This document shows positions 1 to 64,000 of a stretch of 64,000 nt of DNA, one piece after another. Both the position numbers and the translations under genes were made by a program. Numbering within the stretch: the first letter of the stretch is position 1; each line of letters opens with the position of its first letter. The notes beneath the pieces are model-generated. The model worked only from the letters and a program-made list of their open reading frames with translations, was not told where the DNA came from and ran no database searches. The DNA is from Amycolatopsis sp. EV170708-02-1 (GTDB lineage Bacteria; Actinomycetota; Actinomycetes; Mycobacteriales; Pseudonocardiaceae): contig NZ_CP092497.1 in NCBI RefSeq assembly GCF_022479115.1, positions 4,526,001 to 4,590,000 on the forward strand. Direction: 5' to 3'.

Positions 1-489
1 CACCGCGGTCGAGGCCGCCTCGCAGCCGATGAATCCGCCACCCAGGATCGCGACCCGGTCGGCGGCGGCGATCCGGGTCCGCGCCTCCTGTGCGTCGGCG
101 ATGGAGCGCAACGTCTGGATGCGGTCGCTGTCGACGTGGGGCAGTGTCCGTGCCCGGACGCCGGTGGCGATCAGCAGCTTGTCGTAGGACAGCTGTTCGG
201 CAGTGGAAAGGTCGATCGTCTTCGCCGTGGTGTCCAGGGATTCGGCGCGAGTCCGGAGCAGGACCGTGACGTCGTGCTCGGCGTACCAGTCGGCCGATTT
301 GACCAGGGTCGCGGTTCCGTCCGTCTCCGGGGAGAGGAACCGCTTCGACAGCGGGGGGCGCTCATACGGCAGCGCCACGTCGTCGCTGACGATGCAGACT
401 TCGCCCTCGAAGCCGTTGGCGCGGAGGGTGGCCGCTGCCGAAGCGGCGGCCACCCCTCCGCCGACGATGACGTGGCGCTGCCTGCTCAT
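1..489 (-). CDS. FAD-dependent ferredoxin reductase of the diiron monooxygenase (partial, N-terminal 163 residues)
   Basis: The frame is open to the window edge, so only the N-terminal part is visible. It starts MSRQRHVIVGGG, an FAD-binding GxGxxxA-type Rossmann loop. The RPPLSK motif lies near residues 44-49, and a second Rossmann loop (ILGGGFIGCE) begins near residue 146. This is the pyridine-nucleotide-disulfide/BphA4 type of ferredoxin reductase, which would pass electrons from NAD(P)H through FAD to the Rieske ferredoxin encoded just upstream. The start overlaps the ferredoxin stop as ATGA, so the two are translationally coupled. Known toluene monooxygenases use a different reductase (TmoF, an FNR-type fold with its own 2Fe-2S domain), so this pairing is unusual. 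The call is secure for the family; the electron-transfer partner is inferred from the operon. Confidence 0.88.
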   Translation of the reverse strand, partial: MSRQRHVIVGGGVAAASAAATLRANGFEGEVCIVSDDVALPYERPPLSKRFLSPETDGTATLVKSADWYAEHDVTVLLRTRAESLDTTAKTIDLSTAEQLSYDKLLIATGVRARTLPHVDSDRIQTLRSIADAQEARTRIAAADRVAILGGGFIGCEAASTAV

Positions 490-818
490 GAGCCGACGTC
501 CACTCGGATCACGCCGTCGTCGCCGACCTCGCACGGGTAGCCGTTGAGGCAGGAGTCGTCCGGATTGATGCCCTTGCCGCTCGCCGCGTCGAACGTCCAC
601 ATGTGCCGCAGGCAGGTGAGCGTTTCGCCGTCGAAGTCGCCCTCGTCGAGCACCCACGCCTGGTGGGGGCACCGGTTCTGATAGGCCTTGACGTCGCCGT
701 CGACGTTGATGAGCAGAACTTTCACCCCGTCGACCTCGACGGGAACCATGTCGCCTTCCCAGAGCTCATCGAGGTGAATCGTCTTTCGCCATTGCGTGGT
801 CGCGCTCGCGGAGGTCAT
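486..818 (-). CDS. tmoC: Rieske [2Fe-2S] ferredoxin, TmoC-like
   Basis: 110 residues. The Rieske cluster ligands are visible as C50-P-H52 and C69-L-R-H72, the spacing expected for the soluble ferredoxin of four-component aromatic and alkene monooxygenases. It should carry single electrons from the reductase to the hydroxylase. The ATG at 818 was chosen over longer in-frame extensions because it overlaps the beta-subunit stop (ATGA) and gives the normal family length. The stop likewise overlaps the start of the reductase gene. Family confidence is high; the substrate of the complex is unknown. Confidence 0.93.
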   Translation of the reverse strand: MTSASATTQWRKTIHLDELWEGDMVPVEVDGVKVLLINVDGDVKAYQNRCPHQAWVLDEGDFDGETLTCLRHMWTFDAASGKGINPDDSCLNGYPCEVGDDGVIRVDVGS

Positions 819-1855
819 GCCGATGCCCTGTTCGTGTCCCGCAGGATCGAGTCGGTGAACGCCTCCCGGGCGGCACGAGCGCCGGCGGCCACCTCCACGC
901 TCGGGCGACCGGACTCGGGAAGCGTCTCGAGGATCCGGCCGAGCCCGGCGGCGGCATCGTCGGCGATGGGTGCCCATTTGCCGATCCATTTGTCGATCGC
1001 GGCGGCCGATTCGGCTCGCCGGCCGATCGCGAAGGTGGCGACCGCCTTGCTCCACCGGTTGCGACGCTGGTTGTCGGCGTCCAGGAAGCTCTGCAGCAGC
1101 CAGCCGAGATTGTCGCCGTTGGTGAGGGCGATCTCGCCGAACTGCCGGGTGAGCACGTCGTCCAGGGTCGGCAGCAGGACCAGGTTCAGCGCGGTGAACG
1201 CCTCGCCCCAGTCGTAGGTGATCAGCGCGGACTCCACTGCCTTGCGGGTCGCCTGCCACGCCGGGTGCTGCTCCCAGTGCCGGCGCTCCTGGGCGGTGCC
1301 GATGCCGGCGTCCGGGTGCGCGACCTGGAGCTCGCGGGTCCGGTAGGCCACCGTGGTCACTCGCCGCAGGAAGTCTGCGGTGGCCAGGCCGGCGGGGTTG
1401 GTGATGTAGGAGGTCGGTGCCAGGTAGCCGAGGTAGGCCTCGATCTGCTGGAACCCGTGGATCGCGTACCGCGACGGGGTGTACAGCGTGGCGAGTGTCT
1501 CGATCCAGCCGCGGCTGAATTTCGTGTCGGCGCCGAGTTGTGCGTATTCCTCGAGCACGCCGTGGATCTTCGACTCGGACTCGGCTTGTGCGTTCACGTA
1601 CATCCGGTAGGTCAGGCTGTCGGGCTCGCGGAATTGCTCCCAGTCGTCGGCCTGCAGCGGGGACTGGTCACGGTAGGTCAGGAACCACAGATTCGCCGCC
1701 GAGGAAGGGTTTTGCTCGAAGGGGGCGTTGCGGTTCTCGCGGGTGGTCCAGTTCTGGCCGTGTGTGACGATCTCGTATTCGCTGGGCATCTTGCGCACGT
1801 CGCCGAAGGCGCTGAACGTGCGGCGTGCCCGAGGGCGGTTGGTGTGGTCGCTCAT
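815..1855 (-). CDS. tmoE: Diiron monooxygenase hydroxylase beta subunit, TmoE-like
   Basis: 346 residues, close to the usual 300-350 for the beta subunit of soluble diiron monooxygenases. It has the ferritin-like helical composition of the family but lacks the two ExxH motifs found in the alpha subunit, as expected. The beta subunit packs against alpha to form the (alpha-beta-gamma)2 hydroxylase and has no catalytic iron. Its start overlaps the stop of the effector gene by four bases and its stop overlaps the ferredoxin start, so expression is tightly coupled. Confidence 0.92.
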   Translation of the reverse strand: MSDHTNRPRARRTFSAFGDVRKMPSEYEIVTHGQNWTTRENRNAPFEQNPSSAANLWFLTYRDQSPLQADDWEQFREPDSLTYRMYVNAQAESESKIHGVLEEYAQLGADTKFSRGWIETLATLYTPSRYAIHGFQQIEAYLGYLAPTSYITNPAGLATADFLRRVTTVAYRTRELQVAHPDAGIGTAQERRHWEQHPAWQATRKAVESALITYDWGEAFTALNLVLLPTLDDVLTRQFGEIALTNGDNLGWLLQSFLDADNQRRNRWSKAVATFAIGRRAESAAAIDKWIGKWAPIADDAAAGLGRILETLPESGRPSVEVAAGARAAREAFTDSILRDTNRASA

Positions 1856-2163
1856 CGGACGAGCTCTCCTTCCGGAGCGTCGCGCTTGATCTTTTCCCAG
1901 ACGATGTCGTCGCTGGTGGTGATGACGCGTCCGACGAAGGACGACATCATCGTCTGGAAGGAGCGGATCTCGTAGTCGGCTCCCAAATAGGCCCGGAGCG
2001 TGTCCTGGGTGACCCGCACCCTGGCTTCGCCTTGGACCCGCACGTAGGAGCCGCGGTCGACGACGACGATCTCCTGCTCGGGGTTGTCCTCGCGGATGGC
2101 CGCGATGACGTCTTCGATGTGGTCGCCCATCCTCAGGACGGGTCCGACGGGGTTCTTCATCAC
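1852..2163 (-). CDS. tmoD: Monooxygenase effector/coupling protein, MmoB/DmpM/TmoD family
   Basis: 103 residues, typical for the cofactor-free regulatory protein that binds the hydroxylase and controls access to the diiron site. The sequence MGDHIEDVIAAIREDNP, the following IVVVDRGSYVRVQGEARVRV and the C-terminal FVGRVITTSDDIVW are recognisable as the MmoB/DmpM fold. It lies between the gamma and beta genes with four-base overlaps on both sides. In Pseudomonas tmo the ferredoxin gene precedes the effector, so the order here (A-B-D-E-C-reductase) differs. Confidence 0.92.
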   Translation of the reverse strand: MMKNPVGPVLRMGDHIEDVIAAIREDNPEQEIVVVDRGSYVRVQGEARVRVTQDTLRAYLGADYEIRSFQTMMSSFVGRVITTSDDIVWEKIKRDAPEGELVR

Positions 2164-2459
2164 GAGCCTTCCGGGATGTCGTATTCGACGGCGATGTGAT
2201 CCATCGGCGCGATGCCGGCTTCGGCGACCGTCATGTCTCCGGGAAGCGCCCGCCCGTTGTGGAGGACGACCTTGCGGTACGGGAGCGCACGCACCCGCTT
2301 GCCCTCGACGTGGTGGGCGGCCGCGGCCGCCACCTCGTCCATCGTGTTCGCGGTCGTGACCGGGACGAGGATCTGGACGAAGTCGGTCGCGAAGATCGCG
2401 TTGAGGGGCACCAGTTCGGGCGCACGGTCCTCGACGCCGAGTTCGGTCTGCTGTGTCAT
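2160..2459 (-). CDS. tmoB: Monooxygenase hydroxylase gamma subunit, TmoB-like
   Basis: 99 residues, small and ubiquitin-like as in TmoB. The segment LVPLNAIFATDFVQILVPVTTANT followed by GRALPGDMTVAEAGIAPMDHIAVEYD matches the gamma-subunit layout, which ends in a beta-strand that docks on the hydroxylase core. The ATG at 2459 overlaps the alpha-subunit stop region and gives the standard length; longer upstream frames run through the alpha gene and were not used. It is the second structural gene of the hydroxylase. Confidence 0.9.
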   Translation of the reverse strand: MTQQTELGVEDRAPELVPLNAIFATDFVQILVPVTTANTMDEVAAAAAHHVEGKRVRALPYRKVVLHNGRALPGDMTVAEAGIAPMDHIAVEYDIPEGS

Positions 2460-3985
2460 CAGCTCGCCTTTCCCGCCGGGGTGGCCAGACCGGGGGCCGC
2501 TCGGCCGACGTAGTCGCGGGTCCAGGCGGCGTAGTCGGGGTCGTCGCCCATGACTTCGGGAGTCATGCCCATGTAGGCCAGCACGCCACCCACGTCCATC
2601 GGCTGGATCTGGCCTGCCAGGAACCGGTCGATGAGCGTCTCGTGATTGACGTTGTCGCGGTCCTTCCAGAAGATCTGGCGGCACGTGTTGGTGCAGAAGT
2701 GGTATTTCTTGCCGTCGTAGTCCAGCTGCCAGGTGCGTACGCGCCATTTGCCGTCACGCGACTGCGTGGCGTTGCAGGCGGGCAGGTGGCAGGTGCTGCA
2801 CAGCCACGGCAGCGTTTCGGGCAGTGTCGCCTCGACGTTGTCGGCGTTGACCTGGTCGATCATCACGTCCCATTTGTCGCCGTAGACGGTCTCCCAGTTG
2901 GGGTACTTCTCCCGCAGCCATTCGCGCTCGTCCTTGGAGACGCCGGCCTTCGGGCGCCACCAGAGAGTCGGCCGCCAGAACCACAGTCCCATGTGGAGCC
3001 CGTGGTGCCAGGTGTCGAGTCCCTGCATGAACTCGTCCCAGAACCACGGTTTCTTCAGCCCGTAGTCCTCGATGGTGTGGATGAACTGGTCGATCACCCA
3101 CTCCTCCATGAACTCCCGGTAGGACTGCTTGCGGTGCTCGAGCGGGGTGTAGTAGTCCATGGCCGGTCCGGTGAGGGCCGCGAAGATGCGTGCGGAGCCC
3201 CAGAAGGACTTGTCGATGATCCACTGGGCGCGGACCGGGTCATGCTCGACAAGGATCTCCATGGTCGGGCCGCCCTGCTGGGAATGGCGGGCCTCGTCGG
3301 TCTGGATCGAGGAGATCATGTTGGCGAAATTGACGTCACCGGATTCCAGCGCGTCGGCGGAGAGCGCGACGAACTGCAGATTGGTGAAGCCGGTTTCGAA
3401 GGTGAACGGCAGTTCGATGGCCAGGTCGACCACGTTCGGCGCGGTCATCATGCCGTCGAACAGGTTGCGTGCCGAGATCGGCACCCAGTCGTTGGTATGG
3501 AAGGTCCGCTGGGTCCAGTCGTACTGCGGGTCCTTGGCGATGAACTCGTGTCCGAAGAAGGTCGTGATCTGCGCGTGGCGCATCTCGTCGAGCTGACCGA
3601 AGGTGGCCATGTTGCGCCACGCGCCGTTGAGACCGAAGCGGGCCATCTTGAGCTCGCCGAGCACGGCGGCGTACTCGACCAGCGCCACGCCTCCGAAGTG
3701 CATCTTCGTGGCCGACTTCCAGCCCTCGTCGAGGGCTTCGAAGTTGTTCGAGCGTTGCAGGGCCGCCTTGACCGCGTACGCGGACGACTCCTTTTCCCGC
3801 TGCGTGGCCACGTACTCGGGATAGGTGACCTTGTAGGACTCCTCCCAGTTCAGCCACGCTTCACGCGGGACCTTGCCGGTGCCCGAGTGCCATTCGGGGT
3901 AGATGGCCTCGTCGTCGACGTAGGTGGGCGTCCAATCCACGTCGCGGACGAATCCCTGCCATTCTTCTCGCTTGAGCAGTGCCAT
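2459..3985 (-). CDS. tmoA: Diiron monooxygenase hydroxylase alpha subunit, TmoA-like (catalytic)
   Basis: 508 residues, the usual length of TmoA-type catalytic subunits. The carboxylate-bridged diiron ligands fall at exactly the toluene-4-monooxygenase numbering: E104, E134, H137 (DEMRH), E197, E231 and H234 (DEARH), with the conserved active-site threonine at T201. Pocket residues A107, F176, F196 and F205 match TmoA, but positions 100 and 103 are both Val (Ile and Gly in T4MO). The C-terminus has a Cys-rich segment (CSTC..C and later CTNTC) typical of the group. It should activate O2 to hydroxylate an aromatic or epoxidise an alkene. A good ribosome site (AGGAG) precedes the ATG. Confidence 0.95.
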   Translation of the reverse strand: MALLKREEWQGFVRDVDWTPTYVDDEAIYPEWHSGTGKVPREAWLNWEESYKVTYPEYVATQREKESSAYAVKAALQRSNNFEALDEGWKSATKMHFGGVALVEYAAVLGELKMARFGLNGAWRNMATFGQLDEMRHAQITTFFGHEFIAKDPQYDWTQRTFHTNDWVPISARNLFDGMMTAPNVVDLAIELPFTFETGFTNLQFVALSADALESGDVNFANMISSIQTDEARHSQQGGPTMEILVEHDPVRAQWIIDKSFWGSARIFAALTGPAMDYYTPLEHRKQSYREFMEEWVIDQFIHTIEDYGLKKPWFWDEFMQGLDTWHHGLHMGLWFWRPTLWWRPKAGVSKDEREWLREKYPNWETVYGDKWDVMIDQVNADNVEATLPETLPWLCSTCHLPACNATQSRDGKWRVRTWQLDYDGKKYHFCTNTCRQIFWKDRDNVNHETLIDRFLAGQIQPMDVGGVLAYMGMTPEVMGDDPDYAAWTRDYVGRAAPGLATPAGKAS

Positions 3986-4000
3986 GGTGGGTTTCTTCTC

Positions 4001-4477
4001 CTAGTCCACTTCGTTGTGGCCGAGCTGCTGACTGATACCGGCGTTGTTCCAGTAGCCGGTGATGGAGGTGATGAGGCCGTCGGGGCCCACCGTGAAGATG
4101 AAGAGATGCGGCTCGCTGTAGGTCTTGCCGGCCGGGGTGATCAACCCCCATGCCTGCTGCTGGGTGCCGCCGATGTCGACCTGGGCGATCACGTCACCCT
4201 CGTCGTTGGCCTCCACGGAGTTCACGACGTTGGACAGGTTCGGGAACGCCTGGATCAGACCGGCCCAGATCGCCTTGCCGACCGTGCCGACCTTGCCGTC
4301 CGCTCGCAGCACCCGCTGCTTTCCCCAGACCTCGAACGGCGGGTAGGAGAAGTCGGCGTTGATCGCGCAGCGCTCGGCCATCCCGTGCACGTCGTGGGCG
4401 CGGTACCGGTCGAAGAACTCCGAGACGATGGCGGCGTAGTCCGCCGCGGTCTTGGTGTCGTTGGCTGTGATGGTCAT
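4001..4477 (-). CDS. SnoaL-like (NTF2-superfamily) protein, first copy upstream of tmoA
   Basis: 158 residues forming one NTF2/SnoaL-like alpha+beta cone, recognised from the N-terminal helix FFDRYRAHDVHGMAERC, the FSYPPFEV strand and the C-terminal GLITSITGYWNNAG. Proteins of this fold include cyclases, dehydratases, limonene-epoxide hydrolases and non-catalytic partners. It ends 15 bases before tmoA and belongs to the same operon. A role on the oxygenated product, such as an epoxide, would fit but is only an inference. Confidence 0.8.
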   Translation of the reverse strand: MTITANDTKTAADYAAIVSEFFDRYRAHDVHGMAERCAINADFSYPPFEVWGKQRVLRADGKVGTVGKAIWAGLIQAFPNLSNVVNSVEANDEGDVIAQVDIGGTQQQAWGLITPAGKTYSEPHLFIFTVGPDGLITSITGYWNNAGISQQLGHNEVD

Positions 4478-4487
4478 GGCGTGGTCC

Positions 4488-4964
4488 TCACACGATCGCG
4501 ATCTGGTCGAACCGCTTCACACCGAGGCGGCGGTACAGCTGCTGCTGGCACCAGTAGGCGTCGACGGCGACGATCCGGCCGTCGGCCACCGCGAAGCGCC
4601 ACGCCTCGTCGAGGTCGAGGTGCTTCTCCTGATTGATCGCGCCGGCGTAGTCGGCGCCTTGGGTGCCTTCGACCTTCAGTTCGGCGGTCACGACCTTCCC
4701 GGTGCGCAGGACGCGCTTGGTGGTGATGAGCAGATCGGGGAACGCGCGCACGAGGTCATCGAGGACCTCACGAAGGACGTCGGCGGAGCCGCCACTCTTG
4801 CCGAGTCCGTAGACGGTCACCCGGACATCGGTGTCGACGAGGCTCATCGCGGCCTCGACGTTCCCGCGGCCGAGCGTGTCGAGAAACCCGACAACTGGAT
4901 CTGAGCCGAGGCTGGTCACTGGATCGCTGCCTTTCCTGGTGAAGATCTTGCGGAGGAGGGACAT
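4488..4964 (-). CDS. SnoaL-like (NTF2-superfamily) protein, second copy
   Basis: 158 residues, the same length and fold as its neighbour but divergent in sequence. The segments VVGFLDTLGRGNVEAAMSLVD and AVADGRIVAVDAYWCQQQLYRRLG show the fold. The N-terminus (MSLLRKIFTRKG) is basic and carries no clear signal peptide. It lies between the DJ-1 gene (one base away) and the first SnoaL gene (10 bases away), so it is in the monooxygenase operon. Two SnoaL genes side by side may encode a heterodimer. Function not known. Confidence 0.78.
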   Translation of the reverse strand: MSLLRKIFTRKGSDPVTSLGSDPVVGFLDTLGRGNVEAAMSLVDTDVRVTVYGLGKSGGSADVLREVLDDLVRAFPDLLITTKRVLRTGKVVTAELKVEGTQGADYAGAINQEKHLDLDEAWRFAVADGRIVAVDAYWCQQQLYRRLGVKRFDQIAIV

Positions 4965-4965
4965 G

Positions 4966-6000
4966 TCAGGCCGCCCTGACCGCGGTGCCCCGGAGCGCCT
5001 TGATGACGGCGTCGGCAGCGGCCTCGGTGGATCCGGGGTTCTGGCCGGTGATCAGGTGCCGGTCCACCACCACGTGGCTGACCCAGGCCGACGGTCCGTC
5101 GTCGAACACGGCCCCGGCGTTCTTCAGGGCGGTGTCGACGTACCAGGGCAGTCCCAGGCGGCCCGGCTCGGTCTGGTCCTCCTCCTCGTCGGTGAAGCAG
5201 GTCATGCGGTAGCCGTCGAAGAGCCATTGACCGTCCGCGCGTTCGGGGGCCGAGAGCAGGAGCGCCGGACCGTGGCACAGCGACGCGATCGGTGCCGCCT
5301 TCTCGTGGAGGGCGACCAGCAGCCGGCTGATGTCGGCGTTGTCGGCGAGATCGACCATCGGGCCATGGCCACCTGGGGCGAAGACCGCGTCGAAGCCGGC
5401 CAGATCCTCGTCGCTCAGCGATCGCAGGTCGACCGGCCGCTGGAAACCCGGGATCGCGTCGAGTTCCGCCTTGCGCTCGGCGGCCAGCCGCTCGCTGTCG
5501 CGACGCTGGGCGGCGACCGCTTCCTTGACCTCGGCGTCGGTGAGCCGGCCGGCGAACTCGTCGCCGGAGAAGACCTCGGCGATGGTGCGGTCCTGGCGCC
5601 AGGCCAGCTTGGCCGCCTTGCTCACCAGCCCGCGTGCCTCGTGGCGTGACAGGCCCTTGGACTGCAGGACCTCGGCGACCCGCCGGGCGGCCGCCAGGCC
5701 GAGCTCGGTGGCGTGGTGGAGGGTGAACCGAATGTCGTCGGGGTCGACGGCGAAGGTCCGGACCACGGCGTTCAGATAGTCCTGGTCCGCGTCGGGGTAA
5801 TGGAAGAACCAGCTGAGGCCGTACGGGTCGGCCGTGGGGGCAGCGCCGTCGGGAGTCACGACGACGACGTCGAAGCCCGCGGCGACGAACCGCTCGTAGG
5901 GCTTCAGCGCCTCCTCGGCGAAGTACCCGGTCGGATGCTTCGTGCCGTCGGCCAGCGTGATCTCAGAAGCGCTCGATACCAGGTAGGCAATTCGAGTCAT
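4966..6000 (-). CDS. DJ-1/PfpI-family protein with a large internal insertion; first gene of the monooxygenase operon
   Basis: 344 residues. It is a class I glutamine-amidotransferase-like/DJ-1 protein of the Hsp31 or glyoxalase III type: TGYFAEEALKPYERF near residue 24, FAPGGHGPM near 207 and the nucleophile elbow SLCHGPALLL with C242. Relative to the 237-residue paralogue at 6250 it carries about 110 extra residues (roughly 61-170) predicted to be helical (LGLAAARRVAEVLQSKGLSR and onward). The ATG at 6000 was chosen because AAGGAAA precedes it and the sequence starts MTRIAYLVSS as in the family; the longer in-frame extension is non-coding in appearance. It could detoxify reactive carbonyls made during hydrocarbon oxidation (inference). 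Confidence 0.87.
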   Translation of the reverse strand: MTRIAYLVSSASEITLADGTKHPTGYFAEEALKPYERFVAAGFDVVVVTPDGAAPTADPYGLSWFFHYPDADQDYLNAVVRTFAVDPDDIRFTLHHATELGLAAARRVAEVLQSKGLSRHEARGLVSKAAKLAWRQDRTIAEVFSGDEFAGRLTDAEVKEAVAAQRRDSERLAAERKAELDAIPGFQRPVDLRSLSDEDLAGFDAVFAPGGHGPMVDLADNADISRLLVALHEKAAPIASLCHGPALLLSAPERADGQWLFDGYRMTCFTDEEEDQTEPGRLGLPWYVDTALKNAGAVFDDGPSAWVSHVVVDRHLITGQNPGSTEAAADAVIKALRGTAVRAA

Positions 6001-6249
6001 CAGGGTTTCCTTCGGTCGTTTCTCGCAGTCCGTGACTGCCATCACGCCCCGTAGACAACTCCAGAAGAGAGCTCCGCAGTGCTTCATTCCTGTTCGATGT
6101 GTGCCCATTTCAAGCGTTTTCCGAAGCCGGTATCGCACTACGACGAACTTGTGTCGCAAACCTGCTTCGACCTGCTCGCCTGGGAAGGAATCGCCCTAAC
6201 GTGGTGGCTTCTCCAGCCGGAGGACCGCCCCAATGAGAGAGGGAACAAT
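6001..6249. promoter_or_regulatory. Divergent promoter region between the two DJ-1 genes, with a candidate AraC-type direct repeat
   Basis: This 249-base gap separates the nine-gene monooxygenase operon (leftward) from the second DJ-1 gene (rightward), so it must hold both promoters. The pentamer TCGCA occurs at 6133-6137 and again at 6154-6158, a 21-base period on one DNA face, as AraC-family dimers often recognise. The AraC gene lies about 0.8 kb away. Binding is an inference from spacing and neighbourhood; no -10/-35 pair is clear enough to name. Confidence 0.4.
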
Positions 6250-6963
6250 ATGGCTCGCGTTTTGTTCGCAGTCACCGGATCGCACTCGTGGACACTCAAG
6301 GACGGCACCCAGCACCCGTGCGGCTACTGGCCCGAGGAGCTCGCTGTGCCTCACGAGGTCTTTGCCGACGCCGGCCTGGACCTCACCATCGCCACCCCCG
6401 GCGCGGTCAAGCCCATTCCGGACGAGGCCGGCTTCAGCGCGGCGATGAACGGCGGCTCCGACGAGCCGGGCAACCGGTTCCGCGCCTACCTCGACTCCAT
6501 CGACGGCCAGCTGAGCAAGCCGACAGACCTGGACAAGGTCAGCGCCGACGACTTCGACCTGGTGTTCGTCCCCGGGGGGCACGGTCCGATGGAGGACTTG
6601 GCCGTCTCGGCGACTTTCGGCAGGCTCCTGGTCGACTTCACCGAGCAGAACAAGCCGGTCGCCGCGGTCTGCCACGGCCCTGCGGCGTTGCTGCCCGCCG
6701 TCGACGAGGACGGCTGGCTCTTCCGGGACCGCCGCGTCACGGGATTCACGAACGTCGAGGAGGGCCAGGTCGGTTTCGACGAGAAGGCGCGCTGGCTGCT
6801 CGAGGATCGGCTGATCGCGGCCGGCGGCGCGTTCAAGTCCAGCGCTGCCCCGTGGCAGGCCCACGTCGTCGTCGACGGCAACCTGTACACGGGTCAGAAC
6901 CCGGCATCGTCGCTGCCCCTCGCGCAGACGCTGCTGGCGTCGGTCGCCTCGACCACCGCCTGA
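6250..6963 (+). CDS. DJ-1/PfpI-family protein (glyoxalase III/Hsp31-like), second copy
   Basis: 237 residues, the normal family length. Shared landmarks with the operon copy are CGYWPEELAVPHEVF, VFVPGGHGPMEDL and the nucleophile elbow AVCHGPAALLP with C141. The ATG at 6250 follows a purine-rich GAGAGAGGG site. It is divergent from the monooxygenase operon and convergent with the AraC gene. A cytosolic enzyme acting on alpha-oxo-aldehydes is the likely role; it may be induced together with the oxygenase. Confidence 0.88.
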   Translation: MARVLFAVTGSHSWTLKDGTQHPCGYWPEELAVPHEVFADAGLDLTIATPGAVKPIPDEAGFSAAMNGGSDEPGNRFRAYLDSIDGQLSKPTDLDKVSADDFDLVFVPGGHGPMEDLAVSATFGRLLVDFTEQNKPVAAVCHGPAALLPAVDEDGWLFRDRRVTGFTNVEEGQVGFDEKARWLLEDRLIAAGGAFKSSAAPWQAHVVVDGNLYTGQNPASSLPLAQTLLASVASTTA

Positions 6964-7032
6964 TACCAAGCTACTTGGTGGGAGCCGCCGGCACTGGCCG
7001 TGCTGGCGGCTCGTCGCCGCCGGCCGTTCGGG

Positions 7033-7992
7033 TCATTCAGGCTGAGTCCGCGCGCTCTGCAATTGCTCACCGAGCGACTGCGCGTCCACATAGGCCCTGG
7101 GCGTCGTGCCGAACCGGCTCCGGAACTCCTTGATGAAGTGCGACGCGCTCGAGTAGCCGACGGCGCGCGACACGTCCGTGACGCTGAGCCGGCCCTCGAT
7201 CAGCAGCTCACGGGCCCGGTCGAGGCGGATCTCCTTGAGGAACTGGTACGGCGGGCGCCCGGTGACTTCGCGGAACAGATGAGAAAACGACGAGGGACTC
7301 AACGAAACCTGCTCGGCCATGTCGTTGACGGTGATCGGCTCGGAGAAGTGCTCGCGCACGAAGGTGAGGGCAGCCGAAATCGGGTTCGCCCCTGACTGCT
7401 TGGCGGCGATATAGAGCAACCTGGAGAACTGTTCGCGCTGCAGCACCCGGTACACGATCTCCTGAAGGTGCATGGGTGACAGCACCCGCCGATCGGCGCC
7501 GGTGCTCAGACTCTGCAGGAACCGGATGACCGCGCACATCAAGTCCGCGTCCAGGGCGGACACCAAGCCCTTCTCCGGGTTGTTCGGCATGCGAACCGGA
7601 GGGAAGCCCGCGGCGGTGCGCCGATCGAGCATGTCGGTCGACACCTTCTTGACGAGCGCGGGGTCGACCTGCAGCACGAACGACAGAAACGGCTTGCGCG
7701 GACTGGCCTCGAGGATCTGGGCCTGGAAATGCAGATGACTGCTCAGCACGAGGTAATGGAACGGGTCATACACATACCTGCTGCCTTCGACCATGACCGC
7801 CTTGCGACCCTGCGCCACGATCCCGATCGACAGGGATTGGATCTCTTCCCACGTCGGTTCGGTCGGCTCGTGGAAACGGTAGATCGTCAAACCGGGCCAA
7901 CCACCGTCATTGCCGCCGACCTTGGGTGCCCGGGCGGCCAGCTCCGAGATCAAGTCACCCGTCGTGAGCAGGTGTTCCATCTGCGTTGACAT
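7033..7992 (-). CDS. AraC-family transcriptional regulator
   Basis: 319 residues. The N-terminal half is the AraC_N cupin-like sensor (YRFHEPTEPTWEEIQSLSIGIVAQGRK, then FHYLVLSSHLHFQAQ). The C-terminal 100 residues hold the two helix-turn-helix units: ITVNDMAEQVSLSPSSFSHLF and SVTDVSRAVGYSSASHFIKEF, ending in the FGTTPRAY signature. It probably senses an aromatic or reactive compound and activates the monooxygenase operon and the DJ-1 genes, judging from location. Its own promoter must lie in 7993-8150. Confidence 0.9.
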   Translation of the reverse strand: MSTQMEHLLTTGDLISELAARAPKVGGNDGGWPGLTIYRFHEPTEPTWEEIQSLSIGIVAQGRKAVMVEGSRYVYDPFHYLVLSSHLHFQAQILEASPRKPFLSFVLQVDPALVKKVSTDMLDRRTAAGFPPVRMPNNPEKGLVSALDADLMCAVIRFLQSLSTGADRRVLSPMHLQEIVYRVLQREQFSRLLYIAAKQSGANPISAALTFVREHFSEPITVNDMAEQVSLSPSSFSHLFREVTGRPPYQFLKEIRLDRARELLIEGRLSVTDVSRAVGYSSASHFIKEFRSRFGTTPRAYVDAQSLGEQLQSARTQPE

Positions 7993-8325
7993 TGGTACTC
8001 CCAGCTGCCGGGGCTGCGCGAGTGCCGCACCCGGCAGTCTATGTGTCGTGGGTCACCATGAGCTACCCAGAACCGGGCTTGGTCAACCGGGCTCCATCAG
8101 GCGAGTCGAGGACTGGCTGAACGTTCGCGGGGCCGAGACCGCTGTCAAGATCAGGTGAAGCGAGCGCTCGCGTTCGGAAGGAGATGCTGGGTTCGGTACT
8201 CCCGGGACCCTAGGGTTTCGCTTCTGGGGAGGGAAGTAGCCGCACGCAGACTCAAGCGGAACCCGCACACATCTCCGAGGAACGCTGCATCATCGACAAG
8301 ATGGCGTTCGTCTGAGGTGCCGGTT
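7993..8325. other. Intergenic stretch upstream of the AraC gene
   Basis: Contains the AraC gene's upstream region. I see no convincing open frame, repeat or RNA. Short frames on both strands lack coding character. The right part merges into the decayed transposase remnant. Confidence 0.4.
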
Positions 8326-8530
8326 CGGCGCCAGGCAAGCCGAGTTGGCGGTGAACACCTGCCGCGGCGGAGCACTTCAGGTCGGCATGCACCTGCTCGA
8401 TGACCGCGTGCCCCAGGTGGGTCTTGTCCGCGGTGACGATGTTGAGGGCCTTGGTCAGCCGTGGTGAAGAACGCTTGGTGCCACCATGCGTCGAGCAGCG
8501 TGGCCTGGTCGGACGGCTTGCTCTTTCAGT
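8326..8530 (-). pseudogene. IS1380-family transposase, C-terminal remnant
   Basis: Read on the minus strand across frames, the region gives LLDAWWHQAFFTT, then HLGHAVIEQVHADLK and finally VFTANSACLA. These correspond in order to the conserved C-terminal blocks of IS1380 transposases (the H-A-F-x-T block, the HRGHAVIEQVIADLK block and the FTANSAWL block). At least two frame changes, including one in the +1 sense, separate the blocks and no start is present, so it is dead. It marks the left side of the accessory region. Confidence 0.65.
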
Positions 8531-8870
8531 CTTGAAGTCGGGGATTTAGCGGACCGCGAACCGACCGGCACGTGGTCGGCCTCGCGGCCGCACCTTCCTC
8601 GAGATGTACCGCGACAGCGTCAAGAATCCGAAGCCGTGACCTCTGACGACCTTAATGCCTCGTGCGGAATGGAGCGTCACCGTGGCTGAAAGCGACATCG
8701 CGCCCCGAGGGACTTGACGTCGGATGGACCTGGCACTGATTTGTCCTGCTGGCGGCCGGACTCCGGGGCGCGCCGGCGCCAGAGGCATCGCTCGGTCGCC
8801 GCCCTCGCGGAGCCGGATGCGAACATGTGTTCTATTGTCGTGCTTGTTGTGTGATCGATCGCGGCGTGAC
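8531..8870. other. Non-coding or decayed stretch left of the CRISPR region
   Basis: No gene, repeat or RNA that I can support. The right end becomes less GC-rich (8820-8865) and may carry the promoter for the small gene starting at 8871. Confidence 0.35.
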
Positions 8871-9355
8871 GTGAAGGTCAGGGAGGTGGACGGGCTGGGT
8901 TGGCTGGTGAGGGAGCGTGTCACTGGGCGTGAGTGGCGCGTGGAAACAAGTGACATGGCGTGGGAAGCCGGAGGCTACGACCTCGGGCGCTTTGAAGTCC
9001 ACGTGCTTGGTGAACAAGTGGTGGGCGCTCCGGACGGCTTTCCCGACCCGACGTCATTCGAGAGTGTCGCTGATAGGTGTTGAGAGCGGCTGGCGGGGTT
9101 GTGATGAGACTTGTGGTGTTCGGTGATGGTGGCACAGGGGGTGCGGCTGCTGCGTCGTTGGCTGACTGGGCGGTGGCATCTGGCTGGTGCAGCTTCGGGA
9201 TGTCGCTGAGACGAGCTGGGTTCGCGCCAATCGGTTCGCGGAGACCACCCGATATGCAGCGGCCCTGTTGCGCAGTCCGGTGCTGGGACAGGCTGATGCC
9301 GAATCACAGGCCGATGGAAGCCGCCCGCGCGAACACGCTGATCTACGTTTAGGCT
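8871..9355 (+). pseudogene. Hypothetical protein, apparently broken into three frames
   Basis: A GTG at 8871 opens a 70-residue frame (VREVDGLGWLVRERVTGREW, then YDLGRFEVHVLGEQVVGAPDGFPD) ending at 9083. The next frame continues without a gap (LRAAGGVVMRLVVFGDGGTGG) and a third continues VQLRDVAETSWVRANRFAETTRYAAALL up to the first CRISPR repeat. Both frame changes are of the minus-one type, so a single gene of about 160 codons missing two bases is a reasonable reading. I recognise no family. It sits immediately upstream of the array. Confidence 0.4.
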
Positions 9356-9360
9356 CGCCA

Positions 9361-9805
9361 GGACCAGCCCGGCTGGCGCGGGAGAACGAACGCCCCATCA
9401 AAGAGGTGCGGCTGTTCGGGGGATCGATCATTCCCACTCGTGCGGGGGAGAACGTCGTGCAGGCGGTGAAGGCCGTGCACGAGGCCGGACCATTCCCGCT
9501 CGCGCGGGGAGAACAACCTCGGGCTGGCCACCGATGACCACGGCAGCGGACCAGCCCCGCTTGCGCGGGGAGAACCTGTCCACCTGGCCGACCGAAGTTA
9601 CTGGGCGGGGACCAGCCCCGCTCGCGCGGGGAGAACCAGTTCCCGTTGTCGCGGTCGGGAGTAGCCCGGTCGTACGGGGAAGACGTCAATGGTGTGCAGG
9701 TGGTGCCGTCGCAGTGGGAACCAGCCCTGCTAGTGCGGGGAAGGCCCGGTCATTTAGCTTCCTTCACGACCAACGCTGGGACCAGCCCCGCCTACACGGG
9801 AAGAC
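9361..9805 (-). CRISPR. CRISPR array A1 (type I-E), about 8 repeats
   Basis: Repeats of about 28 bases begin near 9361, 9424, 9487, 9548, 9609, 9657, 9717 and 9779, mostly at a 61-62 base period (one spacer is shortened). On the plus strand each reads GGACCAGCCCCGC-x-CGCGGGGAGAAC or close variants. This is the reverse complement of the type I-E repeat, so crRNA is read on the minus strand. Left repeats are more degenerate than right ones. An AT-rich leader-like sequence abuts the right end, as expected for minus-strand transcription. Confidence 0.93.
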
Positions 9806-9916
9806 ACTACTTGACCTGGTTGTCTGAAAATCGTAGTGGCGAATTTTATTCAGTCTGGTTTCAGTCACGTCGGATCATAATCCTTAATCAGGCGGTCCGG
9901 CTTGCCTGTCGGAGGC
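9806..9916 (-). promoter_or_regulatory. CRISPR leader copy L1
   Basis: AT-rich 110-base sequence directly abutting the last repeat of array A1 (the junction reads CACTACTTGACCTGG). It contains GGCGAATTTTATTCAGTCTG. Closely similar copies occur at 23322 and 33087, and in two of the three cases the copy abuts a repeat at the same base. This is the position expected of a leader serving leftward transcription and spacer integration. Confidence 0.72.
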
Positions 9917-10064
9917 GGAGCCAGCCCTGCTCGCGCGGGGAAGACAGTGCCACGACAAGGCGGGCTATCCGGGGTCACGGATTAGCCCCTCCTGTGCGGG
10001 GACGACCCGGCATCCGGAGTGGACGGAAACGATCGCCGGGCACCCCCGCTCGCGCGGGGACGAC
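9917..10064 (-). CRISPR. CRISPR array A2 (type I-E), 3 repeats
   Basis: Three repeats in the same orientation near 9917, 9979 and 10039, ending GCGGGGAAGAC or GCGGGGACGAC. The array lies right of leader L1 and next to cas3, so L1 cannot be its leader; its own would lie in 10065-10306, where I see no copy of the L1 sequence. Confidence 0.88.
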
Positions 10065-10306
10065 GCCATGTGGTTCTTGTCATCGCCCCAACCCTTGGGT
10101 TGGAGCCTGTCAAGCGTGGCCGCTGTTCTCCCTGGTGTCCAGTCAACCCCAACCATATATGTGAACTTTCCTCAGGTTGTCCAAGAATGGTGCCGGCGGA
10201 GCATTGGGAGAGATCGATTTGTCCTTAATCTGAAGTGCGACTTAGCCGAGCGTATTGAAAACGTAGCTTATGGGCGTGATTTACGCGTATTTCTCTTGAG
10301 GGAGGG
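10065..10306. promoter_or_regulatory. cas upstream region with a 16-base perfect palindrome
   Basis: A relatively AT-rich 242-base gap between array A2 and cas3. It holds the perfect palindrome CCAACCCTTGGGTTGG at 10088-10103, a candidate operator, and the promoter for the rightward cas operon must lie here. The purine-rich AGGGAGGG just before the GTG at 10307 is the likely ribosome site of cas3. Confidence 0.5.
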
Positions 10307-12739
10307 GTGGATTCGCGGAGGGTTCGACGGTGGCTAAAGTGGCCAGCCTCGTCAGGGGAGCAACGCAAAGTTTGGTGTGAGGTGGGGGAGTTGGGCGTGG
10401 CGTTGCCTGGGACGGTTGTGCCATGGGGCAAGTCTTCGGAGCTTGGTGGTTGCCATCCGTTGATTTGTCATTCGTTGGATACTGCCGCGGTTGCCCAGCG
10501 GTTGGTGGACGTCATGCTGGGCGGGGTCGTGCGAGCACATCTCGCCGAAATTTTCCCCGACCCTGCGCTGTCGCGTTCGTGGGTGCCGCTTTTGTGCGGG
10601 CTGCACGACATCGGGAAGTACGCGCCTGACTTCCAGGCGTTGGTCTACGAGCTTGCGGTGAAGCGTTTCGAGGGGCTGGCGATCGAAGATCTCGACATGG
10701 TCCGTAAGCCTGCTGGGATGGGGCGACGGGTAGATGCGCCACACGGGATCCTGACCGCCCTGCATGTCAGGGGCATGCTGGAGTCTTGGGGCGCGGCCAA
10801 GGGCCCGGCGTTGCGTGTCTCGGAGGTCTTGGGCGGGCATCACGGTCATTTCCCTGCCGGTGAAGCAGTTCGCCAGGCGCGTGGTGAGCGCAACGCGCAT
10901 GGCGGAGAGAAGTGGGCGGCGTGGCGTACGGCGCTGGTTCTTGACGTGATCAGGCTCCGAGGCGTGCCGGAGCCCGGCCTTGTTGAGTGGCGGGATTTGA
11001 GAATGTCGCTGCCTGCGGCGGTCGGGTTGGCGGCGCTGACCGCCGTGAGCGACTGGGTGGCCTCGGATAGCAGCAACTTCCCGGCCCTGGAGCCTGGCGC
11101 CGACTTAAGCGTGTACGCGGAGACGTGTGACACGAAGGCTGACGAGGCGGTCGCACGGTCGGGGATGTCGCCGTGGTCGCCTCCGGCTCAGGCGGACTTC
11201 GAGACGTTGTTCCGGCGTGCACCTCGTCCTGTTCAACAGGTTGTCGAGCGGGTGACGTCGGAGTTGGCGGAGCCTGTTCTGCTGGTGGTCGAGGCGCCGA
11301 CGGGGGAGGGGAAGTCGAAGGCGGCTCTGCAGGCTGCGACGTCGATGGTGAGACAGCTCGGGGTGTCGGGCTTCTACGTCGCGATGCCGACTCAGGCGAC
11401 CAGCAATCAGATGCTGCTGGAGATCCAGTCCATGCTGCACGAGCTGGGCGATGAAACCCCGGTGAATCTGGTGCACGCCGGTGTCAAACCGGCGGACGTC
11501 GGTCGGGACGCGGGCGACGACGATGTTGCGGCGCGATCGTGGTTTACGCGGAAGAGGAGTCTGTTGGCGCGGCTTGGTTGTGGGACAACCGATCAGGTGT
11601 TGAAGGGCGCGATCCGTTCCGGGCATGTGTTCGTTCGTCTTGCCGCGTTGTCGAACAAGGTGGTCGTGTTCGACGAGGTGCACGCTTATGACGTCTATAT
11701 GTCGACGTTGCTGGAGCGGCTGCTGATGTGGCTGGGCGCGCTCGGCACTCCTGTCATCCTGCTGTCGGCGACGCTCCCGGCCGGGCGAAGGCACGCGCTG
11801 ATCGCGGCCTGGCAGGCTGGCCGCCGCGGATGGCCACCGCAGCAGATTCCCGCGGCGCTCTCGACGGTGTCCTACCCGCGCGTCACGGTCGCCACGGAAA
11901 CCGGTGTCACCGAACACTCTGCGGGGGTCTCGAAGTTGAACAAGGACCGCCGGATTCACCTGAGCCGTGTCGACGACGACAAGATCGTGAACTGGCTTCT
12001 CGATGAGGCGAGCCAGGACCGTTGTGTCGCGGTGGTCCACAATCTCGTGCGGCGGGCGATCAAAACCTACGACTCCTTGAAGAAGCGGATCGATGAGCTT
12101 CCGGAAGTCGAGAGGCAGCTGCTTATCGCGATCAATGGCACGCTCCCCGCAGGGCAGCGCCGTGACGTCGAGCAGCAGCTAAGGGACCTTTTCGGCGAGG
12201 ACGGTGTCCGGCCGCAGCGGGCGATCGTGATCGGTACGCAGGTGCTGGAGCAGAGTCTCGACCTCGATTTCGACACCATGCTCACGGATCTTGCTCCGAT
12301 CGATGCGCTGATTCAGCGGGCCGGCCGGATCCACCGGCATCGACGTGACCAGTCACGCGGACCGCTCCGCCTGGTCATCACCGGGGTCACCGACCGTCAG
12401 GAGGGGCCGCAGTTTCCGCCTTATCTACGGAACGTGTACGCGCCGATCGCGTTGATGCGCACGTGGGCTCTGCTTCGTGACCGGCCGCACATCGACTCAC
12501 CCGCCGAGGTGTCACACCTCGTCGATCAGGTCTACGGAGGTGAGGTCGAGTGCCCCCAGGGGTGGACCGATGCCTGGCGAAAGGAAGAGGAGCATCTCCG
12601 AGCCCTGCGCAAGCGAGACAGCGCGGCCGCCAGAACGCTGTATCTGCCTATGCCGCACGCGGTCGAGGACCTCGCCGAGCTCACTGAACGGCCGAAAAGT
12701 ACCAAGCAGACACGAAAGCAGTCGGGGAGCCGGAGATGA
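10307..12739 (+). CDS. cas3: CRISPR-associated helicase-nuclease Cas3 (type I-E), lacking its C-terminal domain
   Basis: 810 residues. The N-terminal HD nuclease shows H50, H55-S-L-D, the LHD motif H100-D101 and later GGHHGHF. The SF2 helicase shows Walker A GEGKS at 333-337, DEVH at 456-459, LLSATLP, and the motif V/VI block GTQVLEQSLDLDFDTM with QRAGRIHRH. Cas3 is recruited by Cascade and degrades the displaced DNA strand. Typical I-E Cas3 is 880-940 residues; here the final domain is on the next, overlapping frame. The start is a GTG with GGGAGG upstream. The stop lies three bases after a GGGG run at 12724-12727, where one extra base would fuse both frames. Confidence 0.95.
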   Translation: MDSRRVRRWLKWPASSGEQRKVWCEVGELGVALPGTVVPWGKSSELGGCHPLICHSLDTAAVAQRLVDVMLGGVVRAHLAEIFPDPALSRSWVPLLCGLHDIGKYAPDFQALVYELAVKRFEGLAIEDLDMVRKPAGMGRRVDAPHGILTALHVRGMLESWGAAKGPALRVSEVLGGHHGHFPAGEAVRQARGERNAHGGEKWAAWRTALVLDVIRLRGVPEPGLVEWRDLRMSLPAAVGLAALTAVSDWVASDSSNFPALEPGADLSVYAETCDTKADEAVARSGMSPWSPPAQADFETLFRRAPRPVQQVVERVTSELAEPVLLVVEAPTGEGKSKAALQAATSMVRQLGVSGFYVAMPTQATSNQMLLEIQSMLHELGDETPVNLVHAGVKPADVGRDAGDDDVAARSWFTRKRSLLARLGCGTTDQVLKGAIRSGHVFVRLAALSNKVVVFDEVHAYDVYMSTLLERLLMWLGALGTPVILLSATLPAGRRHALIAAWQAGRRGWPPQQIPAALSTVSYPRVTVATETGVTEHSAGVSKLNKDRRIHLSRVDDDKIVNWLLDEASQDRCVAVVHNLVRRAIKTYDSLKKRIDELPEVERQLLIAINGTLPAGQRRDVEQQLRDLFGEDGVRPQRAIVIGTQVLEQSLDLDFDTMLTDLAPIDALIQRAGRIHRHRRDQSRGPLRLVITGVTDRQEGPQFPPYLRNVYAPIALMRTWALLRDRPHIDSPAEVSHLVDQVYGGEVECPQGWTDAWRKEEEHLRALRKRDSAAARTLYLPMPHAVEDLAELTERPKSTKQTRKQSGSRR

Positions 12740-13056
12740 CGGACGACGAAGGTGACGTCGAACGGTCGGTCCGCGTGGTGCTGTTCCGCCGCGACTCCGC
12801 AGGTGTGCCACGTCCGATATGGAGTGACGGATCGGAGGAGCTGTTGGATTCAGCTGCTGTCCTTGTCGCTCCGGAGAACGTTCCCCGGCAGGTGGTGCAC
12901 GCCTTACTGGAGTGTGAGGTGCTGTCCGAATTCGCGGCTGATCCGTGGCTGAACCAGCACCGCGCACTGGTCTTCGATGACAACAGGTGCGAGGTCGGCG
13001 GCTACACGCTGGCCTACCACGACCAGTTCGGCGTCTATGCGATCGAGGAGACATGA
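12736..13056 (+). CDS. Cas3 C-terminal domain as a separate reading frame
   Basis: 106 residues, start ATG overlapping the cas3 stop (ATGA) and stop overlapping cas8e (ATGA). The sequence SVRVVLFRRDSAGVPRPIW, the LNQHRALVFDD strand and the closing GGYTLAYHDQFGVYAIEE correspond to the accessory C-terminal domain that ends type I-E Cas3. Together 810 + 106 residues give a normal Cas3 length. Either the domain is supplied in trans by coupled translation, or a base is missing in the G run upstream. I do not regard it as an independent new cas gene. Confidence 0.72.
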   Translation: MTDDEGDVERSVRVVLFRRDSAGVPRPIWSDGSEELLDSAAVLVAPENVPRQVVHALLECEVLSEFAADPWLNQHRALVFDDNRCEVGGYTLAYHDQFGVYAIEET

Positions 13057-14639
13057 CGACCCCCTTCGACCTCAGCGTCGAACCTTGGATCCCTGTCGTT
13101 CGCCTCGATGGCACGCGCGAGGACGTGAGCTTGCATGATGTGCTGCTGCAGGCACACGAGATCCGCAGGATCGTGGGAGAGACCCCACCGATGACCGCCG
13201 CGCTATATAGGCTGCTCCTGGCACTGCTACACAGGGTTTACGGGCCGGCTCGCCGCGGCGACTGGGGTGAGTTGTGGTCGGCCAAGGCGTTCAGCGTGGC
13301 CCCGCTTGATCGTCATCTCGAGGCCCATGAGTTCGATCTGTTCCATCCTGAGGTGCCGTTCCTGCAATGCCCGGCACTTCCGGAGGAAAAGGGCAGTACC
13401 GTCGCGAAGCTGATCCCGCACAAATCTGTGGGGAACAACGCGACGTTGTTCGACCACACCGTCGTGTCGGATCGTGTGGAGGTGTCACCGACTGCGGCGG
13501 CGCGGTGGCTGGTGACTGCTCAGGCGTTCGACCCGGGTGGTATGAAGACCCCTTACGAGAAGGACAAGTCTTCGGAACGCGCACCGTGCAGCAGCCTTGG
13601 GGTCGTCCTCCTTGAGGGACGGACGCTGAAGGAAACCCTTTTGCTGAACGCGGTCTCCTACGATCCGCAGGCCGAGAAGCCGCCGATGACAACCATGGAA
13701 GATGCTCCTGCTTGGGAGCGCGGCGCGCCTCTCCCCACACCGGGCAGCCGTGATCCGCTGGGGTGGACCGATTTGCTGACGTGGCCGTCCCGGCGTATCA
13801 GGCTGATTCCAGAAGTCGTTGATGGCGAGCAGATCGTCACCAGGGTGGTCCTCACGCCTGGCGTGCGCCTGAAGGGCAGCCTGCCCGACCTGGAGATCAT
13901 GGCGGCGTTCCGTACGCCCCGCGCGGTGAACGGGAAGATCAAGCCGGGTACTCCGATGCTGCCGATCCGGCTACATCCGGTTCGCGGGGTCTGGCGGCAC
14001 AGTGTCGAACTGCTGCTGCACGATCCACGGGAGGAGGAACGGACACGACAGCGACCCCGTGCCCTGAAACAGATCGCCGATCTCACCGAAGCCGGATACA
14101 TCCCGGACGACACCGTCTACACGTTGCGCGTGTTCGGGCAGAAGCTCGATAAGAACGCGTCCGTTGTGGAGGGGTATCTCGAGGAGGAGGTGCCCGCGCC
14201 GGTCGCGTTGATCCGAGCGACCGACAAAGAACTGGCCGGGCTGATCGGGACCGCCATCGAACTCGCCGACGAAGCCGGAGCCGCGCTGCGCGGGATGCAA
14301 CGCGAGTACCACAAAGACATGCGCGCCGAGCCGGACGTCACTCTCGACCTCGCCTACTGGCCGGCGCTGGCCCGGCCGTTCGAGGTGTTCCTGCGTGCGG
14401 TCAACACCGCCCGGCTACAAGGCGCGTCGGAACGGAGCGCCGTCACGGCCTGGCGGCGAGCGGTTCTGCGGATCGCCGAGGGCGCCGCGGAGACGTGGAC
14501 AGCTGGTGTCGCGGCGTCTGATCGCAACCTCAGCATGCTCGGCAAGCAGCACGCGGTGTTCCGGAACCGGCTGTCCAAGATTGCCCGCGTCTTCGACGCC
14601 CGAGCCGCCAAGTACCTCACGAGAGATGAGACCGAGTGA
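13053..14639 (+). CDS. cas8e: Cascade large subunit Cas8e (Cse1/CasA)
   Basis: 528 residues, the usual Cse1 length. It begins MTTPFDLSVEPWIPVVRLDG, the standard Cse1 start (FDLL..PWIPV), followed by SLHDVLLQAHEIRRIVGETPPMTAALYRLLLALLHR. It contains the FHPEVPFLQCPALP segment of the N-terminal domain and the C-terminal four-helix bundle. Cse1 recognises the PAM and recruits Cas3. The ATG at 13053 overlaps the preceding stop; the GTG start of cse2 overlaps its own stop. Confidence 0.95.
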   Translation: MTTPFDLSVEPWIPVVRLDGTREDVSLHDVLLQAHEIRRIVGETPPMTAALYRLLLALLHRVYGPARRGDWGELWSAKAFSVAPLDRHLEAHEFDLFHPEVPFLQCPALPEEKGSTVAKLIPHKSVGNNATLFDHTVVSDRVEVSPTAAARWLVTAQAFDPGGMKTPYEKDKSSERAPCSSLGVVLLEGRTLKETLLLNAVSYDPQAEKPPMTTMEDAPAWERGAPLPTPGSRDPLGWTDLLTWPSRRIRLIPEVVDGEQIVTRVVLTPGVRLKGSLPDLEIMAAFRTPRAVNGKIKPGTPMLPIRLHPVRGVWRHSVELLLHDPREEERTRQRPRALKQIADLTEAGYIPDDTVYTLRVFGQKLDKNASVVEGYLEEEVPAPVALIRATDKELAGLIGTAIELADEAGAALRGMQREYHKDMRAEPDVTLDLAYWPALARPFEVFLRAVNTARLQGASERSAVTAWRRAVLRIAEGAAETWTAGVAASDRNLSMLGKQHAVFRNRLSKIARVFDARAAKYLTRDETE

Positions 14640-15226
14640 CCACCTCCGTCGCTGAACGAAGAGACACCTTCGTCAAAGCCCTCTACTCGCTGCATGCCGG
14701 AGCCAGGTCCGGTATCCCGAAACGGCAATCCGAGTGCCGCCAGGCGCTCGCCCGGCTGCGCCGCAGCCTGACGGGTCCGCGGCAGCAGACCGCTGCCTAC
14801 GAGATCGTGTTCCGGCACGATCCACCCGAGTCCGAGCAGGAAGTCTGGCTTCTGGTCGCGGGCCTGTTCGCTACCCATCCGCAGCCATCGAGGCGCGGTC
14901 ACCGCTCGCTGGGCTCCTCGATGCGGGCACTGCGGGAGAAGCGCGGGCCCGCCGCGGCCCGCCGCTTCGAGCAATTGCTAGGCCGGGAGCGCGACGTCTT
15001 GCCGCATCATCTGCGCCAGGTCATCCGACTGCTGGGCAGTGACGACATCCCTGTCAACTACTCCTCGCTCCTCGACGATCTCGTCGTCCTGATGGGAGAC
15101 GGCTACCGCGACAATCCGGCCCACCGGGTCCGGCTGCGCTGGGCCCGCGACTTCCACAGCCCTGACTACACAGCCACTACCGCTTCGACCGACGACACAA
15201 CAACCTCTTCGCCTGCCTCGGCCTGA
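14636..15226 (+). CDS. cse2: Cascade small subunit Cse2 (CasB, Cas11e)
   Basis: 196 residues. The start is a GTG whose last bases form the stop of cas8e (GTGA). The Cse2 signature is seen in FVKALYSLHAGARSGIPKRQSECRQALARLRR and later GSSMRALREKRGPAAARRFEQLLG and the C-terminal NPAHRVRLRWARDFHS. Two copies form the belly of Cascade and stabilise the R-loop. Position between cas8e and cas7e is canonical for type I-E. Confidence 0.93.
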   Translation: MTTSVAERRDTFVKALYSLHAGARSGIPKRQSECRQALARLRRSLTGPRQQTAAYEIVFRHDPPESEQEVWLLVAGLFATHPQPSRRGHRSLGSSMRALREKRGPAAARRFEQLLGRERDVLPHHLRQVIRLLGSDDIPVNYSSLLDDLVVLMGDGYRDNPAHRVRLRWARDFHSPDYTATTASTDDTTTSSPASA

Positions 15227-15243
15227 CCCTTTCGGAGACCTTC

Positions 15244-16374
15244 GTGATCATCGAGCTTCACCTGCTGCAGTCCTTCCCAGTGAGCAACCTCAACCGCGAC
15301 GACGTCGGCCAGCCCAAGACCGCGACCTTCGGCGGAAGCACCCGCGGCCGTATTTCCAGCCAGTGCCTGAAGCGGTCCGCACGCCAGCTGTTCACTAAGC
15401 ACGGTCTCGACGAAGCAGAGACCGGTGTCCGCACCAAACGCCTCCGCAACGATGCAGCCGCTGTTCTCGTGGACCGTGGCCGAGACGCGGAGACCGCGCC
15501 CGGTGTCGTCACCGCCGGACTCGAACGACTCGGCTTCGGCGTGGACCAGGCCAAGGGACTGACCGAGTACCTGCTGTTCGTCGGCCGGATCGCGATCACC
15601 CACCTTGCCGACTACTGCGACGCGAACTGGGACACGCTCCTGGCCACATCCGCAGGGAAGAACGGGAAGAAGCCGGCGAAGGCCAAGCCCAGCAAGGAAG
15701 CCGCGGCCGAGGCCAAGCGCATGCTCGACGCCACCCGGGTCGCCGATGTGGCGTTGTTCGGGCGGATGATCGCCGACAACAAGGACTTCAACGTCGACGC
15801 TGCCTCCCAGGTCGCGCACGCTCTCTCTACCCACTCGGTGGCTACGGAGTTCGACTTCTACACCGCTGTCGACGACCTCAAGCCGGAAGCGGAATCCGGC
15901 GCCGACATGATCGGCACCGTCGACTTCAACTCCGCCTGCTACTACCGCTACGCCAACCTCGACCTCGACCGGCTCCGCACCAACCTCGCCGGCGACGACC
16001 AGCTGGCCATCCGCGCCGCGGCCGCATGGCTGGGCGCGTTCATCCACGCCGTCCCCAGCGGCAAACAGAACTCGACGGCCGCGCGCACCATGCCCAGCAC
16101 CCTCCTCGGTGTCGTGCGGGAGACCGGCGCCTGGAACCTCGCCAACGCCTTCCTCAAGCCGGTCACCGACGCCGACCTCATAGCCGGGTCCACCACCCGG
16201 CTCACCACACACTTCCAGCAGCTGCGCGGCTTCTACGGCAACAGCGGCATCCGCGCCGCGATCGCCGCCTCCGTGACCGGCGATATCCCCCACGCCGAAC
16301 ACATCGACACCGCCGTCAGCATCGACCAGTTCACCAGCGGTCTCCTGACCGCGGCCGGTGCGGCGACCGCATGA
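15244..16374 (+). CDS. cas7e: Cascade backbone subunit Cas7e (Cse4/CasC)
   Basis: 376 residues, GTG start preceded by GGAG. The opening IIELHLLQSFPVSNLNRDD followed by KTATFGGSTRGRISSQCLKRSAR is diagnostic of type I-E Cas7. Six copies coat the crRNA spacer. The frame is intact. Its stop overlaps the cas5e start as ATGA. Confidence 0.95.
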   Translation: MIIELHLLQSFPVSNLNRDDVGQPKTATFGGSTRGRISSQCLKRSARQLFTKHGLDEAETGVRTKRLRNDAAAVLVDRGRDAETAPGVVTAGLERLGFGVDQAKGLTEYLLFVGRIAITHLADYCDANWDTLLATSAGKNGKKPAKAKPSKEAAAEAKRMLDATRVADVALFGRMIADNKDFNVDAASQVAHALSTHSVATEFDFYTAVDDLKPEAESGADMIGTVDFNSACYYRYANLDLDRLRTNLAGDDQLAIRAAAAWLGAFIHAVPSGKQNSTAARTMPSTLLGVVRETGAWNLANAFLKPVTDADLIAGSTTRLTTHFQQLRGFYGNSGIRAAIAASVTGDIPHAEHIDTAVSIDQFTSGLLTAAGAATA

Positions 16375-17068
16375 CCGCCACCCTGGCGTTGTGCTTCGAC
16401 GCCCCCATGCAGTCCTGGGGGACCCGCTCCCGGGCATCATTCGCGACACCGCCCGTGAACCCACGAAATCCGGCGTCGTCGGGCTCCTGGCCGCCGCCAG
16501 CGGAGCGGAGCGCGACGACAAGAAGAGGATCGCGGAACTGGCCGCCTTGCGCCTCGGTGTCCGCGTCGACCGCGAAGGACTCCTCGAACGGGACTATCAG
16601 ACCGCGCAGAACGTCCCCACCACCCTCGGATCCGGACATCGCACCGTCGTCAGCGAGCGCTACTACCTCGCTGACGCGCTCTTCCTGGTGCTTCTGGAGG
16701 GGCCCGAGACTCGGCTCGCGCCGCTGCGGGATGCCATCAACACACCGAGGTGGCCGTTGTGCTTCGGCCGGCGTGCCTTCGTCCCTGCTCGGCCGCTCGT
16801 CTGCTGCCTCCGCAACGAGCCCCTCGATCACGTCATCCGGACTCACCCGTGGCTCGAGCACCCCGAACGCGTGCACGAGCCGGCCTTCGACGTAGGCCTG
16901 CGGACCATCCTCGACGGCCCGGCAGACGCCGTCGGAGCCGAGCTTCGGCACGACGTCCCGATCTCCTTCGCCCAGGACGACCGCCGCTTCGCCGCACGCA
17001 CTGTCGTCACCGGCGACACACCACTCACCCCCCACATGATCACCACAGGAGTGCCCTCGTGTTCCTGA
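16371..17068 (+). CDS. cas5e: Cascade subunit Cas5e (CasD), frameshifted near 16431
   Basis: The ATG at 16371 starts TATLALCFDAPMQSWGTRSR, the conserved Cas5e N-terminus, but that frame then leaves the family. From about 16431 the frame one base earlier continues IIRDTAREPTKSGVVGLLAAA and runs through a complete Cas5e body to 17068. So a single base seems to be missing in the CCCGGG run at 16429-16434. Cas5e caps the crRNA 5' handle and is essential for Cascade, so the system is inactive unless the break is a sequencing error or is bypassed by frameshifting. The 3' end overlaps cas6e by 10 bases. Confidence 0.88.
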
Positions 17069-17709
17069 GCAAACTGACCGTCGACATCGGCTCACGCACC
17101 TTCCGCCGCGACTACGCCAACGTCCACGACATGCACCGCACTCTCATGTCCGTCTACCCCGACATCCCCTCCAGCAACGACAAACGCCAAGGCCACGGCG
17201 TCCTCTGGCGACTCGACAGCAACCACGACGGGTTCACCCAGTACGTCCAAAGCCACACCGAACCCGACTGGACCAAACTCCCCGCCGGACACCTCACCGC
17301 CCAACCCGAGGTCCGCCCGCTCAAACCAGTCCTCGACGCCCTCACGCCAGGCCGCACACTCGCCTTCCGGCTCGTCGCCAACCCCACCAGGTTCGAGGGC
17401 AAAACCCGCAAACGGCTCCCACTGCGCCAACCCGCCGACCAGCTCAACTGGCTCATCCGAAAAGGCACGCAACACGGCTTCGTCATCCCCGCCGCGGCCG
17501 ACGGCCATCCAGACCTCGCCACGACACCGATGGCCACCATCGCCGGACGAAAGGCAGAGACTGGGAAGATCACAGTCGAACCCGTCCGGTACGACGGCCA
17601 CCTCGTCATCACCGACCCCGCCGCCTTCAGCGACGCCCTTGTCACCGGAATTGGGCGCGCCAAGGCCTACGGATGCGGACTCCTCAGCCTCGCGCCCGCG
17701 CGGAGGTAG
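17059..17709 (+). CDS. cas6e: crRNA-processing endoribonuclease Cas6e (Cse3/CasE)
   Basis: 216 residues from a GTG at 17059. The N-terminus FLSKLTVDIGSRTFRRDYANVHDMHRTLM is typical and includes the conserved His near residue 26 used in cleavage. The C-terminus has the glycine-rich RNA-binding loop GIGRAKAYGCGLLSLAP. It cuts the repeat hairpin (stem CCCCGC/GCGGGG in these repeats) and stays bound to the crRNA 3' end. It is the last gene; cas1 and cas2, which normally follow in type I-E, are absent. Confidence 0.94.
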   Translation: MFLSKLTVDIGSRTFRRDYANVHDMHRTLMSVYPDIPSSNDKRQGHGVLWRLDSNHDGFTQYVQSHTEPDWTKLPAGHLTAQPEVRPLKPVLDALTPGRTLAFRLVANPTRFEGKTRKRLPLRQPADQLNWLIRKGTQHGFVIPAAADGHPDLATTPMATIAGRKAETGKITVEPVRYDGHLVITDPAAFSDALVTGIGRAKAYGCGLLSLAPARR

Positions 17710-18081
17710 AGCAGACGCGGTTTCGGTGATGGCTCCTGGACTGCGTCCTGTTTGGTCGCGGCGTGGGAACAACTACAAGTCGACAGGCAAGGCGCCGCTG
17801 GGCGGGGCAAAGTTGCCTGCATAACTGCCCGTCCGTCGACGGCTTGCAGATTCGTTGGGACCGAACCCTTCGGTGCGGGGAAGTTTCGTGTGCCAATGAC
17901 CACCACGACACGATGATCACCCTGTCTGCGCCAGGATGCCCCTCGTACTGGCCAAAGCCGCCGTGAGCAAGCCTTTGTTGGCATAGCCGCGCTGCGCGCT
18001 GGCCACGGTCGGCCGGTTGTGTCTGGCCAGCCCCATCGGTCCGGCTTGATTCCATTGCGGGGGCGGGGCGCCAACGGGCCC
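17710..18081 (-). repeat. Decayed CRISPR repeats after cas6e
   Basis: No gene. Two or three strongly decayed repeat-like segments can be seen, for example near 17857 (ending GTGCGGGGAAG) and 17914, at roughly the array period. They grade into array B, suggesting that array B once extended up to the end of the cas operon. Confidence 0.45.
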
Positions 18082-18870
18082 GGGACTTGCCCCGTTCGTG
18101 CGGGGAGGACGTCACCGCGACATCATGCCTCGATGAACGGCGGACCAGCCCCGCCTGCGGGACAGTGCCCCTACCCGCATGGCCGGCGGTTGACGGCGGG
18201 CCCACCCCGCTTGCTCGGGGACGACGAAGGTCTGCGCACAGACGGGCCCTGAATCGGGACGAACCCAGGTTCCGCATGGACGGGCGTCGGCCTCATAGCC
18301 GCGGACATCTGGTGGCAGGGATCAACCCTGCTCGCGTGGGGAGAACACGTGGACGACGTCGCCCGCCTGATCGACGCTGAACCAGCCAAGCTCGCGCGGG
18401 AAACCGTTTGAGAGCGACCTGGATTCCAAGACGGCCCAAAGAACAGCCCCGCTTGCGCGGGGACAACGGCGGCTACGGGGCCGACTGAGCTGATGAGCTC
18501 GGACCCGCTCCGCCTGCTTGGCTCGACCTGCTCGCCCTTCTCGTTGAGGAGGCACATCGCGGACCAGTCCCGCCTGCGCGGCACGACCATGGCTTTGCCG
18601 CGCTTCAGCCGCTGGGATCGGCACCAGCCCCGCTCGGGCGGGTACGACCCCGCCGGGGCAGGGCCTTTGAATGGATCAGTCCCGCCGCATCGGGACGGCA
18701 CCTCTTTCAGTACCACTCACGCGCTTCGGTTCGGGCTAGCCCTCTTGCACGGGTACGACATCACGCAATCGATGGTGTATACCGAGGCGCTGGGACCAGT
18801 CCCGCTTGTGGAGAGAGAGACCGTGGGTCGGTGTTCGCTGGACCGGCCCGCTTCGGACCAGCCCGTGGCT
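18082..18870 (-). CRISPR. CRISPR array B (type I-E), about 13-14 degenerate repeats
   Basis: Repeat-like units near 18082, 18142, 18201, 18257, 18318, 18380, 18440, 18500, 18560, 18620, 18673, 18735, 18795 and 18845, at a 56-62 base period. Individual units differ from each other at many positions (for example GGATCAACCCTGCTCGCGTGGGG versus GGACCAGTCCCGCCTGCGCGG). Orientation is the same as the other arrays. No leader copy abuts the right end. The regular period with poor repeat identity marks an old array under weak selection. Confidence 0.85.
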
Positions 18871-19151
18871 ATGTCCTCGAGTTCTGACCGGCACTTGTTC
18901 GTGGATTCTGACCGCACATGTTGATCACCTGCCATGATCAATGGCGTTGAGTTTCGACCGCACCAGGGGTTCCTCGCGATCAAGTCTGGCCGCTACTCGG
19001 CGCACACTCTCCAGGTCGTTCGTCCTCAGATTCGCGCTGGGCGCCCCACCTGTCGCTTGCCCCTTTTGCGAGGACCACCGCGTCGCCAGTGGTGGGATCA
19101 CCGACAGTGGCGTAGAAATGGAACAGGTTGTCGCGCTGTCGGTTGGCGTGC
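18871..19151. other. Gap between array B and the F420 oxidoreductase gene
   Basis: Holds a short cluster of TTCTGACCG/TTTCGACCG motifs at 18884-18960 that could be the end of a lost mobile element, but no gene I can name. A minus-strand frame across 18925-19150 shows some coding-like bias without a recognisable family. Confidence 0.3.
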
Positions 19152-19622
19152 CTATTCGGTCGGTGTGGCCTCGGCAGGTTCGAGTATCACTACAGGAATC
19201 GTCCGCTCGGTGTAGGTCGCATAGGTCGCGTAAGGCTTGTAGATCGCCACCGCTCGTTCCCACAAGCGGGCCCGCTCCGCGCCCTCGGCGACACGCGGAC
19301 GGACTCGCCGACGTTCGCCGCCGGGCAGCTCCACCTCGGTGGTCGCCATCCCTATCAGATTGTGGAACCACGCCGGATGTGCGTCCACGCCGCCTTTCGA
19401 TGCGACGACGATCAGTCGTGGTGAGTCGTCGAGGTAGATCAAGGGGCTGATCCGGGCCTCGCCGGACTTGCGGCCGACATGGTGGAGCAGCAGCACGGGG
19501 GCGGCGCCGAAGAACGTGCCACCCACTTTGCCGCCGGTTTTGTGGAACAGGAACGTGTTGAGCCGGGCCAGCTGTCGCTGCAGCTTCCAGTAACGAGACG
19601 TCGGCGGGGGAGGCTTTGACAT
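19152..19622 (-). CDS. Deazaflavin (F420)-dependent oxidoreductase, DDN/nitroreductase family
   Basis: 156 residues. The signature LNTFLFHKTGGKVGGTFFGAAPVLLLHHVGRKSGEAR, with LIYLDDSPRLIVVASKGGVDAHPAWFHNL following, matches the split-beta-barrel DDN family that uses reduced F420. Family members reduce quinones or nitro compounds. The ATG at 19622 was preferred as the normal family start. It is divergent from a TetR gene 70 bases away, which is the likely regulator. Confidence 0.9.
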   Translation of the reverse strand: MSKPPPPTSRYWKLQRQLARLNTFLFHKTGGKVGGTFFGAAPVLLLHHVGRKSGEARISPLIYLDDSPRLIVVASKGGVDAHPAWFHNLIGMATTEVELPGGERRRVRPRVAEGAERARLWERAVAIYKPYATYATYTERTIPVVILEPAEATPTE

Positions 19623-19650
19623 GATCGAAATCGTGTCACACAGTGCCAAC

Positions 19651-19665
19651 TGTCGTCAACTGACA
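19651..19665. promoter_or_regulatory. Candidate TetR operator between the divergent genes
   Basis: The 15-base imperfect palindrome TGTCGTCAACTGACA (arms TGTC/GACA) lies in the 70-base gap between the oxidoreductase and TetR genes, where a TetR regulator would repress both. Assignment rests on position and symmetry. Confidence 0.4.
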
Positions 19666-19692
19666 AATGCTTGCCGATGACGCGATTGCCGT

Positions 19693-20322
19693 ATGCTGGC
19701 CGGCATGGAGAAGCTTGGCCTGCGGGAACGAAAGAAGCAGCGGACGCGGGAGGCGCTGATCGACGCGGCCCAGGCGCTGTTCTGCACCAACGGCTTCGAG
19801 GCCACGACCATCGACCAGATCGCCGAATCGGTCGAAGTCTCATCGCGAACGTTCTTCCGGTACTTCGCCTCGAAGGAGGACGTCGCTCTGGCACTCGCGG
19901 ACGAACAGATCACGGTGGTACTCAAGGCGTTCGCCGCGCAACCGGCTCACCTGCCGGTGCTGACCGCGATGCGGACGGCCGCGGTCGAAATCATGCGGAC
20001 CTACGAGACCGACACCCGCTTCCACCGCCTGCAGAACGTGATCTCGGTCAACCCCGCGCTGACGGCCGCGCGTATCGACCGGGCGACCGCCCGGTTCGAC
20101 GAGGCGGCACGCCTGATCGGCGGCCGAATGGGAGTCGACCCAGCCGCGGATCCCCGGCCCTACCTGGTGGCCTCGGTAGCGCTTTGCGCGGTACAGACGG
20201 CAGTCGTCGCTTGGCGAGCTGCCGGCCAACAAGCACCGGAATCCGAGCTGACCAGGCAAGCGTTCGACCTGCTGTCCACCGGGCTCGACTACCCCGCGGG
20301 GCCGACGGCAACCGGTCACTAG
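19693..20322 (+). CDS. TetR-family transcriptional regulator
   Basis: 209 residues if read from 19693; the ATG at 19705 (MEKLGLRERKKQRTREALIDAA) is equally possible and is the more typical start. The DNA-binding helix-turn-helix is LIDAAQALFCTNGFEATTIDQIAESVEVSSRTFFRYFASKEDV. The C-terminal ligand domain has the layout of the actinobacterial TetR subgroup (acyl-CoA or drug sensors). It is divergent from the F420-dependent oxidoreductase and probably controls it. Confidence 0.9.
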   Translation: MLAGMEKLGLRERKKQRTREALIDAAQALFCTNGFEATTIDQIAESVEVSSRTFFRYFASKEDVALALADEQITVVLKAFAAQPAHLPVLTAMRTAAVEIMRTYETDTRFHRLQNVISVNPALTAARIDRATARFDEAARLIGGRMGVDPAADPRPYLVASVALCAVQTAVVAWRAAGQQAPESELTRQAFDLLSTGLDYPAGPTATGH

Positions 20323-20662
20323 TCAGCGGCGGCACCACGCTGTCGCCAGCCGCTCAGTTCCAGCTCCGTCCAGCATCGTCCGCTCATCGACATTGCAGGA
20401 CATTCGGTCGCCAACGCCATGATCGGTTCGCACGGCAGAACTGGAACACGTTCTCTCGGTGGACCACCTGCCGTTGGTGGCACCGAGTGGCAACGTGGTG
20501 ATGCCGCAACAGGGTGGCACACTGCACCATTTGGATCTGCGACTTCGCTCCTGCCAACGGTGGCAGTGGGGATCGAGGAAGGGCGGAGTGTGCTGGCGTC
20601 GCGAGCTCACGGGGATCGGGTGCGGTCGGTAGTCGCGGAGAAACGCGGTCGCACCCAACCGA
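20323..20662. other. Gap between TetR gene and array C
   Basis: No supportable gene. Two overlapping minus-strand frames have no recognisable motifs. The right end passes into the first degenerate CRISPR repeats. Confidence 0.35.
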
Positions 20663-22082
20663 CAAAACCAAGCCCGGCTTGGGCGGGGGTGACACCAGCC
20701 CGCAACGGGCTGAGAGCCAAGCGACAAGACCAGCCCTGCTCGTGCCGGGACGACATGCGTCACATAATGCGCCCGAGGTCGGGCGGGGACGACGACGGGT
20801 CCGTCACGCCCGACACGCTCACCACGGGACCAACCCCCACCTGCGCGGGGATGACGACGCGATCGAGGAACGGGTGGATGTCCAGGAGGACCAACCCCGC
20901 TTGCGCGGGGACGAAATCGGCGGTGCGTTTGAGCTGGTGATGGTGTCGGGATCAGCCCCACCTCCGCGGAGACAACAGCCAGCATGCTGGTGAGCGGAAC
21001 GCGAACTTAGGACCAGCCTCGCTCGCGCGGGGAGAACGCGACGTCGTTCAGAAAGAGGTCCCAAGCGACGGGTCAGCCCTGCTCGCGTAGGGACGAAGGG
21101 ATCCTTACGGTCGAGATGATCGGCGATCCGGGACCACCCTTGCTTGCGCGGGGACGACGTCGCCCAGCTCGTCGGCGAGCGCTATGTGCCGGGACCAGCC
21201 CCGCTCGCGCGGGGACGACTGCACCTCGTTGGTCGCGCCCTCGGCGACGATGGGGCCAGCCCCGCCTACGCGGGGAAGATCTGTCGATCCTGTCCATCGC
21301 CATCTACGTGGGACCAGCCCGCCTGGGCGGAGACGGCGAGCATAGTTCCCCGGTCGACGTTAACCGCAGGGAACAACCCCGCTTGCGAGGGGCTGGGGCG
21401 ACGGAGGCGCCGATCGGTAATGACTGGACTAGCCCGCTCGCGCTGGGAGGACCAGACGAACCCGGTCCGGTTCACGCTGACCGACGGACCAGCCCCGTGC
21501 ACGCGGAGAGGACCTCACTGACGCCGGAGTGGCCGACGGCCTGGAGGGACAAGCTTCCGCTCGTGCTGGGAGGACATTGTTGTCGCTGGCAGGGCTGCCT
21601 GGTTGCTTGGTGCCCCGAACGCGAGGGATCAACCTCGCGCGCGAGGACGACGGCCGCCGCCCCGATGTCCAGGACCTCAATGCCGTGGGGATCAGCCCCG
21701 CTCGCGCGGGGAGAACTGCAACACCCAAGTGTCTTGGTGGCGAGGTCGGGACCAAGCCCCGCCTGCCCCTCGAAGATTGGCGGTCGATATGGGCAGCTGA
21801 TCAACCAGATGGGACCACCCCCGCATGCGCGGGGAAGACGTAGCGATGACCGCCGAGCCGCTCACCCAAAACGGACCAGCCCCGCTTGTGCGGGGACGAC
21901 TCGTGGTCGTTGAGCGGGCCGACGATCGGCTTGGGACCAGCCCTGCTCGCGCGGTGAGAATTTCGGGGTAGATGTGGGTGCAGGGTTCCAGGACCGCGAA
22001 CCCCGCCTGTGCGGGAACGGCGGCCTAGGAACACCGTCGACGGGCAACCCGGACGGACCCAGCACCGCCTGCGGGGGGGGGG
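20663..22082 (-). CRISPR. CRISPR array C (type I-E), about 24 repeats
   Basis: Repeats at a 60-62 base period, for example near 20826, 20888, 20949, 21010, 21070, 21130, 21191, 21252, 21311, 21371, 21425, 21486, 21545, 21618, 21689, 21748, 21811, 21873, 21934, 21992 and 22052. Best copies read GGACCAGCCCCGC-TCGC-GCGGGGACGAC; others have lost hairpin symmetry. Transcription is leftward. The right (leader) end is cut by an IS110 element, beyond which leader copy L2 is found. Confidence 0.92.
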
Positions 22083-22085
22083 GTG

Positions 22086-23321
22086 TCCCTATGTTGTTGT
22101 CAAGCCGCAGCGGGGGTGTTGGTCGGTTCGGGGTGCTGGTAGTAGGTGCGGCTGCGGAGCATGGCGAACAGGACGTCGCAGCGGCGGCGGGCGAGGCAGA
22201 TCAGCGCGGCGTTGTGCTTCTTGCCTTCGGCCCTCTTCCGGTCGTAGTAGGTCCGGCTGGTGGGGTCGGACAGGGCTGCGAAGGCGGCGAGGAAGAAGGC
22301 GCGTTTGAGTCTGCGGTTGCCGGTTCTGGCGGGGTGTTCGCCCTTGATCGAGGTGCCGGAGCGGTGTGTGACCGGGGCGATGCCGGCGTAGGCGGCGAGG
22401 TGTCCGGAGGACTTGAAGCCCGACGCGTCGCCGATTTCGAGGAGGATGCGGGCGGCGGTCCTGACGCCGATGCCGGGCATCGATGTCAGGACCTGGGCAA
22501 GAGGGTGCGCATCAAGGATCTCCTCGACCTCGCTGGCAACGGTTTTCCGTTGCTGCAGAACGGTTTTCAAGTTGTCGGCGAGTCGGGGCAGGATCTTGTC
22601 CGCGGCGGCGGTGCCCGCGACGGTGACGGTTTGCTCGTGCAGTGCGGCGAGGATGTTCTCGACCAGTTTCGCGCCCATGCGCGGGGCGTGTGTGGTGGCG
22701 ATCGCTGCGAGTTTGCGGCGCCCGGCTTTGCGGATCCCGATGGGTCCGCCGCAGCGGGACAGGATTTCCAGCACGGCGGGATGGCTGATTTTGGGGCCGA
22801 GGACGCGTTCGAGGGCGGGGTGGATGCCGGTGAGCAGGCCGCGGATGCGGTTGCTGACCCGGGTGGCTTCGGCGGCCAGGTCGTCGTCGAACCCGACGAG
22901 CACGTCCAGCTCGGCCAGGGCTTCGTCGTCGACGTTGAGCTGGCGCAGCGTGTGCGGCAGGGTGCGGGCGGCGTCGGCGATGACGTAGGCGTCGCGGGCG
23001 TCGGTCTTGGCGTTGCCCGGGTAGAGATCAGCGATGCGGCGCATCGCCAGCCCCGGCAGGTAGGCCACGTCATGTCCGCAAGCGCGGGCGACGGCGACTG
23101 GCAGCGCGCCGATCGTGGCCGGCTGATCCACGACCACCAGAACCGGACCGTGAGCGGCGAGTTTGTCGAACATCGCCCGCAGCTTGGGCTCGGTGTTAGG
23201 CAACGGCGCGTCGTGCAACCGCTTCCCGGCCGGATCCAGGCCGACCGCGTGATGTTCGCCCTTGCCGACGTCCAAGCCAAGGAACACGGCGTATTCGCTG
23301 GTCATCGAAGGTATCTTCCGT
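22086..23321 (-). mobile_element. IS110-family element inserted at the leader-repeat junction of array C
   Basis: The transposase gene is flanked on the left by the last, damaged repeat of array C (ending in a run of G) and on the right by leader L2 truncated at CTTGACC, which in L1 is preceded by CTA. Only about 14 bases on one side and 16 on the other separate the coding region from recognisable CRISPR sequence. IS110 elements make no terminal inverted repeats, so exact ends cannot be set from sequence alone. Confidence 0.7.
22100..23305 (-). CDS. IS110-family transposase (DEDD recombinase)
   Basis: 401 residues, full family length. The N-terminal RuvC-like domain shows LGLDVGKGEHHAVG and TDARDAYVIAD; the C-terminal Transposase_20 domain shows LTSMPGIGVRTAARILLEIGD and the catalytic serine region HRSGTSIKGEHPARTGNRRLKRA. 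The ATG at 23305 gives the normal N-terminus; the longer in-frame extension runs into the CRISPR leader. The protein appears intact. IS110 recombinases need a bridge RNA from the element's non-coding end, for which there is almost no room here. Confidence 0.92.
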   Translation of the reverse strand: MTSEYAVFLGLDVGKGEHHAVGLDPAGKRLHDAPLPNTEPKLRAMFDKLAAHGPVLVVVDQPATIGALPVAVARACGHDVAYLPGLAMRRIADLYPGNAKTDARDAYVIADAARTLPHTLRQLNVDDEALAELDVLVGFDDDLAAEATRVSNRIRGLLTGIHPALERVLGPKISHPAVLEILSRCGGPIGIRKAGRRKLAAIATTHAPRMGAKLVENILAALHEQTVTVAGTAAADKILPRLADNLKTVLQQRKTVASEVEEILDAHPLAQVLTSMPGIGVRTAARILLEIGDASGFKSSGHLAAYAGIAPVTHRSGTSIKGEHPARTGNRRLKRAFFLAAFAALSDPTSRTYYDRKRAEGKKHNAALICLARRRCDVLFAMLRSRTYYQHPEPTNTPAAA

Positions 23322-23438
23322 CTTGACCGGGTTGTTTGAAGATCATACTGGCGAATTTCCTTCAGTCTGGTTGCCGTCACGTCGGATCACAATCCCTGGT
23401 CAGGTGGTGCGCCTTGTCTCGGCTAACTGGTCGGCAAA
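23322..23438 (-). promoter_or_regulatory. CRISPR leader copy L2 (separated from its array by IS110)
   Basis: Shares the segments TTTGAAGATCAT, CTGGCGAATTT and TTCAGTCTGGTT with L3 and nearly so with L1. Its array-side end is missing the first bases seen in L1 and L3, consistent with the IS110 insertion. It would originally have served array C on its left. Confidence 0.7.
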
Positions 23439-23561
23439 GGACCAGTCCCACTTGCGCGAACGACGTCAGGGCCAGGGTTGCGGTGATGACGGCCACGGGA
23501 CCAGCCCCGCTTGAATGGGAGAACCGAGACGGCCGAGATGGCCGCTTACCTGCGCGGGGGA
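23439..23561 (-). CRISPR. CRISPR array D, left fragment (2-3 repeats)
   Basis: Repeats near 23439 (GGACCAGTCCCACTTGCGC), 23498 (GGACCAGCCCCGCTTGAATG) and a decayed one before 23561, in the common orientation. The array continues beyond an inserted IS5-family element at 23566. Confidence 0.82.
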
Positions 23562-23565
23562 CTAG

Positions 23566-24496
23566 GGCGTGTCCTGTAAGTCATTGGAGCCAGAGCACGA
23601 TCGCGGCGATGGTGAGTTCGGCCTGGTAGTAGGCGGCGCGTTTGGCGTAGCGGGTGGCCAGGTCGCGGAACTGTTTGAGCCGGTTGAAGCACCGTTCGAC
23701 CACGTTGCGCTGCTTATAGACCTCGGCGTCGAACGCTGGTGGTCGCCCGCCGCTGCGGCCTTTGGCTGCGCGGCGGGCGATCTGGTCATCCCGTTCCGGA
23801 CTGACGAACCTGATCCGCCGGTCTCGCATCGCCCGGCGGGTTGACGGATGCGAATACGCCTTGTCCGCGATCACCGTCTCCGGTCGGCAGCGTGGCCGGC
23901 CGGGACCGATCCGGGCGACGGTGATGCCGTCCAGCAGCGGAACCAGCTGCGGGTTGTCCCCAGCCTGGCCTGGGGTGAGCAGGAACCGCATCGGCAGGCC
24001 CCGCCCGTCCACAACCAAGTGGATCTTGGTGCTCACCCCGCCACGGGACCGCCCGAGCCCTTCCCCATCGAGGGCAAGGGCTTCGATTCCGTCGCTGCAT
24101 CCCCCTTTTTCCGGGCACCGGCAGCATGCTGGTGCGCCCGGACCACACTCGAATCGACGGAAACGATCCACTCGAGGTCGCCGACGGCGTCGTCTTTGAC
24201 GATCACCCGGTCGAGAATCCGGTCCCAGGTGCCGTCTTTGGTCCACAACCGCAGCCGTTCATGCGCCGTCTTCCAGGGCCCGTAACGATCAGGCAGGTCA
24301 CGCCAGGGCGCACCGGTGCGCAACTTCCACAGGATCGCGTTGATGACCTGGCGATGATCCCGCCACCGCCGACCACCACCTTGCCGCGGTGGCAGCAACG
24401 GCTCGATCACCACCCAGGCCTTATCCGTCAACTCACCACGACCAACCACACCCGCAATCCAACCGAACCCCAGCTAGATCACTTACAGGACACGCC
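23566..24496 (-). mobile_element. IS5-family (IS427-like) insertion sequence, 931 bp, inside array D
   Basis: Perfect 16-base terminal inverted repeats (GGCGTGTCCTGTAAGT at the left, its complement at the right end) enclose one two-frame transposase. The flanks carry the duplicated tetramer CTAG at 23562-23565 and 24497-24500, the palindromic target typical of IS5 relatives. All parts are intact, so insertion is recent compared with the decayed repeats around it. Confidence 0.93.
23581..24449 (-). CDS. IS5-family transposase, two overlapping frames joined by frameshifting
   Basis: The upstream frame (24449 to 24033) encodes GELTDKAWVVIEPLLPPRQGG, the LTDxxWxxIxPLLP start of the family, the winged DNA-binding part and the first catalytic aspartate in VSVDSSVV. 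The downstream frame (to 23581) encodes GGVSTKIHLVVDGRGLP, the second aspartate in VIADKAYS and the glutamate in RNVVERCFNRLKQFR. The two frames overlap, as in IS427-group elements where ribosomal frameshifting makes the full enzyme, so this break is considered natural. Confidence 0.92.
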
Positions 24497-25980
24497 CTAG
24501 CCCGCTCGCGTGGGGACAGCCAAACAAGTGCCTCACCAGGAGCTGCGCCGACGGGATCAGCCCGCCTGTGTGGCACGGCGGGATCGGTGCCGCCGCAGGC
24601 GATGCTGGGTGAGAACCAGACCTGCCTGCGCGGGGACGGGCTGGGTCGGCGAGCCGGCGGAGAACATCATGTTCGGATCAGCCCCGCCTTCGCGAGGGAC
24701 GGCATGCTGACCGCGATCAAGAGCGTGGAACCGGTAGGACCAACCCCGCCTGCGCGGGACGACGAAGGCGCGAAGCCACCGTGCCCGCCGTGGATGGGAC
24801 CAGCCCCGCTGGCGCGGGGAGGACGGGGGCTCAGCTTCGATGCCCAAGAACTCGTCCGAACCAGCCCCGTTCGCGCGGAGACGACTGCTCGGTCAGCTTG
24901 TCCATGGTAGTTATGCCTGGCTCAAAACCGCCCCGCACGGGGACGAGACGACCAGCCGAGAGTGGTCGAGCTCGTGGGGACCAACCCGTTCGCGCGGAGC
25001 GACAGCCACGCCCGGACAAGGCGTTCGCGGGTTGCTTCGCGAGCGGTCGGCGGGATGTCGACGTTTCGTAAGTTGGCGAGTTGCCGGCGCCGTTTGTGCC
25101 GGGCGTTCTGCCCGCTGAGGTTGAGCGGCCAGGCCCAGACGCTCGGCCAATGCCCGGTCTCCAGGACGGCGATGACGTGCTCGGACCAACCCCACCTGCG
25201 CGGGGACGATGCCCCGCACGCAATTGCTCTGAGGGTCAGCCCGCTCGCGTGGGGACGGCTGGATGTGGATGTCGTTGTCGATGTGCCAAAACGGCTCAAC
25301 CCTGCTCGCGCAGGAACGATCTGCCGCAGTTGGGCGGCGCGATCAACCAGGTGGAGCCAACCCCGATCGCGCAGGGAGCGCATCCAGTCGCGCTCGTTCA
25401 CAATCCCACCGACGGACCAGCCCCGGCTGCGCGGGGACGTCCAGCTGCGCGTCGTCTGGCGCATCACCGAGGGACCAATCCTGCTTGCGCGGGGACGACT
25501 GAAGCGTGCTCATTGCGGCCGCACCGACAGCTGGACCATCCTCGCTTGCACAAGGACAACAAGGGAAGTGGTCGCGCGCTTCACCCGGCCAGGCAAACAG
25601 GCCCGGCGTGTGGGACAGGTGAGCGTAGGCGATGACCCAACCCCAGGTGCCTGGGCCAACCCCAGTTTCGCGGGGACGATCGAGGCGTTGCAAATTCGAA
25701 GTCGGTGATGTCGGAACTAACCCCGCCTGCACGGAGATGCGTTGTTGGTGGACGCGACGATGTTGCCGTACCCGGGATCACGCCTGGGCGGGGACGACAC
25801 CACGTGGGGACTGAGGTGACGGTGGCCTGCGGACCAACCCCGGCGCGAGGACGACAGCATATCGAACATGGCGAGCTTCAGCGGTGAGGGACCAGCCCCG
25901 CTCACGCTGGGTGACCGCAGCGCGGATCCGAACACTTCGCCGCCTGTGGATCAGTCGCATTCGCGCGCGGGATAGCCACC
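24497..25980 (-). CRISPR. CRISPR array D, main part (about 23 repeats)
   Basis: Repeats near 24497, 24556, 24613, 24675, 24737, 24796, 24858, 24920, 24978, 25182, 25233, 25293, 25354, 25415, 25473, 25535, 25597, 25650, 25712, 25773, 25832, 25889 and 25951. Most keep GGACCA at one side and GCGGGGACGAC at the other, but with many substitutions. A repeat-free interval of about 175 bases lies at 25007-25181. No leader copy is seen at the right end. Confidence 0.9.
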
Positions 25981-26420
25981 ATGTTGATCACGAGGTTGGG
26001 GCGGACCTCGGGGCGCCGACTTAGCACGTTCTCGCTCTGGTGTGTGGGCGTCGAATCGATGAGGTCGTCATCTGAGGGCTGGTCGTCCCGGCGCGGACCG
26101 CCCGAATGTGCTCAGGGCCTGCAGTCTGTGCCCTCCGGTCGCCGCTGGAGGCGGGGCTGGCCTGCGTTCCTGATCCGTCCTAACCGCGCAGGCGGCGTCG
26201 TTCCTGCGCAGGCGGAGCTGGTCCCAGCGACGAGCAGGTCACCCGCAGAGGCACACCCTGTCCTCGTCGCGTGAGCGGGTCGGTCCCCGGCGAGGGCGGT
26301 AGCCGCCGTCCACCTTGATCATCGCGGCGCATGGCAAGTCGGCTCCTGAGTTCATGCCGAACTCGGAGCCTGGCAAACGTTGTTCCACACAGGGGGCGAG
26401 GGCTTTCGTGAAGTGATAGT
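25981..26420. other. Gap right of array D with two inverted repeat remnants
   Basis: No gene. Near 26131-26160 and 26187-26215 there are repeat-like segments in the opposite orientation (the second ends GCGCAGGCGGAGCTGGTCCC, which is the crRNA-sense repeat on the plus strand). They may be the end of an inverted array fragment. Confidence 0.45.
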
Positions 26421-26704
26421 TAGGATTCGCGCTCGCATGTCTTATGCACACGCTCGCATTCGAGCTGGTCCTCCGCAACTCGCCGGCGTTCGCCGATGAT
26501 GTCCGACCAGCCGCGGAGTGCGTAGGCAGCCCCGAAGAGCGTGCCGAGAGCTGCGGCCACGGTGGCCAGGAGTTCGATTTTGAGCGCCGCCGAGACGGTG
26601 TAGATCAGGCGGACGACACACGTGACTGGATGGACGCCACCCGGCGACGGTCGGCTTCCGCCGCGTGTCGTCCGTCTGATCACGTGTGTCGCCCACTCCG
26701 TCAC
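26420..26704 (-). CDS. Small hypothetical membrane protein
   Basis: Up to 94 residues; the better-supported part begins around VCVVRLIYTVSAALKIELL and contains one probable membrane helix (LLATVAAALGTLFGAAYALRGW) followed by a charged tail ending CERES. No family recognised and the start is uncertain, because the upstream half is covered by an inverted repeat. Low confidence that it is a true gene. Confidence 0.35.
   Translation of the reverse strand: MTEWATHVIRRTTRGGSRPSPGGVHPVTCVVRLIYTVSAALKIELLATVAAALGTLFGAAYALRGWSDIIGERRRVAEDQLECERVHKTCERES
26603..26681. repeat. Large inverted repeat (18-20 base arms, about 40-base loop)
   Basis: Arm 1 GATCAGGCGGACGACACACG at 26603-26622 pairs with arm 2 CGTGTCGTCCGTCTGATC at 26664-26681 with two mismatches or bulges. 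It lies just downstream of the stop of the broken operon gene at 26717 and could terminate that operon, but there is no T tract on either strand. Confidence 0.6.
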
Positions 26705-26716
26705 GTGTGCCGACCT

Positions 26717-27612
26717 TCACTCAGCCATTCGGCGGGCGAAGGTCGCGCACAGCGAGTCGATGTACCGCAACGCTTCCGGAGTCAGATCCTCATCGCCGAG
26801 CACCACCTCTAGCCGCGCCTCGGCCCGCTCGATGATCTCGACCAACCCGAAGGAGTTGTAGTTAGGCAGGCCGCGCAAGGCGGTGGCGGCACGGACGGTG
26901 GACTCGTCGATCCGCAGCACCTCCTGGATCGCGGCGAGCACCGCCGCCCGGCGGCGAGCCGGGTGGCGATGGCGACGTCCTCGTGGAGCAGGCGGCCGAG
27001 GTCCGCCAGCACGGCCGCGGTCGGTGCGCCGTCAGGGACCGGCGAGCGGCGACATAGCGTTTCGAGGCGAGCGTCAGCCAGGCTTGGACGTGCGCGTCGA
27101 CCTCGGGGGTCGGCCGGTCGTGCCTGGCGGCGTACAGCAGCCGGGAGCGGCCGAGCAACCAGATGTCGAGCGCCGGGACGGCACCGGTCATCGCCCGCGC
27201 GTTGGCGGTGAGCACGTCCGGCGGTTCGGCGACCGGCTCGATGGTGAACCACAGCGCGGTGGCCGTGGCCGGCAGGGCGTCCAGTTCGGCGGAGGAGAGC
27301 CGCCAGACGCCGGGACGGCACGGACCCCACGGGGTCTCGTCGTGGTAGGCGTCGACGACGGTGTCCGATGTGGACAGAAGAAACGTGTGCTCGGTGTGAC
27401 TGCGGCCGGCGTCCACGCCAGGTCGTAAGCGTTGGCGATCACATACAGCGGATCGGCCTCGTCGGCGAGCTCCCGCAGCCGGGCGCCGTCGACGCGATCT
27501 GGGCGCGCGAGCGCTGGCCCGCAATCACACTGCGAACCGCCGCGAGATCACGCAGGCCTGAAGGAATTCGAGCCGAGCCAGCGGAACCCGCGCGGCTTCT
27601 GGCGATTCTCAT
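26717..27612 (-). pseudogene. Broken gene of the RiPP-like operon with an acyl-carrier-like C-terminus
   Basis: The ATG at 27612 lies 6 bases after the methyltransferase stop, so it is the fourth gene of the operon. Reading requires four frame changes, all minus-one: near 27505 (after GQRSRAQIA), 27410 (AYDLAWTPA to HTEHTFLLSTSDTVVDAYH), 27050 (KRYVAARR to PDGAPTAAVLADLGRLLHEDVA) and 26950 (to LAAIQEVLRIDESTV). The joined product is about 295 residues. The last 70 residues (ALRGLPNYNSFGLVEIIERA, then LGDEDLTPEALRYIDSLC) resemble a carrier protein with NSF at the position of the usual DSL. The remainder is unknown. Whether it is dead or mis-sequenced is open. Confidence 0.5.
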
Positions 27613-27618
27613 CGCGCG

Positions 27619-28353
27619 CTAGGCCGGATCATACTTAGCAACAAAGTGCGCGGTAGAGCCGGTCAGTGGCCCGGTGCGGTCCTGCGCGTTGGTGAACAGT
27701 GCCTGCGGTGTGAATCCGGCGAGGGTGGCGTAGAGCTCGAGTTCGCGGGGGAACAACACACGGCGGTGGAGAAGGTCGTGTTCGGTGGTGCCGTTGTCGA
27801 GCTGCCAGGTGCGGTGGACGGTGGAGATCTGGGTGCGGGCGTCCCAGCTGTGTTCGGTGGTGACGTCGGCGTGGAGTCCTGCCGCGTCGACGCGGCTGCG
27901 GGTTGGCGTGGTCGTGGTGGTGGGGGCGATTTGGGTGACGATGATCAGCAGGGTGCCTGGGTGGGCGTGGGCGGCGAAGGTGGTGAACGCGGCCTGGATG
28001 TCGTTGTTGCGGTGCAGGTAGGCGAGGGTGTTGCCGAGGCAGGTGATGACGTCGAACGTGCGGTTCAGTCGCACGGTGCGAATGTCTCCGACGTGGAGTT
28101 CGAGGTCGGGGTACCGCTGTCGTGCGTGGTCGATGAGCGCGGGTTGAAGGTCGACGCCTACGCAGTGGTGGCTGGTGGCAAGCTGGGCGAGGTCGCGGGC
28201 AGTGCCGCAGCCGAGATCCAGAATGCTTGCAGAGGGAGCGGTGCCGTGCTGGTCGATGAGATGCTGGCAGGTCGTGGCGGTGGTGCTGTCGCGGGTGAGG
28301 GCGTCGTAGAGGTCGGGGCGCCGGTAGGCGGTGTTGTGGGCGGCCAGGTTCAT
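27619..28353 (-). CDS. Class I SAM-dependent methyltransferase of the RiPP-like operon
   Basis: 244 residues from the ATG at 28353, which overlaps the cyclase stop as ATGA. The SAM-binding motif I is ILDLGCGTARDLAQL near residue 43, followed by the acidic motif II (VGVDLQPALIDHARQRYPDLELHVGDIRTV) and FDVITCLGNTLAYLH. This is the Methyltransf_11/25 type used on small molecules and peptides, and not the PIMT-like enzyme known from aspartimide lasso peptides. Tight coupling suggests that it modifies the product of the cyclase. Confidence 0.9.
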   Translation of the reverse strand: MNLAAHNTAYRRPDLYDALTRDSTTATTCQHLIDQHGTAPSASILDLGCGTARDLAQLATSHHCVGVDLQPALIDHARQRYPDLELHVGDIRTVRLNRTFDVITCLGNTLAYLHRNNDIQAAFTTFAAHAHPGTLLIIVTQIAPTTTTTPTRSRVDAAGLHADVTTEHSWDARTQISTVHRTWQLDNGTTEHDLLHRRVLFPRELELYATLAGFTPQALFTNAQDRTGPLTGSTAHFVAKYDPA

Positions 28354-29900
28354 ACGACCAGCGTGTTGGTCGGGGCCTGCAAGGATCGGAGGCCGACTTC
28401 GAGGACGAGGGTGTCGCACAGCACGGACGGCACGGTAGCGCTCTGGTGGGCGTGCTGCACGGTTCGTCGGAGTGCGTCGGGGTCGATGAAGCCTTGGTCG
28501 ACGAGGAGCATCCCGTCGGCGAGCAGGCGTTCGGCGAGCCGGAGTCCGTTGTGCCGCAGGCCGTGTTGCATCAGGTCCCGGAAGTGCTCGGTTCGCCGCG
28601 GGTGGGTGACCAGGGGCGGCAGGCCAGCGTGGGCGAGGAAGTCGCGGTAGAGCTTCTTGTGTCGACGGAGCGCAAGGGGGAGTTGCTCGGCGAACCGGAT
28701 CAGGGGTCGGTGGGTGAACGGGGCGACTGGCCAGATTCCGGACCTGAGGTAGGCGGGGTGGTGGATGGCGAACCCCATGAGGGTCGGTGTCGGCAGCACG
28801 GCGGAGGGTGCGAGGTTGTCATCGAGGTGGGCGACAGCATCCCGGGCGCGGGGCCCGAGCCAGGGGATATCCGTCAGGGGTTGGGGAGGCGGTGGCGGCA
28901 GTTCGTCGACTCGGGGTGCCATGATCTCGTCGCCGCCGTTACCGGTCAGCATGATCTCCACGCCGCTGCGGGCGGCTTGGTCGGCAAGGGCTTCGAACGC
29001 CTCGCGGTAGAACTCGCCGCGCGGATCGTGTGCTGTGCCGCTGGCACGGATGCCGTTCTCGCAGAACGGTGCGTGGTCGTGTGCTGCGAGGATGTAGTCC
29101 ATCGCGCCGACCTGTCTGGCGATCGTCACACGGCGGCGGTGCTGCTCTGCGCCGAGGGCTCCGTCGACGATGAGGCCGAAGGTGCGCAGCGGAGCCGGTG
29201 AAGCCGTGCGGGCGGCGACCGCGATGGTGGCGGAGTCCAGGCCGCCGGACAGTTCGAGGCCCAGCGTGGCGTTGCGGTCCTGCCAGGGGCGCACCGCGTC
29301 GGTGAGCAGATGCGTGAGTGCGGCAGTGGCGTCCACCCCGGAGCGTAGGTGCCGTGCTTGAGTGATGTGGCTGGCTGGGGCCGGGTATGCGACCTTCAGG
29401 CCGGATGCGGTGAAGGTCGCGGTCGCTCGTTCGGTCAGCATCGTCGTGTCGGTGAACAGGGTGTCGCTGCTGTAGCGGTGCCGCCTGGTCAGGGCACGTA
29501 CCACGGCGCGATCGAGCAGGCCGGACCGACGTGTGAGCCGGCGGAGCGCTGGGAGATCCCAGGTGCCGTGCAGGGTGTCTCCGTCGACGGCCAGGTAGAG
29601 CGGAACGGTTCCGCCGATTCCGGCCGTAAGGGTGATGCGCCCTGGTTGTATGCGGAGCAGCAGTGCGTCTCCCGTCATGCCCGCATCGACATCGGTGTAC
29701 TGCGTCGTCCCCGACAAGGACAGGGGGCTTGCGGCGTCACGGACCAGGACGGTGGTGGCACCTGGGCGGTCGTCGATGTCGTGACGCAGCGCCGGATGGG
29801 CGACCGGTTGTATCCAGCTTTCTCCGCGCCGCCAGCGATCGGTGTCCCAGTGCCACGTCGCGTCGGTGCTGGTGTTCAGTGTCAGGTGAAACGAGAGCAT
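28350..29900 (-). CDS. Asparagine-synthetase-like macrolactam synthetase (lasso-cyclase type)
   Basis: 516 residues. The C-terminal ATP-pyrophosphatase domain shows the PP-loop SGGLDSA at residues 218-224 and the downstream MLTGNGGDEIM block. The N-terminal domain starts MLSFHLTLN and lacks the cysteine nucleophile at position 2, so it is not a glutamine-hydrolysing asparagine synthetase. The same architecture (inactive glutaminase fold plus ATP-adenylating domain) is used by lasso-peptide cyclases and related macrolactam-forming enzymes, which activate an Asp/Glu side chain by adenylation. It lies 74 bases after a short peptide gene with a strong ribosome site. No leader peptidase or PqqD-like gene is adjacent. 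Confidence 0.82.
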   Translation of the reverse strand: MLSFHLTLNTSTDATWHWDTDRWRRGESWIQPVAHPALRHDIDDRPGATTVLVRDAASPLSLSGTTQYTDVDAGMTGDALLLRIQPGRITLTAGIGGTVPLYLAVDGDTLHGTWDLPALRRLTRRSGLLDRAVVRALTRRHRYSSDTLFTDTTMLTERATATFTASGLKVAYPAPASHITQARHLRSGVDATAALTHLLTDAVRPWQDRNATLGLELSGGLDSATIAVAARTASPAPLRTFGLIVDGALGAEQHRRRVTIARQVGAMDYILAAHDHAPFCENGIRASGTAHDPRGEFYREAFEALADQAARSGVEIMLTGNGGDEIMAPRVDELPPPPPQPLTDIPWLGPRARDAVAHLDDNLAPSAVLPTPTLMGFAIHHPAYLRSGIWPVAPFTHRPLIRFAEQLPLALRRHKKLYRDFLAHAGLPPLVTHPRRTEHFRDLMQHGLRHNGLRLAERLLADGMLLVDQGFIDPDALRRTVQHAHQSATVPSVLCDTLVLEVGLRSLQAPTNTLVV

Positions 29901-29974
29901 GGCGAAGTGGTCCCTTCCGCGGTGCGGCTCGGGCAGTGCACGCTGCCCGAGCCGCGGGTGAGGGGTGTGGTCGG

Positions 29975-30100
29975 TCAGCTGGCGCAGTGGTCGCCCTTGT
30001 CGCCGCCGTCGGCGTCACCGGGCATCTTCGGGGCGTAGAGACCCTCCATCGAGGGCACACCGAGTACCAGTTCTCCGGTGAACATCGTGTCCACGTCCAT
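29975..30100 (-). CDS. Candidate 41-residue RiPP precursor peptide
   Basis: Short gene with an excellent ribosome site: AAGGAG nine bases before the ATG at 30100. The product opens MDVDTMFTGELVLGVPSMEG, continues LYAPKMP, and ends in a very polar tail GDADGGDKGDHCAS, rich in Gly and Asp. A glycine followed by acidic residues 4, 7 and 10 places away could form a macrolactam ring by an Asp side chain. The canonical lasso Thr at -2 is absent. It is the first gene of an operon with the cyclase-like and methyltransferase genes. The call is an inference from size, ribosome site, composition and context. Confidence 0.65.
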   Translation of the reverse strand: MDVDTMFTGELVLGVPSMEGLYAPKMPGDADGGDKGDHCAS

Positions 30101-30364
30101 CTCGTCTTCTCCTTGTCGGTTCGTGCCCGTGGCGGCATTCCCATGTCGGAACGGACAGTTGGCTGTTGCGAGCTCAGTCAACGGCTCGCCGGGCCGCGGC
30201 AGCCAGAGCAAGAACCCGGCATCGACTGGACATCAATCAGGCATATGGCCTCTGACCTGCGTGAATGCTTCAGTCGTGGTGGTAGTCCGAACGGGTGCAG
30301 CTGGCTGAGGGGTGATCAGCCTTGCCGAAGCGGTGGTTATCGTGATCGGTGACCAACGGGGCGG
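30101..30364. promoter_or_regulatory. Divergent promoter region of the RiPP-like operon and the XRE regulator
   Basis: A 264-base gap between divergent start codons, so it must carry both promoters. I see no strong palindrome. XRE/TPR regulators of this kind often act on the divergent cluster. Confidence 0.4.
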
Positions 30365-30373
30365 GTGGTGTCG

Positions 30374-31648
30374 ATGGGCGGCCGGCGAGTCGCTTTCGCC
30401 GCACGGCGGAAGGCGATGGGCTACACACAGGAATCCCTCGCGGCCGAGCTGAAGGTCGAGGCCTCCACTGTGAGCCGCTGGGAACGAGGCGAGGTGACCC
30501 CGCAGCCGGGCTACAAGGCTCGGATCGCGAAGGCGCTCGGCGTCACCCTGCACGAACTCGGTACGTTGCTCGAGCGGGCGCCGGCTCCGAAGCGGTGCCC
30601 CGCGACCGCTGCCGTAGTCCCACACGATCTTGCGGAGGCCGACGACATGAACCGTCGCGACCTGCTGCGCCTGTTCAGCGCGACAGGGGCACTGCTGGCG
30701 CTGCCCGCGGTCACGGATGCCGGTCAGGCTGCCGCTGCGGCGCGCAGTGGTGTACTTGACGTGGAGGAATTCGCCGTCTTCACCAGTGATTTGTGGCGGG
30801 TGTACGGGATGGCGCCGGCCAAGAGCCAGGTTCTGCCGCTGGTTCGGACTCAGCTCGACGTGCTCACAGACGCCCTTCGCCAGTCTCAGACACCGGCGAC
30901 CCGGCAACGACTGTGCCGGCTGGCCGCTGATCTGTTCCAGCTGGCCGGCGAGATCTATTTCGATGGTGATCGCTACACCGACGCGGCGCACTGCTACAGC
31001 CTGGCCGCGGCCGCGAGCAAGGAAGCCGGGGCGCCGGACTTGTGGGCCTGTGCGCTGACCCGGCATGCGTTCATCGCCGTCTACGAACGCCAGTTCTCCG
31101 ACGCCGCCCCGCTGCTCGACCTCGCCGCCGCTCTCGCGTCCCGGGGTGACACCGGGCTTTCGACCCGGCACTGGGTCGCCGCCGTCCAGGCGGAAACCTT
31201 CGCGGGACTCGGTGATCTTGACGCGTGCCAGCGCTCGCTCGACCATGCGGCCGAGGTCCAGCATCTGACCGGACAGGTGCACAACGGCGGCTGGCTCCGC
31301 TTCGACGGCTCGCGTCTGGCGGAGGAACGCGGTACCTGCTTCGTGACACTCGGCCGGCTCGATCTGGCCGAAGCGGCCCTGACCGATGCTCTGAACGGCG
31401 CCCTCACTGGTCGGCGCAAAGCCGGCGTCCTGACCGACCTGGCCATGATCGGCGTCCACCGCGCCGACCCCGACCAGGTCATCACCTACGCCGAGGCCGT
31501 CGTCGCCACCGCACGGAGGACCGGATCCGGAGTGGTCGCTCGCAAACTGCGTGACCTCCAGCCACACCTGGCCCCCATGCTCGCCGACCAGAACATCCAA
31601 GGACTCGATGCCGAGATCACCGACCTCGTCAGTGGCCATGCCGCATAG
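30374..31648 (+). CDS. XRE-family regulator with TPR-like C-terminal domain
   Basis: 424 residues from the ATG at 30374 (a GTG at 30365 is possible). The helix-turn-helix is RRKAMGYTQESLAAELKVEASTVSRWERGEVTPQ. A short hydrophobic segment (RLFSATGALLALPAVTDAGQAA) follows near residue 100, then helical repeats of the TPR type (for example DAAHCYSLAAAASKEAG, FSDAAPLLDLAAALA, LDACQRSLDHAAEV). Such proteins are common in actinomycetes next to secondary-metabolite genes and may sense a peptide or metabolite. It is divergent from the RiPP-like operon and in line with the small gene after it. Confidence 0.87.
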   Translation: MGGRRVAFAARRKAMGYTQESLAAELKVEASTVSRWERGEVTPQPGYKARIAKALGVTLHELGTLLERAPAPKRCPATAAVVPHDLAEADDMNRRDLLRLFSATGALLALPAVTDAGQAAAAARSGVLDVEEFAVFTSDLWRVYGMAPAKSQVLPLVRTQLDVLTDALRQSQTPATRQRLCRLAADLFQLAGEIYFDGDRYTDAAHCYSLAAAASKEAGAPDLWACALTRHAFIAVYERQFSDAAPLLDLAAALASRGDTGLSTRHWVAAVQAETFAGLGDLDACQRSLDHAAEVQHLTGQVHNGGWLRFDGSRLAEERGTCFVTLGRLDLAEAALTDALNGALTGRRKAGVLTDLAMIGVHRADPDQVITYAEAVVATARRTGSGVVARKLRDLQPHLAPMLADQNIQGLDAEITDLVSGHAA

Positions 31649-31661
31649 TGGAGGAGACCGA

Positions 31662-32021
31662 ATGCCCAACGACCGTGGCCGCGATTTCCGCGAAGCCTGG
31701 ATCGCCGGAGTCACCAAGCATTACCCCGGCGAACCGAAACCCGGCTACATCACCCCTTGGGATGAGACGCCTGACTGGGAACGCGACGCCGCCACAGCCG
31801 TCTACGACCAGGTCTTCGCCTTCATCACCGCCACCAACGGCGCCACGGCGAAGCTCACCGCAGAGCAGAAGGGCCGCTTCGTCGCCCTCTGCTGGATCGG
31901 GCAGATCTTCAAACACTTCCCCGACCCGAAACCGTCCTACGTCGCAGACTGGGACGACCTGCCCGACTGGCAGAAAGCCACCGACATCGACATCTTCGAA
32001 CGCATCGAACAAGACGCCTAG
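31662..32021 (+). CDS. Conserved hypothetical protein following the XRE regulator
   Basis: 119 residues, ATG preceded by GGAGGAG. The product has a repeated HYPGEPKPGYITPWDETPDW / HFPDPKPSYVADWDDLPDW motif, the two copies flanking a helical middle, which suggests an internal duplication. It ends DIDIFERIEQDA. It starts 13 bases after the regulator stop and is therefore in its transcript. Function unknown; no membrane helix or signal. Confidence 0.75.
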   Translation: MPNDRGRDFREAWIAGVTKHYPGEPKPGYITPWDETPDWERDAATAVYDQVFAFITATNGATAKLTAEQKGRFVALCWIGQIFKHFPDPKPSYVADWDDLPDWQKATDIDIFERIEQDA

Positions 32022-32091
32022 ATCCCGGTCCCCCGAGGGGGCGACCACAGGCCGCGGTTCCTCGCTGTTGCCCGGCTATCGCGTCGCGGCG

Positions 32092-32424
32092 CTAGGCGTT
32101 CTCGTCTGAGCGGGCCGTTGGCTCCTGGTCCACCACTAACCCGTTCTCTGCCACGGTGCCGTGTGGCAAGAGATCGAGCCGGACCCACAGCATTCTGTCC
32201 GCGATCGTCTCCTCGCGGTCGCCATTACGAATGGCGTGACGGTGGTCGGCCACGGCCCGCGCGAGCGTCCGCAACATGGTCTGGATCTCGTTGAATGCGT
32301 GGTTCTGCTTGAGAAGGCGCACTCGGTGCTCGAGGTCGGCCCGGCGTTCACGTACGCGGTTCGCGAAGTGGACGGTTCGTGACTTCCAGCCCTCGTACTC
32401 GGCTACTGCTTGCCGATTGTCCAT
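32092..32424 (-). CDS. Hypothetical protein, charged and helical
   Basis: 110 residues from the ATG at 32424. The middle (RVRERRADLEHRVRLLKQNHAFNEIQTMLRTLARAVADHRHAI) is strongly charged with a possible coiled coil. No family recognised. It stands alone on the minus strand between the small XRE-linked gene and CRISPR array E. Confidence 0.5.
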   Translation of the reverse strand: MDNRQAVAEYEGWKSRTVHFANRVRERRADLEHRVRLLKQNHAFNEIQTMLRTLARAVADHRHAIRNGDREETIADRMLWVRLDLLPHGTVAENGLVVDQEPTARSDENA

Positions 32425-32508
32425 GCGAGTACCTTCGAAGGCCCCAATGGGTGCCAGCGGCCTGCACGGATACGACTGCTGGACATGCACAGCACTGTGA
32501 CGGATCCG

Positions 32509-33086
32509 GGACTACCCCGCCTGTGCGGGGGACGGCAATCGGGCAGCTATGACGAATTCGGAGATCGGACGGACCAGGTCCGGTGGTGCAGGGACGACGC
32601 TCTGGACCGCCATAATGCCCCGGTCGTTCGTTGGACCGGCCCCGCTCGCGCGGGGAGCACGCGCACACGATCGGCGTGTCCGCGCCGTCCTCAGGACCAG
32701 CCCCGCTTGCGCGGCGAGAACTTTGCCAGGAAGTTCGTATGGGCGGTGATCACCGGACCAGCCCGCTCACGCAGGGAGAACCGGCACGAGCAGGACGGTC
32801 GCACTTGGGAGGATGGGCCAGCCCCGCTCGCGCGGGGAGAACGGGCTGAGAACGCCGGGCAGATCGACTCCGCTGCGACCAGCCCCGCCTGCGCGGGGAC
32901 GACAGCATGGCCTCGACGTCGGGCACCCGCGTGCCGGGGCCATCCCCCCGCCTATGCGGGGATGGCCGCGCTGAAAATGCGCGCGTTGAACAGCACGAAG
33001 AACCAGCCCCCTGCACGGGGTGACTCTGCAACGCGGTCGTTATCGAATCGTAGGCCGGGACCAGCCCCGCCTGCGCGGGGATGACA
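32509..33086 (-). CRISPR. CRISPR array E (type I-E), 10 repeats
   Basis: Repeats near 32509, 32570, 32633, 32694, 32756, 32816, 32877, 32938, 32999 and 33059, period 60-63. The leader-proximal copy at 33059 is near perfect (GGACCAGCCCCGCC then GCGCGGGGATGAC) and directly followed by leader L3, the expected arrangement for minus-strand transcription. The array is uninterrupted and the best-preserved in the window. Confidence 0.94.
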
Positions 33087-33200
33087 CTACTTGGCCTGGG
33101 TGTTTGAAGATCATGCTGGCGAATTTCATTCAGTCTGGTTGTCGTCGCGCCTGATCGCAATCCTTGATCAAGACCGAGTTGTCTGGGTTGCCTGCTTCGA
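33087..33200 (-). promoter_or_regulatory. CRISPR leader copy L3
   Basis: AT-rich sequence beginning ACTACTTGGCCTGGGTG immediately after the first repeat of array E. By eye about 80 percent of its first 85 bases agree with L1 (9806). It should carry the array promoter and the spacer-integration signals. Confidence 0.75.
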
Positions 33201-33244
33201 CAGGAACTAGGGGGTGATTTAAGGATGAAATTGCAGGTCGAACG

Positions 33245-33305
33245 AGATCGACTGACATCGACTGGCAGCATGAGCGAACGCAAATGTCGCAGCTAGATCG
33301 ACTGA
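33245..33305. repeat. Direct repeats next to the tRNA-Asn fragment
   Basis: The undecamer AGATCGACTGA occurs at 33245-33255 and at 33295-33305, 50 bases apart, with a further partial copy (CATCGACTGG) between. Repeats like these beside an attachment core can be integrase arm sites; that reading is inferred from the adjacent tRNA fragment. Confidence 0.45.
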
Positions 33306-33330
33306 GAACGACTCGAAGGCGCTCGAACCT

Positions 33331-33372
33331 GTTAACCGGAGGGTTCTTGGTTCGAGTCCAAGCGGGGGAGCT
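33331..33372 (+). pseudogene. 3' half of a tRNA-Asn(GTT) gene; probable attachment site
   Basis: CTGTTAA (anticodon loop, anticodon GTT) is followed by the 3' anticodon strand CCGGA, the variable loop, a perfect T arm (CTTGG, TTCGAGT, CCAAG) and the acceptor strand CGGGGGA. The 5' half is missing: the bases before the loop do not pair with CCGGA and no D arm precedes. A tRNA 3' half followed by its native terminator is what integration of a mobile element at a tRNA gene leaves at its distal end. Confidence 0.8.
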
Positions 33373-33373
33373 T

Positions 33374-33399
33374 AAGCCCAGGCCTGGTGGCCTGGGCTT
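33374..33399 (+). terminator. Terminator of the former tRNA-Asn gene
   Basis: Perfect 10-base stem AAGCCCAGGC / GCCTGGGCTT with a 6-base loop, followed by TTCGTTTT. It directly follows the tRNA 3' end. Confidence 0.85.
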
Positions 33400-33434
33400 C
33401 TTCGTTTTCCGGGCTCGTGCCGGACCGGGGGAGC

Positions 33435-36400
33435 TCACACGGCGCGCGCCGTCCCGCAGGCCTGCCGGATCGGCCGTGGTGCGACACCTTCGAGGGTCGG
33501 GACGACCGGAGCGATCCGGCCGTCGCGGGTGAAGGTCAGCTTGTCGATGGCCGTCTCGCGGTGCATGCCGTCGCCGCCGGGGATGGCGAAGCGGTGGTAG
33601 GCGAGGTACCACTCGTCGGTTCCGGGCACCCGCAGCATCGAGCTGTGCCCGGTGCCCTTGATCCCGCGCGCGGCGTCCTTGCTCAAGATCAGCCCGCGAT
33701 TCGTGAACGGGCCGGTCGGGCCGCTCGCGGTGGCGTAGGCGACCCGGTAGTTCTCGCTGCGGGTGTCGTCGATCGACCAGCTCAGGTAGTAGGTGCCGTT
33801 CCGCTCGACCATGAACAGGCCCTCGCGGAAGTCGTCGAGCCCGGTGATCCGCTGGATGGCGGCGGGGTCGAAGGAGATCATGTCGTCGTTCAGCGGCACG
33901 ACGTACGCCTCGCCGTTTCCCCAGTACAGATACGGCTTGCCGGAACGGTCGATGAACACCGCCGGATCGATCGCCTGGCCGCCACCGGGGTTCTTCGCGA
34001 TCAATGGCTTGCCGGTGTCGGTGAAGGGGCCGGTCGGTGAGTCGCCGACCGCGACCCCGATCCTGGCCTCCGCGCAGAAATAGAAGTAGTACTTGCCGTT
34101 CCGCTCGGCGATCGTCGGTGCCCAGGCGTTCTTGTCGGCCCAGTCGACGCCGGGGCCGAGATCGAGCGCGACGCCGTGGTTCGTCCAGTCGACGAGATTC
34201 TTGGACGACCATGCCGAGAAGGTGGTGCTGCCCCAGCCGTCGAAGCCGTCGGTGGTGGGGTAGAGGTAGTAGGTGTCGCCGAACGCGACGATGTTCGGGT
34301 CGGCGTTCAATCCCGGCAGGGCCGGACCGCGGAATTCGCGGGCTTCGACGGTCCAGACGCGGGTGTGGCCGTCCGGCGCGACGACGGTGTACTTCTTGGG
34401 CCGTCGCAGATCGGCCGGGCGGTCGTCGCCGGGAGCGATCCGCGCGCCTGGGGCCAGGGTGAACTTCGGGCTCAGGCGCCTCAGGTCGGTGCCCGGCCGG
34501 ACGGGGAGCACGACGGTGCCCCCGTTCGTGTCGATGATCGCCGGTGCTTCGAGGGAGTCGAGGGCGACCGAGCGGATCACCGTGCTGTTCGACGGCAGGC
34601 CGGCGACCTCCGTGCCGGACAACGCCCGGTTGTAGAGCCGGACGTCCTTCATCCTGCCCTTGAAGGTCTTGTCGGCCGAGTAGACCGAGCGGCCGAGGTA
34701 GTTTGCCGCCGTGACGCCACCGCCGAGATCCGCCGGTCTGATGGTGACCTTGTCGTTGCGTCCGGCTTCGACGCCGTCCAGGTACAGCACCGCGCTGCCG
34801 CCGCCCACGGTGAGCGTGACGTTCTTCCAGACTCCCCGCGGCAGCCCGCCTTTCGACGCCGCGCCTTGTTCGGTGGTCCAGTTCCCGGACGCGATCGCAC
34901 CCCGGAAGCCGTCGCCGTCCGTCCCGCCGGTGCTGAACAGATAGCCGTCGCCGGCGCCGGACGGGCCGGTGTTGCCGAAGCCGTAGAGGAAGTACGGGGT
35001 CTGCTGGCCGGGGTCGACGAACACGTCGGCGGACACCGTGGCGGCGGCCGCGCCGGTCAGGAGATTGTTCGGCAGTTGCACGTGCCCGTTGACGCCGCCG
35101 AAGTCCAGCGAGCCCCCGGACCACCTGACGTCACCCGCGGGAGCACCGTCGTAACCGTGACCGGTGGCGTCTTTCGTGTCCTCCTTGAGCGGCCAGTGCG
35201 CGACGAGGCCGTTCGCGTCCGCTTTGGCCGGGGCCGGCGGCGTGGTCAGCCGGTCGAGTTCGGCCTGGGTCACCGGCAGGACCGTGCCGTGCCGCGGTGA
35301 CGCGGGCAGCTTCGCCCCCGCGGACATGGTCCACTTGCCGGACGCGAGATCGGTGGTCTCGAACGGGACGTAGCCGCGCCCGCCGTATTCGTCGATGAAC
35401 AGGTACCACTTGTTCTCGGTGTTGGATTTGAAGCCGGTCGGGCCCTCGCCGCGGTCGAGCCCGGGATTCCCTTTGCCGATGCAGTCGGCGACGAAGCCGT
35501 AGGACAGGTCGAGGAGATCGGTGGACTTCTCCTCGGTGATGTACTTGCTGCACGGCGAGGACGAGGTGGGATTCCGCTCGTCCTTGGTGAAGCGGTAGTA
35601 GGTCCCCTTGTCCTGGATGATCGTCGAGTCGATCACCGAGTAACCCGGGTCGATCCACACCCGCGGCGCGCTGAAGGTGTGGAAGTCGCGAGTGGTGGCG
35701 TAGAGCATCCGGTTGTAGCTGTCGCCGGTGTGCGCGGGATCGTTTTCGGCGTAGAGCTTCGATGCCCAGTACACGACGTAGGTCCCGCGCTTGGCGTCCC
35801 AGAACGCCTCCGGCGCCCAGGTGTTCCCCGCTGTCGGCGGCGAGACCTGCACGCTGCGCTGGCGTGACCAGGTGACCAGGTCGGTGGATTCCCACACCAT
35901 GATCGACCGGCTGCCGGTGCGCTGCGCGGCGTCCCAGCCTCGGCCGTTGTGGATCTTGAGATCGGTGGCGAGCAGGTAGAACTTGTCGCCGTCGGGGGAG
36001 CGGAGGATGAACGGGTCGCGGACGCCGAGCTCGCCGAGGCTCGACCTCAGCACCGGCCTGCCGTTGTTGAGTTCGGTCCAGTTCAGCGGGTCGTTGCCCT
36101 TGCTCGCGGCGGTGTGGATCTGCTCGCCGTCCGGCGTTCCCTCGCCGGTGAAGTAGAAGAAGCTGTAGCCCGCCAGCGGCTGCTGGACCGGTTTCGGCGG
36201 CACCGTCGCGGTGAAGCGGCGGGTCGCCCGGTCGCGGCCGCCGGCGATGTTCGCGGTCAGGGTCACCCGGGTCGCCGGCCCGCCGGCGGCGGGCCTGTTG
36301 ACCTCGCCGGTCGGCGTGATGACACCGGGATCCGAGGACTGCCAACGGATCTCGGTGCCATTCGGCCCGGCGGCGGGCAGCACCAAGTTGCCTCGGACGT

Positions 36401-36554
36401 CGTCGATGCCGGGGATGGTGAGCGCGTCGGCGGTGGTCCGAGCCCAGTTCCGCCCCGGCGTGGACGCCGTTGCCGGAACGGGGATCGCCGCCGTGGCCAG
36501 CACCGCCATGGAGACGAACAGGACGCCGAGACGGCGTGGACGCAAGGGGATCAT
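33435..36554 (-). CDS. Secreted two-domain GH43-type glycosidase with a LamG domain
   Basis: 1039 residues. A signal peptide (RPRRLGVLFVSMAVLATAAIPVPATA) starts at the ATG chosen because AAGGGAG precedes it. An immunoglobulin-like domain (residues about 35-125) is followed by a five-bladed GH43-like propeller (YSFFYFTGEG, RDPFILRSPDGDKFYLLATDL, WAPEAFWD), a LamG domain (GLVAHWPLKEDTKDATGHGYDG, DVRLYNRALSGTEVAGL), a Bacterial-Ig-like strand domain and a second GH43-like propeller (LNADPNIVAFGDTYYLYPTTDG, NAWAPTIAERNGKYYFYF, IDPAVFIDRSGKPYLYWG). It likely attacks arabinose- or xylose-containing polysaccharide outside the cell. A perfect LacI-type operator lies upstream. Confidence 0.9.
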   Translation of the reverse strand: MIPLRPRRLGVLFVSMAVLATAAIPVPATASTPGRNWARTTADALTIPGIDDVRGNLVLPAAGPNGTEIRWQSSDPGVITPTGEVNRPAAGGPATRVTLTANIAGGRDRATRRFTATVPPKPVQQPLAGYSFFYFTGEGTPDGEQIHTAASKGNDPLNWTELNNGRPVLRSSLGELGVRDPFILRSPDGDKFYLLATDLKIHNGRGWDAAQRTGSRSIMVWESTDLVTWSRQRSVQVSPPTAGNTWAPEAFWDAKRGTYVVYWASKLYAENDPAHTGDSYNRMLYATTRDFHTFSAPRVWIDPGYSVIDSTIIQDKGTYYRFTKDERNPTSSSPCSKYITEEKSTDLLDLSYGFVADCIGKGNPGLDRGEGPTGFKSNTENKWYLFIDEYGGRGYVPFETTDLASGKWTMSAGAKLPASPRHGTVLPVTQAELDRLTTPPAPAKADANGLVAHWPLKEDTKDATGHGYDGAPAGDVRWSGGSLDFGGVNGHVQLPNNLLTGAAAATVSADVFVDPGQQTPYFLYGFGNTGPSGAGDGYLFSTGGTDGDGFRGAIASGNWTTEQGAASKGGLPRGVWKNVTLTVGGGSAVLYLDGVEAGRNDKVTIRPADLGGGVTAANYLGRSVYSADKTFKGRMKDVRLYNRALSGTEVAGLPSNSTVIRSVALDSLEAPAIIDTNGGTVVLPVRPGTDLRRLSPKFTLAPGARIAPGDDRPADLRRPKKYTVVAPDGHTRVWTVEAREFRGPALPGLNADPNIVAFGDTYYLYPTTDGFDGWGSTTFSAWSSKNLVDWTNHGVALDLGPGVDWADKNAWAPTIAERNGKYYFYFCAEARIGVAVGDSPTGPFTDTGKPLIAKNPGGGQAIDPAVFIDRSGKPYLYWGNGEAYVVPLNDDMISFDPAAIQRITGLDDFREGLFMVERNGTYYLSWSIDDTRSENYRVAYATASGPTGPFTNRGLILSKDAARGIKGTGHSSMLRVPGTDEWYLAYHRFAIPGGDGMHRETAIDKLTFTRDGRIAPVVPTLEGVAPRPIRQACGTARAV

Positions 36555-36580
36555 CGTCGAGTGCTCCCTTGACCGGAGTA

Positions 36581-36596
36581 GTGTTAACGTTAACAC
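36581..36596. promoter_or_regulatory. LacI-family operator
   Basis: GTGTTAACGTTAACAC is a perfect 16-base palindrome with the central CG typical of LacI-family repressors. It lies 27 bases upstream of the GH43 start codon, so sugar-dependent repression of that gene is likely. No lacI gene is in the window. Confidence 0.8.
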
Positions 36597-36864
36597 CCGC
36601 TGGTGTATCCAGACGTTAGAGCCGGCACCTCCTCGAGGTCAAGGGCCGCGGCGGTTTCTCTCGCCGCCGCTTCCTGGGGAATACGTGGCGGACGGCGGTT
36701 CGGTTCACTGATTCCCGACTTTTCTTTTTCGGGGCTCCGGCACTGGACAAAGCGGCGCGGGGAAGGTCACGATGAGTCGGCGGCACAGGATGCCGCGCCG
36801 TGACCGAAGAACGCAATTCTTCGTCTTGTTCCCCTTTCTTGTTTCTTTCAAAAATGGAGCCGTC
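36597..36864. other. Promoter gap between the GH43 gene and the small secreted protein
   Basis: Divergent upstream region for both genes. Besides the operator at 36581 I see no further palindrome. GGAG lies just before the ATG at 36865. Confidence 0.4.
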
Positions 36865-37296
36865 ATGTCTCGAAGAACAGGTGCTCATCGGCTTTCCCGG
36901 CGGACGAAAGTCGCGACCGTGGCCTTGGGTTTGGTGGCCGCCGCGGGAGTGTCGGTCGTTTCGACCGTCACCGGTAATTCCGGCAGCGCGGACGCGGCGC
37001 CGGGAGCGTCGCGGATCGTCTGCCCGGATGTCGCGAGCAGGCTGCCCGAGATTCCTGCCCGGGCGGAGGCCGAAGTCGATCGGAATCTCGCGCAGCTGGA
37101 CACGCAGATCGCCGAGGCGGAGCGCCGGCTGGTTGCTTCGCAGGGGCAGGGTGGGCCGAACTTCGTGCAGAACGCGATTCTCGGGCCGTTGTCCGACAAA
37201 CGGAGGGCGGCGATCGATCGGATCGCGATCGCCATAGGCCGCGCCGCGGAGAAGCCCGCCGGTCTCGGTGACCTCGCCAGCTGCTCGCTGAGGTGA
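36865..37296 (+). CDS. Small secreted protein of unknown function
   Basis: 143 residues. The ATG at 36865 has GGAG upstream and gives a signal peptide (basic start, then VATVALGLVAAAGVSVVSTVTG, cleavage probably after ADA). The mature part is mostly helical (EAEVDRNLAQLDTQIAEAERRLVASQ) and carries one Cys near its start (IVCPD) and one near the C-terminus (ASCSLR), which could form a disulfide. No known domain. Confidence 0.72.
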   Translation: MSRRTGAHRLSRRTKVATVALGLVAAAGVSVVSTVTGNSGSADAAPGASRIVCPDVASRLPEIPARAEAEVDRNLAQLDTQIAEAERRLVASQGQGGPNFVQNAILGPLSDKRRAAIDRIAIAIGRAAEKPAGLGDLASCSLR

Positions 37297-37422
37297 TCTC
37301 CAGGTCGCCGGTACGGGCCGGAGCCACCGGAGTCGGGCTCCGCCGCGTGTTCGAACCGGCGACCGGCCCGGCGGTGCGCATCGTCGCGCCGCGTGGGTGG
37401 CCGATCACGTTATCCTGAACCG

Positions 37423-37895
37423 ATGTGGATCCCGTTCGTCACGGCCGCAGTCGGGTCCTTCTTCGGTTCTGTCGGCGGTTTTCTCTCCGCGTTGGCGATG
37501 GCGAGAAGGGGCGAGCGATACAAGACCACGACCAGACCGGGCGTCGGGTTTCCGTCGGTGACGTCGATATCGACGAAATCGCTCTCGGCTTCTGGTTTCC
37601 CGGAGGCCTCTGCTACATCGGCGAAACGTACGCCGCTCTGACGGAACATCAACATCTGACCGTGTACATCGGATATATCGTGCGCCTCGCCGATTCGGTC
37701 AGCCGTCGGCGAGTGGACTTGAGGACTCTGCGAAACGGTCTTGGCACCGAACTGCTCTGGGAGCACGAGCTGATCAGCGGGATTGCCCGTGCGGCGGTGA
37801 GGCAAGCGGGTGAGGCCGACGCGCCGACCCCTGGCTGGCCGGATTCGGTCAAGGTGGTCTACGAATCCCTCGTGGCGCCAAGGATCGCGAAGTAG
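37423..37895 (+). pseudogene. Hypothetical membrane-anchored protein, probably one base missing
   Basis: The ATG at 37423 encodes a hydrophobic N-terminus (FVTAAVGSFFGSVGGFLSALAMARRGERYK). From about 37535 the frame one base earlier carries the better coding sequence (VDIDEIALGFWFPGGLCYIG, then LTVYIGYIVRLADSVSRRRVDLRTLRNGLG) to the stop at 37895. Joining both needs one minus-one change. A frame opening at 37425 without that hydrophobic start is also possible. Family not recognised. Confidence 0.5.
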
Positions 37896-37913
37896 GGCCG
37901 GCCGCGATTCCGC

Positions 37914-38540
37914 TCAGGCGGCGAAGACGGTGCGGACGGCGGATTCGTCCCCGTCGATCTCGGCCAGGCCGAGGGCGCGGGCGTCTTCGAGGGTGAGTGC
38001 GCCGGCGGCGAGGCCGAGGACGCAGGCGGGGACGGCGCGAACGGTGGCGTCGAGTTCGCGGCCGTCGTGCTGGTCGACCTCGAAGCCGGAGCGCGTCGCG
38101 CGGAGCTGGTAGGGCGGGCCGCCGATCTCGAGGCCGATCGTCATCGCGGAGCGGACCTTCACCCGGGCGCCGAGCAAGGCGGGGACGGCGAGGGCGAGCC
38201 ACTCTGGCCGGAACGAGTCGTCGCCGGGCCCGCGGGTCATCAACGGCGTGGACCAGCGGATCAGGCTTTCGATCGGCTCACGGAGCTCGGCGCCCCACGG
38301 CGTGAGGGCGTACTCGACGACGCTGCCCGAGCCGGCCAGCCGCCGCTCGACCACCCCCGACGCCTCCAGGTCGCGGAGCCGGTCGGCGAGCAGGTTGGTC
38401 GCGATGCCGGGCAGGCCGTCGATCAGCTCCCGGTAGCGGGCCGGGCCGATGAGGAGCTGGCGGACGATGAGCAGATTCCATCGATCGCCCACGACCTCGA
38501 GGGACCGGGCGAGCCCGCAGTACTGGCCATAGCTCCGCAT
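37914..38540 (-). CDS. HxlR-family transcriptional regulator with sterol-carrier-like C-terminus
   Basis: 208 residues from the ATG at 38540 (MRSYGQYCGLARSLEVVGDRWNLLIVRQLL), the standard HxlR start with its conserved cysteine. The winged helix continues RYRELIDGLPGIATNLLADRLRDLEASGVVERRL. The last 80 residues resemble an SCP2-like domain (YQLRATRSGFEVDQHDG and onward), an arrangement common in actinomycetes. It is divergent from the dehalogenase-like gene. Confidence 0.88.
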   Translation of the reverse strand: MRSYGQYCGLARSLEVVGDRWNLLIVRQLLIGPARYRELIDGLPGIATNLLADRLRDLEASGVVERRLAGSGSVVEYALTPWGAELREPIESLIRWSTPLMTRGPGDDSFRPEWLALAVPALLGARVKVRSAMTIGLEIGGPPYQLRATRSGFEVDQHDGRELDATVRAVPACVLGLAAGALTLEDARALGLAEIDGDESAVRTVFAA

Positions 38541-38550
38541 CGTGTCCCTC

Positions 38551-38582
38551 AGCTTGTTTTTCTCAAGTGTGCGTGACAAGCT
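38551..38582. promoter_or_regulatory. Inverted repeat in the HxlR/hydrolase divergent promoter
   Basis: AGCTTGT at 38551-38557 and ACAAGCT at 38576-38582 form 7-base arms around a shared promoter region; CTCAAGT also occurs twice. Autoregulation by the HxlR protein is the natural reading but untested. Confidence 0.45.
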
Positions 38583-38616
38583 CAAGTCTACCGGAACCCA
38601 GTGGAGAGGGGTCGCC

Positions 38617-39503
38617 ATGTCGGGCGTCGCCGCGAACGTGAGGCCCTCCTGGGTCGACGACGGCCTGTTCCCGTTCGAGAGCCGGTTCGCCGACATCGAC
38701 GGGCACACCGTCCACTACGTCGACGAGGGGTCCGGCCCGACACTCCTGTTCCTCCACGGCAATCCGACCTGGTCGTTCCTCTGGCGCGACGTGATCCGCG
38801 CGCTGCGCGAAGACTTCCGGTGCGTCGCCCTCGACTACCCGGGCTTCGGGCTGTCGACGCCGAAGCCCGGATACCGCTACTGGCCCGAGGAACACGCCGA
38901 TGTGGTCACCGCCTTCGTCGACGCGCTCGGCCTCGGCGAGGTCACTCTGGTCGGGCAGGACTGGGGCGGCCTGATCGGCCTGGCCGTCGTGCAGCGGCGG
39001 CCGGACGTCTTCACCCGGCTGGTGCTCGCCAACACCTGGGCCTGGCCGGTCAACGGCGTCTTCCACTTCGAGTACTTTTCGCGCATTTTCGGCGGCCCGC
39101 CTGGCCGGTTCCTGGCCAGGCGGCTGAACTTCGTCGTCAACATGTTCGTCCCCTTGGGGCACCGGCGCCGCAAGCCGGACGCCCTGGAGATGGCCCATTA
39201 CCGGCGGCCCATGGACGACCCCGGGCGACGCCGGGCCTCCGCCGAGTTCCCTCGCCGGGTCCTCGCCAGCCGCGCCTTCTTCGCCGAGATCGAGGGCGGG
39301 CTTCCGGGCATCGCCCACTTCCCGACGCTGATCGTGTGGGGCGACAAGGACATCGCTTTCCGTCCCAGGAACGCGAACGCCTGGAAGCCACCTTCACCGA
39401 CCACACGACCGTGATCGTCGAAGGCGCCGGAACCTACGTGGAATCCGACGCGCCCGAGGAGTTCGTCGCCGCGTTCCGCGACTGGGTGGCGGCGGACCGG
39501 TAG
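38617..39503 (+). pseudogene. Haloalkane-dehalogenase-like alpha/beta hydrolase with a frameshift and no catalytic His
   Basis: The ATG at 38617 follows GGAGAGGGG. The haloalkane dehalogenase pattern is clear: HGNPTW at 47-52 (oxyanion Asn) and the nucleophile elbow VGQDWGG with D115 and its neighbouring Trp. Near 39368, in the run TCCC, the frame must change by minus one to continue QERERLEATFTDHTTVIVEGAGTYVESDAPEEF to 39503. At the place of the catalytic histidine (GAGHxxxED in the family) the sequence has GAGTYVESD. The frameshift could be a sequence error; the His-to-Thr change would not be explained by the same missing base. Confidence 0.75.
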
Positions 39504-39524
39504 AAGGATCCAGGGTGGGTCGCC

Positions 39525-39893
39525 TCAGCCGCGGTCGTGGAGGGTGATCCGGTAGCCGTCGGGGTCGGCGAAGGTGAACGTCCGGCCGAAGGGGCCGTCG
39601 ATCGGCGCGGAGACGATGGTGTGCCCGTCGGCGACGAGGGCGTCGTGAATGGCTTGGACGTCCGTGGCGTGGAGCCAGATCGCGGCGCCGATACCGGGCT
39701 GCGCGACGGATCCCAGGTCGGTGCCGGGGATGACCTCGCGAAGCGCGAATGCGATCGGCTTCGTCTCGAAGACGACGGCGTGCGGAGGTCCGGCCGGTGA
39801 ACGGACGAGACCGAGGTACTGCTCGTAGAACGCCTGCGAAGCGGCGAGGTCGCGTGCTTGCAGTGAGAGGAAGTCCGGGCCGGTGGCGGGCAA
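39525..39893 (-). CDS. Glyoxalase/bleomycin-resistance (VOC) family protein
   Basis: 122 residues from a TTG start at 39893 that has AAGGAG eight bases upstream. The paired beta-alpha-beta-beta-beta modules are visible in FLSLQARDLAASQAFYEQYLGL and IGAAIWLHATDVQAIHDALVADG, closing with FADPDGYRITLHDRG. Likely metal-dependent or antibiotic-binding VOC enzyme; substrate unknown. A pair of operator palindromes lies upstream. Confidence 0.85.
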   Translation of the reverse strand: MPATGPDFLSLQARDLAASQAFYEQYLGLVRSPAGPPHAVVFETKPIAFALREVIPGTDLGSVAQPGIGAAIWLHATDVQAIHDALVADGHTIVSAPIDGPFGRTFTFADPDGYRITLHDRG

Positions 39894-39913
39894 GTTCGTG
39901 CTCCTTTTCGTCG

Positions 39914-39957
39914 TGTCAGCATCCTGACATAGACGAGGGTATGTCAGGATGCTGACA
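39914..39957. promoter_or_regulatory. Twin operator: two palindromes forming a perfect 17-base inverted repeat
   Basis: TGTCAGCATCCTGACAT (39914-39930) and ATGTCAGGATGCTGACA (39941-39957) are perfect reverse complements, and each contains a TGTCAG-N4-CTGACA palindrome. The centres are 27 bases apart. They lie between the VOC gene and the divergent ABM-like gene and should bind a dimeric repressor. No regulator gene is adjacent. Confidence 0.75.
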
Positions 39958-40015
39958 CAAGTCAAGGCGGTCGCTCTCTTGACCTCTAGCTTGGTCGAGG
40001 TCGAAGGATGGCGAC

Positions 40016-40408
40016 ATGACTCTCGAAGCGGACGAAATGCTCCTGTTCCGGAACACCATGCGGATCACCGACGGCCACCTGGAGGAGTTCACCGCCGCGG
40101 TCCGCGAAGCCATCGACTTCGTCGAGCGCAACGCGCCGCAGGTGATGGTGCAGACTTTCGTGGACGCCGACCGCATGCTGGCCTACAGCTATCAGCTGTA
40201 CGCGGACTCGGCCGCCGTCCTCGAACACTGGCGGATTTCCGAGGAGCGGATCAACGCCGTGTCGGCGCATTGCACGGTGGTGGACTTCCAGGTGCACGGC
40301 TCGCCGGACGAGCGGGTGCTGGCGGGAATGCGGGGCATGATCGACGACGGCACCGCCGTCGTCACGCCCCGCATCGCCGGCTTCGTGCGCGCCGCGGTCA
40401 GCCCTTGA
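40016..40408 (+). CDS. Antibiotic-biosynthesis-monooxygenase-like (dimeric alpha/beta barrel) protein
   Basis: 130 residues, start chosen at 40016 with GAAGGATG upstream. The pattern MRITDGHLEEFTAAVREAIDFV followed by QTFVDADRMLAYSYQLYADSAAVLEHW fits the ABM fold (ferredoxin-like dimers). It is divergent from the VOC gene across the twin operator. Probably a small stress or detoxification protein; exact role unknown. Confidence 0.65.
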   Translation: MTLEADEMLLFRNTMRITDGHLEEFTAAVREAIDFVERNAPQVMVQTFVDADRMLAYSYQLYADSAAVLEHWRISEERINAVSAHCTVVDFQVHGSPDERVLAGMRGMIDDGTAVVTPRIAGFVRAAVSP

Positions 40409-40474
40409 ACAGGATCCCGGTGGTGTTCGTCGACGCGTGCCGCCCGGGCGAAGCCGGAGGGCCACCGCGACACC

Positions 40475-43400
40475 TCACAGCGGCGGGTCGAACTTGCCGC
40501 TGATCGTGTCCATCTTCGTGCCCACCGGCGGGAACTGCGTCAGGAAGCCGGGCTTCATCCGGAAATCGAGGAAAGACTGCACGTCGGGCGTCAGGTTCTT
40601 GTATTCGGCGTTGAGGACGAGGTGGTCCCGGATGCCGCGCTCTTCCGGGTTGACGGCGTCCTTCCATTTGACCTTGTCGCTGGCGGTGACCGAGTAGTCC
40701 ACCTCCAGTCCCTTGACCTCCTGCCGGAACTCCTCCGGCGTCTTGTTGATTTTGAGGTCGCCCAGCTTTCGCCGCAGCTCGTTGTCGCTCATCCCGCCGA
40801 CGGCTTCCTTCACCTGGCCGATCTTGATGTCGGCCTCCTTGAGCTTCCCCTCGAAGTTGCCCGACATCTGGGCGTTCGCCTTGCGGGACAGGGTGGTCAT
40901 GTTGTCCGCGGTGCCGGAGCCGCCGAGCACCTGGTTCTGCAGGTGCCCCTTGATGAAGTAGCCGTTGGGGTGGTCGGGTTTGTACCCGATCTTGTCGTTG
41001 GGATCGGCCGAACGCAGCTTGTCGAGCTCGGCCCGCAGACGCGGATCGTAGTTCGAGTGGCCCTTGCCGTTCAGCCCGTCGACGTCGGTGAGATGGTTGC
41101 CCGCGGGCTCGGTCCCGCCCGGGTACTGGCCCTTTCCGGAGCCGTCGAGCGTCCCCTTGCCCTCCTTGCCGCCGCCCTCCATCACCGTGCGGCCGGAATC
41201 ACCGTGCGACTTGTTGGCGTCGCCGGTGATCGGGGGTTCGTGCCTGCCGGTCTTGGCCTTCTTGGCGAAACCGGCGCCGTTGCCCGCGTTGCCCGCCCCG
41301 GGTTCTGGTTCACCGCGGGCCTCTTGGCCTTCTTGCACGGGGCGGGGGCGTTGAAGGTGTCGTCGTCGTCGAGGTAGGCGTACGGGTCGTCGGCGTAGTT
41401 GGTCTGCTTGCCCGAGTTCCTGGTCAGACCGAGCGGGTCGGCTTCGAGGAACGGGTCGTCGACGTAGGTCTCCGGATTCGGCCCGGGGGTCAGGCCGAGC
41501 GGGTCCGGCGAGATGTAGCGGGCGTTGACCGGGTCGTAGTAGCGGAAGAGGTTGAAGTACAGCCCGGTTTCCGCGTCGTGGAACTGGCCGGGGAACCGGA
41601 GCGGCGTTTCCGGGCGGGTGCCGGGAACGACGAGACCCCAGACGCTCGTCCGGACCGTGCTGACCCGGCCGTCCACCGGGCCGACCAGCTCCGTCGGGGT
41701 GCCGATCTCGTCGGTGATCACCGCGGCGACCTCGGTCCGCCCGTCGGGCAGGGTGCGCGCCTGCGCCAGCACCCGGTCCCCGTAGGGATGGCGGATCCAG
41801 GTCAGGGTCTCCACCGGGACACCGCCGAAGGTGTGCCGGGCTTCGACGAGATCGTTGCCGTCCCAGGTGAAGTCGACCCGTTCGGCGACCGCGCCCGCGA
41901 CGTCCAGCCGCTCCTTGGCCACGCGCCGGTCCAGCGCGTCGTAGCGGTATCGCCAGTGGGTGCCGTCCGGCGTGCGCACGGTGACCAGGTGGTCGTGCGC
42001 GTCCCAGCCGAACAGCCAGGTCAGCTCGGTCCCGTCCGGCGCGGGCAGGGTCCGGCGGATCAGCCTGCCCTGCCCGTCGTGGACGTAGCGCGCCGCGCCC
42101 GCCGCCGCGAGCACACCACCTTCGGTGTATTGGCGTGGCCCGGTCTCGGGTCCCGGCCCCGGCGAGGAGGTGAGCAGATTGCCGAGCACGTCGTAGGCGT
42201 AACGCTCGGCCCCGCCGTGATGGAGCGCCGCGGTGACCCGGCCCGCGTGGTCGTACTCGTAGCGCACACCGCCCGCCGGGTCCTCCCGCGCGGCGACGCT
42301 GCCGTCCGGCCGCCGGTGGTAGCGCTTGGTGCCGGCCGGGGTGTGCTGTGCGACGAGCCTGCCTGCCGCGTCGAATTCCTGCCGCAGCAAGGGATTCGCT
42401 CCGGCGGACAGGGCGACCGTGCGCCCGGCGGAATCCTCGCGCAGGGTCAGTTCGGTGCCCGCGATCCGCAGCAGCTCCGCCCCGTCCCCGGTCTGTCCCC
42501 AAAGGACGTCCACTCCGGACGGAGTGCGCATGGTCTTGGTACCGCCGGAATAGCCGACGGCGGTGTCCCCGGCCGGGCCCGTCTGGCGGACGACCCGGCC
42601 CGCGTCGTCGTGGTCCAGCTCCAGGACCCCGTCCGGGCCGGTGGCGCGCACGAGGCGCCCCACCGGGTCGTAACGGTAGGTCTCGGTGCCCGACGGGCTG
42701 ATCCGCTCGATCGGGTTGCCGAGCAGGTCGTAACGCCACTCCACGGTCTCGCCGGCGGCACTGACGCGCCGCACCCGCTGCCCCGCGGCGTCGTAATCGC
42801 AGCGGGTGATCCGGCCCGCGAAATCCTGCTGGGTGAGCAGCCGGCCTTCGGCGTCGTAGGTGAACTGCCAGGTCTGCCCGGCGGGATTGGTCACCGCGAC
42901 GAGCCGCAATTCCGTGTCGTAGCGCCAGGTCGTGCGTGCGCCGGCGGGATCGATCGTGGCGGTGATCGTGTCCATCGGGCCGTTCTCGGTGCGGAACGTC
43001 CTGCCGAGTTCGTCGGTGCGGGCCGTTTCCCGGCTTTCGCCGTCGAAGGCCCACTGACGGCGGGTCCCGTTCGCGGCGACGACCTCCCGTAGGGAACCTT
43101 CCACCGTCCACGCGTACACGGTCCGGCCGCCGGCGTCCTCGACCGCGCGTGGCCGCCCGAACAGATCGACCTCGAGCCGGGGCACCACGCCACCCTGGCC
43201 GGGATCGTCGCCGTAGGTGTCTTCGAGGTGCTGGTCTTCGGTGACACCGAGCGGGTCCGTGTACGGATCCGGCACGTTCGGGGCCGTGTACCGCCGCCGG
43301 AACACCCGGTCGCCGTCGGTCACCTCGATCGCGAGCTCGGTGGTGGTCCATTCCGTGAGCACCACGCGGGAGCCGTCGGCGCGGACCACCGAGCGGAGCC

Positions 43401-45399
43401 GCCCGGCCGCGTCGTGCTCGAACTCCGTCCGCCTGCCGAGCTGGTCGGTGCGGTTGAGCAGCACGTCGCGCGGGCCGTACTCGCTCCGGGTCACGCCGCC
43501 GAGCCGGTCGGTCACCCCCGCGGTGTTGCCGTCCTCGTCGAACTCGTACACCGTGCGGAAGCCGAAGGAGTCGGTGACCGTGGTGGTCCGCTCGCCGAAG
43601 ACGAGCGAGGTGTCGAGGTAGCCCTGGTCTCCGACGCCCCGGACACAGCGGCCGTACGCGTCGTAGACGTAGCGGTACCAGGCGCCGCTGTGGTCGGTCC
43701 AGCCGGTGATCCGGCCCTCGGCGTCGTGGCTGTAGCGGGCCGGATGGGGCGAGGAATTCGCGCGGACGCTGAGATGTCCTCGCGTGTCGTAGTCGTAGCG
43801 GGCGACGGGGACTTCGGTCGCTTCGGCCAGCGCGCGGATCGCGCGGATCCGGCCGTCTGAGACGTCGAAGGCGATCCAGGCGCCGCCTGAGTGCCTGAGC
43901 GTCGCGGGGGCGCCGTGGTCATCGTGTTCGAGCTCGACGTAAGCGTGATCCTCGGTGCGGATCTCCTTGAGCAGGAACAGATCCGGGTCGCCGTCGGCCG
44001 GGGCGAACCGGCGTTCGGTGCCGCGCCCCGGGTCCGTCAGGAAGTACTCGGCGCCCTCACCACGCAGCCGTCGCGGCGGACCGTGCAGGGCGGTGGCCTC
44101 CGTTCCCGGCGCGGGCACCGGGAATCGCAGGATCATCGCGTCGGCGGTGTGGTAGGTGACGGTCCCGTTCGCGACGGTCAGCCGCTCGTCCACCAGGGAC
44201 GCCCACGACGGGCCGAACCAGCGGCCGCCCCGGTACGACGAGACGTGGTTGCGGACCACGAGCTGGCCGAGCGGTCCCGGCACGACCAAGTCGCTTTCGG
44301 TGACCAGCACGTCCCCGCTCTGGACGTCGATCGGGTCGCCGCTGCCCTCCTTGCAGCCCGGTTCCTTGGTCTCGGACGGATTCCGTTTGCCGTCACCGCC
44401 TTTCGCGCCGGAGGTGGTGGTCGAGCCGTTTCCGTGCGAACCGTCGAGACCACGCGAGTTGTCCGAGGTGTCGTTCTTCGGTGGATCGTTCTTGGGCGGC
44501 GGGTCGGTCTTCGGCGGGTCGTTCTTCGGGGACGAGTGGTCGCCCGACGACGTGGTGGACTCGTCGCCGCCCTTGTCCTTGTCCTTGGGCGGTCCCTTGG
44601 GCGTCGTGTCCAGATCCTTCGGCTTCCCCGAAGGAGTGACCTTGCCGCCCTTGAGGTTCTTCAACGCCTTCGCCGCGTCGTCGAACAGATCCCCGGCCTT
44701 CTTCAACAGCGGGACCAGCGCCTTGAGCGCCTTCACCAGTTTGGTCGTCAGATCGGTGATCTTCGCCGCCGTCTTCGCCACGGCCGCCACCACCTGCGGC
44801 ACCACCCAGGTCAGCCCGATGCCGAGGGTGAACACCACCTGCAGCGCCCACGAGATCAGATGCCCGATCAGCTCGGCGATGATGTCGCGCACCAGGGTCC
44901 GCACCGCGGCGACGACCTCACCCGCGGTCTTCACCCCGGACGACGCGCCTTCGGATCCCTTTTGCGCGGATTGGATCACGGTGGCCGTGTCGGCCGCCTG
45001 CTTGCGGTAGGCGTCCGCCGCCTCGCCCTTCCATGACTCGAGGTCCTTCTTGACCAGGCCGGTCAGTTCCTCGCTGACCTCGCCCAGTTCCTTGGCCACG
45101 TTCGCCCATGTCTGCGCCTGCGCCTGGACCTCGTCGGCGTTGCCCGCCAACGCGTCCAGCGCGTCCTTGAGCGGACCGACGTGCTCCATCAGCCACGACA
45201 CCCCGGCCGCCAGGATCGCCCCGAACGGGTCCAGCGCCATCGACAGCGCGTCCAGCGCGGTCCCGACCGCGCCCATCGCGACGCTCGCCCAGTCCCCGGA
45301 CTCGATCGCCGTCTTCAGCCCGTCCGCGGTCTCCAGCAACGAGACGCCGGTGAACCACTTCGTCGAATCCTGAGTGGGCGCGATCAACGGATTGGACAC
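40475..45399 (-). CDS. Large ESX-type Rhs/YD-repeat polymorphic toxin, frame break before the toxin domain
   Basis: The N-terminus is WXG100-like, with W123-K-G in ESWKGEAADAYRKQ, pointing to type VII (ESX) secretion. A hydrophobic helical part and a Lys/Pro/Asp-rich linker follow, then DUF6531 (SGDPIDVQSGDVL) and about 25 YD repeats (for example GRLVRATGPDGVLELDHD), ending in the Rhs core (NARYISPDPLGLTPGPNPETY). The frame from 45399 leaves the family at about 41300. One frame earlier the C-terminal toxin continues to 40475: YFIKGHLQNQVLGGSGTADN followed by MTTLSRKANAQM, the GHL..N/LGG.G..NLT pattern of a non-specific nuclease-type toxin. The run CCCCGGG at 41297 is the probable site of a missing base. 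No immunity gene is recognisable downstream. Confidence 0.85.
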
Positions 45400-45567
45400 G
45401 TGACTTGCCTCGCTTCAAGGTGATCAGGACGCCGGGGTGACAACCTTGTCATTCAATCATCACGGGCGCGGCGGGATCCGTCGGCCTGTGCCGGGATCAC
45501 CGGTGAGGCGGGACAAGTCTGCCCGAACGGGCAAGGGTCTCGAACGTTCGAAAACCGCGTTGTGTGC

Positions 45568-46197
45568 TCAAAGGGACATCGGCGACACGGGGTCGGCCTT
45601 CCGCACGAGTGCCGCGCCGAGGGTGCGCGCGGTGCGGGCGACGGTGTCGGACAGGGCGGCGAGTGGTTGCGGCGGCGCGAGCACGGCCGCGATCGAACCG
45701 ACCGCCCGGCCGTTCGGCAACCGGATGGCCGCTTCGACGGCGACGAGTTCGTGTTCCGCCTGCCAGACCGGGCAGAAGCGGCCGATGCGTTGCGGCACGG
45801 TCGATCCGGGGCGGAAAAGGAGGTGGTCTTCCGGCCGGGCGAGGCTGGCGGCGGCGATCAGGATGTTCCCGTCGCAGGGCACTGCGAGCACCGAACTGGC
45901 CCGCGTGGCCGCGGTCAGGCGCCGGAGCTCGCCGCGGGCCAGCTCCAGCAGGCGCGGATACGGTTGCCACGATTGGCCGAGCCGGAATGCCTGCGCGCCG
46001 ACGCGATAGCGGTTTTCGTTGCGCTGGACAACCTCCAGTGCGGTCAATTGCTCGAGTAATCGATGTGCCGTCGCTTTCGGTATCGAGCACGAATTCGCCA
46101 GCTGGGTCAATCCCGCTTCACCTTGATGCCGTACCAAAGCATCCAATAGGGTGAAAGCGCCTTCGAGGACGCTTCTCGGTCTTCTCTTGGTCTCCAT
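45568..46197 (-). CDS. IclR-family transcriptional regulator
   Basis: 209 residues from the ATG at 46197, with GGGGATT upstream. The winged helix is SVLEGAFTLLDALVRHQGEAGLTQLANSCSIPKATAHRLLEQL. The effector-binding domain is shorter than in standard IclR (about 250 residues) and has VLAVPCDGNILIAAASLARPEDHLLFRPGS and RIGRFCPVWQAEHE. It overlaps nothing and is divergent from the FG-GAP protein gene. Confidence 0.83.
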   Translation of the reverse strand: METKRRPRSVLEGAFTLLDALVRHQGEAGLTQLANSCSIPKATAHRLLEQLTALEVVQRNENRYRVGAQAFRLGQSWQPYPRLLELARGELRRLTAATRASSVLAVPCDGNILIAAASLARPEDHLLFRPGSTVPQRIGRFCPVWQAEHELVAVEAAIRLPNGRAVGSIAAVLAPPQPLAALSDTVARTARTLGAALVRKADPVSPMSL

Positions 46198-46348
46198 TGG
46201 AATCCCCTCGCGCGGTCCACTGGACGGAATCCTTGCTGACAAGGCCAGCCCGTCGGTGTCAGGGTGGAACGGTCCCGGTGCGTATCTTCGGTCAAAAAGC
46301 GCGAACTGGGAAGAGTGCATCCACCGAACGGAAAGAGGTTCGAGCACA

Positions 46349-47227
46349 ATGCGAAGATCCATTCGGCTGGGAACGGCGCTGGCGGGTCTGCTCGCCGGTC
46401 TGCTCGTGGCGCCCGCGGCGGCCGCGGACGAGGGCGACGTCCGTATCGCGGCCTCGCCCCCGTCGCAGAAGACCGCCGCGGACTTCGACGGCGACGGGTT
46501 CGCGGACAAGGCGGTTTGGCGCCCTGGCAACGGTGTCTGGTATGTGATCCGCAGCGGCAACGGCAGCGTGGTGACCCAGCAGTGGGGTGTCTCGGGCGAC
46601 GTGCCGGTCGCCGCCGACTACGACGGTGACAATCGGGCCGACTTCGCCGTGTGGCGGCCGAGCAACGGTATTTGGTACATCATCCAGAGCAGCAACGGCG
46701 CGGTGGTGACCCAGCAGTGGGGCGTGGCCGGTGACGTTCCGTTGACCGGCGATTTCAATGGTGACGGCCGCTCCGATTTCGTCGTCTGGCGGCCGAGTAA
46801 TGGGACCTGGTACGTGCTGGGTATCGCCACCGTGCAATGGGGTGTGGCCGGTGACGTTCCGGTCGCGGGCGATTTCAACGCGGATGGGCGAGCCGACTTC
46901 ACCGTTTGGCGGCCGAGCGACGGCGTCTGGTACGTGCGGGGAATCGCGAACCAGCAATGGGGTATCTCGGGCGACATTCCGGTGGCGGGCGATTTCAACG
47001 CGGACGGCCGCTCCGATTTCGCCGTCTGGCGGCCGGGTAACGGCGTCTGGTACGTGCTGGGTATCGCGACCCAGCAATGGGGTGTGGCCGGTGACGTGCC
47101 CATGGCGGGCGATTTCGGCGGCGACCCGCGGGCCGACTTCGTGGTGTGGCGCCCGTCGAACGGGACCTGGTACGGCCTGAACCTGTTCACCACCCAGTGG
47201 GGGATAGCGGGCGACATCCCGGTCTGA
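46349..47227 (+). CDS. Secreted FG-GAP/VCBS repeat protein
   Basis: 292 residues with a signal peptide (SIRLGTALAGLLAGLLVAPAAAA). Six repeats of about 40-48 residues follow, each built on DFxGDGxxDxxVWRPxNGxWY...QWGVAGDVPVAG, with a Ca2+-binding DxDxDG-like loop (DFDGDGFAD, DYDGDNRAD, DFNGDGRSD, DFNADGRAD). The repeats should form a short beta-propeller-like stack. Extracellular binding role likely; no catalytic residues seen. The high repeat identity also makes this a site where the assembly could lose or gain a unit. Confidence 0.88.
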   Translation: MRRSIRLGTALAGLLAGLLVAPAAAADEGDVRIAASPPSQKTAADFDGDGFADKAVWRPGNGVWYVIRSGNGSVVTQQWGVSGDVPVAADYDGDNRADFAVWRPSNGIWYIIQSSNGAVVTQQWGVAGDVPLTGDFNGDGRSDFVVWRPSNGTWYVLGIATVQWGVAGDVPVAGDFNADGRADFTVWRPSDGVWYVRGIANQQWGISGDIPVAGDFNADGRSDFAVWRPGNGVWYVLGIATQQWGVAGDVPMAGDFGGDPRADFVVWRPSNGTWYGLNLFTTQWGIAGDIPV

Positions 47228-47240
47228 GCGGGTGTGAACG

Positions 47241-49931
47241 TCAGGAAGTGACTCCCGCGTCGACGAGGTCGGGTATATCCCTCAGCTGCCTGCGCGAGGT
47301 GATGCCGAGCTTGCGGAAGATGTTGCGGAGGTGGGCATCCACCGTGCGGGGACTGAGGAACAGGCGCGTGGCCACCTCCTTCGACGTCGCGCCCCCGGCG
47401 ACCTGGCGCGCGATATGCGTCTCCTGCATGGTCAGGTGGTCGTAGGAACGCCCGGTGCGGCTGCGGGCGACCTCCCCGGTCGCCCGCAGCTCGCCGACGG
47501 CCCGCCGGGTGAACGCCTCCAGCCCGATGTCCGACAGCCGTTCGTGCGCGGTGCGCAGGTGCTCGCGTGCCTCACGGCGGCGGCCCTCGCGGCGCAGCCA
47601 CTCGCCGTACCGCAGATGCGCCCGGGCGAGGTGCACCGCGAGCGGGCCGTTCGCCAGCTGCCCGAGCGCTTCCAGGTGGTCGGCCTCCGCGTCGGTGACC
47701 AGGGCCCGCGCGGCCGCCGCGATCCCGAGGGCGAATGCGGTTCCGGCGGGTTCCGTGCGTTCGGTCAAGGAATCCAGCGCCGACCGGGCGGCGGCGTGCT
47801 CCCCGCACCGGACCGCGGCTTCCACCAGCTCGGGCAGCGCGATGCCGGTGAGGAAGAGATCACCGCTCGCCACGGCACGGGTGGCCGCGTCGAGCGCGGC
47901 CGGGTACTCGGCGAGACCGTTGTACAGCACGGCCGTCGCCCAGTGGGCGTTCGCGGTCAGCTGGCCGTTGCCCCGCGTCGTCGCCTCGGCGAACAGGTCG
48001 AGCACTTCCTCGCGGCGGCCGCGCAGGGCCGCCAGATGCACTCGGGGGTAGAGCTGTGGCGCGTCGCCGACGGCGTCGGCGATCGCCTCCTCTTCCGCGA
48101 TCGCGGCCATCGCCCGGCCGAAGTTCCCGGTGAGCACCGCGTGCAGCGCCACCTGGGACAGGCCGAGCCGGATGGTCATCGGCGATCCGGTGTCCCGCCC
48201 GGTCCGCACGAGCCAGTCGACGATCGTCGCGTGCAGGTCGATGTCCCACAGTTCGCCCGCGAGCACGGTGGCCAAGGCCGGCGTCCTGGTCCAGCCGGCG
48301 TCGTCGCCGGTGAGAACCCGGCGAAGCGCGGGCACTCCGGCATGGTGTCCTTCGGTGGTCAACCGCACGAGCGCGTCGAGGAGGTCCGGCGGCCCCGGAG
48401 GCGCCGAGCGGGCCGCGTCGAGGACGCGGTCCAGCACTCCCGCGGCCCTGCCGACGACGAGCCCCATTTCCAGTGCCGCGACGAAGAACTCGCGCGAGCG
48501 CTCCGGATCGACGGCGGCGAGCCGTTGTGCCGCCCGCAGAATGAGTTCCGGCCCCCGGACGGCCCCCTCCGCGCCTTGGACGAAGGCGATCCGGCCGCGC
48601 AGCAGTTCGACGGAAGCGTGCTGAGGGACGTCCAGTGTCTCCGTGCCGACGCTGGCCAGCAGATCCGCCGCCGCGTCCGTCCCGCCCGCTTCGAGTGTCG
48701 TCCGGGCGGCCGCGAGGGTGCGCTCGGTCTGCTTGGCGGGATCGAGCGAAAGCGCCGCAGCCCGCGCGAGGAACGCGGCGGCGGCCGCCACGCCACCGCG
48801 CGCCTGCGCCCGCGACGCCGACAACTCCAGCTCCGCCGCGACCTCTTCGTCCGGTCCGGTGGTGGCCTGGGCACGGTGCCAGGCCCGCCGGTCACCGGCG
48901 GTTTCCGGGTCGGTGACCTCGGCCAGCGCCCGATGCGCGGCATGGCGCTGCTCCGCCTCGGCCGCGCGGTACGCGGCGGACCGCGCCAGCGGATGGCAGA
49001 AGCGCGCCCGTGTGTCGAACCGGATCAGCCCGGACGCCTCGGCGGCGGCGCTCGCGGCGGGCACTTCGATGTCCAGCAGCCGCGCGGCCGCCCACAGCAG
49101 ACCGGGGTCGCCGGTGGGATCGGCGCTCGCGAGGATCAGCAGCCGCCGCGCGTCCACGGGCAGTTCCGCCATCCTGGCCAGGAAACTGCGCTCGATCCGG
49201 CTCGCGACCGGCGACGGTTCCGGCAGCGCGAAGCCGCCCGCTTTCGGCAGTTCGATCAGGGCGAGCGGGTTGCCGCGGGCCTCGGCGAGCAGGCGGTCAC
49301 GCACCCGCTCGTCCAGCGTCACGGTCTTCTCCCCGGCCAGCAAGGCGCGCGCGTGCGCGTCGGTCAGCCCGCCGACCGTCAGCCCGGGCAGTTCGTCCAG
49401 CCCGGGTACCGGATCGCGGTCGCGGGCGGCGAACACCATCGCGATCGGCTCGGCCGCGATCCGCCTCGCCAGGAACGTCAACGCCCTCGCCGACGCGGTG
49501 TCCAGCCAATGCGCGTCGTCGACCAGACACAGCATCGGACGCGTCCCGGCAGCGGTCGCCAGCAGTTCGAGCGCGGCGAGGCCGACCCGGAACGGGTCCG
49601 GCGCGCCGTCGGCCAGCCCGAAGGCGACGAGGAGGGACTCGCGGTACGGAGCCGACAGCGTGTCGAGGTGCGCCAACGCCGGAACGCACAGCTGATGCAG
49701 CGCCGCGAACGGCAGCTCGCCCTCGAACTCCGACCCGGACGCGCGGATGAGCTGGAATTCCCCCGCGCTCGCCTGTCCGACGTGGTCCAGCAGCGCGCTC
49801 TTGCCGATCCCCGGTTCACCACGGAGGACGAGCACCCCGCCCTCGCCCCGGCCGGCCGCGCGGACCAGGGCGAGGAGTCGATCGATCTCGTCTCGCCTGC
49901 CGACGAGCGGACGGGAAGACGTCGTGGGCAT
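47241..49931 (-). CDS. LuxR-family ATP-binding regulator (LAL type)
   Basis: 896 residues from the ATG at 49931. The N-terminus LVGRRDEIDRLLALV precedes the Walker A motif RGEPGIGKSAL (about residues 37-47); the Walker B is MLCLVDDAHW. A long helical sensor region follows and the C-terminus is the LuxR helix-turn-helix (LTMQETHIARQVAGGATSKEVATRLFLSPRTVDAHLRNIFRKLGI). LAL regulators activate catabolic or secondary-metabolite genes. It is divergent from the MFS exporter operon and is the best candidate to control it. Confidence 0.92.
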   Translation of the reverse strand: MPTTSSRPLVGRRDEIDRLLALVRAAGRGEGGVLVLRGEPGIGKSALLDHVGQASAGEFQLIRASGSEFEGELPFAALHQLCVPALAHLDTLSAPYRESLLVAFGLADGAPDPFRVGLAALELLATAAGTRPMLCLVDDAHWLDTASARALTFLARRIAAEPIAMVFAARDRDPVPGLDELPGLTVGGLTDAHARALLAGEKTVTLDERVRDRLLAEARGNPLALIELPKAGGFALPEPSPVASRIERSFLARMAELPVDARRLLILASADPTGDPGLLWAAARLLDIEVPAASAAAEASGLIRFDTRARFCHPLARSAAYRAAEAEQRHAAHRALAEVTDPETAGDRRAWHRAQATTGPDEEVAAELELSASRAQARGGVAAAAAFLARAAALSLDPAKQTERTLAAARTTLEAGGTDAAADLLASVGTETLDVPQHASVELLRGRIAFVQGAEGAVRGPELILRAAQRLAAVDPERSREFFVAALEMGLVVGRAAGVLDRVLDAARSAPPGPPDLLDALVRLTTEGHHAGVPALRRVLTGDDAGWTRTPALATVLAGELWDIDLHATIVDWLVRTGRDTGSPMTIRLGLSQVALHAVLTGNFGRAMAAIAEEEAIADAVGDAPQLYPRVHLAALRGRREEVLDLFAEATTRGNGQLTANAHWATAVLYNGLAEYPAALDAATRAVASGDLFLTGIALPELVEAAVRCGEHAAARSALDSLTERTEPAGTAFALGIAAAARALVTDAEADHLEALGQLANGPLAVHLARAHLRYGEWLRREGRRREAREHLRTAHERLSDIGLEAFTRRAVGELRATGEVARSRTGRSYDHLTMQETHIARQVAGGATSKEVATRLFLSPRTVDAHLRNIFRKLGITSRRQLRDIPDLVDAGVTS

Positions 49932-50007
49932 GGTCTGAACCCTAGCGAGGCGAACTAGGCGACTGTCACCGACGCGAACGGAGCAGGCCCCGCGCGATCG
50001 TTGCGGC

Positions 50008-51372
50008 ATGACAGTACGAGAGACGAAACGGATCTCGCGCGGCGTGGCGATGGCCGGCCTGGCGAGTGCCATGTTCCTGGTCATCCTCGACGCCGCGATG
50101 GTCAACCTCGCCGGATCCACGATCCGGCAGGGTCTGGGGCTCACCGCCGCCGAGCTCACGGTGGTCGTGGACAGCTATCTGGTGACCTTCGCCGGTCTGC
50201 TGCTGCTCGGCGGCCGTCTCGCCGACGTGCTCGGGGCCAGGAAGGTGTTCCTGGCCGGAATGGCGGGCTATCTCGCGGCCACGGCCTTCTGCGCGCTGGC
50301 CACCGGCGGCGGGATGCTGATCGCCGGGCGGATCGGGCAGGGGATCGGGGCCGCCGTCCTGATGCCCGCCGCGCTCTCGCTCGTGCTCGGCCTCTACCCG
50401 TCGCCCGCGGAACGCACCCGGGCGATGGGGATCTGGGGCGCGGTCGCGGGGGCGGGCAGCCTCGCCGGCGTCTTCCTCGGCGGCACGCTGACCGAACTGC
50501 TCGGCTGGCAGGCGGTGTTCGTGACCCCGGTGCCGTTCGGCGCCGTCGGCGCGTTCGTCGTGTGGCGCGCCGTGCGGCCGGTGCCCGGGAGGCCGGGCCG
50601 GTTCGACGCGCTGGGCGCCGTCACGATCACCATCGGGATCTCCGGGCTCGCGCTGGGCATGGTCTCCGCCTCGGACGCCGGCTGGACCGCGCCCGGCACG
50701 GTCGCCGGGCTCGCCGCGGGCCTCGTTTCGCTGGCGGCGTTCGTGGTCGTCGAGCGCCGCTCCGCGCGGCCTCTGGTCCCGCTGGGGGTGTTCCGCCGGA
50801 AACCGGTGGTCACCGCGAACCTGGTGATGGTGCTGATCGGCGGCACCCTGACGAGCCTGTTCTTCTTCCTGCCCCAGTACCAGCAGGACGTGCTCGGGAT
50901 GAGCCCGCTGGCGACCGGAATGACCCAGCTCCCGCTCGCCGTCATGATCATCGTCGGCAGTGTCCTCGCACCGATGCTGGCGAAACGCGTCGGGCCCGGC
51001 CGCGCGCTGCCGGCCGCCCTCACCGTTCTGCTCGCCGGTTTCCTTTGGCTGGCTTGGGATCCGACGACCAGCGGCTTCTCGGTGAGTTTGCTGGGCGCGT
51101 TCCTGCTGATCGGCACCGGGCTCGGGCTGGGCGCCGTCAACGCCACCGCGATGGCGGTCCGCGACAGCGCGGACGGCGAGGCGGGTCTGCTCAGCGGACT
51201 GGTCAACGCCGCGCAGCAACTGGGCGGTGCGGTCGGGCTCGCCGCGCTCGCCGGAATCGCCATCGGCGCCGCCGGAACACACGGCGACATCTCGTTCACG
51301 ACCGCTTTCCTCGGCGAAGCCGCCTTCGTCGTCATCGCCCTCGCGGTGTCGCTCACCTCAGCCAAACGTTGA
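50008..51372 (+). CDS. MFS exporter, DHA2 (EmrB/QacA) type
   Basis: 454 residues, 12 to 14 membrane helices. Family motifs are the helix-1 segment MFLVILDAAMVNLAG, motif A GGRLADVLGARKVFLAG and motif C region AGAGSLAGVFLGGTLTELLGWQAVF. It likely expels a drug or own metabolite by proton antiport. First gene of a three-gene run with an NmrA-like reductase (14 bases on) and a Dabb protein. Confidence 0.92.
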   Translation: MTVRETKRISRGVAMAGLASAMFLVILDAAMVNLAGSTIRQGLGLTAAELTVVVDSYLVTFAGLLLLGGRLADVLGARKVFLAGMAGYLAATAFCALATGGGMLIAGRIGQGIGAAVLMPAALSLVLGLYPSPAERTRAMGIWGAVAGAGSLAGVFLGGTLTELLGWQAVFVTPVPFGAVGAFVVWRAVRPVPGRPGRFDALGAVTITIGISGLALGMVSASDAGWTAPGTVAGLAAGLVSLAAFVVVERRSARPLVPLGVFRRKPVVTANLVMVLIGGTLTSLFFFLPQYQQDVLGMSPLATGMTQLPLAVMIIVGSVLAPMLAKRVGPGRALPAALTVLLAGFLWLAWDPTTSGFSVSLLGAFLLIGTGLGLGAVNATAMAVRDSADGEAGLLSGLVNAAQQLGGAVGLAALAGIAIGAAGTHGDISFTTAFLGEAAFVVIALAVSLTSAKR

Positions 51373-51386
51373 AAGGACACTCCACA

Positions 51387-52238
51387 ATGGACACAGTATT
51401 GGTGACCGGCGCGACCGGAACCGTCGGATCCGCGTTGATCCCCGCCCTTCGAGCCCGCGGAGTCGCCGTCCGCGCCATGACCCGGGACCCCGGGCGCTCC
51501 GTTCCCGGCGCCGAGACCGTCGTCGCCGATCTGCGTGATCCGGAATCCGTCGCCACGGCGCTGAAAGGCGTCGACGCGGCCTTCCTCAACAGCCCGTCCG
51601 CGGCCGACGCCGCCGCGCACCAGATCCGGTTCGCCGACCTGGCCCGGGACGCCGGCGTGAACCGGCTCGTGCTGCTCTCGCAGTACGCGGCGAACGCCGA
51701 CTCGCCGGTACGATTCCTGCGCTGGCACGCCGAAGTCGAGGAATACGTCCGAAAACTCGGGATCGACCACACCGTGCTGCGCCCCAACCTGTACCTGCAG
51801 GCGCTGCTCGCCTTCTCCCGCACCATCGCGCAGGGCTTCATCGCCGCGCCCATCGGCGACGCCGCCGTCAGCGCGATCGACACGAGGGACATCGCGGACG
51901 CCGCCGCGGTCGTGCTGACCGATTCGGGACACACTGGCCGGACCTACACCTTGACCGGCCCGCGCGCCGTGACCCACACCGAGATCGCCCACGCACTTTC
52001 CGTCGTTGCGGGACGGAGCGTCGTCTTTCACGACACGTCCGCCGATCAGTTTTCCGCCGCACTGAGCGGTTTGCTCCCGCCATGGCAGCTCGACGGTCTC
52101 ATCGAGGACTACGCCCACTACGCCCGCGGCGAAGCCGCCGAAGTGCACCCGTCCGTCGCCGAGCTGACCGGGAAACCCGCGCGTGACGTCACCGACTTCG
52201 CCCGCGACCACGCCGACGCCTTCAAGGCCGTCCGATGA
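51387..52238 (+). CDS. NmrA-like/atypical SDR NAD(P)-binding protein
   Basis: 283 residues. The N-terminal dinucleotide motif is VLVTGATGTVGSALIPAL (TGxxGxxG). There is no YxxxK catalytic pair, which places it with the NmrA/azoreductase-type atypical short-chain dehydrogenases (HTVLRPNLYLQALLAFS is the family's C-terminal pattern). AAAGGA precedes the ATG. It may reduce quinones or act as a redox sensor. Its stop overlaps the next gene's start (ATGA). Confidence 0.88.
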   Translation: MDTVLVTGATGTVGSALIPALRARGVAVRAMTRDPGRSVPGAETVVADLRDPESVATALKGVDAAFLNSPSAADAAAHQIRFADLARDAGVNRLVLLSQYAANADSPVRFLRWHAEVEEYVRKLGIDHTVLRPNLYLQALLAFSRTIAQGFIAAPIGDAAVSAIDTRDIADAAAVVLTDSGHTGRTYTLTGPRAVTHTEIAHALSVVAGRSVVFHDTSADQFSAALSGLLPPWQLDGLIEDYAHYARGEAAEVHPSVAELTGKPARDVTDFARDHADAFKAVR

Positions 52239-52648
52239 TCTACCACTGCATCCGGTTCACTCTCAAGCCCGGAGTCTCCGAAACGGAGAAAGCGGCGGGC
52301 CTGGCGCAGATGGGTGAGCACATCAACGCGATTCCCGCGATCAAAGCACGCGTCGTCGGCCCCGATTTCGGCGGTGAATTCGACTACGGCGCCGTCACCG
52401 TCCTCGAAGACATCGAGGGATACGAGCAGTACATGAATCATCCGGCGCATCTCGCGATGGACCGGGCCGGATTGCCACTCATCGACAGATTCGTCTCGTG
52501 CGACGTCACCGACGACCCGGATCCGGAGATCGGCGCGAAGATCGCCGACGTGCACCGGCGACGGTTCGAGAACGTGCCGGACGTGGCCGAGTTGGTCGCG
52601 GGGCTTGGGGAATACACCGGGAGTGCGGCGCCCGACCCTATGCGGTGA
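52235..52648 (+). CDS. Dabb (stress-responsive alpha/beta barrel) family protein
   Basis: 137 residues. The Dabb pattern is IYHCIRFTLKPGVSETEKAAGLAQMGEHINAIPAIK followed by GEFDYGAVTVLEDIEGYEQYMNHPAH. These small proteins dimerise as a ferredoxin-like barrel; some act in polyketide chemistry, most are uncharacterised. It is translationally coupled to the reductase gene, so the exporter, reductase and Dabb protein probably act on the same compound. Confidence 0.88.
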   Translation: MIYHCIRFTLKPGVSETEKAAGLAQMGEHINAIPAIKARVVGPDFGGEFDYGAVTVLEDIEGYEQYMNHPAHLAMDRAGLPLIDRFVSCDVTDDPDPEIGAKIADVHRRRFENVPDVAELVAGLGEYTGSAAPDPMR

Positions 52649-52789
52649 GGGTGTTCGCGGCCGGAGTTTCGCCCGCCCGGGTCCGGTTTCTGTTTTCGGC
52701 CTGTCAGGGGCTTCGCCTAGGGTGAATATCCTTCAAGGCCGATTCACTCTTCAGTGTTGTTAGCGCGTTTCGCTGATTGCTTAAAAGTA

Positions 52790-52803
52790 CGAACACCTGT
52801 TCG
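52790..52803. promoter_or_regulatory. LexA (SOS) box upstream of the DUF222-HNH gene
   Basis: CGAACACCTGTTCG matches the actinobacterial/Gram-positive SOS box pattern CGAAC-N4-GTTCG exactly. It lies directly before the possible start codons of the HNH gene, where LexA would block transcription. Confidence 0.8.
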
Positions 52804-52809
52804 ATGAAT

Positions 52810-54081
52810 ATGCGGTATTATGGAGGCGTGTCCGAGACCTTCCTCCCCGAGTTGCCGCAGGAGTTGTGGCGCGCTGGCAAGCTGGAGCTTGCTCATGGCG
52901 TGCAACAGTCCTTGCAGGTGATCCGGATGGCGACTGCCGCGCTGGGGCAGTTCTTGGCGGAGATCGAGTCTCGGGGCGTCAAGGACTTGTATGGCCATGG
53001 CAGTACGGCCAGCTGGCTCGCGGAGATGGCGGGATTGTCGCGCGGTGAAGCCGGGGCGGTGGTGAAGCGGGCCATCGCCCTGAACCCCACCCGCTCTCTG
53101 GACGGCACCGAAGTCCCCGCCGTTGCGCCCGCCACTGCCGCGGTCGCCGCCGAAGGACTGATCGGGGACGAACGGATCGACCAGATCCTGGAGATCTTGA
53201 AACGACTCCCGGCCGATACCTCTGCGGAGGATCGGGCGAAGGCGGAGAAGATCCTCGCCGACCTCGCTCCGAACGCCGGACCCGCACAGCTCACCAAGGC
53301 CGAAGCAAACCTGCTGGGCTGGCTGGATCCCGACGGCAAAGAGCCGAAAGATCCCGAGCCTAAAGAACCGCGCCGGGAAATCACCTTGGAACGCCGGAAA
53401 GACGGGTTCTGGAAGCTGACCGGCCTCCTGGACGATGAGACCGGGGCTCGGACCGCCGCCGCGTTGGAGGCGCATGCCCAGCCACGGCCGGTGGACGAGT
53501 TCGGCCAAGCCGACCTGCGGATGAAATGCGAACGCATGGGAGACGCCTGGGCCGACCTGCTCGACCTGGCCATCGCCTGCCCCGACCAACCCGGCACCAG
53601 CGGCTACCGCACCCTCGTGCACGTCACCATCGGACTCGAAGAACTCAAATCCGGCCTCGGCACCGCCTGCCTCGACTTCGTCGGCACGATGACCGCCCGC
53701 GAAGCCAGACTCGCCGCCTGCGACTGCCTCATGCTCCCAGTCGTCATGAGCGCCTCAGGCGAACCACTCGACATGGGACGCCTCCGAAGATTCGTCACAC
53801 CCGGCCAGAGACGCGCGTTGAACATCCGTGACGGTGGCTGCGCCTTTCCGGGCTGTCATCGGAAACCCAAGAACTGTCACGCCCACCACATTGAGCACTG
53901 GGCAGACGGAGGCCCCACGGATCTCCGAAATCTGGTGCTGCTCTGCGGCTTCCACCACCGGCTAATCCACCACGGCGACTGGGAAGTACGCATGGCGGCC
54001 GACGGGCTACCGGAGTTCATTCCACCCCAATACCGGGATCCGCTTCGAATACCCCGGCGCAACACCCTGCATCACGTCTGA
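52810..54081 (+). CDS. DUF222 HNH endonuclease (13E12-repeat family)
   Basis: 423 residues from the ATG at 52810; a GTG at 52828 is an alternative start. DUF222 occupies residues about 15-300 and the HNH nuclease the C-terminus: CAFPGCHRKPKNCHAHHIEHWADGG with the downstream NLVLLCGFHHRLIH. The family is multicopy in actinobacteria, and in mycobacteria members are damage-inducible. The SOS box at the start agrees with that. A 14-base hairpin follows the stop immediately. Confidence 0.9.
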   Translation: MRYYGGVSETFLPELPQELWRAGKLELAHGVQQSLQVIRMATAALGQFLAEIESRGVKDLYGHGSTASWLAEMAGLSRGEAGAVVKRAIALNPTRSLDGTEVPAVAPATAAVAAEGLIGDERIDQILEILKRLPADTSAEDRAKAEKILADLAPNAGPAQLTKAEANLLGWLDPDGKEPKDPEPKEPRREITLERRKDGFWKLTGLLDDETGARTAAALEAHAQPRPVDEFGQADLRMKCERMGDAWADLLDLAIACPDQPGTSGYRTLVHVTIGLEELKSGLGTACLDFVGTMTAREARLAACDCLMLPVVMSASGEPLDMGRLRRFVTPGQRRALNIRDGGCAFPGCHRKPKNCHAHHIEHWADGGPTDLRNLVLLCGFHHRLIHHGDWEVRMAADGLPEFIPPQYRDPLRIPRRNTLHHV

Positions 54082-54084
54082 ACC

Positions 54085-54124
54085 CCGAGGAGCCCGTCGG
54101 GCACACCGACGACGGGCTCCTCGG
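54085..54124 (+). terminator. Hairpin terminator after the DUF222-HNH gene
   Basis: Perfect 14-base stem CCGAGGAGCCCGTC / GACGGGCTCCTCGG with a 12-base loop, 4 bases after the stop. No T run, as is common in high-GC genomes. Confidence 0.8.
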
Positions 54125-54159
54125 CATGCCCACAGTCGCGTCGGGCACCTTGAGAAGCT

Positions 54160-54260
54160 CTGGAACCCTGCTCTCTGCTCGGCGCCTTCGACCACCGCCT
54201 ACGGATGGCCGTCGATGGGTTACCGGGGAGATCCCGGCGCAACATCCTCCACCGCCCAAG
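54160..54260 (+). pseudogene. Duplicated remnant of the DUF222-HNH 3' end
   Basis: The stretch that reads LLGAFDHRLRMAVDGLPGRSRRNILH matches, with an internal deletion, the C-terminus of the gene upstream (LLCGFHHRL...VRMAADGLPE...IPRRNTLHH). It is followed about 180 bases later by its own strong hairpin, as the intact gene is. This is a tandem partial copy left by recombination. Confidence 0.7.
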
Positions 54261-54556
54261 GAACCCGCCGGCGACGAACACCTTGAGAAGCGAACTCGCC
54301 GGAGCAAACACCCCGCACCTTCGAGAAACTGGCAACAAGACGAAGGAACCGGCAGAAACCCCCCGCCCCGTTCTGCCACAAAACCTGCCTGGACCCCCGC
54401 ATCACACCGGCTTAGGTTTGTGCCAGTCGTCCAGCGGCGACTCCGGAGCCCGATGGCCACTCGGACACGGCCATCGGGCTCCGGAACCACCGGTCACGAA
54501 CGACGAGGCCGACGGGATACGGCCGATCGGCCCTTATCCCCATCCAGCCACACCGT
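54261..54556. other. Gap with a second strong hairpin
   Basis: No gene. A perfect 16-base stem, CCGGAGCCCGATGGCC at 54443-54458 with its complement at 54469-54484, probably terminates transcripts from one or both sides. Confidence 0.6.
54443..54484. terminator. 16-base-stem hairpin between convergent genes
   Basis: Perfect 16-base stem with a 10-base loop and no T run. It separates the DUF222 locus from the convergent NB-ARC regulator and can work in both directions. Confidence 0.75.
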
Positions 54557-56908
54557 TCACGGGAGCCCGCCGAGCCGATCACGGAGGCCCCGCGCGCGTT
54601 TCCGGTCCGCGCGTGCCGACGCCGGATCGCCCATCTCGTCGGCCAGAGCCGCGCGTTCGCCGAGCGTGTCGATCCGAGCTTGGGTCAGCCCGATGCGTTC
54701 GTAGAGTTCCTCGGCCTCGGACAGGCGGCGGCGCGCGTTCGCGTGGTCGCCCTGGCGGCGCAGGAAACGCCCGGTCTCCTGGAGCGCGCGGGCCTGGCCC
54801 ATGGCCGATCCGTGCCGTCGGAACAGGCCGAGCGCCTTTTCGCAGTGGGTGAGCGCCCGATCGGGCGCGTCGAGCGCGGCCAGGTTCTGTGCCGAACGCA
54901 GCAGCACGAACGCGTAGTTGGTGTCGTCCACCGGGGTTCGCGTGCCGCCGTGCGCTTGCGCGAAGTACCGGACACAGACGTCGAACTCCTCGGCCGCGTC
55001 GGCGAACCGGCCGGTCCGGTACCAGTACGAAGCCCGCATCGTCCGTGCCACATGGACTCCGAGCGGGTAGCCGGCCTCTTCGAACAGGCGCGCGGCCTCG
55101 TCGAAGAGCTTCGGTGACGTGTCGCGGGCATGGGCGCTCGTCAGATAGACCTGTGCCCAGCCCTGTTCGCGAGGGTCACCCGCCTCCACCGCGGCGTCCC
55201 ACGCCAGCCAGGCCATCCGGATCGCCTCTTCCGCCCGGTCGCGCAGCGAAGCCTGCACCCAGGACAGATAGTTCCGGTGCACCGCCTCGTCCCGTTTGCT
55301 GCCGAGCGCGATGGCCGAGTTCACGGCGAGTTCGAACACGTCGTACCAGACGCTCGCGGTCCCGCCGATCTCCGAATACCAGTGCATCGACTCGGCGAGG
55401 TCGAGGACCGGCCGGTGGTCGCCGCGCGCGGCGGCGCTCTTGACCGCGGCGAGCCAGTTCTTCAGTTCCACTTCGAGCCATCTGCCCGCGCCGGTGTGGT
55501 CTCCGAACGACGGCGTGGCGACCGGGAGCGGGCTGACCCCGTCGGTCGGGTGGAAGTAGCGGCCCGCCGCGGTGGCGGTGCGCACCAGCCAGTCGGTCAG
55601 CCGTTTCTCCGCCGCGGCGACCACTTCGGGGGATTCCTCCAGGGCGAGCCGTTCGGTCGCGAAGACCCGCAGGAGGTCGTGGAACTGGTATCGCCCGTTC
55701 TCCTGAGACGTCTGCAGCAGGCTCGCGTCGGCCAGTTCCTCCAGGAAGACGGCGGCGTCGTCCTCGTCGGAGGCTTCGACCAGTGTCATCGCGGCGCCCA
55801 CCGAGAAGTCCGCCGCCGGGACGAGCGACAGGCGCCGGAACACCGTGGCGGCGTTCGGGCTGAGCTGGCGGTACGACAGTTCAAAAACGCTGCGCACGTC
55901 GAGATCGCCCGCGGTCAGCGTGGTCAGCCGCCGGCCGCGGTCGCGGAGCTGGTCCACCAGACGCGACAGCGGCCATGCCGGACGGCTCGCCAGCCGGTTG
56001 CCCGCGATCCGCAGCGCCAGCGGCAGCCTGCCGCACAGTTCGACCAGTTCGTGCGCCGCTCGCCGTTCGCGCTCGACCCGGCCCGCCCCGATGATGGCCG
56101 ACAACAGGGCGAGCGCGTCGTGCTCGCCGAACACGTCGAGGGGGTGCCTGCTCGCGCATTCCAGCCCCACCAGCATCTGACGCCCGGTGACCAGGGTGAG
56201 ACATCGCGGCCCGCCGACCAGCAGCGGGCGGACCTGGGCTTCGTCGGCCGCGTCGTCCAAGACGATCAGGAGGGCCCGATCCCGCAGCAGAGACCGGCAC
56301 AGACCCGCCCGGTCCTCCGGATCGGCGGGGATGCGGACGGCGTCGACGCCCAGCGCGCGCAGGATCAGGTGCAGCACGTCTGCCGGGTTCGCGGGCTCGG
56401 CGGACATGCCGCGCAGTTTCAGGAAAAGCCTCCCGTCGGGGAAGTCCCCGCCGAGGTCATGCGCCGCGCGGACCGCGAGGGTGGTCTTGCCGGTCCCCGG
56501 CGGCCCGCTCAGGATCGCGACCCGCCCTGACCGGCGCCTGCCGTCGCACAGATCCGCGGAAAGGGCGCGCAACGCGTCGAGATCGCCCTCGCGTCCGGTG
56601 AGGTCGTCGACGTCCGCCGGGAGAACACCGATGAGATGTGTCTTATGGATCCCGGGCGAGGGGGCACGGCCCTGCCTCGCGGCTTTCTGCAATCCGGTCA
56701 GCTCTTCGTCGGTCAGCGACAGTGGCGCGGCGAGCGCTTCGATCGTCCGGCGTTGCGGGCTTTTGGCGATCCCTCGCTCCATGTCGCTGATGGCCCGGAC
56801 ACTCACCCCGGATCCCTCGGCGAGCTCCTCCTGCGTGAGATCGGCGCGGACGCGGTAACCCTTCAGCAGCACTCTGAAACTCGCCCTTTCCAGGGCGGCG
56901 TTCGTCAT
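54557..56908 (-). CDS. XRE-HTH/NB-ARC/TPR regulator (AfsR-like STAND ATPase)
   Basis: 783 residues. An XRE helix-turn-helix (RADLTQEELAEGSGVSVRAISDMERG) replaces the SARP domain of AfsR. The NB-ARC ATPase has Walker A ILSGPPGTGKTTLAV near residue 132, Walker B LLIVLDDAADE and the GLPL-like CGRLPLALRIAGNRLA. A winged helix and TPR repeats follow (for example ARALQETGRFLRRQGDHANARRRLSEAEELYERIG). Such STAND regulators are typical of actinomycetes. No partner gene is adjacent. Confidence 0.9.
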   Translation of the reverse strand: MTNAALERASFRVLLKGYRVRADLTQEELAEGSGVSVRAISDMERGIAKSPQRRTIEALAAPLSLTDEELTGLQKAARQGRAPSPGIHKTHLIGVLPADVDDLTGREGDLDALRALSADLCDGRRRSGRVAILSGPPGTGKTTLAVRAAHDLGGDFPDGRLFLKLRGMSAEPANPADVLHLILRALGVDAVRIPADPEDRAGLCRSLLRDRALLIVLDDAADEAQVRPLLVGGPRCLTLVTGRQMLVGLECASRHPLDVFGEHDALALLSAIIGAGRVERERRAAHELVELCGRLPLALRIAGNRLASRPAWPLSRLVDQLRDRGRRLTTLTAGDLDVRSVFELSYRQLSPNAATVFRRLSLVPAADFSVGAAMTLVEASDEDDAAVFLEELADASLLQTSQENGRYQFHDLLRVFATERLALEESPEVVAAAEKRLTDWLVRTATAAGRYFHPTDGVSPLPVATPSFGDHTGAGRWLEVELKNWLAAVKSAAARGDHRPVLDLAESMHWYSEIGGTASVWYDVFELAVNSAIALGSKRDEAVHRNYLSWVQASLRDRAEEAIRMAWLAWDAAVEAGDPREQGWAQVYLTSAHARDTSPKLFDEAARLFEEAGYPLGVHVARTMRASYWYRTGRFADAAEEFDVCVRYFAQAHGGTRTPVDDTNYAFVLLRSAQNLAALDAPDRALTHCEKALGLFRRHGSAMGQARALQETGRFLRRQGDHANARRRLSEAEELYERIGLTQARIDTLGERAALADEMGDPASARADRKRARGLRDRLGGLP

Positions 56909-56938
56909 GACCGGATTATCCCGTCCCGGCCGGCGGGC

Positions 56939-57928
56939 TCAACTTGACTTTGGTCTCAGCGGCGCGAGGTAGCGATCGGTGATCGCCGCCGCCCGGTCCC
57001 GCAGGGAAGCGCGTAACCAAGGCGGGGCAAGGGCTTCCGCGTCCGCGGCGAGCTGCCACAACGCCCATTCGGCGTGCCGCGCGTCCTGGAAGGTCACCTC
57101 CAGCCTCAGCCTGCCGTCCTCGCCGGTTTCCTCCGAGAGCACGGCGAGCGCGGTGCCCACCAGCTCGTCCCGCCGAGCGGGATCCACCCGCACCTCGACC
57201 GCGACCTGGTCCCCGCCGCTCCGGAACCGCGTGCCGCGTTCCTGCCAGATCCGGTCCAGATCGGCGCGCTCCGCTCGTTCCGCCTGTTCGGGGAGTTCCT
57301 CGGCGGCCCGCAGCCGGGACAGCCGGTACGTACGGTCTTCGCCGGACCTCGTGGCCAGCAGGTAACCCTGATCCCGGACGGTGACCAGGCCGATCGGGTC
57401 CACCGTGCGCCACCGCGCCGCCTGGCCCGAGGCCGCGTAATGGATGCGCAGCTTGTGCCCGGAGAACACGGCCCGCCGGACCTCGGCGACGATGGCGTCG
57501 GGCACCTCCTCGGCGACCACGCGGCGCGAAAGGAGATCGGTCTCCGGGTCGATGAGCAGACGCCGGGCCGCGCCCGCCGCGGTGTCCCGCTGCCCTTCCG
57601 GCAGCGCGTCGATCACCTTGAGCATGGCCGAGGCGAGCGCCGAACCGAGGCCGAACGCCTGCGCGCCACGCCGCGATCCCGCGATCAACAGCGCGAGCGC
57701 CTCGTCGTGGTTCAGACCGGTGAGCTCAGTCTGGAAACCGGGCAGCAGCGCGAAACCGCCGTGCCTGCCGCGTTCGGCGTACACCGGGACGCCCGCCGCG
57801 GACAACGCTTCGATGTCGCGCAGCACGGTGCGGGTGGAGACCTCCAGCTCGCGGGCGAGCGTGGTCGCGGACAGCCGTCCCCGGTGCCGCAACAGCAACA
57901 CCAGTGAGACCAGCCGGTCGGCGCGCAT
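56939..57928 (-). CDS. HTH-WYL (DeoR/YafY-like) transcriptional regulator
   Basis: 329 residues. N-terminal HTH_11 winged helix: MRADRLVSLVLLLRHRGRLSATTLARELEVSTRTVLRDIEALSAAGVPVYAERGRHGG. The WYL domain follows (RIHYAASGQAARWRTVDPIGLVTVRDQGYLLA) and then the WCX extension. WYL domains bind ligands such as nucleic-acid pieces or small molecules. A perfect palindrome lies between it and the divergent SnoaL gene, so it probably represses both. Confidence 0.92.
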   Translation of the reverse strand: MRADRLVSLVLLLRHRGRLSATTLARELEVSTRTVLRDIEALSAAGVPVYAERGRHGGFALLPGFQTELTGLNHDEALALLIAGSRRGAQAFGLGSALASAMLKVIDALPEGQRDTAAGAARRLLIDPETDLLSRRVVAEEVPDAIVAEVRRAVFSGHKLRIHYAASGQAARWRTVDPIGLVTVRDQGYLLATRSGEDRTYRLSRLRAAEELPEQAERAERADLDRIWQERGTRFRSGGDQVAVEVRVDPARRDELVGTALAVLSEETGEDGRLRLEVTFQDARHAEWALWQLAADAEALAPPWLRASLRDRAAAITDRYLAPLRPKSS

Positions 57929-57943
57929 GGGAAAACTCTAGCG

Positions 57944-57972
57944 GAATACACGACACAGGATGTCGTGTATTC
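57944..57972. promoter_or_regulatory. Perfect inverted repeat operator of the WYL regulator
   Basis: Arms GAATACACGACA and TGTCGTGTATTC surround a 5-base centre. The site lies 15 bases upstream of the WYL gene start and 18 bases before the divergent SnoaL start, the classical place for a divergent repressor site. Confidence 0.82.
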
Positions 57973-57990
57973 GCTGCGAAGCTCATCCCC

Positions 57991-58344
57991 ATGACAAGCA
58001 GGACTGTGGCCACTGAGCCGAACGATCTGGGCAAGTTCTTCATCGAACGAGGCAACGCGGGCGATGTCGACGGGCTGGTGGCGTTGTACGAACCGGACGC
58101 GGTGCTGGCGTTCCCGCCGGGCAACGTCGCGACCGGGCACGCGGAGATCCGCAAGGTGTACGAGGAGTTCGTCGCGGCCGCGCCGGAACTCCTGCCGGGC
58201 AGGCAGCATCCGGCGCTGGTGAGCGGGGACCTCGCGCTCACGGCGTCCACGCTGACCACCGGTGAGATGACCGTCGAGGTCGCCCGCCGTCAGCCGGACG
58301 GATCCTGGCTCTGGGCGCTCGACCAGCCGGTGTTCGTGCCGTGA
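57991..58344 (+). CDS. SnoaL-like/NTF2 family protein
   Basis: 117 residues. The SnoaL/DUF4440-like pattern is FFIERGNAGDVDGLVALYEPDAVLAFPPGNVATGHAEIRKVYEEF. ATG at 57991. It is divergent from the WYL regulator across its palindrome and is the probable regulated target. Small cytosolic protein, substrate unknown. A bidirectional hairpin follows. Confidence 0.85.
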   Translation: MTSRTVATEPNDLGKFFIERGNAGDVDGLVALYEPDAVLAFPPGNVATGHAEIRKVYEEFVAAAPELLPGRQHPALVSGDLALTASTLTTGEMTVEVARRQPDGSWLWALDQPVFVP

Positions 58345-58350
58345 CGGGAC

Positions 58351-58385
58351 GGCTCGCCGGTGACGGGGCCCGTCACCGGCGAGCC
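58351..58385. terminator. Bidirectional hairpin terminator
   Basis: Stem GGCTCGCCGGTGACGG paired with its complement across a 3-base loop, located between the convergent SnoaL gene and the secreted HExxH protein gene. Confidence 0.8.
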
Positions 58386-58395
58386 GGGCATCAGG

Positions 58396-59319
58396 TCAGG
58401 CCGTGCAGTTCCTGGCCGTACCCGTGTTCACCTTGGCGCCGGTGAACTCCTCGATGATCGCGATGTTCTCCGGGGCGTAGTTCTTGGCGACGATCTTGGC
58501 CACGTCCGCACTGCCGAGTTTGGCGGCATGGGGCGCGGATTGATCCAGCCAGTAGGCCGTCCGAAGGAACTCGATGAGCACGAATTGGCGCAATTCGGGC
58601 TGGGCCTTGATCTTGGCCCAGTAATCGGGATGCTTCGTCTTGGCGACGCGCAGGTACAGCTGGAGGTAGCGGAGGTTCGTGGCCGCGATGTCGCGGGAAT
58701 TGCTCGCGCCCACTCCTTGGATGTACTCGGCGACGACGGTCGCCGCGGGCAATCCCATGAGCCCGGCGTTGAGCTCCGCGATGACGCCTTGGATCCGGTA
58801 CGAACCCTGCTGCTGGTCGCGCAGGTAGATGTCGTCCATCGACCGCGTGAGATCGTCCGTGATCAGCGGCAGTATTTCGCGGCGGGGGAATCCGCCGTGG
58901 ATCGGGACCTTCATCGCCTTGCGGGAAGCGTCGATCCAGGCGGAGACATAGACGTCCCACGAGGTTCGCGAGGGATCCAGATCCCACATGTGGGTCTCTT
59001 CGTGGATCGCCACCATCAGGGACTCGGCGAGCGCGTTGAAGCTGGTCTTGTTCACGAACTGGCTGAAGTACTTGTCCTTGGCCTGGGCGATCGCGAGGGC
59101 TTCGCCGCTGGGCCAGCGCCGCTTGTACACGGCCTGGATCGTCTGAAGCCACTTCGTGGACTGGAAACCGGCCTTTATGTCACTTACATCGGCTTTCGGC
59201 TGGACGGGTTCTTCATAACAGAAGGGGGCCGCCGTCTCTTGGGCGGCGACGGTGACGGGGAATGGGGAGAGGGACAGGACGAGGCACGCGGTCAGCACGG
59301 TAATGCGATTTCGGCGCAT
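58396..59319 (-). CDS. Secreted protein with an HExxH zinc-protease motif
   Basis: 307 residues. Signal peptide (RITVLTACLVLSLSPFPVTVAAQ), cleavage probably after VAA. The motif AIHEETHMWD contains HEETH at 106-110, the HExxH zinc-binding core, followed 72 residues later by IAELNAGL (E182), which could be a third ligand. The protein is otherwise helical, with Cys34 and a Cys three residues from the end (RNCTA). I recognise no peptidase family, so enzymatic activity is an inference from the motif. Confidence 0.7.
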   Translation of the reverse strand: MRRNRITVLTACLVLSLSPFPVTVAAQETAAPFCYEEPVQPKADVSDIKAGFQSTKWLQTIQAVYKRRWPSGEALAIAQAKDKYFSQFVNKTSFNALAESLMVAIHEETHMWDLDPSRTSWDVYVSAWIDASRKAMKVPIHGGFPRREILPLITDDLTRSMDDIYLRDQQQGSYRIQGVIAELNAGLMGLPAATVVAEYIQGVGASNSRDIAATNLRYLQLYLRVAKTKHPDYWAKIKAQPELRQFVLIEFLRTAYWLDQSAPHAAKLGSADVAKIVAKNYAPENIAIIEEFTGAKVNTGTARNCTA

Positions 59320-59444
59320 GAATTCCTCGGTTCACGGTAGGGTTTTCCGTGGTCGGACGGAAGTGTCCCCTATCGATCACCGTCACTTCAATGATCCCGC
59401 CCGTACTGCGGCTGGACAGGCTAGGAATTATGGCGGCGAACGGG

Positions 59445-60842
59445 CTATTCCGCGGCCAGCCGGGATCGGCGCATGCTGTAACCGAAGTAGATCAGCAGGC
59501 CGAGCGCCATCCAGCCGGCGAAGACGATCCAGGTGGCGCCGTCGAGGCTGAGCATCATGTAGCCGCAGCACAGCACCCCGAGGATCGGCGTGACGGGGGA
59601 GAACGGCACCCGGAACGAGCGCGGTGCCTCCGGCTGCCGCCGTCGCAGCAACAGGACGGCGACGTTCACCAGCCCGAAGGCGAAGAGCGTGCCGATGCTG
59701 GTGGCGTCGGCCAGCTTCCCGAGCGGGATGAACGCGGCCAGCGCCGCGACGAAACCGGACACCACCAGGGTGTTGATCCGGGGCGTACCGCTCTTGGGAT
59801 CCACTTTGGACAGCGAAGCGGGCACCAGGCCGTCGCGGGACATCGAGAACAGGATGCGTGTCTGTCCGTAGAGGACGGTCAGCACGACACTGGAGATCGC
59901 CACGATCGCGCCGACGGCGAGCAGCCCGGCCCACACCGGATTGCCCGCCACGACGCCGAGTACATGCGAGAGCGCGGCTTCCTGGCCGTCGAACTCCTGC
60001 CACGGCAACGCGCCGACCGCGGCCACGGCGACCAGGCAGTACAGCACGGTGACGATGGCGAGCGAGAGCAGGATCGCGCGCGGCAGGTCGCGCTGCGGGT
60101 TCTTCGCCTCCTCGCCCGCGGTGGACGCGGCGTCGAAACCGATGTAGGAGAAGAACAATTTCGCGGCGCCGGCGCTCAATCCCGCCAGGCCGAGCGGCAG
60201 GAACGGGGTGAAGTTCGCCGCCCGCACCGCCGAGAACGCGATCGCGCAGAACAGCACCAGCGTGCCGACCTTGATCACGACCATGACCGCGTTGGCCCGT
60301 GCGCTCTCCTTCGCGCCGGACAGCAGCAGGAACATGGCGAGCAGCACGACGACGATGGCCGGGACGTTGACGATCCCGCCCGATCCCGGCGGCTGGCTCA
60401 ACGCGTCGGGGATGGCGAAGCCGAACGTCAGCCGCAGCAGTTCGTTGAGGTATTGCCCCCAGCCGACGGCGACCGACGCCACCGAGACGCCGTATTCGAG
60501 CACCAGGCACCAGCCGCAGACCCAGGCGACCAGCTCGCCGAGCGTGGCGTACGCGTAGGAGTAGGACGAACCGGACACCGGGATCATGCCGGCCAGCTCG
60601 GCGTAGGAGAGCGCCGAGAACAGCGCGGTGACACCGGCCAGCACGAACGACAGCACGACCGCGGGGCCCGCGACGGGCACCGCCTCACCGAGTACGACGA
60701 AGATCCCGCTGCCCAGCGTCGCGCCGATGCTGAGCATGGTCAGCTGGCCGAGGCCGAGGGAGCGCTTCAGCGTGCCGTGATCACTTTCGGTGATCAGGTC
60801 GGCGACCGGTTTACGCCGCACCGCCGCGGCTCGCAAATTCAT
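59445..60842 (-). CDS. APC-superfamily amino-acid permease (cationic amino acid transporter type)
   Basis: 465 residues, about 12 membrane helices. The first helix has the unwound substrate-binding motif IGATLGSGIFVVLG, and helix 6 region KLFFSYIGFDAASTAGEEAKNPQRDLPRAI is the family signature. It imports an amino acid such as arginine or lysine by analogy; substrate cannot be read from the sequence. Single gene on the minus strand. Confidence 0.92.
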   Translation of the reverse strand: MNLRAAAVRRKPVADLITESDHGTLKRSLGLGQLTMLSIGATLGSGIFVVLGEAVPVAGPAVVLSFVLAGVTALFSALSYAELAGMIPVSGSSYSYAYATLGELVAWVCGWCLVLEYGVSVASVAVGWGQYLNELLRLTFGFAIPDALSQPPGSGGIVNVPAIVVVLLAMFLLLSGAKESARANAVMVVIKVGTLVLFCAIAFSAVRAANFTPFLPLGLAGLSAGAAKLFFSYIGFDAASTAGEEAKNPQRDLPRAILLSLAIVTVLYCLVAVAAVGALPWQEFDGQEAALSHVLGVVAGNPVWAGLLAVGAIVAISSVVLTVLYGQTRILFSMSRDGLVPASLSKVDPKSGTPRINTLVVSGFVAALAAFIPLGKLADATSIGTLFAFGLVNVAVLLLRRRQPEAPRSFRVPFSPVTPILGVLCCGYMMLSLDGATWIVFAGWMALGLLIYFGYSMRRSRLAAE

Positions 60843-60884
60843 GACGACGACCGTATCTGCCGCCTCGGCGGCCCCCGGGCCCGG

Positions 60885-61499
60885 CTATCGCCCGGTGAGT
60901 TGCCGGTCATGCGTCCGGCGCCAGACCAGCAAGGACAGCACCGCGCCGCACAGGCAGAGGAACATGTCCCACTGGGTGTCCCAGACGTCTCCTTGGGTGC
61001 CCAGGAAGTCGTCCGCGCCGGAACCGGCGACGAGTGCGCTGGACCACTCCACGAATTCGAAGCCGGCGGCGATCGACAGGCAGACACAGACGGTCAGGAA
61101 CGCGACCCAGCCGCCGGGGCGCAGCGGCGTCCTCCGCAGCAGCACCTCGCGTACGGCGATCGCGGGGACGAAACCCTGGACGAAATGGGCGAACCGGTCG
61201 TAGTTGTTCCGCTGGGTGCCCATCCAGTCCTGCATCCACTCGCCGGCCGGGGTCTCGGCGTAGGTGTATTGCCCGCCGTAACAGAGCACGAACGCGTGCA
61301 GCACCAACAGCCAGCAGAGCAGGCGGGTCAAGGGAAAGCGTTTGCGCAGCGCCACCACCAGCGGCAGCCCGACGAGCACCCAGACGACTTCCAGCAGCCA
61401 CGTGCCGGGGGATTTCGCCTGGACCCCGGTCGCCACGAGGACCGCGAGCACCGCGCCGGCCAGCAGGGTCCCTTCCGTCCGGCCGACACCGCGCACCAT
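60885..61499 (-). CDS. DUF2238 (YjdF-like) membrane protein
   Basis: 204 residues, six probable membrane helices. The DUF2238 pattern is YDRFAHFVQGFVPAIAVREVLLR and the later GFEFVEWSSALVAGSGADDFLGTQGDVWDTQWDMF. Function unknown in the family. ATG at 61499; 42 bases after the permease start on the same strand, so possibly co-transcribed with it. Confidence 0.9.
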   Translation of the reverse strand: MVRGVGRTEGTLLAGAVLAVLVATGVQAKSPGTWLLEVVWVLVGLPLVVALRKRFPLTRLLCWLLVLHAFVLCYGGQYTYAETPAGEWMQDWMGTQRNNYDRFAHFVQGFVPAIAVREVLLRRTPLRPGGWVAFLTVCVCLSIAAGFEFVEWSSALVAGSGADDFLGTQGDVWDTQWDMFLCLCGAVLSLLVWRRTHDRQLTGR

Positions 61500-61533
61500 G
61501 GGAGGGACCCTACTTCGGCGGGCTCCGGCTCGC

Positions 61534-62313
61534 TCAGTTCAGCTTGCGCATGTCGGCGGGCAGGCCGCCGCCGGCGTAGACGTCCTCGGCGAGCTTCGCC
61601 AGCGCGGTGAGCGCGACGTTCTGGCTGAACGGCCCGTAGGACACGCGGGAGACACCGAGCTTCTGCGCGGTCGCCAGCGGGATCGAACCCGGGACGCCGA
61701 TCAGGTTCACCTTGCGCTCGCCCAGCGCCTCGACCAGCCTGCCGACCTGGCTCTCGTCGAGCTTGCCGGGCACGAAGAAGTTCGACGCGCCCGCGTCCAG
61801 GTACGCGCGGCCACGGGTGATCGCCTCGGCCAGCACCTCCTCGGGGTCGCGGTCGCCCGCCCTGAGGAAGGCGTCGGTGCGGGCGTTGAGCACGAAGTCG
61901 ATACCCGCGGACTGGGCGGCGGCGACCGCGGCCTCGACGGCCTTGACGGACTCGGCCAGCGGTTTCATCTGGTCTTCGAGGTTGCAGCCGACCGCGCCGG
62001 CCTCGATCGCGCGGGCGACCGTGCCGCCCGGGTCGCCGTAGCCCGCTTCCAGATCGGCGGTGACCGGCAGATCGCCAGCCACCCGGACGATCAAGGCGAC
62101 CTCGGCGATCATCTCGTCGCGGGGGATCACCTCACCGTCGGGATAGCCGCGGGCGGCGGCGATGCCGTGGCTCGGCGTGGCGAGCGCCTGGGTGCCGGGG
62201 GTTTCGGCGACGACCTTCGCGGTGATCGCGTCCCAGACGTTGACGACGAGAAGCAGTTCGGGGGCGGCGTGCAACTCCTGCAGCCGCTTGGCCTTGTCGG
62301 CGGTGGAAACCAT
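61534..62313 (-). CDS. Isocitrate lyase/PEP-mutase family enzyme
   Basis: 259 residues with the PEP-mutase/isocitrate lyase TIM-barrel pattern: LLLVVNVWDAITAKVV, VTADLEAGYGD (metal-binding Asp/Glu), GCNLEDQ and VLNARTDAFLR. Such enzymes make or break C-C or C-P bonds next to a 2-oxo acid (for example oxaloacetate or 2-methylisocitrate). The KKCGH loop of true isocitrate lyase is absent, so it belongs to the uncharacterised PEP-mutase-like branch. Confidence 0.88.
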   Translation of the reverse strand: MVSTADKAKRLQELHAAPELLLVVNVWDAITAKVVAETPGTQALATPSHGIAAARGYPDGEVIPRDEMIAEVALIVRVAGDLPVTADLEAGYGDPGGTVARAIEAGAVGCNLEDQMKPLAESVKAVEAAVAAAQSAGIDFVLNARTDAFLRAGDRDPEEVLAEAITRGRAYLDAGASNFFVPGKLDESQVGRLVEALGERKVNLIGVPGSIPLATAQKLGVSRVSYGPFSQNVALTALAKLAEDVYAGGGLPADMRKLN

Positions 62314-62681
62314 GTCTCCAATCTAGAGGGCGCCGCAAGGCGCGGGCACTCACGACACCGCGTGAGCGGATAGAGCCCGCTCGCCCTGGTCCGCCGGTCG
62401 GTCCGGGATCGTTGCGGCCAAACGGACTCACCCGGCGTCCGGACCGCGAAGCCGAGGTACAGACCCGCGAAGAGTCCAAAGTGACCACCGCGGCCGCGGT
62501 CACCGGTTTCCCCGTGAGTACGGGAATCACCGTCAGGATTCACCGGAGGCGGATCTCGTTCACGATCCGGGCTTCGTCACCGGCCGGTCAACGGCAACCA
62601 CCGGTCAGATCTCAGGCTGGGATTTCTGATACGCGTCGGGCCAAGACCGCGACTGGTAGGGAAATCACCCGAGGAGGTCCC
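62314..62681. other. Gap upstream of the EACC1-like gene
   Basis: No gene, repeat or RNA supported. The frame upstream of 62682 is open but has no coding features. GAGGAGG precedes the GTG at 62682 as a strong ribosome site. Confidence 0.4.
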
Positions 62682-63014
62682 GTGGAACTTACGATCAACG
62701 CGGCCGGCGACGAACAAGCGCTGACCGAGTTCTACAGCTGGCTCCGCGACGACGCCGACGTGGCCCGGTCCGCGACGATCAGGCTCGCGGGGTCCCGGAC
62801 CACGGAGGAGATGGAGGTCTTCGAGGTCATCCGCATGTCCATCGGCTCCCTGACGGGGCTGGCGAACGTGGGGATCGCGTGGGGCAACTTTTTGCGCTCC
62901 CGCAAGGAAGCACCGCCGTTCACCATCACGATCGAGGGTGAGCTGACCACCGAGCAGCGCGCCATGCTGCGGAACCTGGACCTGCCGTTCAGGCGGTCGG
63001 AGGATGTCGAATGA
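62682..63014 (+). CDS. EACC1-like small component of an actinobacterial conflict system
   Basis: 110 residues from a GTG with GAGGAGG upstream. The arrangement ELTINAAGDEQALTEFYSWLRDDADV, a strand, then EVFEVIRMSIGSLTGLANVGIAWGNFLRSRKEAPPFTITIEGE matches the effector-associated constant component 1 (EACC1) pattern: an N-terminal strand, a W-L helix, a glycine-containing helix and a C-terminal strand with polar tail. EACC1 normally precedes caspase- or trypsin-like effectors with NTPase modules. Only a 54-residue frame follows here, so the system looks truncated. Confidence 0.55.
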   Translation: MELTINAAGDEQALTEFYSWLRDDADVARSATIRLAGSRTTEEMEVFEVIRMSIGSLTGLANVGIAWGNFLRSRKEAPPFTITIEGELTTEQRAMLRNLDLPFRRSEDVE

Positions 63015-63168
63015 CCTCACGCGGGCCTTGCCGCCAGTGATGACCGACCTGGTGCCCTGGGGACTGCCCGAGGGAGAGCGCTGCACCGCGTTCACCGGCG
63101 CACTCGTCGACATGCTGACGCGTGGTCTGAGGATCAAGCGATGTGGCTCGCCGCCGGGTCTTCGATGA
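63004..63168 (+). CDS. Short frame coupled to the EACC1-like gene
   Basis: 54 residues (LTRALPPVMTDLVPWGLPEG, then ALVDMLTRGLRIKRC). The ATG overlaps the upstream gene by 11 bases, and the stop lies inside the stem of a hairpin terminator. It may be a short genuine partner or the remaining N-terminus of a lost effector. No family recognised. Confidence 0.4.
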   Translation: MSNDLTRALPPVMTDLVPWGLPEGERCTAFTGALVDMLTRGLRIKRCGSPPGLR

Positions 63169-63202
63169 CGGCGGCGAGCACGCACAGCCGCCGTCATCGA
63201 AG
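63160..63202. terminator. Hairpin terminator between convergent genes
   Basis: Perfect 16-base stem CTTCGATGACGGCGGC / GCCGCCGTCATCGAAG, loop 11 bases, between the EACC1-like gene pair and the convergent membrane-protein gene. Confidence 0.8.
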
Positions 63203-63210
63203 CGTCGTCG

Positions 63211-64000
63211 CTACCGGCCGGGCGGTGAGAAATGGTCGACCCGCACGGTGTCATTTTCCCGCACGGGGATGACCATCGCTTTCCCCTTCTCCCAGCTTTG
63301 GGATATCAGAAAGAAGTGATTGTTGTTGTAGGTGAGGAGGCGCAGGCCGTCATAGCGATAGTGGAAGTACTGCTCGGGCGAGGGGTCGTAGCTCAGCTGG
63401 ACGCCCTTGCCGCCGATGTCCAGCCTTCTCGTGCTGTGAAGCCGGATCGCCGGGCGCTCCTGCAGCATCCGCGCGTCATTGACGGCGATCGTACGACCGA
63501 CATATTCGGCATATTTCTGGCCGACGAGCAAAAGGCTGCAGAAACAAAGGAAGACCAGAGCGAAGACACGGATTCGGTGCCCGGGTTCGCGCTCGGTGCG
63601 AGATCTGTCGAGGTGTGCGCCATAGCCCAGGATCCCCGCGCCGAGGAAGATCAGGAGCGGGGGGAGCCCGTTCTGCGGCCAGCCGGGAGTGATGTTCACC
63701 AGGACACCGATGGCACCGAGGACGAGCAGGATGCCTCCGGTCGGCCCGGCCGCCGAAAGGACCCGTTCGATCGTTCTCCGGCCGCGGTCGTGCCGCGGAC
63801 GATCCAACGCACGGACGAGACGCCGGTTGAGAGCGAGGAAGGCGGTCGTGCAGACGGCGAACACCAAAGCAGGCCCGGTGACCGAATTCAGGCTCCGCAG
63901 AAGATAGTCCACGGGTGTGGCACTCAGCCGGCTGATGTCCACTCCGAAGTAGTCTGTCGTGGCGCGGGCGCGATTCCACCCGATCAAGTACAGGAGCGCG
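63211..64000 (-). CDS. Multi-pass membrane protein (partial, 5' end beyond the window)
   Basis: The frame is open to the right edge (LLYLIGWNRARATTDYFGVDI). Four membrane helices are visible (for example PALVFAVCTTAFLALN, GGILLVLGAIGVLVNITPGW, PPLLIFLGAGILGYGA, FALVFLCFCSLLLVGQ) followed by a soluble C-terminal domain (RRLDIGGKGVQLSYDPSPEQYFHYRYDGLRLLTYNNNHFFLIS). This resembles actinobacterial proteins of unknown role with a YDYFGID-type start. The start codon is outside the window. Confidence 0.75.
   Translation of the reverse strand, partial: ALLYLIGWNRARATTDYFGVDISRLSATPVDYLLRSLNSVTGPALVFAVCTTAFLALNRRLVRALDRPRHDRGRRTIERVLSAAGPTGGILLVLGAIGVLVNITPGWPQNGLPPLLIFLGAGILGYGAHLDRSRTEREPGHRIRVFALVFLCFCSLLLVGQKYAEYVGRTIAVNDARMLQERPAIRLHSTRRLDIGGKGVQLSYDPSPEQYFHYRYDGLRLLTYNNNHFFLISQSWEKGKAMVIPVRENDTVRVDHFSPPGR

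Follow-up and report, generated by a model that had tools for sequence, protein, structure and literature searches.

A candidate operon for RiPP biosynthesis, whose class was not found described anywhere, was recognised from sequence in the window (the whole stretch of 64,000 nucleotides of Amycolatopsis sp. EV170708-02-1 DNA that was analysed). Such gene sets occur in soil actinobacteria. The pattern of conservation suggests that an asparagine-synthetase-like (AS-like) ligase ties a short precursor peptide into a ring through a Lys and an Asp held at a fixed distance. The whole reading, a RiPP operon in which a PF00733 ligase closes a Lys-Asp macrolactam and a methyltransferase decorates one subclade, was given a probability of about 0.6. 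Open-access searches, judged from titles and the starts of abstracts, returned no literature on the family. In a phylum-wide sampling, which scored three candidates per genome and may have missed some, at least 2 of 396 genomes carried the system, the window's own included.

Gene content of the operon

The first-pass annotation had proposed a RiPP-like operon that does not fit the usual lasso type, consisting of a peptide, an AS-like enzyme, a methyltransferase and a carrier-like protein, with a divergent regulator. The conserved peptide, the ligase with its ATP-site motifs, the coupled methyltransferase and the regulator were all recovered, and only the fourth, carrier-protein gene had to be removed. 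The features are:

26717..27612, minus strand: frame-broken remnant of a protein of about 370 aa with a carrier-like end, in alternating frames, outside the system
27619..28353, minus strand: SAM-dependent methyltransferase, 244 aa (PF13649; ATGA overlap with the ligase)
28350..29900, minus strand: AS-like ligase, putative Lys-Asp macrolactam synthetase, 516 aa (PF00733, SGGLDS loop, no Cys2)
29975..30100, minus strand: precursor peptide gene, 41 aa (open reading frame with ribosome site, conserved before homologous enzymes)
30365..31648, plus strand: XRE-HTH and TPR-like regulator, NsdA family (NCBIfam NsdA_fam_reg, NF053720)
31662..32021, plus strand: small protein, 119 aa, possible accessory

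The peptide gene had been noted for its good ribosome site, and AAGGAG was indeed found eight bases ahead of the ATG. The precursor consists of the leader-like MDVDTMFTGELVLGVPSMEGLYAP followed by the core K-MPGDA-D-GGDKGDHCAS. A conserved, genetically encoded precursor stands beside a modifying enzyme, as is expected of a RiPP. Upstream of homologous ligases the pattern KxPGxxD...GD[HY]C was conserved, and a peptide before the ligase was kept in Amycolatopsis, Streptomyces, Longimycelium and Pseudonocardia (the Streptomyces type reads KMPGGGDNNGDHC). When the peptide was used as query against the protein database, five matches were obtained, every one named hypothetical. No precursor was found in loci L026, L122, L130, L132 and L133. 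The first-pass annotation had let its proposal stand or fall with a conserved peptide before homologous cyclases, and such a peptide was found. PF00733 is widespread, which would suit a metabolic AS-like enzyme of the usual kind, working on a free amino acid, with a small ORF beside it by chance; however, the conservation of the peptide across genera and phyla rules out the chance ORF and makes this explanation hardly credible.

The ligase matched PF00733 with 65.4 bits (cut-off 21), and its residue 2 is Leu instead of the N-terminal Cys2 that defines glutamine-hydrolysing asparagine synthases, in agreement with the initial description of an AS-like enzyme without the glutaminase cysteine. In a 36-row ligase alignment the residue-2 column held L in 31 rows, M in two, I in one and a gap in two, and Cys was found at this position in none of 71 related proteins (some of them fragments) and none of the 34 ungapped rows. 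The SGGxDS loop was present in 36 of 36 rows, D268, R285, Y298, E300 and TGxGGDE were likewise invariant, and K415 was kept in 35 of 36. Matches to solved structures were weak (7ylz, 26.3 bits; 1jgt, 23 bits).

The methyltransferase gene was, as first described, coupled to the ligase by an ATGA overlapping its stop. The closest solved relatives of its product are sugar N,N-dimethyltransferases, and against the daptide model NF041820 it scored 49.2 bits, below the cut-off of 175. In 26 of 28 further loci a methyltransferase gene follows downstream of that for the ligase. Ligases with GD[HY]C precursors formed a single clade (99/98), and these are the ones with the methyltransferase; the best reading is that the methyltransferase decorates this one subclade.

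The supposed fourth gene, reported to start 6 bases beyond the methyltransferase, did not hold up. From 27612 to 26717 there is no single ORF, and for the comparison the region was divided into five pieces in alternating frames. Four of the five matched a protein of about 370 aa that two further genomes from the genus (G070 and G032), both without a ligase match, encode in one frame; the exception was the first piece, in which the ATG in question lies. The carrier-like C-terminus is real yet below cut-off (PF00550, 16.2 against 20.8 bits; AmcB, 25.3 against 80), and a comparison of the pieces with the 28 other loci gave nothing convincing (best E 0.076). The carrier-protein gene was therefore rejected as a member of the system and regarded as a broken, unrelated neighbour.

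Lys and Asp at fixed spacing in the precursors

A Lys followed by an Asp at i+6 was found within the last 30 residues of 30 of 32 precursors, which belong to eight groups of Actinomycetota and Pseudomonadota. This was the commonest of 8000 residue pair-spacings, the runner-up reaching 21 of 32, and shuffling of the 32-precursor set (2000 shuffles) gave a mean of 5.3 and a maximum of 13; these counts are to be read with the motif having been spotted before counting and the members within groups being related. Six of the precursors (L025, L032, L037, L040, L135, L142) were taken from frames before the ligase, and non-ATG candidates were at first displayed only if the motif was present. When the motif filter was removed, the identical single candidate was obtained in L121, L123 and L126. 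In a reduced set of 23, which leaves out the nine precursors that came from frames or through the motif filter, the pair was kept in 22, the next pair in 16, and the shuffles gave a mean of 4.0 and a maximum of 10.

Several individual cases deserve mention. In L040 the Asp aligned with that of its relative L139 sits at i+7, in L134 the motif falls outside the last 30 residues, and L041 has more than one possible K/D pair. Eight plasmid records had a small ORF annotated ahead of the ligase, and in seven of them this ORF contained KxxxxxD. Of the weaker matches (L042-L087), the one examined, L042, lacked the motif. A betaproteobacterial precursor additional to the 32 (L035) contains 14 KxxGxxD units in tandem, which fall into two types.

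Proposed chemistry and alternatives

Asp-side-chain macrolactam formation, which the first-pass annotation had put forward without naming the partner, is the best-supported chemistry, and from the conservation we infer that the Lys at six residues' distance ahead of the Asp most likely supplies the amine. The ligase would adenylate the Asp side-chain carboxylate; the Lys epsilon-amine would then attack the adenylate, so that AMP leaves and a Lys-Asp macrolactam of seven residues is formed (-18 Da). Since the glutaminase Cys is missing and ammonia cannot be obtained from glutamine, the Lys amine is the expected nucleophile. The methyltransferase would add 14 Da per methyl, most plausibly on an amine or on the tail GD[HY]C. 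No conserved neighbouring peptidase or exporter was seen in the actinobacterial operons with methyltransferase, so that the leader, if removed at all, would be cut by a host protease.

Graspetides contain Lys-to-Asp/Glu side-chain amides like the one predicted here from sequence, but these are made by ATP-grasp ligases, whereas the ligase of the operon is a PF00733 protein that gave no ATP-grasp match when scanned. Beta-lactam synthetase (1jgt, the weak profile match above) is also AS-like and forms an intramolecular amide, its substrate being a small amino acid derivative.

In lasso peptides a ribosomal precursor is closed into a macrolactam through the side chain of an Asp or Glu, and lasso and albusnodin/ikarugamycin cyclases share the PF00733 family with the ligase. 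It is conceivable that a host protease cuts before the Lys and that the alpha-amine closes a seven-residue ring on Asp 7, with a tail that may thread. Such a one-to-seven ring agrees with the i+6 spacing and is accommodated by lasso ring sizes. AS-like enzymes near RiPP elements are mostly lasso cyclases (about 3,500 of about 3,800, according to a preprint, PMC13060819). However, the leader peptidase PF13471 was missing in 13 of 18 genomes, and the five with a match carry it at a long distance from the ligase or on a different contig (in G000, matches at 4.139 and 4.222 Mb, ligase at 4.554 Mb); the PqqD-type domain was absent from 6 of the 18, with none near the ligase in the other 12. Assuming cleavage before the Lys, Thr stood at -2 in 0 of 32 precursors (L040 being scored on a motif in its N-terminal part). 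The absence of leader peptidase, recognition protein and this Thr from the cluster had already been remarked upon, and it was confirmed. Furthermore, the residue preceding the Lys takes eight identities (P, K, R, D, E, T, I, M), which argues for a role of the Lys side chain rather than for a cleavage site.

The cyclase models point the same way. The ligase scored 44.4 bits against the albusnodin/ikarugamycin cyclase model NF033561 (cut-off 300) and 40.2 bits against the lasso cyclase model NF033535 (cut-off 525), a narrow model which a same-genome cyclase-like gene also fails (34.6 bits) yet passing NF033561 with 740.4. A second same-genome AS-like gene beside a lasso-type peptidase match scored 260.9 against NF033561, below the cut-off. 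In the tree, the GD[HY]C ligases and their relatives split from these two same-genome AS-like genes, both of which lie beside such peptidase matches (100/99). With no B2 peptidase alongside the ligase and a conserved Lys, unlike lasso systems, the ordinary lasso class is disfavoured by the peptidase, PqqD, Thr, cyclase-model and tree results, and a lasso-like product is considered unlikely.

Alternatively, the Lys may serve for recognition only and the ligase may modify the Asp without forming a ring, by amidation with free ammonia, by nitrile formation as in nitrilobacillins, or by isoaspartyl or imide formation. In the preprint, AS-like enzymes acting on RiPP precursors are indeed described: TsrC and ScdTA amidate, and PesC makes nitriles, using glutamine or free ammonia (PMC13060819). 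However, the reactions given there for these three enzymes hit the C-terminal carboxylate, whereas the conserved Asp here is internal; the ligase lacks Cys2; and amidation does not need a Lys at a fixed distance. Modification without a ring is thus quite unlikely.

The ligase could also bond the peptide to something else, as in oligomers or with a small amine on the Asp, the peptide being a scaffold. The 14 tandem units of L035 would suit a polymer or scaffold, but most precursors have one unit with the partners at a fixed distance, which fits an internal bond best, and this explanation is distinctly improbable.

If the Lys-Asp macrolactam is correct, AS-like enzymes would gain a further RiPP chemistry, a one-enzyme Lys-Asp side-chain staple that would be easy to test and of use in peptide engineering. 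About 300 AS-like RiPP candidates are left uncharacterised in the preprint (PMC13060819), and KxxxxxD in a small ORF before the AS-like enzyme would then be a rule sorting part of them.

Divergent regulator and possible signalling

The XRE/TPR regulator pointed out in the first pass was present, matching NF053720 with 174.9 bits (cut-off 75); two Streptomyces regulators scored 156.6 and 444.6 bits. A regulator of the same BLAST cluster lies upstream at 20 of the 28 other loci, and its orientation is divergent in the window and in all of these except L093. It probably controls expression of the operon and may sense the product. Nothing convincing as a shared regulator/peptide operator was seen in intergenic alignments of three Amycolatopsis and four Streptomyces loci, nor as short inverted repeats in the intergenic regions of six of these seven.

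Small peptide genes adjoining regulators of the HTH and TPR type are also known from RRNPP peptide-receptor pairs, which have been described as two adjacent genes in Firmicutes and their mobile elements (PMC10075063). Unlike those pairs, the operon here includes modifying enzymes, and the likeness is one of gene layout. A wider proposal, given a low probability, is that of a new RiPP class spanning two phyla: an AS-like ligase acting by itself would staple Lys to Asp at i+6 with neither leader peptidase nor recognition protein, and the methylated actinobacterial branch would be a pheromone for the adjacent NsdA-family XRE/TPR receptor. The pheromone is the boldest part of this reading. It would make the operon of Streptomyces and Amycolatopsis an RRNPP-like circuit whose signal is a peptide both cyclised and methylated, and, if true, it would provide an NsdA-family regulator on which peptide signalling can be tested.

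The 119-aa small protein encoded after the regulator had no Pfam or NCBIfam match; at 8 of the 28 other loci it again stands beside the regulator.

Operon structure and the ligase

The operon is located in a genome of 9.66 Mb (G000), of whose contig C1 the window covers 4526001-4590000, and the nearest named relatives of its ligase are from Amycolatopsis. Other genomes are given below as G numbers, and loci holding ligase relatives or other PF00733 genes as L numbers. The genes are:

29975-30100, minus strand, precursor peptide gene
28350-29900, minus strand, asparagine-synthetase-like (AS-like) ligase
27619-28353, minus strand, methyltransferase, with an ATGA overlap with the ligase
30365-31648, divergent from the operon, regulator

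The ATGA overlap of methyltransferase and ligase, described in the first-pass annotation, was confirmed. A fourth gene ending in a carrier-protein-like domain had also been proposed there, and was rejected as an operon member. No frame is open throughout 27612 to 26717, and five pieces were cut from alternating frames. For four of them, G070 and G032 encode a matching protein (identity 69 to 100%) in a single uninterrupted frame, with a length of about 370 aa in G032; both genomes lack a ligase match (9 of 80 genomes match the ligase). A search of the 28 related loci turned up nothing convincing for any of the five (best E 0.076). The region is a remnant unrelated to the operon, and the proposed carrier protein is therefore dropped.

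Among 36 aligned ligase homologues, SGGxDS, D268, R285, Y298, E300 and TGxGGDE were invariant and K415 was kept in 35. Because no row has Cys at position 2, in line with the glutaminase cysteine noted earlier as missing, glutamine hydrolysis has presumably been lost while the ATP-site motifs are kept. By analogy with known AS-family chemistry, this would fit an internal amine as the nucleophile.

Conservation of the precursor peptide

A first set of 29 loci was formed by the window and 28 others. As the proposal of a conserved peptide upstream of homologous enzymes predicted, a KxPG..D..GDHC peptide with a ribosome-site-like sequence was present in 24 of the 29, window counted; L025 has it too, recovered by frame reading. 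The tail differs in L029 and L030 (..YDEI). No peptide was found in L026, whose ligase is split between two frames, and L031, with a ligase likewise split, has the peptide. L094 (Amycolatopsis oliviviridis) also has the peptide, in a stretch roughly 200 to 77 bases ahead of the ligase; its frame is broken near the start, and the ligase reads through. Since this frame is broken and the ligase matches of G019 and G006 are short fragments only, the operon may decay in places.

Within the genus, 7 of 80 genomes (own included) have a full-length or nearly full-length ligase and 2 have short fragments; phylum-wide, under limited scoring, the ligase was found in 2 of 396 genomes, own included. Distant relatives occur in Pseudomonadota. 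A search of 293 genomes from the order of G272 yielded 28 loci in 27 of them, six of which loci (L106, L108, L109, L111, L112, L116) were already among the first 29. Seventeen (L106-L121, L123) combine a GD[HY]C peptide with a methyltransferase; in L122 the methyltransferase is present, the ligase match begins at residue 201 and no peptide was found. The other ten (L124-L133) are without methyltransferase: seven have a KxxxxxD precursor with another tail, and no precursor was found before the ligase in L130, L132 and L133.

Spacing of Lys and Asp

Thirty-two precursors standing before a ligase were compiled from Actinomycetota (groups A1, A2 and A3, with 10, 7 and 3) and Pseudomonadota (12, in five groups), with near-copies and the tandem precursor of L035 excluded. 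Within the last 30 residues, Lys and Asp at distance 6 (KxxxxxD), a motif noticed before being counted, occurred in 30 of the 32, and the next commonest pair in 21; tails shuffled in 2000 rounds averaged 5.3 and never exceeded 13. The two misses are L134, where the motif lies earlier than the last 30 residues, and L040, where the Asp aligned with that of its relative L139 is at i+7 and another KxxxxxD stands in the N-terminal part. When the six frame-read precursors and the three that had come up only under a motif filter were dropped, the motif was kept in 22 of 23 against 16 for the next pair, and the shuffles averaged 4.0 with a maximum of 10.

Eleven plasmid regions were examined, and in eight of them a small ORF is annotated ahead of the ligase. 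Seven of these ORFs carry the motif (L134, L136, L138, L139, L140, L141, L143; L136, L141 and L143 are near-copies), and the ORF annotated in L137 belongs to a different gene, the peptide there being unannotated and carrying KMPGGGD. L135, L142 and L144 have no annotated small ORF, and their frames carry KGPFPSD or KAPFPND. A betaproteobacterial 318-aa ORF (L035:5882-6838) directly before a distant AS-like ligase contains 14 tandem KxxGxxD units of two types. Of the weaker loci, L042 alone was inspected and lacks the motif, and the upstream DNA of L034 was too short to show a precursor.

An Asp side-chain macrolactam had been suggested initially. The Asp is indeed conserved; its partner, which had not been named, would be the Lys six residues before it. 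As the residue preceding this Lys has any of eight identities, no cleavage site is evident, and we infer that the Lys would join through its side chain rather than through an alpha-amine freed by cleavage. The reported lack of a lasso leader peptidase and of a recognition protein was borne out: of 18 genomes, 13 lack the peptidase and 6 lack a PqqD-like domain, and each was distant from the ligase in the remainder. Two other PF00733 genes of G000, at 4.139 Mb (L145) and 4.222 Mb (L146) of contig C1, adjoin lasso-type PF13471 hits; against the albusnodin/ikarugamycin cyclase model (cut-off 300), L146 passes with 740.4 and L145 falls below with 260.9. A 100/99 branch separates the studied ligases from both genes. 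In this midpoint-rooted tree A1 makes up one side of a branch, as does A3, and A2 and the Pseudomonadota rows do not; the program warns of long branches joining one another, L041 most of all, and of deep joins that may be false.

Both RiPPs and AS-like cyclases are established kinds, and no description of this KxxxxxD-peptide/AS-like-ligase family was found in the open-access literature. A passage of PMC13060819 counts about 3,800 PF00733 candidates near RiPP elements, about 3,500 lasso-related and about 300 uncharacterised, and the present ligases may belong among the latter. If the Lys-Asp bond is true, the family is possibly a new RiPP class.

Methyltransferase and other tailoring

The methyltransferase gene follows that of the ligase in 26 of the 28 other loci (all except L029 and L030) and, within the DNA examined, in 18 of the 28 from the order of G272, six loci being shared with the first set. 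It accompanies the GD[HY]C tail, and the matching ligases form one clade (99/98). An amine target is plausible, since the solved structures that match it best belong to dTDP-sugar N,N-dimethyltransferases (78 bits), the cypemycin N-terminal methyltransferase is also listed (33.5 bits), and the best NCBIfam model, under its cut-off, is the daptide methyltransferase. The tail His is replaced by Tyr in L121 and is therefore an unlikely methylation target; the tail Asp and Cys are possible ones.

In Mesorhizobium (L134:5563-6986), an annotated phosphotransferase and a GNAT acetyltransferase follow straight after the ligase, and in Pseudomonas (L036:8344-9758) a kinase-like and a GNAT-like ORF, named by eye; these represent a different tailoring set.

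Regulator and surroundings

The divergent XRE/TPR regulator named in the first-pass annotation was recovered as an NsdA-family match, as were two Streptomyces regulators tested likewise. Upstream of the operon, 20 of the 28 other loci carry a regulator from the same BLAST cluster (19 divergent, L093 on the operon's strand), several of these loci being near-copies and L023 and L093 being counted through one of two analyses only. It is downstream in L028 and was not found in L025, L027, L029, L030, L091, L092 and L095; L095 has another HTH protein at this position, read by eye. In gene arrangement, a peptide gene beside an HTH-TPR regulator resembles the RRNPP circuits, which a passage of PMC10075063 places in Firmicutes.

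A conserved protein of 119-130 aa, with no Pfam or NCBIfam match, stands beside the regulator in the window (31662-32021) and in L090, L094, L010-L014 and L022. In a Streptomyces subgroup of eight loci (L016-L021, L024, L031), a 74-111-aa ORF lies between regulator and peptide, some 700 bases upstream of the ligase.

The window also holds a Cse1 gene (type I-E) at 13068-14480 and five clusters of degenerate CRISPR-like arrays with a period of about 61 nt and repeats like GGACCAGCCCCGCCTGCGCGGGGACGAC (repeat starts 9487-10037, 18083-18621, 20727-22056, 24613-25889 and 32571-33058), and the operon sits between the last two.
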